From contig QJNS01000752.1 in NCBI GenBank assembly GCA_004154925.1, positions 682,001-746,000 of the forward strand: a DNA stretch of 64,000 bases. Reading direction: 5' to 3'. This DNA is from Monosporascus cannonballus. Taxonomy: Eukaryota; Ascomycota; Sordariomycetes; Xylariales. Positions 1-64,000 of this stretch are shown piece after piece. Made by a program: the position numbers and the translations under genes. Within the stretch, counting starts at the first letter, position 1, and each line of letters begins with the position of its first letter. The notes beneath the pieces were generated by a model. That model searched no databases, was not told the origin of the DNA, and saw nothing but the letters and a program-made list of their open reading frames with translations.

Positions 1-495
1 ATTCTTTTTTTTAATATCTTTAATACGTTAAGTGTATTATCAATCGTCGATCTTAATTACTATATCAATATAATCCGATAAATAATTAGGCCAAATAAGC
101 TTAAAAAATTCCTTTCCTATTTTTTTAAACTGTCAAAAATTTATTATTAAAATATCATATCTTTAATATATTTTGAGTTTAATAAAATAAATATATTACC
201 ATAATTAAATGCGGATGCGTTTTCTTATAATTATGTTTTTATTATTTCGAAAATTTTCTTTAATATTTATGTAAAGTATTTGTAATTATTATCAATTCGC
301 GTTATTTCCGAGTTTCATTTTTTAATTAATAAGGTAACGTATTATTGTATAACTGGTTCGAACCAAATAGCCGTATTTCCAGTATATCGTCCGATTACAA
401 ATATCATTCGTATAATAGGTGTAATTAATTAAATATAAAAATATCCGAAATATATTCGGCATTATAATAAAAACATTTATAGCTTGGGCGAAATG
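1..495 (-). pseudogene. Gypsy gag fragment, RIP-degraded
   Basis: This is AT-rich, RIPped sequence. Read on the minus strand it gives a segment with FRIFLYLINYTYYTND and WKYGYL, which matches the gag segment of the plus-strand element near 10190-10260 (FRIFSYLINYVYYTNQ, RKYGYL). The part at 1-120 also resembles 19650-19740, the gag region of the nested minus-strand element. It therefore belongs to a minus-oriented Gypsy element that continues off the left edge. No intact frame remains beyond about 100 codons. Confidence 0.65.
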
Positions 496-618
496 GAAAA
501 ACAAAGAAATATCGTTTCCATTACAAAGGTAATTACGTTTAACGTATATGTTGCCTTTAAAAACGTTTTTTATTATTTCGCATTTCCAGCCTTTTAAAAA
601 GCATAAAGAATACGACAT
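496..618 (-). pseudogene. Antisense zinc-cluster ORF, N-terminal part (left-edge copy)
   Basis: An ATG at 618 opens the antisense frame found near the 3' LTR of the Gypsy elements here. Residues at the six cluster positions 3, 6, 13, 22, 25 and 32 are Y, C, C, G, Y, C, so five of six are Cys or the Tyr expected from a RIPped Cys codon. The homology ends near 496, where the frame runs without a stop into gag-derived sequence of another fragment. That gives a chimeric open frame of 98 codons (322-618) that is unlikely to be a real gene. The host element is plus-oriented, and its 3' end is at 619-1176. Confidence 0.6.
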
Positions 619-771
619 AATTTCAAAACTAACTTCGTTAAAGATAAAAAGCAGATTTCGGCAATGTAGGGTAAACGAAACAACCTGACGGCAATTTTTA
701 GTAACGCGGGAAGATATGTTGGAAAAAAGGATTATCTACTAAGAAAAATATAAATCTTGAGAGCAAGATTC

Positions 772-788
772 CGGGAAAAGAGAAATCG
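772..788 (+). other. Polypurine tract before 3' LTR
   Basis: A purine-rich run lies directly before the LTR start at 789. The same arrangement occurs at 22970-22988 and 38146-38162, before the 3' LTRs of the other plus-strand Gypsy elements. This is the expected plus-strand primer site. Confidence 0.6.
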
Positions 789-1176
789 TATTACGACCTA
801 ACCAGGATAGGTCTGTGGAAACGATCGGGCCAAAACCACAAAATGTTACGTCAGCCCAAATTACGTAATTAACGTTCAGCGGATCGCAACTAAATATTCC
901 TGAATATCACTAAGTAACCGCTTAGGAAACCTTTACTAAGCAAAAATAAGCAAAAAAAAAGAAATCAATATATAAACACGCTTATTATCAGATTTTAAAT
1001 AGCGTTAAGCTATAATACTTATTAATAGCAATCGTTTGCGATATAATTTCAGCCCATTTGGTATTAAGAGATGTGATACGTTGTCCTATTTATTGCTTAG
1101 AATCCCACGTTACTGCTGCCAATATAAACTCGTACAACTAAGGTTTAATAGTTGGTTAAACAGCCTAGCTGTCAAA
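789..1176 (+). repeat. Gypsy 3' LTR (plus orientation)
   Basis: Starts TATTACGACC (RIPped from TGTTACGACC) and ends in a form of CCGTCACA. The second half shares the block common to most Gypsy LTRs in the window: TTTAATAGTTGGTTAAAC near the end. The first half (U3) resembles the LTR at 58182-58552 more than the others. The matching 5' LTR lies outside the window or was lost. Confidence 0.75.
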
Positions 1177-1204
1177 AACAGCTTATTGTTAAATTGTAAC
1201 AACC

Positions 1205-1661
1205 TGTAACAGCTAGGCGGTTTAATCAATTATTAAATATAAATCACATGGGTTTGTATAAATAAAAATATCGTAAGATTTTAAGTAATAAATATAATAA
1301 CTACTTATATTTTATAATACTAAGAGCGTTATAAGTAACAAATTATCATTATAAGTTCGTACTATTTAAATTATAGAAATAATGAAGGTATATATTTTAA
1401 TTTAGCTTACTGACTTATTACTAATAAGTGAATAATCCGGTTTACTGTCTTACTACTAAGAAAATGATAATCTAGTTTATCGGCTTTTTATTAATAAGTT
1501 AGTAATCCGGCTTATTAGCTTAGTAGTAATAAATTAATAACCCGGCTTACTGGCTTACTACGAACAAGTTAGTAATCAGTTACGTAATCTGGCCTTTTTA
1601 GTTTTATTAGCTATTTTGATTACAACCGTTTCTAGAAGCCGTAATTTATCAAAATATAATA
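1205..1661 (-). repeat. Gypsy LTR with internal tandem repeats
   Basis: Reads TGTAACAGC... to ...TATAATA on the plus strand, the reverse of the coding orientation. It is longer (457 bp) than its relatives because about 1404-1590 holds some five degenerate units of about 36 bp built on CTTACTGGCTTACTA. The LTR at 47023-47408 has fewer of the same units. A reverse-complement polypurine tract (CGATTTTC then T-rich) follows at 1662, so the element lies to the right on the minus strand. Confidence 0.75.
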
Positions 1662-4600
1662 CGATTTTCTTTTTTTAACAACATTACTTTTAAAAGGTTT
1701 TTCTTAAATAATTCTCCGTTTTATTAATTATATCCGATTGTATTTCTAAACATCGTTTTCTTAAAATCGAATAACTTTATGCTTTAACTAAGGTAATTAA
1801 AATAAAAGGTTTCAAAATTATATCGTATGTTCTTTGTTTTTCTAAATATTTTATTTATTAAATAATGAACAAGGTTTCTAGTTATAAAAGATCTATTCGT
1901 GGTAACTAGTTATAGATTAAAATAGACGTCTTAATTTTCATTATTAATTATTATATTATAAAGGTTGTTTCTATAAAAAGTATATTTCTCGTAATGGATT
2001 TATCCTATTTATTAAATTAAATTGAATTGCAAAAAAAAGTTTTATAAAATGATATTTAATATATATTTCAATGGATTTAATTATGTAGTTATTTAATATT
2101 TAAAAACGTGAAACAATATATAATTTAAATGGGATTTATATTTGGAAGTTTCATTTAAATTTTAAAACAAATCTAATTTATTAAACGTAAACAAATATAA
2201 ATACAAATTAATATATATCAAATATTAATTATATAAATATGTACTATTTATTGCGTAGTGATAGCTTTTTAATAAAATAAAGAATTCAATATTTTTGTAA
2301 ATATATTATTGGTGATAAAGGTATTATTATACTATGTTCTTATTATTAAATGTTGAAATAAAATTAATTTATTGAATATATTCATAATTATGAAAATTTA
2401 TAATTCTTTCTAGAAATTAAAAATAAATATATTTTTTCGTAATATTTACATCGCTATATTTCTATTCTTTTATAATAGTCGTAGTATTATCGTATTCGTT
2501 AAATTATTGTTTTATTAAAATAATAAATATCTAAAACTGCTTTAAAACTTAACAGACTTTTAAACGGCTAGTTACTTAATATATATCCACAAAATATATT
2601 AAGTTTATATAATAATTTAGTGGTTTATAATTTATTTTTATTTATATTATTTAAAATGTATATTAAGATATCTTACGCATTATTGTGCTTTATTACAAAT
2701 AGATATATGGTTTTGAGTAAGGTCGAGAATTATATAATTATTCTTAATTAATGTGTTTAAACATTTAACATGTATTTACCACATCGAGTTTTTTTACTTT
2801 TTTAAATTGCTTTTATTAATAATAGTAAAATCAAAATTCGTCATTTTTTTACATAATATAATTATAATCTAGTAAATATCAATACTTCAATTGCACTAGT
2901 AAGACATAAGAATCTCTAAAAACTTTAATTTAAGATATGTTGTATTTAACGAAAATGTGAACTTTTAAATATAATAATAAGCATTATAAATCATTTATTT
3001 AATATATTAAATTTAAATTTTATATCTTTTAAATTCTTCAGAACATATGTAATAAAATATGATTTGGTTTATTAGCCTTTTATGAAATTATTATATATAC
3101 TATATGAATCGCATTTTTAATATATAATTAAAATAAGCCTACATGAGTATATAATTAATAAGAATATTTGAAAATGTATTTGATATTTGTAATATTTATT
3201 TAACTTCCTCTATTATAATTAATTAAAAATATATTAACTTCTATAAACCTTTAAAATGATCTGTAATAATAATTGGCAAATTTAAAGAATATTAATATTT
3301 ATGTATTCATTATCTATGTATTTTTATATTATAGTATTTTTCTTGAAACTTATATCAATATATTTTAATATAACAACATATTTTAAATACCTTGTTTTCT
3401 ATTATTCAATTAATTCTTCTTTATATTAAGTAACAACTTCATGTTTTATAAAACTTAGAAAGCTTTATACGTCTATTTTATATATTTTTATACTTTCGGA
3501 AAAACAACGGTTTTATTGATACAATATATTACAAACGGGTTTAAAACTTTCTTAATAAGTTGTGTATTATGTTTTAAAACTGAATTTGAAATTTGAAAGT
3601 CTCATTAATATAGTTAAATCTTTCAATCAATTGATTTCTATTTAAAAAGTTATTCTTTATTTATATTGTTCAAAAATTCTAATAAAATTATATTTATTTT
3701 TGAAATTCAAAATTATATAGGAAGAAGCTTTATATGCTGAATTTTTTGTTTTAATAATTATAAACCATTTACAATATATTTATGTATAAATTATATTTTC
3801 TAGAAGACGTCAAATATACAAAATTTCATTATACGATATAATTATCCTAATAAATACTATATCTAATATTTTCTAATACGATAATTAATACGTCGTTTTT
3901 ACGATTAGGACAAATTATACATTAATTTTATAAAGCTGTATTTCAAAGCTAAATACGTAATTTTCGACAAATTTCGATCATAATAAACTATATACTCGTT
4001 AACCGATTTAGCAAAGTTGAAAGGTAAAACTTTAGGTAATATACTCTAAAAATAAATTTTGAAAATAAATGTTGAAGGTAAACCTTAAGAGTAAATATGA
4101 CGGCTAGGAGGTTTAACCAACTATTAAACCTTAGTCGTACGGGTTTATGTTGGCAGGAGTATCGTAGGAAACTAAGCAATAGATATAATAACGTGTCACG
4201 ACTCGTAATACCAAGGGTGCCTTGGGTAACGAATTGTTATTGTAAGCTAAAGCTATCTAAACTATAGAAATAATGAACGTATATATCTTATTCTGGCTCA
4301 AGGTGCTTAAGCGGCTCAAACCCTGAAGCCCGTTAAGCCCTTTGAGCTTTTTCGCCGGCTCAAGAGGCTCAAGGTGCTTGGCACCTTGAGACCTTTGAGT
4401 TGATCACGTGACGTCTTGGCTGAGGTCCGGTTTTGTTTTCCTCGTGGGTCCGACCGTCCGTAGACAAGCCAAGACCGTTAGGTCATAACAGTAAACCTTA
4501 TATACGCATAAAATGCTTTGGAAGCTTTTATTAGTTTTACAGTTAAAAATATTAAATTTAAATTTGTACATAGATTAAATATTCTAATATGGCTCATTAT

Positions 4601-7600
4601 AAGGTTATTAACTTAGTATTAATTAAACTACTGTATTCTGAAAGTCAGAATATGCGATACTGGTTATCCGTAATAGTAGATGTTTTATAGAAAATATCTT
4701 ATTTCCAGTATTTTTCTAAAATTATCCAAATAGTCAACATTATAAATATTATAAATTTAAAAAAAAACGAAAGTGGTTTTCGGCTGTTAATGTTAGGCTG
4801 CGATTTGATTTACAAAAATAATGGTAATTAAATTTTAAAAATGATTATGTTGAAAAATGTTAAATTTATAGAAAATGTACGAGCGAAATTGAAAAGAGAC
4901 AATAGCGATGTGTTTTAGATTTTCGAAATTTAGACTTTCGAATAAATTAAAAATGATTACGAATATTAATTTACCTATCTGTTTCGAATAACAAAGTGTT
5001 TTTACAACTCAGATAAGAATCGATGTAAATGAAAACTAAAAAAGCGATGAGTCCAGTAAAGCCTACGAATCAAGAGAGCAATCCATCATTCTACTCAATT
5101 CCATTCACATTATTGCATTCTTTTAGACCGGATTCAAAAATGATAAAATTTAATTTTTAACAACTATATATCTTAATTGTGAAGTACTAATTATAAATTG
5201 TAATCTTTAATTGTTTTGAAATACAAAGAATATATATTATTTTACGAATATCTTGTTAAGTTTAAATATACGTTTTTAAAATAGTTTTGGAAATATTTTT
5301 CAAAAATACGCCATTTATTTTTAATAGAATTATAAATGTATTAAACCTTCTTACAATAAATATTTTTGCAAATTTTCTTATAATTCTATTTGCTATATTG
5401 CAGTAATTGTGTATTAAACCGTTATTAAAACAATGTTTAAATTTATAATATTATCATAGCATTTAAATAAACCATAATTTTCAAAATATTATTATTATTA
5501 AGTATTTAATTTTTAGTATTTTGTGTTAAAGAATAATAATATATCGTATTTTAAATAGCATTTATGCTTTTTATATTTCGTTTTTCTCGATGGTAAAATA
5601 TTTCTCGTACTTTCATATTTATATATGTTATTAAATCTTTATAAATATCAAATTCCTAGTTTTTTAAACCTTATTTCGCGTTAAAATTTAAACAGAATTC
5701 TTCGAAATTAATTCTTTTAATTAATTAACCTTTTATATTAACATATGTATAAAATCCTATGAATTCTATCTTAATTTTTAAATAAAGCGATGGCGAACTT
5801 TTGTATTTAATCGAGTTTTTACATAAAAATCTCGAAGTAATTAATTTTGTATTAAATATTTATTTTATTATTAACGGATATTTAACTTTCGATACGTATA
5901 ATTATATAAGGTTTTCTTTTATATTTCTATCATAACTTATATTGTTTAAAAATATTTAATAATATATAATTGTTTTTGAAATTTTGTAAATTATGATGAA
6001 GATATAGTTTTAAATTTTTATTTATATATCTATAATAATCAAATTATTAACGGTTTTCATTACTATATTAATATTGTTTTTAAAAATCATATCGGTCTTT
6101 CAATTTCGTTATTTTAGAGTTTGGTTATAATCAACAGTTTTTTAAATCTGTTTCGCATTTATTAAATCGTACTTGTATTTCTATATATAATATATTAAGT
6201 TATTCAATGTCTCGTTTTTATCGGCGGATATGAACTTTAACTTATAGTAATAATTTTTATTATATTATGAAATCTTTTAGTTTTATAATTAGCTTATATT
6301 TATATTTTTTAACGTTTTATTATATTAATTCAACATTGTTTTTTCACATTATTTTTATAAAAATACGAAATTTTACTTTAACAACGTTTTTATTTTTAAA
6401 ACCTATAATATATATTAATTAACCAAAAAATCCGTATTAATCTTATAATCACATTTTGTTTACTGATTGAGCATTAAATTAGTTACAAATATGAAGGATT
6501 TACCAATTTTATATTTTTAAATTTAAATTTATAAAATAATTGCTTGTTAATATCGCTGTATAAAACAATATTTTCATAACATTAATAGTGTTCTTTATTT
6601 ACATTATTGTCTTCGGCTTCAATAAAGACATTAAATTTCATTTATACATATATCTATAGCACGTCTATAAATATATATATTTTACTTATCATATATAAAA
6701 TATTGCCATTGTTTATATATATGGCAAAGATTCTGCCGTATTGCTTTAAAATTTCTAAATAAAATTTATTTTTGTTAACACTTGGTTAATCATTTCTATA
6801 ATATTTTTAAATTGATTTCTTAACTCTTTATATTCCGCGGCGAAGTCTTAATCAAAACACTGTTTATGTACATTAAATCTAAATTATATAAATATTCACT
6901 TTCTTTTTATTACATAATGTCATATTTAAATTAATTAATTATCTCTGTAAAGTAAGAATCTTATTATTTTAGTAGCCTAATTCTCTATAAATCTTTCAAT
7001 AATATCTTATTTTGCAATAATTATAACACATATTTTCATTTTTATTTTTATGTTAAACCGATTTAAATTCTATAACTCTTAACATTATTATATATACTAC
7101 AAAATCCATGTTTTCATTCTAGATTAATTAATTAATTTTTATATCGTTAAATATATCACCTGTTTTATATAATATTTATATAATTTATTATTTATTGCAA
7201 TAATATTTTTAATATATGATTTTAAGCCTTTTAATTTCGAAGAATTAAGAAGTTTATTTTTAACATATTGTTTTAATTTTTATACAATATATTAATTAAA
7301 CTATTATATTTTGTATTGCTGTATCTCAGTTTAATTATAAATTTTCGACAAATCATACAATATATCAGTATGAATCTTCTTTATTATAATTGGAGAAACT
7401 ATTATATTACTATTCGTTCTTTTTTTCTAAATTTATATAATCCGAAAAACAAGCTCAATAATATCCTGTTAATTAATCTTTTCATTATTTAAAGCATTCC
7501 TAATTATTAATTAATTTAATTTAAAATAATTTTATAGAATACCAGTATAATAAAAGCCTTACTCATAATTCGTTTAAATTCTAAAAGATGAAATATATCT

Positions 7601-7844
7601 ATATTTAAGTAAAGAAAATTAAACGCGTTTGTTATCTTATAGTTAAGGTTTTTTCATTTAATATATTAATACAAAGATGTAATACAGATAATTATTACCT
7701 AATTTACAAGTAATTAAACTTATTTTTATAAAGTATTTAAGTCTACTTTAAAATTATATGATATAAATATTAAATACTAATCGATATTTTAATTGAAAAT
7801 ATAACTTGAAGTTTGACAATGTTATTTATTAACAACTTATAATA
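1662..7844 (-). mobile_element. Ancient Gypsy-sized element interior, extremely RIPped
   Basis: About 6.2 kb between the LTR at 1205-1661 and a strongly mutated LTR start at 7845. That is the interior length seen in the dated Gypsy copies. It is the most AT-rich part of the window and holds no readable frame longer than about 60 codons. The minus-strand start motif and the polypurine tract position agree with a minus-oriented element. I could not recognise individual pol domains by eye, so the assignment rests on LTR position and length. A younger solo LTR is inserted at 4096-4490. Confidence 0.5.
4096..4490 (-). repeat. Solo Gypsy LTR with target-site duplication GTAAA
   Basis: A 395-bp LTR in TATGACGG...CATAACA orientation, flanked by GTAAA on both sides (4091-4095 and 4491-4495). 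No element interior adjoins it, so it is a solo LTR left by LTR-LTR recombination. Its right half (about 4300-4490) keeps near-normal GC content. It includes a perfect hairpin with 10-bp arms CTCAAGGTGC and GCACCTTGAG at 4368-4377 and 4381-4390. Confidence 0.85.
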
Positions 7845-7968
7845 TATAATAATTATAAGATTAATTAATTATTAAATTTAAATTACACGAATTTATATTT
7901 ATGTAACGGCTAGGCCGTTTAACTAACTATTAAACCTTAGTCGTGTAGGTTTATATTAGCAGAAGTAT
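7845..7968 (-). repeat. Two stacked, truncated Gypsy LTR starts
   Basis: 7845-7901 is a heavily RIPped LTR start (TATAATAATT...) that aligns to the LTR at 20540. It is cut at 7902 by a second, better preserved LTR start (TGTAACGGCTAGG). That one is cut at 7968 by the 150-bp element. Neither continues on the far side, so later rearrangement or deletion must have occurred. Confidence 0.6.
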
Positions 7969-8118
7969 TGTTACGGCGCTGTACGTCTCTTGGGTTTCTG
8001 GAAGATATTCTGTAGTTGTACGAAGAAAAAAAGAAAAAGCTATCTAGCAAGCGCGTAACGCTTGCGTACATATAGCGAAACGGCGGCTTAAATAAATCGC
8101 TTTGCTAATGCCGTAATA
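7969..8118 (-). mobile_element. 150-bp miniature TG...CA element, copy 1
   Basis: The reverse complement of this segment aligns end to end, at the same 150-bp length, with 12073-12222. Differences are mostly C/T or G/A. Ends are TGTTACGGC and, on the right, a RIPped form of GCCGTAACA. It carries the same central inverted repeat GCAAGCGC/GCGCTTGC in mutated form. Flanks are AGTAT and ATAGT, not a clean duplication. Confidence 0.75.
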
Positions 8119-8205
8119 ATAGTCCTTTTTTTAAGGCAGTTATCCTTAATTAAATAAAAGAAAAAGTGAAAAAATATAAATGCCTTTTCCAGTTTCGAAC
8201 CTTAG

Positions 8206-8415
8206 CTAGCTGGTAACGTACTAGGTATCGCAAAACGTCGTAACGTTAATATGGCGTACGCACAGTATAACCGAAACAAAGCCGTAATAATAACCGGATA
8301 ACAGGATGCCGTAGAAAAACTGTATAACGCTAATTCCGGCACGGAAATTCTACAGGATGTTATTAACCCGGTTAGATTTTGCCGCATCCCCGCCTTTATT
8401 ACTTTCGCAATATAA
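8206..8415 (+). pseudogene. Relic coding frame, unknown
   Basis: A 70-codon stretch in one frame, ending at TAA 8413-8415. It has a single internal TAA in a context where CAA is the likely ancestor. It reads LAGNVLGIAKRRNVN, then AVEKLYNANSGTEILQDV, then NPVRFCRIPAF. The mixed, non-repetitive composition and low stop density set it apart from its surroundings and suggest decayed coding sequence. I do not recognise the family. Confidence 0.35.
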
Positions 8416-8831
8416 ATACCAAATTTAGTTTTAACTTTTGTTCTTTATTTTTTCGTTGTTTTTAATACGCCCCTTTATTTTCCGTTTTAAAACTTTTTTT
8501 CGTCACCGTAACGATACTTTTTTAACTTTATATCATTTACGTAACATCCATTTACGCAAAACGGCTATATATAATTTGTTTTAAACATATTTCTTTTAGT
8601 TATAAACCCGATATTAGAAAAATACCTTTTTTTCCGCTGCCCTTTCGTATCCGCCATAATAATAAAATATATACTTTATATTAAATGTCGAAAAATATTT
8701 GAATTAATAAGTTATACGCATCGTAGTGTTATCGTCGCGTTTACGGGGTATTATTATTATATTAACTTTTTAACGGATAATTAACAAAAAACGTCTAAGG
8801 CAATTTCCTGAACTTAAATACCTTTTTCTAC

Positions 8832-9032
8832 TAGGTGGATCTCTACTTAGACGTCAACTGCCACGATAATAACGAACCGATTTTCCACGACGACGACGAC
8901 AAAACGTACGTATACCTTAACGGTTTTCGTTGGGAACTTTACCGGGCGGTACTTTAATTTTGTACCGCTTTCGAGGCGGGCGAAAAAACTTCTCGTATCG
9001 CGATCGGTACCATAAACGTGAAAAGAATTTAA
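8832..9032 (+). pseudogene. Relic coding frame, unknown (acidic stretch)
   Basis: A 67-codon frame with one leading TAG and one internal TAA. It contains YLDVNCHDNNEPIFHDDDDK, then GFRWELYRAV, then FEAGEKTSRIAIGTINVKR. The acidic run and aromatic spacing look like protein, not chance. It may be part of the same ancestral gene as 8206-8415. I do not recognise it. Confidence 0.35.
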
Positions 9033-9375
9033 TATGATCCGTTAATTATAGTTACGTTTATAATTTTATTTGCAAAAAATAAGAAGGATGATTTTACGTA
9101 AGTCACCGTCCGATAAGCCTTAATATAAATTTATAACCCCCATTTAGCGGGTAATGCCATCAATATACCGAAATACATATTCCGTAATAACGTAATATTA
9201 ATTTTGTAATAACAAAATAACGCTCAGATCGCCGCCTAAAAAAAAATTCGAATATTGCCTAGTTATTAATAACGAAAAATATTAGTTATAAAGATTAATT
9301 AAACGCGTTAATGGTTATAAAATATATTTTACTGCTTTTATAACTTTACGTTCTAATGAGGCGGACGTCGACATC

Positions 9376-9747
9376 TATTACGAGCCAACAAGCTTCGGCC
9401 TTAAGGAACGGTCAAATAAGAGTCATACGGACCATCTCCAGGTCACGTGACGGTGGTCACTGCCAAGCCAGTAATTATCAGTAATCAAAGATAATCTCAA
9501 ACGATCATAATTATTACCGGCTGCATAATTCTAAGTAATTAAGCTGAAAAAAGAAAATATATACGTTTATTATTTCTATAATTTAAATAATGTTGGGTTA
9601 TAATATAATATCGTTATTTAAGGCACTTTTAGTATTACGAGACATAATACGTTCCTATATTTATTACTTAATTTTCCACGATATTTCTGTTAACATAAGT
9701 ACATATAATTAGGATTTAATAATTGATTAAAACGCTTAACTGTCATA
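9376..9747 (+). repeat. 5' LTR of Gypsy element 1
   Basis: 372 bp, from TATTACGAGCC to CTGTCATA, the same length as its partner at 22989-23360. The U3 part (about 9400-9480) is little mutated, and the 3' part is strongly RIPped. The interior starts CGTTACAAACTTTTATT. Confidence 0.85.
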
Positions 9748-9779
9748 CGTTACAAACTTTTATTCAATAATACCGTCAG

Positions 9780-11250
9780 ACTTTGAGCAATATCGCCGAC
9801 GTTATATATACCAGCAAGTAGCCCAAACAGCCCATTTCCAGGTCCCTAAAAACTCGGACACTGGAATAAAATCGGAAAACGGGAAGCCTTATCATTTTCG
9901 CGAAAAAGTTCTCCAACATCTAGATACCATACACGAAGGTATTTTTCAGCTTAAAAAACAATAATAATCTTATAACGTCCCTTTAAGCAGCATATAATAA
10001 GCTTAGCGAAAGAAAAGGCTCTCGAAATTAAAGAGTTTTTTCAAAAAAACCAAATAATTTAGCTTAATATTATTAAAAAATCCAAAAAAACTTTAAACCT
10101 TTTAAAACAGAATGTTTCGACGGAATTTTAACAAAGCTATAATTAGTTTTAACTTAATACTAAGTATATTTCGGATATTTTCCTATTTAATAAACTACGT
10201 TTATTATACGAATCAAATTTGCAATCGAACGACGTACCGGAAATACGGTTATTTAATTGGAACTTATTATAAAAAAATACATTATTTTATTCATCGAAAA
10301 AGGAAATCCGCAAATAATATAAAATTATAATAATTACGAATAACTTAAGCAAATACTAATGAAAGTTTTTAAAATAACAAACCCACGCAAAATTAAAAAC
10401 TGAAATGTAAGTCTAATAATTACGATACAAAGGATTAATATCTAATTACGGTAAAATCTAAATTCAGTTAATAGCCAAGTAAAATTGGGAATAAAAAACA
10501 TTAATACCTAAATTTTTTGACAGCTTAAAAAGAAAATATAGAAAAACCGTTTTAAACTTAATCGGCCCAATTATTTGTCGAATTATATCGCAATAATAGT
10601 TAAGATAGACGATCGATAATACGGTTAACGTATTAAAGGTACAAAAAGAAAGAATAATAACAAATCCTAATATACGGCTAATATCAGCGCTTCTCGACCT
10701 AACACTTTTTACGGCATGGAACTAGGACCTATGGAACTAAAAGTTACTTACAAAAAGAACTAGAACCAGATCAAATGTTTTAATTGCAACAAAATGGGAT
10801 AAAAGGCAGCATGGTACAAGGCACCTAAGAAATCCCGTCAAAATAACTAGAAACCTATACCTAAGAGAAAATCCAAAGAAAATCAAAAAAACGAAAGCAA
10901 GCCTATTGACATAATTCAGCCTAAATATATACCAGGTCCCCTAGAGCGAAAAATCTAACAGGGAATACGAAAAGCCAAAAAGTTAACTTAATAAATATCG
11001 CGAATACAGTAAAAAGCATTATAAGTATAATTACGCGAATATTAAGATTAAATAGAAAAGTTCGATGCCGGAATTCCTAATTACCATAATAAAAAATTTT
11101 ATATATTGTGGATAACGAAAATATCCCGATTAGAAAAATAGAAATAATATATATACGAACGAACTACCCGTACATATTACAAAAATTTATTTTTTTCAAA
11201 TTGTATCCGAAATAATAAAAACTATTCATAATAATATCGATATTTTCGAC
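9780..11250 (+). pseudogene. Gypsy gag, RIP-degraded, with zinc knuckle
   Basis: Follows the 5' LTR. It holds a gag segment shared with the other copies (FRIFSYLINYVYYTNQ near 10165-10215). A retroviral-type zinc knuckle lies at 10776-10817: TGT..TGC, four residues, a stop in place of His, four residues, then TAC in place of Cys. So the CCHC pattern survives only in outline. Frames are broken by TAA/TAG throughout. Confidence 0.65.
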
Positions 11251-12072
11251 TTATAGCCCCAGGAAATATTTAGTAATTTGCCGAAACAAAAGGTTGGCCG
11301 GAAAAACCATAATACCTAGAAGAAAACCCCTTTTGTCATCTCTAGTGGTATAACCATTTAATAGAAAAAGAATTAATCTAGCACATAATAAAAAATACTA
11401 CCAAAAAGTCATTATAAATTTTCATTTTTAATTAGCATTTATTATAAACCTTTATAAAAAGAAGGCCATTAAGGAAAAAGTATATTAATTTATAAGAAAA
11501 CTTAGAACGATAATTAGAATAAGGCATTATAAGCTACAATTAAAAATATAAGAAAATAATTTACTTGAAAAACAAATTATAATAAAATTAATAACATATA
11601 TAATTCGAAAAAGTAATACGCTGATAATAACAATAAATATAATAACTTGACGTATTAAACGCAAAAACATAAACAAACTTTAACAAATTTAAACAGGAAT
11701 TAAAAAAAGGAAGTTATTTATAAAAAAGCCGCAAAATAACGAAACGTAAAGAAATTAAAGGTTTTAAATACGACGATAAAAGCCGTCAATAACCTTATTA
11801 CTTTGGATATACGAATCGAAACATACTGGTATACCGCAATAATGGATTACGGAATTTTGAGCGGGAATTATATTGCACCCAATATAGTCAATAAGCTTAA
11901 ACTGCTATAGACATATAAGTTAAAACCTTATACAATAACGAATGCCGAAAGTTAAGAATTCGCTTACGATGACGGGAAAATCATACGCGAAATTAATTAC
12001 CTCGAGATTTTTGTTTAAGGATAATGTCAGATAAATAATTTCGATATCGTTCTATTTAAAAATTATAATATG

Positions 12073-12222
12073 TGTTACGGCACTAGCAAAGCGGCTTATT
12101 TAAGCCGCCGTTTCGCTATATATACGCAAGCGCTACGCGCTTGCTAGATAACTTTCTTCTTTCTTCCTCGTGCAACAATAGAATATATTCCAGAAACCCA
12201 AGAGACGTACAGCGCCGTGACA
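12073..12222 (+). mobile_element. 150-bp miniature TG...CA element, copy 2
   Basis: Exactly 150 bp, flanked by a perfect 5-bp duplication ATATG (12068-12072 and 12223-12227). The uninterrupted element at 34420-34440 shows the empty site. Ends TGTTACGGC and GCCGTGACA form imperfect terminal inverted repeats. The centre has a perfect hairpin with arms GCAAGCGC and GCGCTTGC. TG...CA ends and a 5-bp duplication fit a solo LTR of a small LTR family; a MITE is the alternative. It has no coding capacity. Confidence 0.85.
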
Positions 12223-12639
12223 ATATGGTCTTAAGATTACCATAAATACACCAGTACAAAGGCTGAATTAATAGAAAAACTGGCCCTATAAGATTTACCT
12301 TATACCCTATTAGCAAACAAAAAATACAAAATTAAAATTTTAATATTCGATCGAAAATGGCAACAAATAAATGTATAAGAATACGACAGAAACTTTACTA
12401 CCCAAAGTAATAAAACGCAAAAAAAGGGGGCATTAAAGAAAAATACGACGTATTATTATTACCATCAAAGCGAAATTAAAGCAATTAAATAACGATCCAA
12501 TGCAATAGCTCTAAAAATTAAAAAATGTAATTAATATGCCACCATAATACCACAAATACAAACAGTTTTCTTTTAAAAAAAAACCTTAATACGAAATTAC
12601 CAGAATATAACAAATAAAACCATGAGATAATCCTTAAGA

Positions 12640-13979
12640 GAAAAAGCCTTAACGAAGTTTTACCCCATTTACAACCTTAGCGGAAACGAATTACGTATTT
12701 TTAGAAAAGAAATAAAAGATCGGTTATAAAAAAATGGATTCGCTCTTTAAAATTACCAACAGATTACCCAATATTCTTCGTACTAAAAGAAAATGAAAAA
12801 TTACGACTTATAATTCACTACTGACAACTAAATAATATTATTATCAAAAATCCAACATCATTATTTCTGATCACAGAAACAAAAAGCCGACTTTACGAAT
12901 CCAAATGGTTTATAGCATTCGATTTTAAAAATAAATATAACTTTATTAGAATTTAAAAAACACAAATAAAAAATAACTTTTAGGATAAAATACGGATTAT
13001 TTGAATATTTAGTTATACCAATAAGACTTACGAACGTACTAGTAACCTTTTAACGGATAACAAATTATGTATTATAAAAATACCTTGATATTTTCGTTAT
13101 ATGTTACCTTAACGATATTTTTATTTTCTCAAAAATAAAAAAAGCATATATAAAATATAATTATAAAATTCTTTAAGTTTTCTAAAACGCAAAGTTACTT
13201 ATTAATGCAAAAAAGGTTAGTTCTACGGATAAGAAATAAAATATCTAGGATATATTATCACACCAGAACATACTAGGATAAACCTTAAAAATCGTTATAA
13301 TCATAAAATGGCAAACGCCAATGATAATTAAAAAGATATAGGCATTTTCTGGATTCGACAATTATTACAAGAATTTATTCGAAATTTTAACAAAATAGCC
13401 ATACCTCTGATAAACCTTACGAAAAAGAAAAGTTTAAATAAATGCCAAATACGGAAAAAGTATTTTAAAACATTAAAGATATAATTATTAACGAATTAAT
13501 ATTAATTATATACGATTTAAATTACCTTATTAAGTTAAAAACCTATATTTTAGATTACGCGTCAAATACAGTAATTAGATGATAAAATAATTAAAGCAAA
13601 TTAGAGCTTATTATATTCTTTTCGTATAAATTCAAAAACGCCCAATTTAATTACGGCATTCCAAATAAAGAATTTATGGCCATTATTATAACATTCCGAA
13701 AGTTTAGGTATTCTTAAAAAGGAATTTACACCAGGTCAAAATTTATACGGATTATCAAAATCTTACCCGATTTATTACAATCAAGAAACTTACAAAACGA
13801 TAATTTCGTTATGTAAAAAAATTGGCGAATTTCGATTTCGTTATTATCTATAAAAAAGGCTTAGAGAATGGCAAAGTAAACGCCCCAAGCAAGGAACTAA
13901 ATTTCGAAAAGAAATTGGTCGAAATTAACTATAGAATTTTCGATACCACCATAAAAAATATTTACGTCCGTAACAGATT
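12640..13979 (+). pseudogene. Gypsy reverse transcriptase and RNase H, RIP-degraded
   Basis: The RT core is readable near 12797-12960 (LRL, QLNNIIIKNP, FIAFDF-NKYNFIRI). The catalytic YLDD is YLND at 13105-13116, a GAT to AAT change. RNase H follows near 13560-13930, with NYGIPNKEFMAIII and FDFVIIYKKGLENGK. Integrase should come next, but the frame meets a nested LTR at 13980 and resumes at 20957. The chance frame running from RNase H into that LTR (13822-14157) is not a gene. Confidence 0.85.
13975..13979. other. Target-site duplication AGATT (left)
   Basis: AGATT here and at 20957-20961 flanks the nested element. Removing 13980-20961 joins the RNase H region to integrase as in the uninterrupted copy near 36150-36190. 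Confidence 0.9.
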
Positions 13980-14395
13980 TGTGACGGCTAGGGGGTTTAA
14001 CCAACTATTAAACCTTAGTCGTACGAGTTTATGTTGGCAGAAGTATCGTGAGAAACTGAGCAATAGATATAATAACGTATCACATCTCGTAATTCTAAGA
14101 GTGCCTTGGGTAACGATGTTATATTGCAAGTTAAATTTATTTAAACTATGGAAATAATCAGCGTATATATTTTTATTCCGGCTCAAATATTTTGGACTAG
14201 TTTAAGGGTATTTAGTTAATTAAGTCCCTTTAAGCCCCCTCAATCCTTTTGCGGTTCGACTGGCTTAATCGTTTTAAGTTAATAATAATATTTGAACCTA
14301 TTAAGCCGGTTATACAACCTTTTGGCGTAAGTCGGGGCTGGCTTTCCCTAAGGGCCCGATCATCCGTAAAGGGCCAAAACTGTTAGGTCATAATA
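13980..14395 (-). repeat. 3' LTR of nested Gypsy element
   Basis: 416 bp, TGTGACGGC to CATAATA on the plus strand. The inner half keeps readable GC-rich U3 sequence (14320-14390). The reverse-complement polypurine tract (CTCTCCTTTTCC) follows at 14400. Confidence 0.88.
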
Positions 14396-14589
14396 CAATC
14401 TCTCCTTTTCCAGGATCTTTATACCTAAAAATCAAATTATTCGTTCGTCGGCTATTAATAAGTAACCTTTTTTTTCATATTTATTATGTCGGGTGATATC
14501 GAAAAATCTTAAATTTTATAAACATATTAACGTTTTAGTTTTTTTTAGAACGTATTGGTCGTCTTAGTTTTATTATATTATTAAATTCT

Positions 14590-15076
14590 TCTTATTTGGG
14601 ATACAAATTTAAAAACAAAATTTAAAAGGCTTAATACAATTCGGAAAAATGCGCGCGTTATGTTAAGTACGGAGGTCCTTATAACCGTTTTGGTTTTTCT
14701 GAATTTAAATATAATAAACTTATTACAAAAAAACCGCCCAATATTAAAAAAACGAATTACTAAAGAAAGATTACTAAAAATTTAATAACGTTTAAATAAA
14801 TTTTTTTTATCGTTTAAACTATTTATGGAAACAGAAAAACACTTTTTCGTAACCCCATTATCGAGATATTCCGTCGTGGTATTTAGGATACGGAAACCAT
14901 GGAGGAATTTAAGCGTTTAAAAAAAGCAGGAGCAGTTAGAGGCCGCCATTACGGCTATTACGTTAATGCAGGTTGCGGCTAACTGGCCCGACATCCCGGC
15001 TACCGACTGGTCGGCCGTTAACTGGGATACGCCCGTTATTATTAATAAAAGATTTTTAGCAGGCGTTAAGCGTTAA
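14590..15076 (+). pseudogene. Antisense zinc-cluster ORF (nested element copy)
   Basis: This plus-strand frame runs opposite to the pol genes of its element, between integrase and the 3' LTR. The second half-cluster is clear: TGC at 14650, then Tyr (RIPped Cys) after two and six further residues (KCARYVKYGGPYNRFGFSE). The first half is damaged in this copy. Downstream are a basic stretch, then IEIFRRGI and TMEEFKRLKK, then an alanine-rich helix and the tail WPDIPATDWSAVNWDTPV, with stop TAA at 15074-15076. A run of seven A's near 14920 shifts the frame by one; six would join the two parts. The tail is notably free of RIP. Family: Zn2Cys6-like by spacing. Confidence 0.65.
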
Positions 15077-15299
15077 TAAGGTTCTTAGCGGGTTCCCAGG
15101 TGTTTTCGGAATTCGGGTGCTTTTTCCACTTAATTAAGTCCTAAATAAATTCGTTTTATTTTCGTATATCGAGGATTTTTTCCACCTTATATATTTGTTC
15201 GTCTTTTATTTCCATATTATTTTATGCCGTATATACCTTAATTATATCTGGTGCTAACTTAAGTAAAAAAACGTAAAGAATTAAATAAAGTTTAACTTT

Positions 15300-18200
15300 T
15301 AATAAAAGTTCTAATTAATAATTATTTTCTGAGATTTTCTTAGTGATTTTATATGGACCGATATATTTAAACTCGAAATTTTTATTAGATCGTTTTATTT
15401 AAATAATTTTTGAAAGGAAAAAAACTATTTCCTCCTTTTCGAAAATTAATCCTTTTAACTTTTTTTAGTTATAATATTTACCCATCTGGTTTCGTACGAA
15501 TTTGAATTTTATTTTTTTAATATCACTATTATAATTGTTTTAACATCAGGATTATTTTAATATTAATTTAATTATCGTCGCATGTTTTTTTATAAATTTT
15601 TAAAATAAAACCAAAATTTACGTTTATTAGTATTGTTGTAACGTATTCGGAAAAACAGGTATTATAAGTTAAATATGCAATTAATAATTTCTTAACCTAA
15701 TTTTTTAGTTTATAATTAATATAATATCGTCAATAAGTTCTTAATGTTTAGTTCGTTCGTTCTGTTCATTTATTTTTCTAAGGTTTAAATACAATATATA
15801 ATTTACAATTTACGTTAATTTATATTATTAAGTTTTGTTAAAATTTAAATATAAATATTAATCTATTATTTAAAATAATTCTTATCAGTAATCCGTATAT
15901 GTTAAAGATATAGTTGAAGAAAATATATATTATTTATTTAAAATTGATATCTTTATAATATAATACGAAATAAGGAAATTTCGTCAATCGGTTAACGATT
16001 ACGAAAATGCTGTCGTAATATATTCATATAACTGGATCTTTTAATATAGAAAATTTAGTAATAAAATTAAATATATTTTAATATTATCGTTATTTTATAA
16101 CTAATAATAGCTATAATTTTCCGTATAATTTATGTCGTCGAGCCTTTGCTTTAGCGCAAATATTATATTGCTGCATTACTTTTTGAATCGTTAATTTTAT
16201 TTTAAGAAAAGAATATGTACGTTAAAGTCGTTTTAATGTTTTGTAAATCCCTGGATGTCCGTATAGCTGATATTCGTATATTTTTCGTACTAAACTTTTC
16301 TGGTATTTGTCTGGAATTTGTATTTTGTTCGTTTTTTGGTTTTTTGAGAAATCGTTGTTATACTGCGGGATTTTCGGGTGCATATCGAAAGGTACTGCCC
16401 GAATTGTTGCAATTTGTTACGGGCGGAAATATTTTTCTGTAATGGTATCGAAAATTATATGGTTAATTTTGACCAATCTTTTTTAAGGTTTGATCGCTCG
16501 TTCAAAGTATTTATTCCGTTATTTTCTAAACTCTTTCTATAAATAACAACGAAATTAAAGTTTGCCAATTTTTTCGTGTAACGAAATTATCGTTTTATAA
16601 ATTCTTCGGTTATAATAAATAGGATAAAATTTTAATAATTTGTATAAACCTTAATTTAGTATAAACCTTCTTTTAGAAAATATTTAAATTTTTAAAATAT
16701 TATAATAATAGTTATCAATTGTTATATTTAACATACTGTAATTAAGTTCGGTTTTTTTTAATCTATTTAAAAAAATGCAATAAGGTATAATTTGTTTCAA
16801 GTATTTCGTTATCCGATTATTACGTTTAACGCGTAATTTGATATATCCGTTTTTACTTTAACGGGACCGTTTAAATCGTATATAATTAATACTAGTTCGT
16901 TAATAATTATATCTTTAATATCCTAAAATACTTTTTCTATATTTGGCGTCTATTTAAATTCTTTTATAAGATCCGTTAAAAATATGGTAATTTTGCTAAA
17001 GTTTGGAATAAATTTCAAATCATAATTGGCAAATTTAAGAAATACTTATATTTCTTAGTTATTATTGGGGTTTAGTATTTTTGTAATTATAACGATTTTC
17101 TTAAGGTTTATATGAATATATCCTAGCGTAATAATATATCTTAGATATTTCTTTTTATAGAATTAACTTTTTTCTATATTAAACAATAACTTTACGATGT
17201 ATAAAGTTTGAAAAATTGTATAAAGGTATTTTACGTATATTCTTTCTGTTTTTAAGAAGATAAAAATATCGTAAAGATAGCAAATAACAAAAGTTTCGAG
17301 ATATCTTCGTATTATAACATTTATTATCCGTTAAAAAGTTATTAATATGTTTATAAGTTCTATTAATACAACTAAGTACTTAAATAATTCGTATTTCGTT
17401 TTAAAGGCTTTTTTTATTTAGATCCTTTTTTAACTTTAATAATGTTATATTTATCTTAAAAATCAAATATTATAAATTATTTGGTTCCGTAAAATCGGCA
17501 TTGTATTTCCGTAATTAACGGTAATAATAGTCGATTTTTAATATTAATATTGTTTAATTATTAGAAATTGATTATAAATTATAATTTTCCGATTTTATTC
17601 GGTACGAAAAATATAAGATATCTTGCTGATAATTTCGAAGGCGAAATTCATTTTTTCTATAACCGATTTTCCAGGTATTTTTTCAAAGTACATAACTTTT
17701 TTTCGTTAAGATTATAAATAAGGTAAAACTTCATCCAAGATTCTTTTTTAAATATTATTTTATAATCTTATTTATTATATTTTAATAATTTCGTATTAAG
17801 TTCTTCTTTGAAAAGTTACTTATATTTATAGTATTATAATAATATATTAATCACATTTTTTTAACTTTTAAATTGCTATTATTATTTTGGGTCGTTATTT
17901 AATTACTTTAATTTCGTTTTAATAATAATAATTATATCTCGTATTTTTTTGATATTTATTTTTTTTATTTATTATTTTTTGGATAATATGGTTTTTATCG
18001 TATCTTTATATTTATATTTGTCTTCATTATTAAGTAAGTATTAACATCTTAAATTCTTTTTTTCGCTTATTTATCAAAAATAAAGCGAACTTTATTTAAC
18101 CAGTTTTTTTGTTAAATAAAATTCCGCATTAACGTATTTATAAAAATATTAAGACAATATCATAATTTCTAAATAGAACGATATCGAAATTAACTATCTA

Positions 18201-20500
18201 ATGTCATTTTTAGATAAAAATCTCAAAGTAATTAATTTCACGTATAATTTTCCCGTTATTGTAAATAAATTCCTAATTTTCGACATTCGTTGATATATAA
18301 GGTTTTAATTTGTATTTCCATAGTGATTTAAGCTTATTATCCATATCCGGTATAATATAATTTCCGTCCAGAACTTTACAGTTTATTATTGCGGTATACC
18401 AGTACGTTCCGATTCCTATATCCAAAGTAATAAGGTTATTAACGGCTTTTATTATCGCGTTTAAAACCTTTTGTCAAATCTTTTTTTTAACTTTTCTGGG
18501 TTTCGTTACTTTGTAACTCCTTTATAGGCGACCTTTTTTTTTAATTCTTATTCGAATTTGTCGAATTTGATTTATGTTTTTTCGTTTAACGCGTTAAGCT
18601 GCTATATTTATAATTCTTATCGGCGTGTTGTTGCTTTTAAATTATATTCATGATTTTTAATTTTATTATATTTTTTTCCCTTATCGAATAAATCGTTTTC
18701 TTATATTTGCAATTATATCCCATCATGCGTTATCCTAATTATCGTTTTAAATGTTTTTAATAAATTAACGTATTTTTTAATAATTCTTTTCGTAAAAATC
18801 TATAATAAATACTAATTGAAAATAAAGATCCGTAATAACTTTTTGGCAATATTTCTTTACTATGTTCTGGATTAACCTTTTTTTTCGTTTGGTAGTTATA
18901 TAACTGGTAATAATAAAAGGGTTTTTCCTATTGGTATTACTCTTTTTCGAACCAGGTTTTTATTACGGCCAATTGTTAAATATCTTTTAGAGCTATGAAT
19001 CGAAAATGTCGATATTATTGTTTATCGTTTTTGTTATCTCGGATACGGTTTGGAAAATCGAATCCTTTATAATATATACGAGTGATTTGTTCGTAAATAT
19101 ATTATTTTTCTTTTTCGTAACCGGGATATTTTCGTCGTCGACAATGTATGGCATCCATTTTGCCGTATCGATTAAAGGTTCCGGGACAGATTTTTTCTGT
19201 CTAATTCTGGTAGTCGCGTAATTATCCTTATATTATTTTTTGTTATATTCGCGATATTTGGTTAATTAGCTTCTTGGTTTTTCACATTTTTCTGTCAATT
19301 TCTTATCGTAATAGTCTTTATTAAACCTTTTGTTATAGAGGACCTGATACGTACATAGGCCGAATTATATTAATGGATTTGCTTACGTCTTTTTGGTTTT
19401 TTTTGGATTATCCCTTATGTATAAGTTTTTAATTATTTTAACGAAGCTTTTTAGGGGCTTTATATTACATTGCTTTATGTCTTATTTTATTATAATTATA
19501 GCATTTAATTCGGCTTTACTCCTTTCTATAAGTAACTCTGAATTCCATAAGTTTTAATTAATTCTATGCCGTAAGAAATGTTATTACGTCGAAAAATGTT
19601 AATATTAGCTATATATCGAAATTTGTTATTATTTTTTCTATGAATACGTGTAATATATTATATATATTATCGATTATCGATTTTAATTATTATACAGATA
19701 TAATCCGACAAATAATTTCGCTAATTAAATTTAAAAAAAGGTTTTTTGTATTTCTTTTTTAAGTTATTGAAAAATTAATTATTAATATATAATATGCTTA
19801 ATTTAATATAACGGCTAATTAAACCAGCATATTGCCGTGATTAAATACCGATCCTTTTTATTATAATTGTTAAATTTATATTTCAGTTTTTAATTTTTTG
19901 TTTATTATTTTAAAGCCTTTGTTAATATTTGTTCGAATTATTCGTAATCGCTATAAATTCGTACTATTTTTAGGTTTCATTTTTTGATTAATAAAATAAC
20001 ATATTTTCTTATAATAAATTCGAATTAAAAAATTGCGTTTCCGATAATTTATTTAATTACAAATTTAACTTATGTAAAAAACGTAATTAATTAAATAAGA
20101 AAATACCCGAAACATATTCGGTATTAAGTTAAAAATCATATGATTTAATTAAGATTCCGTCGAAAACTTCTGGCTTAAAAGACTCAAGAACTTTTTTTAA
20201 TTCCTTAATAAAATTCAGTTAAATAATTTAATATGTTCGAAAAGGTTTCACGATTTCGGAAATTTTTTGTCTTTAAGCCTTTTATAAGCGGTTTAAAAGG
20301 ATATTATAAAATTATTATTATTTTTTTCAAGCTAAATAATACGTTTGTTTGTAACATCTAATCGTTATAGAACTTTTTCGAAAAAACGATAAGGCTTTTC
20401 TTTTTTCTTTTCGAATTGTATTTCAATATCCGGGTAATCAAAAAATTAGGAAAAGAGTTATTTGGTCTATGTGCTAGTAAATATAATATCGGCGATATTG
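15300..20500 (-). pseudogene. gag-pol remains of nested element
   Basis: Minus-strand remains of integrase, RNase H, RT, protease region and gag, assigned by reverse-complement similarity to element 1 and to 31696-38556. 19002-19225 corresponds to 33383-33590, the protease region. Some patches (16215-16442 and 19006-19221) are less mutated and stay open on the antisense strand by chance. No intact frame remains. Confidence 0.75.
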
Positions 20501-20539
20501 TTCAAAATTAACGATATTATTAAATAAAAATTTATAACA

Positions 20540-20956
20540 TATAACGGTTAAAAGGTTTAATTAATTATTAAACGTTAATCGTACGGGGTTATGTTAATAG
20601 AAATATGGTAAAAATCTAAATAATAAATATAATAACGTATTACCTTTTGTAATTCCAAAAATATTTTAAGTAACGATATTATATTATAAACTAAAGTTAT
20701 TTAAATTATGGAAATAATAAACCTATATATCCTCGTTCTGGTTCAAAATATTTTAGACTGGCTTAAGAGTATTTAGTTAATTAAGTCCTTTTAAGCCTCT
20801 TTATGCCCTTTGCGGCTTAATTGGCTTAATCGTCTTAAGCCAATAATAGCGTTTAAGCCCATTAAGTCGGTTACGTGACCTCTTGGCGTAGGTCGGGGCT
20901 GGCTTTCCCTAAGGGCCCGACCGTTCGTGAAGGGCCAAAACCGTTAGGTCATAACA
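20540..20956 (-). repeat. 5' LTR of nested Gypsy element
   Basis: 417 bp, TATAACGG to CATAACA on the plus strand, directly followed by the duplication AGATT. The right end (20870-20956) is almost free of RIP; the left part is strongly mutated. Confidence 0.88.
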
Positions 20957-22240
20957 AGATTACGATAATTCGGGTAATACCTTTTGATATATATCAGATA
21001 ATGCGGTAATACAACGACAATCACCTAAAAGATCAAAAAACTGATAAAATACAAATTCCTAAAAATACCAAAAGGATTTAATACGAAATATATACAAGTA
21101 TTAGTTATACGGATATCCAGAGATTTACAAAACCCTAAAACGGTTTTAACGTATATATTCCTTTCTTAAAATAAAATTAACGGTATAGAAAATCGTACGG
21201 CAATACGATGTTTAGGCTAGAACGAAAGCTCGACGACATAAACTATACGAAAAATTACAGCTATTATCAATCGCAAAGTAACTATAATATTTAGTTACAT
21301 TCGACTTCATTATCAACCTTTCTATATTAAAAAGTCCAGCCATAAAATCACATTACGACAGTATTTTCGTAATCGTCGACCGTTTTTCGAAATTTCTTAT
21401 TTTCTACCATATTATAAGGATATAAGCGCCGAATAAATAACATATATTGTCTTTACATACATTTTCAGCATATAAGCATTATTAATAAAAGTTATTTCAA
21501 ATTAAAAATCGATATTTGCATCTAAGTTTTAACAAAACCTAATAACATAAATCGGTTTAAATTATAAATTATCTAACGGATTTAAACCATAAATAAATAA
21601 ATAAACGGAACGAATAAACTAAATTTAAAAATTTTACTTACAATATTATAGTAATTATGAATAAAATAATGGAGTTAGAAAATTACTAGTCGTATAATTA
21701 ACTTATAATACCAATTATTACGAAAATATTAAAATAATATCTGCGAACGTAAATTTTGGTTTTATTTCAAAGGTTTACCAAAAATACGTAATAATAATTT
21801 GATTAATATTAAAATAATTTGTAAATTAAAACAATTACGATAATTATACCAAAAAAAATAAAACAAGAATTTGTACGGAATCAAATAAATAAATATTATA
21901 ACCAAAAAAGTTAAAAGAATTAACTTTCAAAAAAAAATTTTCTTATTACAAAAAACATTTAAAGGAAATAACATAATACAAATTGGATTTTAAATATATT
22001 ATTCCATATAAAACCCTTATGAAAATTTCAGAAAATAATTATTAATTAAAAGTTGTACTAAAAACTAAATTTTATTTAAGTTTTCATATTTCCATATATA
22101 ATTTAACAACAAATACAATTCAGGTATATACGGCATAAAATAATATAATAATAAAAAACAAATAGGCATATAAAGTGAAAAAGATTTGCGATATACGAAA
22201 CTAAAACGGATTTACTTAATATCTAATTAAATAAAAAAAG
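20957..22240 (+). pseudogene. Gypsy integrase of element 1, RIP-degraded
   Basis: Resumes the pol frame after the nested insertion. The integrase core is recognisable near 21300-21440: FDFIINL, then YDSIFVIVDRFSKFLIF, which matches the usual D-F-I...VVDRLTK block. The later catalytic residues cannot be read with confidence. Confidence 0.75.
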
Positions 22241-22283
22241 CACCAGGATTTCGAAAACACCTAAAAATCTGATAGAAACCGTA

Positions 22284-22801
22284 TTAGCGCTTAATGCCTA
22301 TTAAAGAACTTTTATTAATAACGACGAACGCATCTTAATTAACAGTTGACCAGTTAGTAACCGAGATATCGGGCCAATCGGCCGCGGCCTGCGTTAACGT
22401 AACAGCTATGACGGCAGCCTTTAGTTATTCCTATTTTTAACGCTTTTATCTCTTTAATTCGTCCAATAACTGGAATTTACATTATACGATAGTAACGCTT
22501 TTCGAACGAATTAAAGTCTTTTATTTACGTAAATAAATAAAACGAAAAAAAAGTTTATTTATCATTTTTTAATAATAACGTTAAACCTTGAAATAAAACC
22601 GTTAAAACTTTAATAATCGCTTTTCGGGAAATTTTTTTCGCCCTTTAAACTTTTATATTTTCGGCAAATATTTTAGAAAAAGCAAAACGGCATATTCGTA
22701 TTATCGTAAAACCGATTTCGATTAATATATTATTTATAGCTTAAAACGTTTTTTCTCATTTTACACTTTATAGTTTTCGAAAAATAATAAAAGCAAGGCA
22801 T
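22284..22801 (-). pseudogene. Antisense zinc-cluster ORF (element 1 copy)
   Basis: ATG at 22799-22801 gives MPCFYYFSKTIKCKM. The six cluster positions 3, 6, 13, 22, 25 and 32 are C, Y, C, Y, Y, Y: all Cys or RIPped Cys, spacing x2-x6-x8-x2-x6. A lysine-rich stretch follows, then AAADWPDISVTNW and a stop at 22284. The length is not a multiple of three, so at least one indel is present besides the RIP stops. Strand is opposite to gag-pol of its element. Confidence 0.68.
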
Positions 22802-22988
22802 ACTTTCGCACCAGAATTCATCAAAGGATTTTACGAAATTGATACGACGAACGGTAGAAAAACGAAAAACACAACAAATCTTAAAAATATAAGACGACAT
22901 AATTAAAAACAAAAAAGGGGGGCTACTTACTAAACGGAAAAAAGAAAAAAAAATCTTAAAGGCAAGATTTTTGGGAAAAGGGAAATTG

Positions 22989-23360
22989 TATTACGATCCA
23001 ACAAATTTCGGCCTTAAGGAAGGGTCAGATAAGGATCATACAGACCATCTCCAGGTTACATAACGGTAATCACTACTAAGCCAATAATTATTAAGAATTA
23101 AAGGTAATCTCAGGTATTTATAATCATTAACGGTTACGTAATTATAAGTAATTAAGCTAAAAAAAGAAAAATATATATGCTTATTATTTCTATAATTTAA
23201 ATAACTTTAGTTGCAATATAATATCGTTATCTAAGACACTCTTGGTATTACGAGACGTAATACGTTATTATATTTATTGCTCAGTTTCCCACGATACTCC
23301 TGCCAACATAAACCCGTACGACTAAGGTTTAATAGTTGGTTAAACCTCCTAGCCGTCACA
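22989..23360 (+). repeat. 3' LTR of Gypsy element 1
   Basis: 372 bp, TATTACGATCC to CCGTCACA, preceded by the polypurine tract GGGAAAAGGGAAATTG. The right end is almost unmutated. Confidence 0.85.
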
Positions 23361-23468
23361 GATTATCAGGGACCTAGTAAATGGGCTATTCGAGCTGCTT
23401 ACTAGTAAACATAATGTCGGCAATATTGCTCAGAGTTCAACGGTACTACTAAATAAAAGCTTATAAGG
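23361..23468 (-). mobile_element. Truncated Gypsy interior start
   Basis: The reverse complement matches the first 100 bp of the interior of the other Gypsy elements (compare 9748-9860), next to the LTR that starts at 23469. So it is the 5' end of a minus-oriented element whose remainder is missing to the left. Confidence 0.7.
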
Positions 23469-23726
23469 TATAACGGCTAAGAGTTTAATCAATTATTAAA
23501 CCTTAATTGTACGGGTTTATGTTAGCAAAAGCATCGTAGGACTTTATAGCAATAAGGTAATTTAGTTACGTCTTTTAATATTAAGGGTATAAAAACCGTA
23601 TTATAAGCGATTAATATTAATAAGTATTACAAATGGAAATTATTTCAATTATGGAAATAATAAACGTATTATATTTAGTTTTTCCGACCTTATCGAGCCT
23701 GGCTCTATGGGCTTTACGATAGATCC

Positions 23727-23889
23727 TGTCAGCTAGCGAGGGGTGCTCTAGCACCCCATATACGGAAAATTCCCTCTGATCGGAACAACTATGTTCCGGG
23801 ACTAGATTACCTTAAAATGCAGTACGCATTTTAGAGCATCTGCAACTAGTTATGAATATATACATAAGTAATATCCTTTATATCTGATA
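23727..23889 (+). repeat. Copia 5' LTR with hairpin
   Basis: 163 bp, TGTCAGC to CTGATA. Near its start GGGGTGCT and AGCACCCC (23740-23747 and 23750-23757) form a perfect hairpin. Far less mutated than the interior. Confidence 0.85.
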
Positions 23890-26800
23890 ATTAAAATTCT
23901 TCTCCGCTTGATTAAGGAATATATTAATTAATCAGCTGCTATTAAAATAATATAAGCTATGTATTAATTATAATTATCGAAATACGCCAATAATAATAAT
24001 GGCGACTGTACCATTAATATCTTGTGTTATTTATAACGGACCCAAGTAATAGAATTATTTTAAAGGCGAATTGTAATTTAAAATATATACATTCGATATT
24101 TGAAATTATATCAATTTTAATTAAAATTTTAAATAACTTGTTAAATTTATAAAACTTAATATAATTTTTTACTTAAAAAAATAAATCCGTTATACGATAC
24201 GAATTAATACCTTAAGCTGTTTCTCGTTTATATTTATATTTTTCGAAAAGATTACTGAAAAAATCGATTATACCAATTACCTAACTAATACCTTTGAAAT
24301 AACGACCGAAAGCAGATAAGCCTATAATAAGGACTTTACGCCATATATCTACAAAAATCGAAAGTACGATATTTTCCGTAAAAATATTAACGACCTTATG
24401 AAATATGTCCTAAAGTCGGTATTTCTAACGATTAAAGAAATTAGCTTTTTTTAGAAAAAAATGTACGAAAGTAATATACCAGTTTGGGCGAATTAAGCAA
24501 GGTATACGATAACAGGTTCCTAATTAATACTTAACGAAAGTATCGCGAAACGTTAAAATAAATTTTAAAATTTAGTCAAAAATTAAACGAATATATCGTG
24601 AGATAATAAAAGATTATAGCTTTAAAATAACGATATGGTATTTTAAAAATGAAAACGACGATAATATAGGTTAACGATTTATATACAGTATTAGCCCTTA
24701 TAATTAGGATATAAATTATTATTTTTTTGATAATAAAAAAAACCGAGATCGATAACAGTATACTCAATTTTTAAAAAGCGGCAGTTAACTCTCTGGATTA
24801 TTAGGTTATAGCTCATCCCATATTTATATTACGAAATATTAAGGTAACGTTTTTAACCTTTTACGGGATACCTGCAAATTCCTTTAATTAAGAGAATTTT
24901 AACTAGAAAAAATATTAAGCCGTAAGCCGAAACGAGATAACCGTAAAAGTTTTTATACGGACCGAAACGGTAATAAGCGAAAACGTTAAGAATTAAACGT
25001 ATAAGGTATCTGTTATAGAACGTACCTAATTAATTACTATATATTATTTAATTATTGTTATGCATTCCCTAGGAAAACTTTAAAAGGTTTTCGTTTTAAC
25101 GATAAGGTGGTAATATATATTTAAAGACGAATTTCCGCCGATTAATATTTAAAGGAAAAAATCGACCGCTTATTGAAAACTATGGAAAAACTTATTATAT
25201 AAAGGATAAATTAATTTTAAAAAGGGGTATAACAAATATTAGTTTATTTTTTAATTATAAATTAACGTAATACTATAAATATTTTATTTTACCCCTCAAG
25301 GAATTTAGTTATTTTGAATTTAGGGTTTACAATATATATTTTTAATTTAATCAATAGATTTCTAAATTTTAAATTTACCGTATAAGTGAATAAGGTATAC
25401 GTAAGTAATAATTTCGTCCCGATTAAAAGGTCCGGAAAAATTAATATAATTTTTCGAAGCCTTAGTAATACGAAAATATTGCGTTTATACGACGTAATAT
25501 ATTACGACAGTTTCGTATATAATCTAATATCTTATTAGCAGTTCTGAAAAAGAATTACTAATAAAATAACCAAAAAACCAATATTTTTATTCGAAATAAA
25601 TTTAATTAAGTAATTATTAGGTGAAAAAATAAATTTAATTAATTCGTTATCGCAAGTATTAACGTAATAATTACTCATATAATATTATTAATTTATAAAT
25701 AAAACATTCATTTATAAATAGCAAAATTATTACGAATTAATAATAATATTATATAATATCGGAAATTAAGATATGTAGAACCCCAAATAATTATTTAATT
25801 ATAATCCCATATACAGGGAATCGGCTTAAAAGGTTTTATAATAATCAAATATCAAATATATGGTAAAGTAAAGGCTAAAAGGTTAATACGCCGTAAATTA
25901 AAAAAAGGAATGTTTTAAGTAGGACAAAAAATCGGTATCGATATTAAAAACTTTGAAAAAGACTTAAAAAATATAAATAGGTTATATTTAATAATGATAG
26001 ATATTTAGGGTTTACGTAATATATTTATTTTAGAGCTTAAAAATATATTATATTAATTATAATATTTGTATATTTCCTAAAAGTTTTAAAACATGAAAAT
26101 AAAATTCTTTTACAAGTAATCGAATACGATAACAAAATCGTGAAACGTTACTAATTTCGAAATATATTTTAATCGTTTCCTTTTAATATTAAATTTAGAC
26201 CTTTAATATTATATATCCAAATTTAAACTAAAAATGCAAAACGTTTAAGGATTATAATTAAAAAAACGATTCTTATACGAAATAACGTTAAATTATTTTC
26301 GTTTTTAATTATATATATTTTTAAAACGGTAATATACTTATATAACCGTATTGCCAAATACGTACTTTTTTGGTAAAACCTATAGGAAATTTATTGTATT
26401 TATTTAACGTATAAAAACGGCGTTATAATAATTAATCGAAAGTTTTAATAAATTGATTTATTAATATACAGCTATATAACTTACGTTATGATAATTACCA
26501 TTATAAAGAAAAATCAAGGTTTTAAAAATTAAATTTTAAAACACAAATCGTTTATTTCGTCGGTTACCGATTTACGAATATTTACAAAATTTGAAATTTA
26601 TTAATTAATAAGATTATTATTATTTTAAATATATAATTTAATAAAAAGGCTATTTTTTAAGTAATGTTAAAAATTTAAAAAATAACTTTATATATTTTAT
26701 AAAAAGAATTATAAACCTTATTCCGATAAATAAAAATACCTGATAAAAATAATAGTTATGTAATATATATATAAAAAAAGATAAAAGTTTAAATAAAAGG

Positions 26801-28936
26801 CATAATTTTTAAAACGAATTAACGTAAAATACGTACAAAATAGAAAAAAATAAACTTATTTATAAGGGATTATATATTTTTATATAACCGTTATATTTAA
26901 ATTAATTCCGTGTTTTGGATTATTACCGTTATTAATATTTACCTTAATAACTATTATAATTATTATGCCGACGAAAAAAGTAGAAATAATCTTAAATTCC
27001 TATTATAATATTTAACTTAGAATAACGGTAAAAAATGAAGATATTTTACGGGTTATAAACGTAAATTTCCTGTATATTCCGTATTAAAAAAATATTATCC
27101 GAAATAAATATAAAATTTAAAAAACAGTATTTAATATAAAACATTTAACTTTTTTTATAAATATGTTTGATAACTGGCCAAAAAGTTCCGGAAGTTTAAA
27201 AAAATTAATTACCCGAAACGCGTATTACTTTAATTAAAAAAATAATAATATTTTGGCATATAATAAGGTATTTAAGTTATAAAACCCGATATATAGGCGT
27301 AATTTACTATTATCGCCGTAAAGCTATAAAAAGCTAAATAGATATTTATTAAGAAAAATATTTCGTAAAGCCGAAAAAACTTATTTATGAAGTTTTAAAA
27401 AATTACGATCTTAAAAAGCCGTTAATTAGTTATTTATTAAAGGAAAATGCGTTTTAAAAAATACATAAATATATATTTATAAATTTAATAAATATAATTA
27501 ATTGTAAAAATATAAAGCCGGTTTCATCTTACAAAATATTTAATAGTTTAAAACCGTTTATAATAATATATACGTATTTACCTTTATTAAAAAATCGTTT
27601 CGAACTTTAATTATTATTAATGTTAAATTTGATTTAAAGCTTAAATAATATAACGTTATAAACGCTTTAATAAATATTAACATATTTTACGACATATATA
27701 TAATAATACCTTAAAAATATCCGTAATATATTACAAGTTTCTTGATTAAGAAAATATTATATAAATTAAGGGAATTACTTTTATTATAATAAAAAACTTC
27801 ATTAAAAATATTTATTTTTTATAAATAATATTATTATCATATAGTACCAAAGAAATTAAGATTTCCTTAATTAATTCATTTAATAAATATGAAAACGGTA
27901 TACGTTAAAACAAAATAAAGATTTATAATTATTTTTCCGTATCGAAATAATTAAAAATAAATTCAATTAAAAACCTAATTATTATAATTTAATTTTACAA
28001 ATAAATTAATTAATTTAATATCTGAAGAAAATTTAAATAATTTCTTAAAAATACTTATAACTAGTATTAAATTATTATCGAATTTTAATTTGGCTTATTT
28101 AGGCTTTGATAATAAATTTTAAAAAAATGAATTTTATTTTTTTCGTAATAATTAATACATAATCCAATATATTTTTGACAGTATCCCGATTTATTCGATT
28201 TAATTTAAGCCTTAATAACGTATATTACCAAATTACCGACCGAATTATATTGTGTTTAATTGGAATTAAAATATTAACGTTATAATTCGATAATAAACTT
28301 TTATTAGATATTTGGAATAATAGCATTTGTGTTAATAATATAATCGACCGAAAAAACTTTTAGACTTATATTATAAAATTATGCGGAAAAATAATGAAAT
28401 AATAGGCGAATAAATAAAATATAATAATTATTTTTATAATAAAAACGGAATTATTATTTTTATATAAATTATAAAAAAACTTTTATTTAATTTCTAATTA
28501 ATTAAAAAATTAAAACTTCCTTGAAATATAAAATCTTTAACTATATAATACGATAATTAATAAATTATACGGCTTATTAATATTAATATTACTTTATTAA
28601 TAACAAAATTAAAATATATAAATATATATAATTATTAATTACGATAAAATATGAAAAAAACTTAAATTAAATAAATTATATATTTACGAACGATATATAT
28701 TTTAACGATTTAATAAAATTTTTATTACGTAAATTTTTTAAATAATTTATAAAATAATTAAATTTAATAAATATTACGGAAATTTTTAATTTATAAAAAT
28801 AAAGTTTATAAAAGATTTTTAAAAAATTTAATTAATAAAAAAAATTTAATCGCCGCAGAAAAAATAAAATAAATAATTATGGCTTTAGAAATTATAATAA
28901 TTAATACCGTAAATGCTTTAAGGTGTTAAGGGGGTA

Positions 28937-29099
28937 TATTAATTAGCAGGGGGTGCTTTATCACCTTATATACGGAAAATTCCCTTTGATCGGAACGTAT
29001 ATGCTCCGGGATTAGATCACCTTAAAGTGCAGTACACGTTCTAGAGCACCTGCAATTAGTTATGAATACACACATAACTGATGTCCCTTATATCTGACA
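28937..29099 (+). repeat. Copia 3' LTR
   Basis: 163 bp, TATTAATTAGC to CTGACA, aligned over its full length with the 5' LTR. The hairpin is partly destroyed by RIP. Confidence 0.85.
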
Positions 29100-29230
29100 G
29101 ATCCTGTCGAGCCCGGCTCTATGGGTTCTACGATAGATCCTATCGAGCCATTACGTAACTCGACCCACATGGCTTAGTCATTTTCTCGTTGCGACCGTTT
29201 CCCGAGGCCGCAACCCGTTAGGGCATAACA

Positions 29231-29859
29231 CAGCCTCAACCTAACTTAGCCTGAACTCCAGGCTTTTTAGCCATAGTTTAACACCAGCTGAGCTCTGGAA
29301 ACAGAAATGGATGGTGAGCTTAAGTTTCGTATCCGAGTATATTGGAATATAGTTTTTCGGTATACCAGAAGAGCATTTCGTGGTATATAAATAATGTTCA
29401 ATATAACTGCAGCCATGATTATTACATGAGTATAAGACAAAATATTACCCGCTCGTAAATAGTGCCAGAGGCAGAACCTCTGGTGCTAATAAGACCACGA
29501 ATAATCCAGCATGGAAGTCTAGGTGTAATCCCTAAGAGGTCTGTCCTGCATGTTCTCCTAGGAAGAATGTCGTCAACCAAAGGGGAGTAGGAGGTCTGTG
29601 CAGACACAAAGCAACATGTCCCAATATAAACAACTACTTCCACTACGTAGCAGCTAAGAGTTTTACTCAGGTCAGGCACGCTCTTCCTCTTGCGCGAGTA
29701 CGCACACACACACGCATACCACAACATATCGACCATTCTTAGAGCAAGGATTAGCATTTGCACATTCACTTTGTTTCGCTGTGTTTACTCCCCCCCGCTT
29801 AGGATATTGTATACGTTCTCTGTTACCCTATAGATATCTCCCCTTCCTGCCTCCACGCC
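29231..29859. other. Intergenic, upstream of unknown gene
   Basis: Normal base composition. It holds a short (CA)n run near 29703-29714 and a pyrimidine-rich leader before the ATG at 29860, as expected for a fungal promoter and 5' UTR. A minus-strand open frame (29422-29769) has no recognisable content and is not called. Confidence 0.5.
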
Positions 29860-31037
29860 ATGGACGGTGGGCGTTATCGTCCCAATGATGGTGATACCGC
29901 CAACCGTGATGATGCCCATCGGCATAACCCCCATAAAAGAGCCCGCTTCGGGCATCATGATGAACGCAAAAAGAGCCTTCCGGCCAATGCCCATCAGCAC
30001 CACGAAGATCAATCTAACAGACCTACTCTAGAGGAAATGTATGGTCGCCCATCCATGATGGCTGCAATGAGTGCCTGTTGGCCGGATGGCATAGCTGCAC
30101 AGAGACGTACTTCCGAACCTGTAAGGACGCTAAATCCTACCTCTGCTCTAGCTAGTCGTCCGCTGATGGACCTGGGACGGCACGGAACTGAAAATCATGT
30201 GATTCTCGAAGGCCGACCCAGACATTTGTGCGATCAGAAGACGCCCAAGGATACTCCTTCGAACAACGGTAGACATGTCAAGGTTCCTTCCAATACATTA
30301 CAGAAGCCGCCTACCATTGTACACCGACAATTCCAAGTCACTCAAGATCCAACAAATACTGCTTCGAAACCTGCGACTCCAGTGCCTTCCAAGAGAAAAC
30401 CGTCCCGGAGTGTGTCCAGCTCCCCGCTGTTTGTCAGAAATGAGAATCATGAAGGTGAAAGCAACAAGGTAAGTTGAACACTAATCCTATGAACCTAACA
30501 GTTAACTCATGGACCTTCATCTAGGAAACTATAGGCAGCGACCCCATTAACAAAGGAGCTACTGCCTCACGCAACGGCGACACGGTTGTTAGGGGAGACG
30601 GTGCACGTCGCCCAGGTGGGGACACTGGGAAGTTGTGTGCCGCTTTCATCAAGGAGCCTCCAACCAAGACGGCGGGCAAGTCCCAAGTCTCGACAGGTTC
30701 TCCAGTCTTCCCCCCATCGTTGATCTTGCGACGATCTCCGCCGAAAGCCAAAGCAAACACGCTGTCGGACGCTGTTGCCCTAATCTCATTGCGAGAATCT
30801 CACGTTGCCATCGCTCCCAAAGCACTGAAGAAATCTAGCATCCCCAGACCCAACAAGACACCTACCAGTCCAACCGACGCTCAACCAGTCACGGGCGTTC
30901 ACGGAACCGTCCGACAACGTACTCCCTTTCCCGAGACCCCGGATCACGCATCGGCGCCGGCCGCCAGCCTATCTAAAACAGTCGTTGGAGAATACAGCGA
31001 AGGTCTCTCGAGGAGGATAGCCCGGGTCCAGGCCTAG
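29860..31037 (+). CDS. Spliced gene of unknown function, 373 codons, possibly truncated
   Basis: Two exons, 29860-30468 and 30525-31037. The 56-bp intron has donor GTAAGT, branch CTAAC and acceptor CTAG, phase 0. Start: ATG in GCCATGG context. The 373-residue product is polar and low in hydrophobic residues: a His/Arg/Asp-rich N-terminus (residues 1-55), then Pro/Ser/Thr/Lys-rich sequence with clusters such as PSKRKPSRSVSSSP that could be phosphorylation or nuclear-targeting sites. No signal peptide, membrane segment or catalytic motif is visible. The frame ends at TAG 31035-31037, but the same frame continues for 39 codons of coiled-coil-like sequence, so the stop may be a recent mutation. 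It lies alone between repeats. I do not recognise the family. Confidence 0.7.
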
Positions 31038-31157
31038 AACGCCTTTGAGCGGGCCCAGAAGAGAGCGGAACTGGCGCTCTGGGAATCAGCCTTACGCATA
31101 GTGGAAGCCGAGGAGACGAGGGAGGCCACTAAGAAGGCCGCTGAGAGAGCCGCATAA
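31038..31157 (+). pseudogene. In-frame continuation after a TAG: Ala/Glu-rich helix
   Basis: Directly after TAG at 31035-31037 the same frame runs 39 more codons to TAA 31155-31157. It reads NAFERAQKRAELALWESALR, then EAEETREATKKAAERAA, a strong helical and coiled-coil composition that continues from GLSRRIARVQA before the stop. A CAG to TAG change of RIP type would explain it. Splicing around the stop is not evident: I see no good donor just upstream. Confidence 0.55.
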
Positions 31158-31695
31158 GGGAGACGAGGTGCCTGGTTCTGAATCGCTTCATCCAAGCTAC
31201 CAAATCGCGTAAGCCCGCGCATCTATCGCGGTTGTCCGGGGCGGAATGGCCGTCATCCGTGGTTAAACGCGTTTTCACGCCACCGGCGACCTCAGTCGGA
31301 AGCTGGAAAAAAAGAAAAGAAAAGAAAGAAATATTCCCCGCTAAAGGTATTTCAAAAATAAGGATTATCCGTTATGCCTGCACCCCACACCTGTCAGACC
31401 TAGTGAAGCCAGTCAGCACTAGCGGGAATTACTTCCTGTACCCCTGGTACCTTTTTCTCCCAGCTCCACCTGTATTTACGTGTATAAAAGGAGGGTTCGC
31501 TACCTTCACTTTCTGGCTAGGACCTTCTAGAGGTCAAGGCAACCTTTAATACACTTCTTCTTCAGTTATATGCTTCTATGTGTGATGCAGGGTCTCACAA
31601 CACCATTATGCCAAAGGGCAAAATGCTGGCGATCAATCGCATTTGTAACAATCAACTAGATGCTTACAGGTGCATACACACTAAAGCTGTTAGGG
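31158..31695 (+). promoter_or_regulatory. Intergenic with TATA-like promoter signal
   Basis: Normal composition with a purine run near 31305-31330. GTATAAAAGG at about 31491-31500 is followed some 40-60 bp later by CT-rich sequence, as in a TATA-type fungal promoter reading right. Whatever it drove is cut off by the Gypsy element inserted at 31696. The only short frame downstream (31578-31781) runs into the LTR and is not called. Confidence 0.4.
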
Positions 31696-32089
31696 TGTTA
31701 GGACCTAACGATCTTGGCTTCTTACGGACGGTCGGAACCACAAAAGGATCAAGCTCCGACCCAAGCCAAGGCGTCACGTAACTGGCTCAAAGGTCTCAAA
31801 GCGCCAAGCGCCTTAAGCCCTTTAAGTCGGCAGAAAAGCTTAAAGGGCTTAAGGGACTTAAGGGTTTAAACCGTTTAAATACTTTAAACCAAAATAAGGA
31901 TATATACGTTCGTTATTTCCATAATTTAAATAATTTTAACTTGCAATAAAATATCGTTATATAAAACGCCCCTAATATTACGAAATATAATATGTTATTA
32001 TATTTATTATTTAAAATCCTATAATACTTTTGTTAATATAAATCTATCGACTTAGGTTTAATAATTAGTTAAACCGTTAAGCCGTTATA
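31696..32089 (+). repeat. 5' LTR of Gypsy element 2
   Basis: TGTTAGGACC to CCGTTATA. The outer 165 bp are nearly unmutated; the inner half is strongly RIPped. GGATATATACG near 31897 is a candidate TATA region shared by most Gypsy LTRs here. Confidence 0.9.
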
Positions 32090-32449
32090 CGTTATAAATT
32101 TTTATTTAATAATACCGTTAAACTTTGAGCAATACCGCCGATATTATATTTATTAGCAAATAACTTAAATAACTTATTTACCAAGTCCTTAAAAACCCTA
32201 ATATTAAAATAAAATCCGAAAAAAAATAACTTTGTTTTTTTCGAAAGGAAATTTTTTAATACCTGGATATTATAAACAAACGTATTATCCAGCTTAAACA
32301 AAATAAAAATAACTTTATTATATTTTTCCAAGTTACTTATAAAAAGCTTAAAAAAAAAGGAAAAATTCCCGAAACCGAAAAGCCCTTTCGGCCGAGCTAA
32401 ATTATTTAACTAAATTTTATTAAAGAACCAGGAAAAGTCCTTAAACCCC

Positions 32450-33350
32450 CCAAGCCAAAATCTTTTAATAGAATTTCGACCAAATTATAATTATTTTTAA
32501 CCTAATACCGAACGTATTTCAAATATTTTCTTATTTAATTCGTTACGTTTATTATATAAATTAAGTTTGCGGTTAAACGATTTACCGGAAATACGGCTAT
32601 TTAATTTAAGCCGGCTATAAAAGAATACGTTATTTTGCCAATCGAAAAACGTAACCCGGAAATAATGCGGATATATAACGATTACGAATAATTTAAATAA
32701 ATATTAATAAAAATTTTCAGAATAATAAACGAAAAAATAAAGGCCGAAATATAAATTTAATAATTACGATAAAAGGGATCGGTATCCAAATACAATAACG
32801 TATTAATTTAATTAATATTTAAACTAAATTAAAAATAAAAAATATTAATAATTAAATTTTTCGATGGCTTAAAAAAAGAAATATAAAAAAAAAATTTTAA
32901 ACTTAACCGGCCTAATTATTTGTTAAATTATATCGCTATAACAGTTAAAATTAATAACTGGCAATATACTTAACGTACCAAAAGAATTAAAGGAAAAAAC
33001 GATAATAAACCCCGATATACGGTTAATATTAACGTTTTTCGGCGTAATAATACTTTTTATAATACTAAACCAAGCCTTATAAAGTTAAAAGCCACTTATA
33101 AAAAAAATTAAAGCCAGATTAAATGTTATAATTGCGGAAAAAAGGGATATAAAGCTTATAAATATTTTTTACTTAAAAAATTATAATAAAATAATTAAAA
33201 ATTTGTACCCGAAAAATAATTTAAGGAAAATCAAAAAAACGAAAAATTTATTAACATAATTCGGCCTAAGTATATATTAGGCTTACCGTAATAAAAAATT
33301 TAATAAGGAATATAAAAAACCAAAAATCTGGCTTAATAAGTAATTAAAAA
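32450..33350 (+). pseudogene. Gypsy gag of element 2 with mutated zinc knuckle
   Basis: Follows the interior start. The zinc knuckle at 33124-33165 reads CYNCGKKGYKAYKY: the spacing C-x2-C-x4-H-x4-C is exact, but His and the last Cys are both Tyr, the RIP outcome of CAT and TGT. The region has many stops. Confidence 0.7.
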
Positions 33351-34849
33351 ATAATTAAAAAAATACTAAGGCTGGATAAAAAAAATTTATTCCGGAATTT
33401 TTGATTAATACGGCAGGATATATATTATTTATTACAAAAAATAAAACTGCCTTATTTACGAAAAATAAAAACGGTATATTTATAATAAAATTATCCGTAT
33501 ATATTATGAAAAATTCGATTTTCTTAATAAAACGGGAAAAAACAAAAACGATAAATAATGGTATTAGCATTTTCGATTTATAACCTTTAAAAATGATTTT
33601 TTTTAGCTGGCAGTAACAGAAAGTTAACTTAAAAAAAATAATACCCGTAAAAAAACCCCTTTTGTTATTATAAATAATATAATTATTAAACGGAAAAGGA
33701 ATTAATTTAGCATATTGTAAAAAAATATTATTAAAAAGTTATTACGGATTTTTATTTTTAATTAATATTTATTATAAATTCCGATAAACGATAAACTTTA
33801 AAGGAAAAGATTTAACGATTTATACGAAACCTTTAATAAAAAAGAAATAAGGCTTAATAAGAAATTATACGCTATATTAAGAAATAATTTATTTAATAAG
33901 AAAAAAAAATTTAATAAAATTAAAAATAATTAATATAATTCGAAGGTACAGTACGCCGACAAAAACGATAAATATAATAATTTAATGCATTATATAAAAA
34001 AATATAAATAAGGTTCGATAAATTCGAAAAGAAATTAAAAAACGAAAGTTACCTATAAAAAAGCTGCAAGATAACGAAATTTAAAAAAGTTAAAATAAAT
34101 TCTTAAAAAATGTTTTAAACGTAACGATAAAAACCGTTAATAACTTTATTACTTTAAATATACGAATCGGAACGTATTAATATACCGTAATAATGGATTA
34201 CGGAATTTTAGGTGGAAATTATATTATACCGGATATGGTTAATAAATTTAAATTATTATAAAGATATAAGTTAAAATTTTATATAGCGATAAATGCCAAA
34301 AGTTAAGATTTCGTTTACGATAACGGAAAGATTTTATGCAAAATTAATTATTTTGAAATTTTTGTTTAAGGATAATATTAAATAATAAATTTCGATATCG
34401 TTTTATTCGGGAATTATAATATGATTTTAAGAAAACCATAAATATATTAATACGGAATTTTAATTAATAAAAAAATTAATTAGGTAAAATTCGTTTTACT
34501 TTTTATTAATAAATAAAAAAAAATTAAAATCTTAATACTTAATCGAAGATAATAATAAATATAGGTATAAAGACATAATAAATACTTTATTATTTAAAGG
34601 GACAAAATATAAAAAAAATAGGTATTAAAGAAAAATATAACGTATTATTATTATTATTAAAATAAAGTTATAACAATGAAATAACGATTTAAAATAATAA
34701 CCTTAAAAATTAAAAAATTTAATTAATATATTATTATAATATTATAAATATAAATAGCTTTTTAAAAAGGAACTAGATACGAAATTACCAAAATATAGCA
34801 AATAAAATTACGAAATTATTTTTAAAAAGGGTTCTTTAATGAAATTTTA

Positions 34850-36110
34850 CCCTATTTATAACTTTAGCGGAAACGAATTATACGTTTTCCGGAAATATTT
34901 GGAAGATTGGTTACAGAAAAAATAGATTCGACCTTTAAAGTTACCGGCAGGATACCTTATGTTTTTCGTACTTAAAAAAAATAGAAAGTTACGATTTATA
35001 ATTAATTATCGGTAATTAAACGATATTATTATTAAATATTAAACGTTATTACCCTTAATTACAAAAATAAAAAACCGATTTTATAAAGCTAAATAATTCA
35101 CAGTTTTCGATCATAAAAATAAATATAACTTTATTAAAATCAAAAAAAATACGAATAAAAAATAATTTTTAAAACGAAATACGGATTATTTAAATATTTG
35201 GTTACGTTAATAAGATTTACGAACGTATTAATAACTTTTTAACGGATAATAAATTATATATTGCGAAAATATTTTAACATTTTTATTATATATTATTTCG
35301 ATAATATTTTTATTTTTTTAAAAACGGAAAAAGTATACGTAAAATACGTTTATAAAGTTTTTTAAGTTTTATAAAACGCAAAATTATTAATTAATATAAA
35401 AAAAAGCCAGTTTTATAAGCAAAAAATAAAATATCTGGGATATATTATTATCTTAAGATATATTAAAATAAACTTAAAAAAAATCGCTGTAATTACAGAA
35501 TAATAAACGCTAATAATAATTAAGGAAATATAAATATTTTTTGGATTCGTTAATTATTACAGAAAGTTTATTCGAAATTTTAATAAAATTATTATATCTT
35601 TAATTAACTTTACCAAAAAAAAATTTAAATGGACGCCCGAAACGGAAAAAGCGTTTTAAGAAATTAAAAATGCAATTATTAATAAATTAATAATAATTAT
35701 ATACGATTTAAATCGTTTTATTAAATTAAAAACCGATATTTTAAATTACGCATTAAGCATAATAATCGGATAGCAAAATAATTAAGGCAAATTATACCTT
35801 ATTACATTTTTTTCATATAAATTAAAAGGAACTAAATTTAATTACGATATTCCAAATAAGGAATTTATGGCCATTATTATGGTATTCTGTAAGTTTAGGT
35901 ATTTTTTAAAAGGAAATTTATATTAGGTTAAGGTTTATACGGATTATCAAAATCTTACCCGATTTATTACGACCAAAAAACTTACCGGACGATAATTACG
36001 ATACGTAAAAAAATTGGCGAATTTCGACTTTATTATTATTTATAAAAAAAGTTTAAAAAACGGTAAAGCAAATACCTTAAGTAAATAATTAAATTTCGAA
36101 AAAAAATTAG
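34850..36110 (+). pseudogene. Gypsy RT and RNase H of element 2
   Basis: RT is recognisable from about 34970. The YLDD motif is YFDN at 35294-35305, which removes a catalytic Asp. RNase H follows with FNYDIPNKEFMAIIM near 35840-35885, then FDFIIIYKKSLKNGKA near 36030-36070. Stops are frequent. Confidence 0.8.
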
Positions 36111-36149
36111 TTAAAATTACCTATATAATTTTTAATATTATTATAAAAA

Positions 36150-37100
36150 GATATTTACGCCTATAACAAATTGCAATAATTCGGGTAATACTTTTAGATA
36201 TATATCAGAAAATCCAGTAATATAATAACGGTTTTTTAAAAAATTAAAAAACGAATAAAATATAAGTTTTAAAAAAATATTAAATAGATTTAGTACGAAA
36301 TATATACGAACATTAATTATATAGATATTTAGGAATTTACAAAACCTTAAAACGATTTTAACGTACGTATTTTTTTCCTAAAATAAAAACGATAATTTAA
36401 AAAGTACGATAATAATATAACCTTTATAATAAGGCTAAGGCGTAATAACATAAACTTTATAGAAAGTTATAACCATTACCGGTTTCAAAAAAACCTTAAA
36501 ATTCGATTATTATGGATTTTATTATTAAATTTCTTTTATCCGAAAATCCAGTAATAAAAGTATATTATGACAACGTTTTTGTTATCGTCGATCGGTTTAC
36601 GAAATTTTTTTATTTTTTACCTTATTATAAGGATATTAACGTAAAATAAATAACATATATTTTCTTTAAAAATATTTTTAATATATATAAATTATTAGTA
36701 AGAATTATTTTAAATAAAAGTTTAATATTCGTATTTAAATTTTAATAAGGTTTTATAGCATAAATCGGCCTAAACCATAAATTATTTAATACATTTAGAT
36801 TATAAATAAACAAATAAACGGAATAATTAAACCAAATATTAAAAATATACTTATAATATTACGTTAATTACGAACAAAATAATTAGGTTAAAAAATTATT
36901 TATTATTTAATTGGTTTATAATATTAATTATTATGAAAATATTAAAATAATATTAATTAACGTAAATTTTGGCTTTATTTCAAAACTTTATAAAAAATAT
37001 GTAATAACGGTTTAATTAATATCAAAATAATCCTTACGTTAAAATAATTATGATAATTATATTAAGAAATAAAAATAAAATTAAAATTCGTACGGAACCA
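36150..37100 (+). pseudogene. Gypsy integrase of element 2
   Basis: Continues directly from RNase H, giving the uninterrupted form of the site where the nested element split element 1. The core reads MDFIIKF, then YYDNVFVIVDRFTKFFYF (about 36510-36625). Frame broken by RIP. Confidence 0.78.
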
Positions 37101-37510
37101 AATAAATAAATATTATAATTAAAAAAGGTTAAAAAAATTAACTTTCGAAAAAAAGGAAATAATTTACTTCGTTATTAAAAATATTTACATAAAAAAACAT
37201 AATAAAAAATTCGATTTTAAATATATTGGTTTATACAAAATCGTTAAAAAAATTTCAGAAAATAATTATTAATTAAAATTTTTATCAAAAGTTAAACTTT
37301 ATTTAATTTTTTATATTTTTTTATTCGAATTAACAGTAAATATAATTAAAGTATATACGGCACAAAATAACGTAAAAATGGAAAACGAACAAATATATAA
37401 AATAAAAAAAATCTTCGATATACGGAAACAAAATGGATTTACCTAGTACCTAATCAAATAAAAAAAGTACTTAAACTCCAAAAACACCTGGGAACCCGTT
37501 AAAAACCTTA

Positions 37511-37990
37511 TTAGCGCTTAACGCTTATTAAAGAACTTTTATTAATAACGATAAGTACGTCCTAATTAACGGCCGACCAATTAATAACCGGGATGTCGGG
37601 CTAATTGGCTACGGCCTACATTAACGTAATAGCTATAATAACAACCTCCAATTATTTTTATTTTTACTCCAAACGTTTAAATTCCTCCATGGCCTTTACG
37701 CCCTTAATCCTTCGACGAAACATTTTTATACTACGGCGACGGAACAACCGCCTTTATTTTTGCAAACGGTCCAACTTATTAATAATGATACGCAATATTT
37801 TACGAACTTGTTCCTTTTTATGTTTTAAATGGTTCTCCTTATTAAGAAATTTTTGGTACTTGGCCTCCGAAAAACCAAAAACATTATAAGGGCCCTTATA
37901 ATAAATATATCGCGTACATTTTAAAAACTTTCGAGTAACTTTATATTCCGTACTTTTTTTTCGTAACGAAAACAAAAAGATATCTTAAAA
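37511..37990 (-). pseudogene. Antisense zinc-cluster ORF (element 2 copy)
   Basis: Minus-strand frame between integrase and 3' LTR. 37511-37975 is 155 codons in one frame, with RIP stops only. It contains KCTRYIYYKGPYNVFGFSE, then coiled-coil-like sequence (LKHKKEQVRKILR), MFRRRI, MEEFKRLE and the tail PDIPVINWSAVN. The N-terminal half-cluster sits in the neighbouring frame across a run of eight A's (37954-37961). With nine A's the Cys/Tyr positions would be spaced x2-x6-x8-x2-x6 exactly as in the other copies, so a one-base loss is inferred. Confidence 0.68.
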
Positions 37991-38162
37991 TTAAAACGTT
38001 TAATACGTTTTAAAAGGATTAAAACATTAATACGTTTACGAAAACGAAATTTTTTAATTTAATTTAATATAATAAATATATAAAAAGGAAAAATACTTAC
38101 CGAAATTACTAAAGCAAGCAATTTAATCTTTAGGGATAAAGATCTTGGAAAGGAAAAAATCG

Positions 38163-38556
38163 TATTAAGACTTAACGATCTTGGCTTTTTACGGACGGTT
38201 GGAACCATAAAAAGATTAAATTCCGACCCAAGCTAAGGCGTTACGTAATTAGCTTAAAGGTTTCAAAACGCCAAGCGCCTGAAACCCCTTAAATCGGCAG
38301 AAAAACTTAAAGGGCTTAAGGAACTTAAGGGTTTAAGCCGCTTAAGCACCTTAAGCCAAAATAAGGATATATACGTTCGTTATTTCCATAATTTAGATAA
38401 CTTTAGCTTACAATAGAATATCATTACCCAAAACGCCCCTGGTATTACGAAACGTAATACGTTATTATATTTATTGCTTAAAATCCCACGATACTCCTGC
38501 CAACATAAACCCGTCGACTTAGGTTTAATAATTGGTTAAACCGCCAAGCCGTTACA
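38163..38556 (+). repeat. 3' LTR of Gypsy element 2
   Basis: 394 bp, TATTAAGACTT to CCGTTACA, preceded by polypurine GGAAAGGAAAAAATCG. The outer (right) half is better preserved than the matching half of the 5' LTR. Confidence 0.9.
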
Positions 38557-39111
38557 TAGGGGGACCAAGCGATAACTCTAAGGTTGTATTATAATAGTAC
38601 TTAGATTTCTAGCAAAGTATGGAAGTCTTAAAGCAGCCATGTGTTATTATAAACTTGTTATTAAATAAATAGCGTTTTATTATTTAATTACTCTTAATTG
38701 GCAATATTAGTAATTACTAGGTTAAATATAATGAGATACATTTATAAATTAAGGAAGTTTTAAAACGTCAAATATTCTTTAATTGCCCACTAATTTATAA
38801 TTGTACCGTATTACTAAATAACCTCTCTACGAAAATCTTATAGCTGTAATCATCCTTTTGGGTTTCTCTTTTTTGTCCCGCCTTGCCCAATTGCTAAGGA
38901 GTTATTGCAGGTGCCAAGATAAACGCCTCCGAGTTTCCCTTTTCATTAGTACTATGCCGTACTACCTATACGCCATGCTGACCTGAGTAACCGAACCAAT
39001 AAAGTCAAGTTCAGCCCATCATGCGATAACTTCATAGCTTCATCGCTGTTACCTGCCGCCACCACAGCCAAGTGCATACACCCGCTGTTCAACGCCTATG
39101 TCGAGCTGCAC
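38557..39111. other. Intergenic, 3' of SGT1
   Basis: 38557-38830 is AT-rich but not a recognised repeat; it may show RIP leakage from the adjoining element. 38830-39111 has normal composition and is the likely 3' UTR and terminator region of the minus-strand SGT1 gene. No gene seen. Confidence 0.5.
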
Positions 39112-40914
39112 TCACCACTTCTTAGCCTCACTACCGTCCGGAGGTAGTGTCTCATACTTCTTATCCTTGGCCTCGGCCCAGGACGTCGACAGCGAGGTGC
39201 CGTTGCTCTCGATGTAGCTCTTCATCATGGCGCGGCGCGTGTCGTCGTCGGCGTTCTTATAGATGGTCTGGAAGAACGAGTTGACGTCACCGTCGCCGTC
39301 CTTCTCCGCGTCGTCCTCGTCATCAATCTTGTCCCAGTTCTTGGGCCCCTTCTTCGAGGACGTCGGGTATGCCGGTCCACTGCTAGTCGCCGCGGCGGGC
39401 TTGGGTTTGTTAGCGTTATCGGGTGGGGGAGCCGCTGCTGCCGTGGCCTTGACGGGGCTGTCGACCTGCATGGCGTCGCCGGAAGGGTGGGCTGCAGTGA
39501 TTGTGCTAGAGGTGATCTCTGATATGCTAGGAGCCAGCTTGTCCTTGGTGACTGCCAGAGACTTCAAACCAATTCGCAATTTCTCCAGTAGGTCCTCGTA
39601 CCAACTCGTCTCATCACTGCCGACGCCCTTCAGTTGAAGATCCTCGGGGCTCTCATACCTTTACCACATTAGTGCATGGGACTCATAAGAGAAGCAGCAC
39701 CAGACACCTACCCTAAGCCGGTGACAAAGTTGTAGAAGTGACTGAAGGTTGTGGCGGGCGAAGAGGCCAGTGCGAGGTTATCGAAAACCTCGGAATTTTG
39801 TTTACGCAACGTCGGCCACTTCCCCGGCGTCTCCTTCTTGAGGATGAGCTCGATCTTCATCGACTTGACGGTGTGCTTGGTCTCCTCGGGTTTGATCCTG
39901 TCATAGAGGAAGAGTTGGACCCGGCCAGTGCGGGTATTGGGGATGGGACCCAGAGTTACCTGAATCCGAAGTTAGCTCAGAATACAGTCACGTCGGTGGA
40001 ACGAGTTGGTTTACGCTATCATTCTGGGCATCGACGTTGAATTCGTCTCTGGGAACGTTCTTGACGAACAAGTCGACATTAAGCGTGGTATCTGTCTGAT
40101 AGTAGCTCGATCGGATATTGTTCTTTGCATGCAGAGTACTGAAGTCATTCCACAGCTTCTCCCATGCCTGTTTCTTGGATGTCTCATCGTTTTTGGGTGC
40201 AGATGCGCCTTGACCAGCGTTCTTCTCTTCCGGGGCATTGTTCTCGTCCTCGCTGGTCTCTACAGCTGCCGGCTTCTCCTCAGTCTTCTTGTCGGGAAGC
40301 TCCTCGGGCCGGTTCGGGTACTTTTCCGTGATGCCGACCTTCCTGCCAGGATCGCCGGGGGGCAGCTGTTCCAACTTCGTCAGGGCCTGCAGCCGCCACG
40401 TGAAGGCCTCGTTGTTCAACTGCGCCTCCTTGGTCCTCCCACTACTCCCGCCCATAGCGGCCGACAGCCCGTCCTGCGCATTACTGGCGGGGCGGGCGTT
40501 CGCCGCCTTGACCTCTTCGAGCGTGACGGCGTAGTCGCCGTTCCCGTCGATGCGGGCGGCCTGGCCATCGTCCTCGGAGGCGCGGGCGCCTTCGCAGAGC
40601 CGCATGGCCCAGAAGGCGCAGATGTCGGCGTCGGCGTACCGCTTAAGGCGGAAGTAGGTGACAGCGCGGCGGATCTGAGCCTCGACCATCATGTCACGGT
40701 TGGCGCGGTCGAAGGCGACGCGCAGCGCACGCTCGGCGTCGTGCAGGGCGCGGTCGATGTCCCCCGTGCGCACGTAGGCCTTGGACCGCTCGAGCAGCCA
40801 GAGGGGGGCGGGCTTCTCCTTGAGAGCCTCCGTCAGTTTCTCGATGCCCTCCTTGTACTTTCCGGCTGAGACGGCCTTGACGCCCCGGTCGGCGAGTACG
40901 GTCGCCGACGGCAT
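39112..40914 (-). CDS. sgt1: SGT1 HSP90 co-chaperone (TPR-CS-SGS)
   Basis: Three exons: 40914-40015, 39959-39712, 39658-39112. Introns of 55 and 53 bp have GT donors, CTAAC/CTAAT branch sites and AG acceptors; 564 residues. Residues 1-112 are TPR repeats. 113-265 is a charged linker rich in Glu/Lys/Ala. 267-350 is the CS (p23-like) domain that contacts HSP90 (SSYYQTDTTLNVDLFVKNV, then SMKIELILKKETPGKWP). 480-564 is the SGS domain (KKGPKNWDKID, DVNSFFQTIYKNADDDTRRA, LPPDGSEAKKW). The domain order is diagnostic. SGT1 links HSP90 to kinetochore and SCF ubiquitin-ligase assembly. It is longer than yeast Sgt1 (395 residues) because of the linkers. The start is the only ATG in the frame; the open frame further upstream begins without one. 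Same strand as ERG7, 598 bp downstream of it. Confidence 0.96.
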
Positions 40915-41512
40915 GATTTCCGGGTGTGTGATTATGTGGAAATTTTGAATTCCGTGAGCGGTTATCAAGTGAGAAAAGGGGAGAAGCTGTTGGATATGAT
41001 GATAAGGTGTTGGGCTTTTTAAGACGCAATTTAAAATCAAAAGTGCTGGGTAACGTGACGTAAAAGCAGAGAAGGTGATACAGACCTGCTGGCAGGACGC
41101 AGTAGCTCGATGTTTGATGGTGGGGTAATAAGTAGAGGTAGGTAGCTCCAGAAGCTGCCATTGGATTCTTCCGGCTTTATTTTCGAAGGTGGGGGGCGGT
41201 GAAGACCGACCTTGATTGGATATGGGTGTCACCGCCTGCCAAGAAATAATGCTAGGTACCTACCGAAGCGGTAGCCACAACACCAACAAACTAGGTATTA
41301 GGTCATAGGTACGGTTTAAGCCCGAGCCGCGAACTGATTCGTTCCCAAATAAGGCGTACAAGATCACAGTAAAGTCTCGTATGCCTTCTCGGAATCACAT
41401 AGTATTCATGATCATCATCTCTAATAGTAAGCACTACTTCATTAGACATTAGACACGACTCATATAGGTTAGTTTGCAAACCATCGCCTGTTGACCCATT
41501 AGCCTCATCACA
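40915..41512 (-). promoter_or_regulatory. SGT1 upstream region / ERG7 3' region
   Basis: 598 bp between the ERG7 stop and the SGT1 ATG. The part next to SGT1 is pyrimidine-rich on the coding strand (CTTCTCCCCTTTTCTCAC), as is usual for fungal core promoters. No clear TATA box. It stays open in the SGT1 frame for about 105 codons but lacks an ATG. Confidence 0.5.
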
Positions 41513-43943
41513 TCAAACCACCGTCTCGTCCGGATACTTCGTTGCGAACATGCCGAGCGCCTTCATGGTGAACGTGAACTTGTAGTTGGGGTACGAGATC
41601 ATGCAGCTTTTGTTGAATACCCCTTCGATGGCCTCCTGCTTCCACTCGCCGTTGGGCTGCTGACGGTCCATGATGAGCTCGATACCCTTCCTTATGGGTT
41701 CGATGTCCGGGTAGTCCGCCTTCATGAGGCCGATGAGGGCCCACGCCGTCATCACCACCTGCGAGCCCGTGGGATGTTCCGTATAGACGCCCACCTCGCA
41801 GGACTGTACGGTTCGTCAGGTTAACCATACCGGAGGCCAGTGGCGGAAATAGCAGTTGAGAGGGAATAGAAGCTTAGCTTACCTTGTAGCTCTCCGACCA
41901 CCCCCCATCTTCCCTCTGTTTCGAGATGAGGAAATCGCAAGCTCTCTTGGAGTGCGAGCTGTTCTCGTAGTGTTCCCCTATGCTGTGGAAGCTTTCCAAG
42001 GCGAACATCGTGGCGTAGGTAAAGCAGATGGCCCAATTACCGTAGAACGAGCCATCCGGTCGCTGGTACGACTTAATCCACTTGAGGGACCGCCCAATGA
42101 AGGCTTCGATCTCCCTCGCCCTGTACTGGGGCCAATACTCCCCGAACAGCTTCAGCGCTGTTATGACCGCCGTCGTGCACTCCACGTAGTCGTACTCGAT
42201 CATGATATTCTCGAAGACCTCGGCTGCGTTGAGCATCTCCATCAGCGGGCTGCCGCGGGTGGGTTCATACGAGGAGCAGGCGCCCGACTTATTCTGGTAG
42301 GTGAGGAGGGTGTCGACGGCATCGAAGAGCCGCTGGTCGTCTAATAGCTGTGGATACCCCGGCGTCTTCTGCAGAAGGATCACCGATTTCAGTGCCTCTG
42401 CGATGCAATCGCATACGGCGTAGCCTTGGTCCCTCGTACTGAAAGCCCACGCTCCCTTGCGCTGCTGGCGGTAGCAGATGCCCTGGTCTTTGCAGTTCTC
42501 GCGTATCTGCTGGTCGTCCAGAAACTCCAGCGCCTTCGTCAGCATCGGCCGCCAGCGCGGGTCCTGCTCGAGCCCGGCGTCGACGACAGCCTGCATCAAG
42601 AATGCGGTATCCCAGCACTGTACTCCGTTCGTACCGTTACAGAGCAGACCCTCCGAATTAACCCAGATAGCATCTTCAAGACGCTCCAGATGCCTCCGCA
42701 CGGTATACGAACCAGGCCCATCACGAATGTAACATACGATCGTATTCATCGGGGCATTGACTGGAGCAAGATCGGCGAAATCGGTATTAGCATCTTCCAT
42801 ATCGATCAGCTTGCTGACCCAATTTTCAGATTTGTCTGCGAGCCCCTTTGTCCGACAGTAGGGGTTCCAAATCTTGACGTAGAACCAGTTCAGTGTATTC
42901 AGCAACCAGGACTTCGGGTGGTAGTTGTCCCTAGGACAGATGGTGTTCCGGTTGCCGGCCCAGTCGATTTTTTCCCAGGGCTCGACGAACAGCTCCTGTC
43001 GCAGAGAGCGGATCACGTCCGTCTCCTCACACGTCCATTTCTTCGACCATATGTAACCCATGGGCAGGAACACTTGTCGCATGTGGATCCACCATCTCCA
43101 AGGGGCAAAAGGTACCCAATCCGGCAGCAGCCATATCTCAGGGGGCACGGGGTTGACGATATCCCAATTGCAGATGCCCAGCAGACTGAGCCAGAACTTG
43201 GTCCAGTGAGGGCCATGCGTAGCGCCACCGAGCTTGTGGAGGGTGCCTCGCGCCTTGACCATTACGGGGTGTTCGGGATCCACGCCGACGAGCCGCAAGA
43301 CGGTGTAGTTCATCGAAGTCCCGAAGACGGTGCTCTCGCCTTCGATGTGCAATCCCCAGCCTCCGTCCTCGGGGTGTGCGCGGGCAAACAGGTAGTTCTT
43401 GATCTCGGTCGCGACATACCACGGAATCGGCGTCTTGGTCGCATACCAGGTGAAGACTATGCCGGGCAACAGGAACATGGGACCACCGTATTCGCAGCCC
43501 CACTGTCCCGAGGGGAGTTGGAGCTTCTCGAAGAAGGTGAGACCATTGATGACGGTGTCAAGGGGTTTCTTTGCTTTCGGTAGGTCGGATTGCCCCTTTC
43601 GACATCGAATTAGACCAGACGTACTTCAGTACGGTATTTCTGACGAAAAAGGAAAAGGGGGCATATCGCAGTGTACCGTCTCCAGGCCAAGATAATACTT
43701 GTCCGCGATGCTCTGCGGCCACTTCTCCGCAGCTTCATCGTCTTCTAGGTAATGCCACGTGTGCCGCCCCTTCTCATCTAGCATGCGCCATCGTGTGCGA
43801 TCGGTCCTGTCCTCAAGCTTCGGTCGCTTCGTTTCGGTGCTGCTCAAGTCGTCTCCGCTAGCTCGCTTCCTCGCTGCGCCATTGTCATTGGGCTGTGCGA
43901 AGCCATTGGCCTTCGCCGTAGCTCCAGAACGCGTCGTCACCAT
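41513..43943 (-). CDS. erg7: Lanosterol synthase (oxidosqualene cyclase)
   Basis: Three exons: 43943-43677, 43595-41883, 41803-41513 (introns 81 and 79 bp, both phase 0); 756 residues, typical for the family. It cyclises 2,3-oxidosqualene to lanosterol for ergosterol synthesis, usually on the ER or lipid droplets. QW-type repeats are visible, for example EDGGWGLHIEGESTVFG, RPDGSFYGNW, REDGGWSESYK and QPNGEWKQEAIEGVF. The catalytic acid motif is DCIAE at 485-489: Asp and Cys are kept, and Thr of the usual DCTAE is Ile. The active-site His is at 260 (WIHMRQVFLP). NKSCMIS at 724-730 matches the lanosterol-synthase form (NKSCAIS), not the APPGGMR form reported for protostadienol synthase. So ERG7 is favoured over a secondary-metabolite cyclase. 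Residues 1-45 are a charged, poorly conserved leader. ATG chosen at 43943, the only one in frame that precedes the conserved RWRMLDEKGRHTWHYL block with room for a leader. Confidence 0.96.
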
Positions 43944-45166
43944 TCCTATCAAAAGCTACGACAGGTTTTGCAATATCGAACGAAAATTGAGTTGAATGGT
44001 GAAGGAAACAGGAGATGCGCTCGTGAAATGTGGGCGGAGATAGGGAGCTAATGTCGTCGCGGTCAACAGATCCGAAATAAAGTGGCCCGACGCTAAGCAT
44101 CTTAGCGCATTTTTCTGTGGGGTTTAGTGCTGTTCGTAGCCGCAAACCTCTGCTCTGGTACGATGATCCCCAGTAATATGGAATCAAACCCTGGAATTTA
44201 CACGCCGGCGGCATGTGAAGTAACGGGCTTGGTAGGCTTAGACGGTACTTGTCGGATCCCGAAGAGTCCGCCAGTCCGACTACTGTCACCACCATATTAA
44301 GAAAGTGTGTTTCTGTAACCAAGGCTTGAAGATATGAACTGCAATTGCCTTCCCTAAAAATAAGGGCAAAATCTCTCAATAATGGTTATTGCAAGCAACG
44401 TCTCCTTTGTCCAGATGTTAAAGGGGTCCAGCACTTTTATTTGTCAATTCTTACTGCAGTTAAGGGGATAGAGGGACTACCAACTTTGTAGTGGCATAAT
44501 TATTCTCTTCTCGACTTCGACTGACAATTAAGATATGATCCTGTCTTAAGAGCCATTGCAGCAGTCCTCTCTCCTCGGTTCTGCAGTATGTCTAATCATA
44601 CCATCATTATAATTTTGAGATTGACTTGGTTGTTAATGTGTGATCAATTCGCTACAAAGCGATAGGCGACTCCTATCACCCGACAATCTGTTCCGAGAAG
44701 CTGGTAAAACACCAGTCTAAGTCGACAAACCTGGCAATAGTTTCTATAGACTTCCCCTGCACCTCATTATGGATTTTACAGTAATTCAAATCACTTCTCT
44801 CCTCGACATATAGATTCCTAATTGTTGTCTGCTACAGTGACATGGAACTGACAGTATGCCTCATGCCATATCAGCTTCATTTATACCCAGTTGAGACGTT
44901 ATCCTGATAGGCTGCTGTGGATCCATCACCCAGAATTACGATCGAAGTCGGCGGCAGTGACGGGATCTACATACCATAATCACACCGCAAAGCGAAAGAC
45001 TACGAGACACTCCTCGTATTCACCAATCCCAGCCCTACACACACTCTGGTGCAGTATACCCCAGTCGCCTGCAAACGATCGTTTCCATCCGATGCTATAG
45101 ACCTCCTGTCTTTTCGATACGGGTCTTCTAAGCACCACCCACCCCCCTTTCAACACCCAAACACTC
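43944..45166. other. Intergenic, upstream of ERG7
   Basis: Normal composition. It should contain the ERG7 promoter, reading left. Open frames on either strand (for example 43885-44379 minus and 44891-45100 plus) have no recognisable content or coding bias. No gene is called. Confidence 0.45.
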
Positions 45167-45330
45167 CGAGTCCTTTACAACCATAAACGCATTCCCTCCC
45201 TTCGTTGTCATACCAACAAGTCTGAATCCTTCGCAACCACAATCGAATCCCTTTTCCATTTTGCCGTTATCCCAGCACTTTGAATCCTTTGAACTACAAT
45301 TACATTTTACCCCTTTGCCGACCTTCTATT
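45167..45330 (+). repeat. Degenerate 55-59 bp tandem repeat, three units
   Basis: Units start at about 45167 (CGAGTCCTTTACAACCATAA), 45222 (TGAATCCTTCGCAACCACAA) and 45281 (TGAATCCTTTGAACTACAAT). Each continues with a CT-rich segment. The block is pyrimidine-rich and ends just before an ATG at 45340, so it may be a diverged promoter or 5' UTR duplication. Confidence 0.55.
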
Positions 45331-45339
45331 CCCTTAACA

Positions 45340-46014
45340 ATGGCATCACTGGCGAACGCGCCGAGGCACCATCCGTACACCGCCGGCACCCATTTCATTG
45401 GCAGAGTGGCTTGTGGCCACTTCGCTTGCCAATGGCTTCTCACTGCGCCGCCCCCAACCAGAGAGTGTCGCCAGCGGGGGAAATGAGTACGGCGGCGCCG
45501 ACTACCCAGTCCCTATCCGGTTATATCGGGTATTGGCCAATTCATAGAAGACACTAGACCACCGATTGCCGTACCGCGTACGGTCCCTGGCACCTTAGAA
45601 GAAGTGATATCACAGCGGGAAGAGACTAAGCAGCAACTCTTGCTTATCTGCAGGCCGGTAGGTTCTAGGCACGATCAACGATCATATTATCGATGTCGTG
45701 AAACCCGTCCGGGGCCGTCTTCCAACCACGAACGCTTCAGCCTACTTCAGCATCACCCCTTGGCGATAATACCGACGTACGAGAGCTTTTTAGCCCGTTA
45801 GTACTGGAGGAGGTGTCGGAGAGCTTTCTATCACGGACCCTCAAACGTCATCGCCAGCGCCCTCCCGAAGCCGGAAAGTTTCTGCCCAATTCCTTGACGA
45901 CTTTCAAGGGACGAGGTTTAGCTTTATCGAGCATACTCAGGATCTCATCACGATGGCCTCACTTGTGGAAAAGGTGTCGGCAGATATTGCATTCGGCTTG
46001 GTAGCACCCTGACC
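45340..46014 (+). pseudogene. Decayed coding stretch, unknown
   Basis: From the ATG at 45340 (MASLANAPRHHPYTAG) the first frame closes at 45486. Plausible protein segments follow in changing frames: PIAVPRTVPGTLEEVISQRE, then TINDHIIDVVKPVRGRL, then DNTDVRELFSPLVLEEVSE, and last SAQFLDDFQGTRFSFIEHTQ...KVSADIAFGLVAP to a TGA at about 46009-46011. The alternation suggests a gene broken by frameshifts and stops; unusual introns are a less likely reading. Not RIPped as heavily as the repeats. I do not recognise the family. Confidence 0.35.
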
Positions 46015-46555
46015 AGCACCGCGGGAGTGTTCAGGGGGGTGGGGGAGCTGTTCTAGCCACCCATAATGGTAGGGACCTAGGTTGACTACATTAATGAATG
46101 AGGAAAAACTGAACACGAACGGCTACTGTCTTCTCGTATATATTAAACTTTGCTAATGGCCTGGTTTTAACGGGATGAGCTTGCCAACGAAATGAACGAG
46201 GGTTATTATATCGTAAATGCTTTCGTTTTAACGTAAGAAATTTGCAAATAGGGTTTGCAATGGATACCCATTAGGTACCCACGGATTACCCACAACGGTA
46301 AGTACCTATCCGTAAATAATCTTGGCACTTTTTCAAAAATGCCCACAATTACCTTTTTACGAATTAATCACTTACAGATAATTATTAAGTAAAAATTATA
46401 ATAACATTAAAATATAACGATTTAAAAAATTAAATTTATTTACGTATTAATTTATATTATAATTACTTTATGTTATGAATAAAATCAAGCTATTTAACAA
46501 TATTTTAAAATATTGAAAAATACCATATATTATGATTTTAAATTTAATATGTATA
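46015..46555. other. Intergenic; possible DNA-transposon terminus
   Basis: No gene. Composition falls from normal to AT-rich towards the repeats. 46250-46312 holds several short copies of GGTACCC/GGATACCC-like motifs in both orientations, which resemble the subterminal repeats of some hAT transposons. No matching second end was found. Confidence 0.3.
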
Positions 46556-46888
46556 TATTATAACCTAACAAGCTGCGGCCTCGGGAAACGGTCGCAATAT
46601 GAAAATGACTAAGCTATGTGGGTCGAGTCACGTAATAGCTCGACAGGATTTTCGTAAAGCTCATAAAGCCACGTTCGATAGGATCGGAAAAACCAAGTAT
46701 AATACGTTCGTTATTTCTATAATTTAAATAATTTTAGCTAATAATAAAATATCGTTACGTGAAATACCTTTAATATTACGAAACGTAATATGTTATTATA
46801 TTTATTACTTAATTTCTTATAATACTTCTGTTAATATAAATCCGTACGATTAAGGTTCAATAATTAGTTAAACCGTTTAGCCGTTATA
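46556..46888 (+). repeat. Gypsy 5' LTR, element F
   Basis: 333 bp, TATTATAACC to CCGTTATA. U3 (46570-46690, with TCGGGAAACGGTCGCAA) matches the LTR end at 29105-29230 in reverse complement. It is therefore the same U3 type as the LTR split by the Copia element, but about 50 bp shorter. Confidence 0.78.
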
Positions 46889-47022
46889 TGTTATAAGTTT
46901 TTATTTAATAATACCGTTAAATTCTAGGCAATATCGCTAACATTATATTTACTAGCAAACAGCCCGAATAGCTTATTTATTAAGTCTTTAATAGCTCGGA
47001 TATTAAAATGGAATCCGAAAAA
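46889..47022 (+). mobile_element. Element F interior start, truncated by element B
   Basis: Matches the interior start of the other Gypsy elements (TTATAAGTTTTTATTTAATA, then the AATACCGTTAAA block). It ends at 47022, where the LTR of element B begins. The flank of the insertion is AAAAA (47018-47022). Confidence 0.7.
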
Positions 47023-47408
47023 TGTGACGGCTAGGGGGTTTTACCAACTATTAAACCTTAGTCGTACGGGTTTATGTTGGCAGGAGTATCGTAGGAATCT
47101 AAATAATGGATATAATAACGTATTACGTTTCGTAATGCCAAAAATGCCTTAGGTAACGATGTTATATTACAAACTAAAGTTATTTAAATTATGGAAATAA
47201 TAAGCGTATATATTTTAATCCGGCTTATTATCTTATTACTAGTAAATTAGTAATCCGGCTTATTGGCTTATTCCCAATAAATTAATAATCCGGCTTATTG
47301 GCTTATTATTAATAAATTAATAATCCGTTACGTAACATGCCTTACTACGTATTCGTAATTGGGTTATAATAGGCCGTTTTGGAGACCGTAGCCCGTTAAG
47401 TTATAATA
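47023..47408 (-). repeat. 3' LTR of Gypsy element B
   Basis: 386 bp, TGTGACGGC to TATAATA on the plus strand. It carries the CTTATTGGCTTATTA tandem units also seen at 1404-1590. The first 80 bp are nearly unmutated. Confidence 0.8.
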
Positions 47409-47574
47409 CGATTTCCTCCTTTTATAAATTTTGCCTTTAAAAGTTTTCTTTTTTTCCTAAGAAGTTTTTCTGTATTCTTTTAATATGTCCTTTGGCGTAA
47501 CGAAACGGCGTTTTCGCAAATCTGAATAACGGCTTGCCTTAATTAATTTAATTAAATTTTAAGGGTTTAACGCA

Positions 47575-47844
47575 ATACCTTAGTTTTTTTATTCCGCCCG
47601 ATAACTTAATTGCCAAATAATAGACGGGGTTTTTCGTTATAAAAAATGCGTTCGTCGAGGTCGTTTATATAACGGGACGGAAATCTTTATTTTTATAATT
47701 AATCGTCATATTGGGGAATCGAATAAATTAAAGGAAAAAGAATTAGCGGCCGAAAAATCTTTGTCGGAAGCCTTAACGCATTTTTCTCGAATATGCTATT
47801 AACGTTAACATTATTAATCGTAAGGTGCGAAACTGTAACGAACC
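47575..47844 (+). pseudogene. Antisense zinc-cluster ORF, 5' half (element B copy)
   Basis: The frame around TGC at 47611 gives Tyr, Cys, Tyr, Cys, Tyr at cluster positions 6, 13, 22, 25 and 32, with the standard spacing; position 3 is TAG. Charged sequence follows (KLKEKELAAEKSLSEALTHF). The frame is cut at 47845 by insertion of element G. Its 3' end is at about 55021-55237 and ends VTGKSFLIGGKHQ before TAA, matching the end of the element H copy. Confidence 0.6.
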
Positions 47845-48263
47845 TGTCATACATCCACCTGGAGGTATGAGCAGTATCCGAAAAGGGTCTTGATTTGCAG
47901 GTAACAATAGGGCGAAGAATAATCCAATATGTTCGTTAAGGAGATTTTAAAGTATTTTTTTTAATTAAAGAACGGTACAATTACCTCTGGCTAAAAGCTT
48001 AGATTAATAATTAAGGAACGAAAAATTAAGTAGGTAATTATTTATATAAAAGACCTAAACCTTATATATCTTTCTTATCCTTAATATTTTTTATGGTCTT
48101 TGGGGATTACGAAAAATTATGGCGTCCGTTATCCATAAGTTTCCTGGTATTTCTGGAAATTGACAGAGACCCAAGATTCATTTAATAAAAGGTGGAGATC
48201 CCGAACGTTTCTTAATTTCCTGGGCCTCCTTTGGGCCTAATGGAATTCTTTCTAAATATAACA
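47845..48263 (-). repeat. 3' LTR of element G
   Basis: 419 bp. It aligns with 54600-55020 with mostly C/T and G/A differences. Its left 60 bp are well preserved. Confidence 0.82.
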
Positions 48264-48448
48264 TTATTTCCTCCCTTTCAGGATTTTTGTCCCCAAAAAT
48301 AAAAAAAGTAAATCCTTAACTTATTTTCCTTTTTTATATTATAATATTGTATTTAATTATATCGGATAGATTTCGAAAACGCGTTAAATTTTTTACCGAA
48401 AATCGTTACGAATTAATTAAGTTAATTTCTTAATTTGGTTTCGAAATT

Positions 48449-48811
48449 ATGCCGTATATGCGCTATTTCGAAAAAATTTTTTTTTGCAAAATATTAGAAA
48501 ATCGAAAAAACTATCAGAATTATTTGGCGGCCAATATTTAATCCTATAATAAAAACCATATCTTACTTTTATCGTTTAAAAACATCCGGGCCGAAAAATT
48601 CCGGATAAACCGAAAAAAACGTTTAACTATTTAATAGTTCCAAAAATTATCCAATCGTATCGTTCGGTTAAATCGTTAATTTAAATAATTATATTCCAAA
48701 AAGGTATCGTTTATTTAAAAGGGGCTTAAAAATATGGATAAATTAAAAAAGCAAAAAAAATTAAATATAGAAAAGGATCATAAAAAAAAGAATAAGCATA
48801 GCTTGTTTTAA
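48449..48811 (+). pseudogene. Antisense zinc-cluster ORF (element G copy)
   Basis: ATG at 48449; 121 codons to TAA in one frame, with several RIP stops. MPYMRYFEKIFFCKI gives Tyr3, Tyr6, Cys13, then Tyr22, Tyr25 and Tyr33: the cluster spacing with x7 in the last gap, still within the Zn2Cys6 range. LSFKNIRAEKF matches LSFLKNIRAEN of the element H copy. It ends in a lysine-rich stretch and lacks the WPDIP tail. The presence of this ORF in an element with an unrelated LTR shows it is not confined to one LTR family. Confidence 0.62.
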
Positions 48812-50599
48812 AGTTAAATACGTTAATAAAAGTATTTAATTTTTTCAATTAGAACGCCATAAGGATTAATTTAAATAAGGGGCCGTTATCACTTATAACC
48901 TTAGCCGCATTAAAACGTCTTAACCAGGTCTATCGTATTCGTTAAATAGTTAAGTAATTCTTACATATTTTTTTATGTAAATATTTTTCCCATTTAACTA
49001 GGTACTGGATTTTACTTTTAATTATTTTAAAATCTAGTATTTATTTAACTTCGTACTCGTCAAAATCTTTTTCGAATTTTAGGTTTATTTTTAACGGGAC
49101 GTTCTTTAATATTAATTTAAATAAAAAAATATGGAAAACAGGGTGTATATTTATGTTCTTAAGTAACGATAGGCGGTAATTAATTTTGGAAATAATTTTA
49201 TTAATTTTAAAAAGTTTAAATTTTTTAAAGTCGAACTTATCGTTAATCCTTTTCGTTTTAATTTATAAAACGTTTAAAGTTACGTTTTGTTTTTGGCGTA
49301 ATAGGTAAACCTTATCTCCTTTCGCTAAAATTGGTTTTTTAATTTTTTTTCTTATTGTAATACTGGGTTATTTGTCGTTAAAAAATCGCAACTTATTCCG
49401 AAAACGGGCCTGGATCGTCTTAATTTTTATGGTTAATATTTTTATTTTTAAAGTAATCGTAATAATTTTTAATACCCTATTAAATAATTATTTAAATCGT
49501 TCTGTTTTTACATTATATCCGTATATAGCTATATAGGGAAATACGCTTATATTCTCGTTAATAAATATATTATAAGCAATTTATGCCAATAATAAGAACT
49601 TTACCCAGTTATTTTGCTAATAATTAACGTAGTTTTGCAGGTATTATTCCAAGGTTTGGTTTAATTTTTCGGTTTAGCCGTCCGTTTAAGGATAATACGT
49701 TATTAAAAATTTAAATTTAATACTAATTTATTCAAAAAAATTAATGCCGAATTTTGAAATAAATAACATATCTCGGTTTAAAATGATTTTTTTAAGTATC
49801 TTATATCTATTAAGGTATTATCTAATAAAAATATAAGCTAATTATTCTGCCGTTATATTTCTTTTAAAAAATAAAAAATACCCATATTTAATAAATTTAT
49901 TAATAATTACCTATATTCCGTTATATTCGATTTTAATAACTAAGTTTTTAAATGGAAATAAGTTCATAATAAAATCCTAAATTATAATATTCCATACTTT
50001 ATCAGAAATATCGGTAGGTTGTAATAACCCGTAAGGCCTATAATATATTACCTTAGCCTTATTACAAACGTTATAATTCTTAATAATTATTTTGACTATA
50101 CGGCATAACTTAGGGAAATCGTATTTTTTTTATAACTGTCGGGTAATTTTAAAAATTTCTTAATATCTATATAATAAGTCCTTATAAAATTCCTTTACGA
50201 ATTATTCTTATTAATCCTTAAAAATATAAATTTTGCCATAATATAATAATTAATTTTTAAGTTATCTTTTTAACTATTAAATTTCCTTTTATTTTTTTGC
50301 ATCGTAAAAATTTTAAAATTATATTAAGAATTCGGTAATTAATTTTTTTATTATTTTATACAGATATACAATTTTATCCTTATTATATTATAATATTTAT
50401 ATGTTTTTTTTGGGAATTTTAAAAACGTAATCTTCTTTACGACTAAAAATATTTACTTAGATATTCTCTTTTTTTTTAATATGATATATCTTAAAGTTAA
50501 ATCTAAATAAAAAAATTTATTATTTTTTATATCGTTTATTTAATTCTTAAGCTTTTATAAATTACGTAAAACTTTTATAATCAAAGTAAATATCGAAAG

Positions 50600-51800
50600 G
50601 TTTTTTTGTTTCGCTAAAGAAAAATTCCCATTCCTTAAAAATATTAATAATTACCAATAACTTTTTGTCGTAAATCTAATATTTAAGTTCTGCATTTCGG
50701 AATGCTTTAAAATAATATGCCATTAAGTATTATTTGCAGTTATTTTCTTTTTATTCCAGAATTACGCCCAGGGCGTATTCTGAGGTATCCTTTTTTAGGC
50801 GTTTTTTCTTATCTGGATTAAGTATTCTTACGATAAATCCATTAATAATTATTTTTTTTAATTTTCGGAATATTTCCTTTATTTTTTTTAAAAGTTCAAA
50901 TTCCTTTCCGATATACTTCTTAATAATAAATTTCGTCAAAAGTTTAATTATATTTCTATATCCCTTAATTAAGCTACGTACATAACCCGTAAATCCTAAA
51001 ATTTATTAAATATTTATAACGGTCGCCTTATTAGGAATAGGCCAGTTTTTAATTGCTTCCAATTTAAAACGTTAAATTTGAATTTATCCTAATATAAAAA
51101 TAAATCCTAAAAAATCCAATTTCTGGATATGCTATACGCTTTTAGCAGGGTTAATTCGAATATTAATTTCGTCCAAAGTTTCAAATATTTAAATAATATA
51201 TTTTTTATACTTTTTTAAGGTTTTGGAATAAATAAAGATATCATTAAGATAAATAAATACGAACTTATTTAAAAATTACCGTAAAATAATTATAATTAAA
51301 CTTTAAAAACTGGCGGGGGCGTTAATAAATCCTATAGGTATTATTTAGTATTCGTAAAATCCGTATATTATTTTAAATACCGTTTTTTATTTTTTTTCTT
51401 TGGCCATTTTGATATAATAATAACTATCGCAAAAATTAAGCGCCGTAAATTATTTAGTTTTGCTGGTATTTTTTTTCAAGGTATTTATAAAAATTAAAAG
51501 ATATCCGTTTTTAATTATAATATTATTTAATTATTTATAATTAATTATTTTTCGATAAATAAGGTTTCCGTCCTTATCGATCTTTTATTTACCATCCTTA
51601 GTTTTTGATATTATAAAAACTGGATATTTAACAAAGGAATTAGAAAATTAAATATATTTTGTCTTTAAATTTAGTTATATGTTTTTCCATAAAGTTTTTA
51701 ATTTTTTTGGGTTTATGTAATAAATTTTGTAAAACTTAGGATAATATCTTTTTTTAATAAATATCTAGTAATCCTATTAACCGTATAACGGTAATTCGTA
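50600..51800 (-). pseudogene. Gypsy RT and RNase H of element G
   Basis: On the minus strand 50939-50751 reads FELLKKIKEIFRKLK, then ILNPDKKKRLKKDTSEYALGVILE. This is the start of the Gypsy RNase H domain (D-A-S-x-Y-A-L-G). Upstream, the RT motif YLDD is YLND at 51240-51251. This is the best preserved pol stretch of element G. Confidence 0.75.
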
Positions 51801-54599
51801 ATTTTCTTTATTTTTAAACAGTTTTTCGTATCCTTAATACTTCGGAGGTACCGTAAAAATTTAATTAGGGATCCGTATTTTTTTAATAATATAATAAATT
51901 TTTCGATTATCTTTATTTAATATTTCGTCCCAGGAAAATATTCGCTTTTTTTAATTAATCCGTAAATTGTTAAAATAAAATTAAAATATTTTTAAGATAA
52001 TATCGTATCCGGAAATATCAGCAATTTCCAATAAAACATATTTTTAATATCCTTAAATTTGTACTAAAAATTTTTCCGTTTTTCGAAAATTTTTTTTTAT
52101 ACGTAAACAAATTATTATTTACCGTACGCAACTTATAAGATTTTAACTTATATCTTTAGGAAATCTAATATTTTTCTGCCATTATAAGGGAAATAAAATT
52201 ATTTTTTACTTCAGAATTAATTATGGCCTTAAATATTTTACTTTTATATCGAAAAGGGATCTTAATTTAATTACGCGTTCCTTTCGTTATTTTACATAAG
52301 GTTTTATCGGTTGGGATTTTTCGATACCTTAATTTCGAAAACCTTTATTATTTTTTAACTAATATAATTTGATTGCTAAAAAATGTTTCCATTTTCGGGT
52401 TTTTCTGGCGGCGTACCTAATATAATAATTATTTATATATTTGTACTATTCTTTTCGGCCATATTAGCATCCATAAATAACAGTTTTTTTTATTTCGTTT
52501 TTAGGTTTTTCCGGGTTATAAAATTAAAAAGATAAATCTCCGGGGAAAATATTTCCATATTTAAAAACTTATATTAAATACAAAGCATCAAAAAATAACA
52601 TAAGTATCCTTACGATATGGCCTTTTGATTTCGTTTTAATTCAAGGTGCAAATAATAAAACCTAAAGTATTTTAACTATCAGGAAATCTTAATATATCGA
52701 TATTTATCATTTAATTCGGTAAAAATCTTATTATTCTATCCGGGCTAAAAATTATTATTTTCTTTAGTTTTTAAAATAAACGAAATAATCGTCTTAATAA
52801 TAAATAATGAAATATAATAAATCATAAAGGTTTACCGATAATATTTTTTTATAAATAATATATTTTAAAGGTTCGCAAAGTTTTAAAAATAATTATCCAT
52901 AGCTGTTAATATTTGGTCGAAATTAATTATCCTTTATATATATTTCGTATTTTTGGGAATTAAAATAATATTAGTATTTTAGCTTTATAATTATTTTAAA
53001 AGCCATTTATCTTAAATAATATTTACAGGTTTTAATTTTAAAATCCTAACAAATAAAATAATTTTCGTATTCTAGGATATCGTTCTAGATTTAAATAATT
53101 ATGGTAATAATAAATTCTAGCTAGAAAAAAATTAAGTTAACTTTTTTTTTTTTTTTGCCTTATTATCGATTTTTTATTTAACCATTTTAATTTTTTTTTG
53201 AAGGTTAAAAAATCCCTTTTTTCTTAAAATCCCTTTTAGCAAAAAAACGATATTCGCTTTTAAAATATCCCTTTTTGCCATAATTAAAATATTTTATTTT
53301 GAACCTATTTTTCTTAGGTTCCTTCGAAACGGAACTTGCTTCCCTTTAAGGTTTACCCTTATCCTTTTTAATTTAATTATAAAAGCTTTTATCGTTACCT
53401 CGTTTATCAATCCTTTTCTTCTTAAAATACTAATTAAAAATTTATCGGTTAACGATAATAACCTTATTTATATATTTTGCCAAAAATCCAATTTTTAATT
53501 CTTTAAATATTTCGTCCTTAATTTAATGTTTTAGGCCATTATAATAAAAATAAAATAATACGCTTTTTAATAAATTAAAAATAATTACTAAATAATTAAA
53601 CTTAATAATATATTTAAATATTAACTTGGTTTAATAAAAAAAGTAAAATTACTTAATAATATCTTATTCCTTATTAAGGTTGCCGAACAAAACGCGCATT
53701 TTTTTTCAAAGTTTTTATAATTATTAAAAATATAATTAATAAAATCCGAAAATTTCTTTAAATATTTTTCGAAATAATCCGTTAAAATAAGTTTAAATTA
53801 TTAACGTATTTGTCCAATTAAAAGCTAAAAAATGGCTATTATTTTCTGGTAATTTTCTATCAGAAAGTTTTTATAGAACTTAAGGTAAAATCTGGCCTAA
53901 ACCAAAAATCTATCAGGGTTTTTTAATTTGTTATAAAACTTAGGGGAAATTGGTTCATAGCCCTTAATATCTGGCATTATATAATAACCAAAAGGAGAAA
54001 TAATCCTTTTTCGAATCTGGTTTATATCGAACAATAATAAAATCAAGGTTCTTATTTGCGTTTATTTTAAATCTAATAAAGAAAATCGGTAACCAGCCTT
54101 TTGGCTTCGCCCTTTAAGGGAGCCAAATTATGGAAAAACTGGTTTTTTTCCTTTTAATCGTACATTTTCTTCTTTTAAGTTCTGGATTTCTGCCTTTAAA
54201 ACGCCTAATTTTTCTTTTACAAAAGACCTTTAACTTTTTACCTCATATTTTTTTTTCTTTTTCCTTAACCTTTTCCTGCTTTAATTCCTAGATTTTAATA
54301 ATATCCTAGGAAATCGGGAAAGGTTATTATTAAGGCTAGGAAAAAAAATCTCCTTAAGATCGCGTTATAAAAGGAACTATATTATTAATTAATTAAAAAA
54401 TTTCCTTAATAAAAAGTAAATTATTAAATCTTATTAATAATATTTTACTGGCTAATAACGGGAATTACGTATATTATTTATTTTTTAAACGTCGTCTTAT
54501 ATTATCGTTTGCATTAAGTTTAAAAAAAACTTATACCTTAATTAAACGGTAAATTATTTATCGGCTATTAATTAAAAAATTATTAAAATATAATAAACC

Positions 54600-55020
54600 T
54601 ATTATACATTTATCTGGAAATATAAATAATATCTGAAAAAAATCTTAATTTGCAGGTAATAATAAGGCGAAAAATAATTTAATATATTCGTTAAAAAAAT
54701 TTCAAAATATTTTTTTCTTAATTAAAAAACGGTACAATTACCTTTAGCTAAAAACTTAAATTAATAACTAAAAAACGAAAAACTAAATAAGTAATTATTT
54801 ACATAAAAAATCTAAACTTAATATATTTTTCTTATCCTTAATATCTTTTATGATCTTTGGGGATCACGAAAAACTATGGCGTCCGTTATCCATAAGTCTC
54901 CTAATATCTCTGGAGATTGACAAAGACCCGAGGTTCATCCGACGGGAGGTGGAGATCCCGAGCGTCTCTCAACTTCCTAGGCCTCCTTTGGGCCTAGTGG
55001 GGTTCCTTCTGAACGTAACA
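54600..55020 (-). repeat. 5' LTR of element G
   Basis: 421 bp. Its right part (54850-55020) is GC-normal and nearly unmutated, so it stays open in one frame into the flanking element (54850-55113). That frame is not a gene. Confidence 0.82.
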
Positions 55021-58000
55021 AAAACTTATAAATCGTATTCTTTAATTGCTGGACGAATCTTCGGAACCTATATTATAAAAGATAAAGTCCATTATAGCCG
55101 TTTAAGCTGTTAAAGATATGGATGTTATTAATTGGAACGTCGTAAGCTTTCTAAATAATGTAAACTAAGGCGCGATTATTTCCGGTAGTTCCGTCGTTAC
55201 TGGTAAAAGTTTTTTAATAGGCGGTAAACACCAATAAAATTCTTGGCAGGTTCCTAAGTATTTTCGGAATCCGGATGTTTTTTCCATTTAATCAGATACT
55301 AGGTAAATTTCTTTTGTTTTTCCGTATCGAAAATTTTTTTATTTCGTACGTTTATTCGCTTTTTATCTTTACGTCGTTTTATGACTTATATACCTTAATT
55401 ATATTCGTTATTAATTCGAATAAAAAACCGTAAAAATTTGGATAAAATTTAATGTTTAATAAAGGTTCCAATTAATAATTATTTTCGAAGATTTTATTAA
55501 TAATTTTATATAAACCGAAATACTTAAAGTCGAGTTTTTTATTCGGTCGTTTTATTTAAATATTTTTAATAACGAGGAAAACCATTTCCCTCTTTTCGAC
55601 AGTTAATCTTTTTAACCTTTTTTAATTAAGGTACTTGCTTATTTAATTTCGTACGAATTTTAGTTCCGTTTTTATTTTTTGGTAAAACTGTTATAATTAT
55701 TTTAACGTAAAAATTGTTTTAATTTTAATTAAACCGTCGTCGCGTATTGTTCTATAGATATTTAAAATAAAACCAAAATTTACGTTAGTTAATATTATTT
55801 TAATACTTTTATAATAATTAATATTATAAGCTAATTATGCGATTAGCAATTTTTTAACCCAATTATTTTATTCGTCATTAATATAATATCGTAAGTAAAT
55901 TTCTAAAGTTTAATTTGTTTATTTTATTTATTTATCCGTTTAATGTTTTAAATATATTAAATAATTTAGGATTTAAACTAATTTATGTTATGAGGCTTTA
56001 TTAAAATTTCAATGCACATATCGCTTTTTTATTTAAGATAAATTTTATTAATAATTCGTATATATTAAAAATGTGCTTAAAAATATATGTTATTAATTCG
56101 GCGTTTGTATCCTTATAATATGGTAAGAAATAAAAGAATTTCGTAAATCGATCGATGATAACGAAAATATTATCGTAATATATTTCCGTAACTGGATTTT
56201 GTGATATGGGAAATTTGGTAATAAAATCGAATATAACTAAATATTATGGTCGTTTTACGACTGGTAACGGTTATAATATTCCGTATGGCTTATATTATCG
56301 TATTTTCGTTCTGGCGTAAATATCGTATTACCGTATAACTTTTTATACCGTTAATTTTATTTTTTAAAAAAATATATACGTTAAAACCGTTTTGGAATTT
56401 TATAGATTCTAAGATATCCGTATAGCTAATATTTATATATATTTCGTAGTAGATTTTTCTGATATTTTTCTAAAATTTATATTTTATTTGTTCTTTAGTT
56501 TTTTGACAGATTATCGTTATATTACTAGATCTTTTCATGTATATCGAAAGATATTGCCCGAATTATTCCAATTTGTCGTAGGTATAAATATCTTTTTATA
56601 CTGGTATCGAAAATTATATAACTAATTTTAATTAATTTTTCTTTAAGGTAAAGTCGTTTATTTAAAATATTTGCTTTGTTATTTTTAAACCCTTTTTATA
56701 AATAATAACGAAATCGAAATTCGCTAACTTTTTTATATAACGACTTTATCGTTTTATAAGTTTTCTAATCGTAATAAATCGGGTAATATTTTAATAATTT
56801 ATATAAATTTTAATTTGGTATAAACTTCCTTTTAGGAAATACCTAAATTCTCGAAATGCCATAATAATAGCCATAAATTCTTTATTTGGAATGCCGTAAT
56901 TAAGCTAGGTTTTTTTAACTTATACGAAAAGAATATAATAAGGTGTAATTTGCCTTAATTATTTCGTTATTTAATTATTACGTCCAACGCGTAATTCCAA
57001 ATATCGGTTTTTAGCTTAATAAAGCGGTTTAAATTGTACATAATTAATTTTAGCTTGTTAATAATCGTATTCTTAATATTTTGAAATATTTTTTCCGTAT
57101 TTAACATTTATTTGAAATTTCTTTTTTCGTAAAATTTAATAAAGGTATAATTATCCTGCTAAAATTCCAAATAAACTTCCTATAATAATTAATGAAACCA
57201 AGGAATACTTATATCTCCTTAATTATGGTTAACGTTTATTGTTTTGTAATTATAGCGATTTTTTAAAAATTTATCTTAATATATTTTAGGGTAATAATAT
57301 ATTCCACATATTTTACTTTTTATTGGTAAAATTAATATTTTTTTTGCATTAATAAGTAATTTTACGTTTTATGAAGCTTAAAAAATTTTATAAATATATC
57401 CTATATTTTTTTTAATTTTATGAAAATCAGAATACCGTTAAAATAATAAACGACAAAAATATCGAATTATTTTTACAACATATAATTAAGTATTTACCGG
57501 AAAATTATTAATACGTTCGTATATCTTATTAACGTAACCAAAACTTAAATAATTCGTAATTCGTTTCGAAAACTGTTTTTTTATTTGTATTTTTTTAATC
57601 CTAATAAAATTATATCCATTTTTAAAATTAAATATTATAAATTATTTAATTCCATAAAATCAGTTTTTTATTTTTGTAATCAAAAATAATAATTTTTAAT
57701 TTTTAATAATAATATTATTTTCAATAATTAATCACAGATCGTAACTTTTTATTTCTTTGGGTATGAAAAATATCGGATAACCTTCTGGTAATTTCGAAGG
57801 TCGAATTTATCCTTTTTGTAACCGATTTTCCAAGTATTTTCGGAAAATACGTAATTCGTTTCCGTTAAGATTATCAATAAGGTAAAATTTCGTTGAAAAT
57901 CCTTTTTTAAACATTATTTCGTAATCTTATTGGCTATATTTTAGGAATTTCGTATTAAGCTTTTTTTTAAAAACGCTATTTATATCTATAATATTATAAT

Positions 58001-58181
58001 AACATATTAATCAGATTTTTTAATTCTTAGGGTTATTATTTTTCAGGTTATCGTTTAATTACTTTAGTTTTATTCTGATAATAATAACAATACGTCGTAT
58101 TCTTTTTTAATACTTATTTTTCTCTTATATCTTATCTCTTTGGGTAATAAGATTTTTATCGTATCCTTATGCCTGCATTTA

Positions 58182-58552
58182 TATGACGGCTATGCGGTTT
58201 AACCAATTATTAAAGCTTAAGTCGACGGGTTTATATTAACAGGAGTATCGTGGGAATCTGAGCAATAAATACAGGAACGTATCACATCTCGTAATGCCAA
58301 AGGTGCCTTGGGTAACGATGTTATATTATAAGCTGAACTATTTAGACTATAAAAATAATATACGTATATATCTTAATTCTTTTATTACCGCTTATTTTTG
58401 CTTAGCAAAACCTTATTAAGTAATTCCTTAATATTACTTAATCGTACTTAGTTAAAATCTGCTAAGCACTAATTACGTAATCCTGAACTAACGTAACTTT
58501 TGTAATCTTAGCTAAACCGTTTTCGCAGGCCCAGCTGGCTTGGGTTGTAATA
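58182..58552 (-). repeat. 3' LTR of Gypsy element H
   Basis: 371 bp, TATGACGGC to GTAATA on the plus strand, followed by the reverse-complement polypurine tract (CTTCCTTTTCCCC). U3 resembles the LTR at 789-1176 (TTTGCTTAGCAAAAC region). Confidence 0.8.
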
Positions 58553-61500
58553 CGATCTTCCTTTTCCCCAAATCTTGCCCTTAAGATTTTTCTTTTCTTC
58601 TAGTAAATCTTTTCCTTTTAAAATATCGGCCCGCGTTACTAAAAATCGACGTCAAATTCTTTCGTCCACCGTACGACGTTAAAATCTGCTTTTTATCTTT
58701 GACGATTTTAGTTTTGAAATCATGCCGTATTCCCTATACTTTTCCAAAGGTTGAAAGTGCGAAATGATAGAAAATGTTTCCAAATGCAAGGCGTATATCA
58801 AACATAATTATCCTTACAATAGTAACGGTATTCCCTTATCCTTCTTAAAAAATATTCGTGCCGAAAATTAACGTTTAAAACGCAAGGAAATACTTGCGGA
58901 AAAACGTTATTAACAGGAAATAAACAAGGCCATTATACGGTTAATCCGTTTTCGAAAACAGAAAGCCTTTTTTTATTCGAAAAAAATTAAAATAATATAA
59001 CAAAAATTATAGTTGCTAAAGGAACTAAAAAAACAAAAACGTCAAAAACAAAAACAGTTAAAGGCGGCCGTTACGGCTGCCACGTTAGCATATGTTACGG
59101 CCGATTGGCCCGATATCCCGGTTACTAATTAGTCGGCTGTTAATTGGGATACGCCCGTCGTTACTGGTAAAAATTCTTTAATAAACGCTAGGCGCCAATA
59201 AGATTTTTGGCGGATTCCTAGGTATTTTCGGAATCTGGATATTTTTTCCACTTAATTAAATACTGGGTAAATCCGTCCTATTTTCGCATATCGAGAAGTT
59301 TCTCTATTTCATATATTTATTCGTCTTCCATTTTTATATTATCCTATGCCGTAAGTACTTTAATTATATCTGTTATTAATTCGAATAAAGAAATATAAAA
59401 AATTACATAAAATTTGACTTTTGGTGGAAATTTCAATTAATAATTATTTTCTGAGATTCTTTTGGGAATTTTGTATGGACCGATATATTTAAAATCGAAT
59501 TTCTTATTAGGTAGCTTTATTTAAATATTTTTAGTAACAAGAAAAACCATTTTCCCCTTTTCGAAAATTAATTTTTTTAACTTTTTCTGCTTATAATATT
59601 TATTTATTTAATTTCGAACAAATTCCAGTTTTGTTTTTATCTTTTGGTAAAATTATTATAATTATTTTAACGTAAGGATTATTTTAATATTAATTAGACA
59701 GTTATCGCGTATTTTTCTATAAAGTTTTTGAATAAAACCAAAATTTACGTTTGTAAATATTATCTTAATATTTTCGTAATAACTAGTATTATAAATTAAT
59801 TAAGCGATTAATAACTTTTAATCTAATTATGTTATTTATAATTAATATAGCATTATAAGTATATTTCCAAAGTTTAATTTATTTATTTTAATTATTTCTT
59901 TATTTATAATATAAAAATGCTAAATAATTTGTAATTTAGGCCGATTTATGCTATAAAGCTTTGCTAAAACTTTGATACGAATATTAATCCTTTATTTAAT
60001 ATGATTTTCAATAATAATCCGTAAATGTTAAAAATATGTTTAAAGAAAATATATGTTATTTATTTGGCGTCTGTATTCTCATAATATGGTAGAAAATAGG
60101 AAAGTTTTGTGAATCGATCGACCATTACGAAAATGCTATTATAATATATTCCCGTAATTAAATTTTTTAATATAGGAAGTTTAATAATAAAATTAAACAT
60201 AACAGAATACCATAGTCGCTTTGCGACTAATAATGGCTGTAATCTTCCGTATGGTATATGTCGTCGAGTCTTTACTTTGGTATAAATATCTTATTGCCGT
60301 ATAACTTTTTGTACCGTTAATTTTATTTTAAGAAAGGAATATATGCGTCGAAATCACTTTAAGGTTTTATGGATCCCTAGATATTCATATAACTGATATT
60401 CGTATATTTTTCGTATTAAATCCTTTTGGTATTCCTTTTGAATTTATATTTTATCCGTTTTTTAATTTTTTAGGACATTATTATTATATTATTAAACCCT
60501 CTGGTACATATCGAAAAATATTATTTGAATTGTCGCAATCTGTCATAAACGTACGTATCCTTTTATAATAATATTAAAAATTATATAACTAATTTTAAAC
60601 AATTCTTTTTTAAGATTTAATCGCTTATTTAAAATATTTGCTTTACCGTTCTTTAATCCTTTCTTATAGATAATAACAAAATCAAAATTCGCCAATTCTT
60701 TTGCGTAATAAAGTTATCGTTTGTAAATTTTTTGGTCGTAGTAAATTAGGTAAAATTTTGATAATCTGTATAAACCTTAATTTGGTGCAAATTTCCTTTT
60801 AAGAAATGCTTAAATTCTCGAAATGCCATAATAATGGCCATAAATTCCTTATCTGAGATACCGTAATTAAATTCGGTTTTTTTATTTTATATAAAAAGAA
60901 TATAACAAGATATAATTTGCCTTAATTATTTCGTTATCCGATTATTACGTTTAATACGTAATCCAAAATATCGGTTTCTAGTTTAATAAGGTGGTTTAAA
61001 TCGTATATAATTAATATTGGTTTGCTGGTAATCGTATTTTTGATTTTTTAACATACTTTTCCCGTATTTGGCGTCCATTTGAATTTCTTTTTTTTTCCCT
61101 AAAATTCGTTAAGGGTATAGTTATTCTATTAAAATTTCGCATAAATTTCCTGTAATAGTTGACGAATTCAAGGAATATTTGTATTTCCTTAACTGTCGTT
61201 GGTATTTGTTATTTGATAATTATAGCGATTTTCTTATAGTCCATTTTAATATATCTTAGGGTAATAATATGTCCTAGATATTTTACTTTCTATATATGGA
61301 ATTAACTTTTTTCTGCGTTAATAAGTAACCTTGCGTCTTATAAAATTTAAAGAATTTTATGAACGTATTTTGCGTATATTTTTTTCGTTTTTGAGAAAAT
61401 AAAAATATCGTTAAGATAGTAAATAACGAAAATATCAAGGTATATTTCTAGCACGTAATTAATTATTTGCTAGAAAGTTGCCGGTATATTTATAAGTCCT

Positions 61501-64000
61501 ATTAATATAACCAAATATTTAAATAATCTGTATTTCGTCCTAAAAATTATTTTTTATTCGTATTTTTTAATCCTAATAAGGTTATATTTATTTTTAAAAT
61601 CAAATATTATAAATTATTTGGTTACATAAAATTGCTTTTTTATTTTCGTAATTAGGGGTAATAATATTCGATCTTTGACGGTAATGTCGTCTAGTTATTA
61701 ATAATTAACCATAAATCGTAATTCTCCGTTTTTTTTCGGTACGAAAAATATTGAATATCTTGCTGGTAATCTCGAAGGTTGAATTTATTTTTTCTGTAAC
61801 TGATTTTCCAGGTATTCTGTAAAAATACGTAATTCGTTTCCGTTAAGATTATTAATAAGGTAAAATTTTATTAAAGATTTTTCCTTAAGGATAATTTTAT
61901 AATTCTATTCGTTTATATTCTAATAATTTCATATTAAGTTTTTTTCTAAAAAGTTATCTATATTTATTATATTATAATAATATATTAATTAAATCCTTTA
62001 ATTCTTAAAGTTATTATTTTTTTTAACTCGTTATTTAATTGCTGTAATTTCGCTTTGATAATAATAATTATACGTTATATTTTTCTTTAATACTCGTTCT
62101 TTTTTTATATTTTATTTTTTTAAAAAATAAAGTTTTTATCGCATCCTTATATTTGTATTCGTCGCTATTATCTATCGAATATTAAGATCTTAATTTTTTT
62201 ATTTGTTTATAAAGTAAAAGATAAACCTTACCTAGCTAAATTTTCCATTCATTAAAATTCCGTATTAACGTATTTATAATAATTCTAAAATTATGTCGTA
62301 ATTTTTAAATAAAATAATATCGAAATCAACTATCTAATACTATTTTTTAATAAAAATCTAAAGGTAATTAATTTTGCGTAAGATTATTTTGTTATCGTAA
62401 ACAAATTCTTAACCTTCGGTATTCGTTACTATATAAGGTTTTAACTTATATCTTTATGATAATTTATACTTATTAATCACATTTAATATAATATAATTTT
62501 CGCCCAAAGTTTTTTAATTTATTTTTACGTTATATAAATACGTTTTAATTTATATATCCAAAATAATAAGGTTATTAACGTTTTTTATTATCGCGTTTAA
62601 AGCTTTTTTTTTAAAAATTTCTTTTAATTTCTTTAGGTTCCGTTATTCTATAAGTAACTTTTTTTTAATTCCTATTTGAATCTATCGAATCTTATTTATG
62701 TTTTTTCGTTTAATGCGTAAAGCTGTTATATTTATTATTATTATTAACGTACTGTTCCTTTAAACCGTATTAATTATTCCTAGTTTTGTTGTAATTTTTT
62801 TCCTTATCCAATAAATTATTTTCTTATATTTATAACTGCATCTTATTATACGTCGTTTTAATTATCGTTCCAAAAATCTCCTATAAATTAACGTATTTTT
62901 TCTTTAATAATCTTTTTTTTCTAAAAATCCGTAATAAATGCTAAGTGAAAATGAAAATCCGTAATAACTTTTTAACAGTACTTTTTTACCGTACACTGGA
63001 TTAATTCTTTTTCCGTTTAATAATTATACCATCCATAATAATAAAAAAGGTTTTTTTACGGGCATTACTTTTTTTCGGGCTAGCTTTTTATTTTAGCTAA
63101 TTACTAAATATCTTTTAGCGTTATGGTTCCAAAATATCGATATTATTACTTATTATCCTTATTATTTTTAGTACTGTTTAAAAAATCGAATCCCTTATAA
63201 TACATACGGGTAATTTATTCGTAAATATATTACTTCCATTTTTTATAATTAGGATATTCTCGTCGTCGACAATATATAGCATATATTTTACTGTATTGAT
63301 TAAAGGTTCCGGGACAAACCTTTTTTATCCAGTTCTAATATTCGCATAATTACGTTTATAATATTTCTTATTATACTTATGATAGTTATTGAGCTAACCT
63401 TTTAGCTTTTTACATTGCTTATCGAATTTTTTATCGTAATAATCCTTATTAGACCTTTTGTTATAAGCCTAATATATATTTGGCTTAAATTATGTTAATA
63501 ATTTTGTTATAATTTCCTTAATTATTCTTAAATTACTTTTCCGATATAAGGGTTTAATTATTCTATTATAATTTCATGGGCTTTTTACATTTATCAGCCT
63601 TATGCCCTATTTTACCATAATTAAAGCACTTAATTTAGCTCAAATTTTATCTATAAGTAACGCCGAGTTCCATAAGTCCTAACGCCGTTCCATAAAAAAT
63701 AAGGGGTATATCTCGTTTTTTTCCCTAGTTAAACTTATTGTATCCTGAACGTAAGGCGTATTATCCCTTTTTTTATCGTTTTTCAAACTGTTAATTATCG
63801 ATTTTGATTACTTTTACGATATACCAGTCTAAAGTAACTAATTATTTAATCCGAATAATTTTATTTTTTACGTTATTCTTTAGCCATTTATAAAATATAT
63901 CGATAATGGCGTCGGCTTTATTATCTCCCTATCTTATCATAGCCGCGAAACTTTTAAATGTTACGGTATATTTAGATACGGGTCCTTTTTATCGGAATTA
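58553..64000 (-). mobile_element. Gypsy element H interior, runs off the window
   Basis: Minus-oriented. By alignment with the nested element at 13980-20956, integrase is about 59450-60650, RNase H about 60660-61000 and RT about 61050-61900 (motif YLND at 61407-61418). The protease region is near 63120-63340 and gag begins near 63400. The 5' LTR lies beyond the right edge. Many RIP stops. Confidence 0.8.
58722..59201 (+). pseudogene. Antisense zinc-cluster ORF (element H copy, best full length)
   Basis: ATG at 58722 to TAA at 59199-59201 is exactly 160 codons in one frame, broken only by RIP-type stops. MPYSLYFSKG, then KCEMIENVSKCKAYIKHN, put Y, Y, C, C, Y, Y at positions 3, 6, 13, 22, 25 and 32, that is C-x2-C-x6-C-x8-C-x2-C-x6-C after allowing Cys to Tyr. 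Then come a basic region with FRKQKAFFYSKK, a helix rich in Lys/Gln (LLKELKKQKRQKQKQLKAA) and the tail ADWPDIPVTN, SAVNWDTPVV. Order and spacing resemble a Gal4-type zinc cluster, linker, coiled coil and acidic aromatic tail. It runs opposite to gag-pol. Confidence 0.72.

What the first reader, a model, noticed from the sequence alone, without database searches (positions are those of the whole stretch)
58722..59201. Antisense ORF with Zn2Cys6-type cysteine spacing in Gypsy retrotransposons
Seven Gypsy copies (starts near 618-, 14590+, 22801-, 37990-, 47575+, 48449+, 58722+) carry a frame on the strand opposite to gag-pol, just inside the 3' LTR. Positions 3, 6, 13, 22, 25 and 32 are Cys or Tyr (the RIP product of Cys) in the copies at 22801- and 58722+. 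They match in most positions elsewhere, and in the 37990- copy after a one-base correction. The spacing C-x2-C-x6-C-x8-C-x2-C-x6-C is that of fungal Zn(II)2Cys6 DNA-binding clusters. Antisense ORFs next to the 3' LTR are known in some plant Gypsy elements; a zinc-cluster protein encoded this way by a fungal retrotransposon is, as far as I know, not generally described. It could regulate the element or host genes.
Basis: partly seen in the sequence, partly recalled or inferred. Interest (0 to 1): 0.88.

Follow-up and report, generated by a model that had tools for sequence, protein, structure and literature searches.

The report
Zinc-cluster protein antisense in fungal retrotransposons
Jumping genes in this fungal genome carry, on the strand opposite to their usual genes, a small protein gene that looks like a miniature GAL4-type DNA-binding switch; relatives that keep all six cysteines exist in other sources, so the feature is real, but what it does has not been tested.

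Summary
The window lies in an 88.8 Mb genome with at least three large families of this antisense frame. In family A (90 copies) all six positions are Cys or Tyr in 83, and each position is Cys in 6-55 copies. In family D (42 rows) each is Cys or Tyr in 41-42; the last spacing is x7. Common stops sit at CAA/CAG/TGG sites; transversions concentrate at third, above all fourfold, positions: a protein once under selection. Four outside proteins, one from Xylaria venustula, have all six cysteines. One predicted model matches only Zn2Cys6-type entries (20 of 20, none significant alone); the other matches nothing useful. PF00172 is below cut-off. Best reading: a small dimeric zinc-cluster DNA-binding regulator of the element; regulation is inference. 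Antisense genes there are known in plants and in Boty (brtn).

The parts
58623..59201 (+).
58728..58817 (+). Zn2Cys6-type module: codons at 58728, 58737, 58758, 58785, 58794, 58815 read Y, Y, C, C, Y, Y
58836..59054 (+). Long-helix part by likeness to the models of P0004 and P0005; limits approximate
58553..58622 (+). Leader between 3' LTR and aORF start, 74% C+T; complement of the polypurine-tract region
58182..58552 (-). 3' LTR of the focal element; the other LTR is at window-equivalent 64489-64859, outside the window
58177..58181 (.). Target site duplication ATTTA (second copy at window-equivalent 64860-64864)
59122..59201 (-). 3' end of pol (in-frame stops at 59125-59127 and 59122-59124), tail-to-tail overlap of 80 nt with the aORF
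59164..59313 (-). Chromodomain at the end of pol (PF00385, 53.8 bits, cut-off 25.1)
61263..61742 (-). Reverse transcriptase (PF00078, 44.7 bits, cut-off 29.6) of the focal element
502..618 (-). aORF piece, family A; five of six positions Cys/Tyr
22287..22801 (-). aORF copy; six of six positions Cys/Tyr
47575..47832 (+). aORF piece, family B; five of six positions Cys/Tyr
48449..48790 (+). aORF copy, family D; last spacing x7
14638..15073 (+). aORF piece; only the second half of the cysteine pattern seen
37514..37957 (-). aORF piece; only the second half of the cysteine pattern seen

Best explanation
The frame is an accessory gene of a group of chromodomain Ty3/Gypsy retrotransposons, read away from the 3' LTR against gag-pol. 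It encodes a protein of about 175-225 residues: a basic N-terminal extension in several relatives, a six-cysteine Zn2Cys6-type module, a long helix and a short acidic, aromatic tail. Most likely it binds DNA as a homodimer, as the DNA-binding domains of GAL4, PPR1, PUT3 and LEU3 do, with the LTR and leader of its own family as first target, and sets the level of sense transcription; the tail suggests activation more than repression. Shown here: coding history, six cysteines, position in the element, spread to other sources. Predicted: zinc-cluster fold and coiled coil. Inferred: zinc and DNA binding, dimer, target, sign of the effect. Coding plus Zn2Cys6-type module alone: about 0.93; the stated confidence is for the whole, mechanism included.
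For: Six positions Cys/Tyr in 83 of 90 family-A loci, each Cys in 6-55; family B 14, 19, 20, 19, 19, 20 of 20; family D 42, 42, 42, 42, 41, 42 of 42, one row with Cys at all six. Transversions: 54 of 118 third sites against 35 of 236 first and second; 26 of 34 fourfold against 27 of 76 twofold third sites. Outside proteins P0002-P0005 with exactly six cysteines at x2, x6, x8, x2, x6. P0005 model: 20 of 20 PDB matches are Zn2Cys6-type entries; LAC9, PPR1, GAL4 at 1.6-1.7 A over 33-35 residues. Long helix in both models. LTR upstream in 50 of 50, pol chromodomain opposite downstream in 49 of 50 loci of families A and B.
Confidence: 0.6

Rival explanations
1. The protein is a zinc-cluster DNA-binding repressor that limits copy number or keeps the element quiet, as HTLV-1 HBZ, read antisense from the 3' LTR, suppresses Tax-driven sense transcription.
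For: Same arrangement; HBZ and APH-2 suppress Tax transcription (PMC9822710, passages).
Against: Tails of the outside proteins and of many copies carry an acidic, aromatic core with tryptophan, more like activation domains (recalled).
Confidence: 0.17
2. The six-cysteine module and helix serve another step, such as tethering the integration complex, packaging or RNA binding, and not transcription.
For: Likeness to Zn2Cys6 domains lies in the cysteine spacing only; no DNA-contact residue was tested.
Against: The P0005 model resembles only DNA-binding entries; gag usually supplies nucleic-acid binding (general knowledge).
Confidence: 0.13
3. Only the antisense RNA matters (dsRNA, silencing, interference) and the frame is incidental.
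For: Antisense RNA as regulator is proposed for plant elements (PMC7264820, passages); many copies here are broken.
Against: Transversion pattern by codon position and degeneracy; cysteines kept between families and in outside proteins that share little else.
Confidence: 0.05
4. A host Zn2Cys6 gene was captured recently and rides as a passenger.
For: The genome has 143 PF00172 matches over cut-off among 149 listed.
Against: Three very different families carry the frame, in the same place in A and B and in one D copy, and homologues occur in other sources: kept for long.
Confidence: 0.05

Closest known systems
brtn, antisense gene of Boty-like Ty3/Gypsy elements of Botrytis cinerea (Zhao et al. 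2011, Virology 417:248; that paper not seen; cited in PMC8365987, PMC7264820 and PMC4227169, passages)
   Same: Fungal Gypsy element with chromodomain and an extra antisense gene between pol and 3' LTR
   Different: No zinc cluster is mentioned in the passages seen; the BRTN sequence was not at hand, so homology is untested
TRP28 antisense ORFs of plant Retand elements (PMC11963269, passages)
   Same: Antisense ORF between pol and 3' LTR, kept in nearly all clusters, predicted to bind DNA, proposed as regulator
   Different: Other domain (PF04195), plants, non-chromovirus lineage
GAL4/PPR1/PUT3/LEU3/LAC9 Zn2Cys6 DNA-binding domains
   Same: Cysteine spacing, module followed by a long helix, predicted fold
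   Different: Below the PF00172 cut-off, no residue likeness beyond cysteines, encoded by a retrotransposon, about 175-225 residues
HBZ of HTLV-1 (PMC9822710, passages)
   Same: Antisense gene read from the 3' LTR of a retroelement, with a regulatory DNA-binding type of domain
   Different: bZIP, retrovirus of people, function tested; likeness of arrangement only

Membership tests
Zn2Cys6 binuclear cluster (PF00172) | Six cysteines spaced C-x2-C-x6-C-x5-12-C-x2-C-x6-8-C (range recalled) | tested here: met
   P0002-P0005 exactly; copies by tally
Zn2Cys6 binuclear cluster (PF00172) | Score over Pfam's curated cut-off of 21 bits | tested here: not met
   P0004 10.0, P0005 12.0, P0002 and P0003 not listed; isolated module of P0004 15.2, best E among four modules 0.0032, bits not shown. 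So not filed as a PF00172 member
Zn2Cys6 binuclear cluster (PF00172) | Fold: two short helices around two zinc ions | tested here: inconclusive
   P0005 model agrees, P0004 model does not
Zn2Cys6 binuclear cluster (PF00172) | Binds zinc and specific DNA | not testable with these tools
   needs protein
Chromodomain Ty3/Gypsy retrotransposon | LTRs with target site duplication, Gypsy-type RT, chromodomain at the end of pol | tested here: met
   the integrase and RNase H pieces searched gave no Pfam match, an integrase relative is seen in L143
[quoted passage not shown]
   LTR 50 of 50, pol end 49 of 50 loci of families A and B; the loci were found by the frame itself, so the share of elements without it is unknown
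brtn of Boty | Sequence homology to BRTN | not testable with these tools
   BRTN sequence not at hand
HBZ-like antisense regulator | bZIP domain | tested here: not met
   no bZIP family among the Pfam matches listed

The most novel reading that the evidence does not exclude
A widespread, ancient class of fungal chromodomain retrotransposons encodes its own GAL4-like transcription factors on the antisense strand, driven from the 3' LTR and the C+T-rich leader. Each family tunes its factor to its own LTR, a self-contained regulatory circuit, and such factors may also act on host promoters near insertions and seed new host Zn2Cys6 genes.
Probability: 0.35. Interest if true: 0.87.

Novelty: new variant of a known kind. 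Interest (0 to 1): 0.7.

Why it matters
Antisense genes at the 3' end of LTR retrotransposons have been described in plants and in Boty without a settled function. A six-cysteine module of a class with known DNA sites and ready assays makes the question testable: does an element encode the transcription factor of its own LTR? It would also mean that fungal transposons spread DNA-binding regulators as well as binding sites, which bears on how fungal networks, rich in Zn2Cys6 factors, arise. The protein is under-annotated: it scores below the Pfam cut-off, and the one outside hit with a named organism is called only 'hypothetical protein'.

Tried and rejected
Searches without result: protein database with the window copy alone, 29 candidates, none; viral contigs, four scans, none confirmed. 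PDB by sequence: none with A1; with A3 five matches to other proteins, best E 2.2e-5, taken as coiled-coil look-alikes; with A4 three weak matches, two of them Cep3/CBF3 subunit B. P0004 model against PDB: one match at E 9.4, useless. P0005 model against viral models: three matches, none meaningful.

Profile test against host Zn2Cys6 domains: of 20 regions fetched, 14 went into A6, one of them twice, so 15 rows; six (L123, L126, L129, L132, L135, L138) were left out by my choice. Score 19.7, E 2.9e-4; 60 shuffles of all columns reached at most 18.0; of 60 shuffles that kept the Cys columns the median was 15.1 and at least eight were above 21. So the likeness is the cysteine spacing and no more.

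Against or weak: number of stops does not track cysteine loss (Spearman -0.04), base composition outside the six codons does (0.46). In the 33 upstream codons the contrast is weak: 26 of 33 third against 23 and 20 of 33 first and second sites, so the N-terminal extension rests on the outside proteins and the ATG/ATA column. The frame test used the 32 rows complete over 118 codons, of 90; only two of the five other frames are closed by a column with stops in at least 95% of rows.

Idea that the frame is a by-product of pol: rejected, the overlap is only 80 nt. Literature searches for a zinc-cluster antisense gene in LTR elements found none in their listings; the library holds open-licence papers only, and I read passages, no whole paper.

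Full report
What was checked. The frame at 58722-59201 (+) is as described: Tyr, Tyr, Cys, Cys, Tyr, Tyr at positions 3, 6, 13, 22, 25, 32, a stop at 11 and several more, and TAA at the end. No correction was applied to any copy.

Scale. The window is part of an unnamed 88.8 Mb genome in 618 contigs. A protein search with one copy of the 58722 type scored 150 of 1867 candidates and all 150 matched; the 47575 type gave 150 of 150 scored among 1100; the 48449 type gave 150 of 150 scored among 976. These are lower bounds, and overlap between the lists was not examined.

The six positions. For family A I tallied 90 loci (30 cut out, 60 more fetched; 60 matches were not fetched). Cys or Tyr stands at all six positions in 83 of 90, at five in 4, at four in 1, at three in 2. 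Codon by codon TGY/TAY/other are 6/81/3, 51/35/4, 55/32/3, 37/52/1, 9/80/1 and 41/49/0. Of 118 columns only these six and column 70 reach 90% Cys+Tyr, and column 70 is Tyr or His, never Cys. TGY to TAY is a change that RIP makes (general knowledge). Cysteines are kept more often in copies richer in G+C elsewhere (Spearman 0.46); the number of stops does not correlate (-0.04). Family B, the 20 loci cut out of its 150: Cys or Tyr in 14, 19, 20, 19, 19 and 20 of 20; position 32 is Cys in one only. Family D, 42 rows (L143, the window copy and 40 others from near the top of the 150): 42, 42, 42, 42, 41 and 42 of 42, with the last cysteine at position 33, so the last spacing is x7, within the range of Zn2Cys6 clusters (range recalled); one row has Cys at all six as it stands.

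Coding. RIP makes transitions only, so purine/pyrimidine changes were used. Sites with appreciable variation are 54 of 118 at third codon positions against 35 of 236 at first and second (p 8.5e-10), and within third positions of codons 1-110, 26 of 34 at mostly fourfold against 27 of 76 at mostly twofold codons (p 8e-5). Copies are related, so the p values are rough. All ten columns where more than 30% of copies have a stop also show CAA, CAG or TGG. pol ends at 59122 on the other strand, so codons 1-118 lie outside it. In the 32 rows complete over 118 codons, two of three opposite-strand frames have a column with stops in at least 95% of rows; the third opposite frame and the two other same-strand frames do not, so openness alone does not single out the frame. 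One family-D copy of the genome, in DNA of 41-47% G+C, reads without a stop over 174 codons in an open frame of 220, with pol integrase and chromodomain sequence on the other strand at its 3' side; no LTR of the focal type was found in the 5.5 kb fetched. It has Cys at 13, 22, 25, 33 and Tyr at 3 and 6.

Relatives elsewhere. A profile of 12 copies found one 93-residue protein, P0001, in the large database; a profile of ten sequences, P0001 included, found P0002, P0003, P0004 and P0005 at E 1.1e-32 to 1.2e-20, P0001 again, and two weak ones at 0.05-0.06. P0004 is a 178-residue hypothetical protein of Xylaria venustula; P0001, P0002, P0003 and P0005 come from short contigs (747 to 2013 bases) with no organism named. 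P0002-P0005 have exactly six cysteines at x2, x6, x8, x2, x6. P0001 has Cys at four of the positions and Tyr at two. So the protein probably starts at 58623, although the codon-position contrast there is weak. The element context of the outside proteins could not be seen.

Anatomy. The focal element has LTRs at 58182-58552 and, outside the window, at window-equivalent 64489-64859 (over 372 aligned columns 285 identical, 77 transitions, 10 transversions), and ATTTA on both outer sides. It sits inside an older, similar element whose pol and gag-like pieces continue on either side. RT and chromodomain are recognised over cut-off; the integrase and RNase H pieces gave no match. Of 50 loci of families A and B with long flanks, 50 have LTR-like sequence upstream of the frame (in family B over part of the LTR) and 49 have the pol chromodomain end on the opposite strand downstream. 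Between LTR and probable start lies a 70-nt leader, 73% C+T on average in 30 family-A loci: on the sense strand the polypurine-tract region, on the antisense strand the kind of C+T-rich stretch that precedes many fungal transcription starts (recalled).

How it most likely works. A small dimeric zinc-cluster DNA-binding protein, made from an antisense transcript that starts at the 3' end, acting first on LTR and leader. The tails differ between and within families, but many carry an aromatic, acidic core with tryptophan, which points to activation. Zinc, DNA, dimer, target and sign are inference.

Against what is known. [quoted passage not shown] a Monilinia transcript is reported as similar to BRTN (PMC5987419, passage). 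Plant Retand antisense proteins with TRP28 are predicted to bind DNA and proposed as regulators (PMC11963269, passages). HBZ is the tested retroviral parallel in arrangement (PMC9822710, passages). In the main text of a survey of fungal LTR elements the words antisense and zinc do not occur (PMC3248453). My searches listed no zinc-cluster antisense gene in print, in an open-licence library only. Hence a new variant of a known kind. Whether BRTN itself is a relative was not testable; if it is, novelty falls.

Noticed in passing
56028-58170 and window-equivalent 64865-65885 (L099): The focal element is inserted in an older, similar element; the older element's pol-like and gag-like pieces lie on either side (74-76% identity to the focal ones), and a family-B-like aORF tail lies at 55022-55228.
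   Followed up: partly
39115-43478, - strand: GC-rich island with host genes: a TPR protein and an SGS-domain piece (looks like SGT1; name recalled) and a squalene-hopene-cyclase-type protein (looks like a sterol cyclase).
   Followed up: partly
L023, L025, L052, L055 and other family-A loci, codons from about 116: Family A has several alternative C-terminal tails behind a shared zinc module and helix, as if tails were swapped between elements.
   Followed up: no
aORF codon 30 (58809-58811 in the window copy): A seventh column with Cys in 20 and Tyr in 44 of 90 family-A copies, otherwise Arg, Ser, Gln and others; unexplained.
   Followed up: no
   Followed up: no
L143:2507-3028, - strand: A family-D aORF with unbroken frame lies close to a drop from about 41% to 24% G+C and below.
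   Followed up: partly
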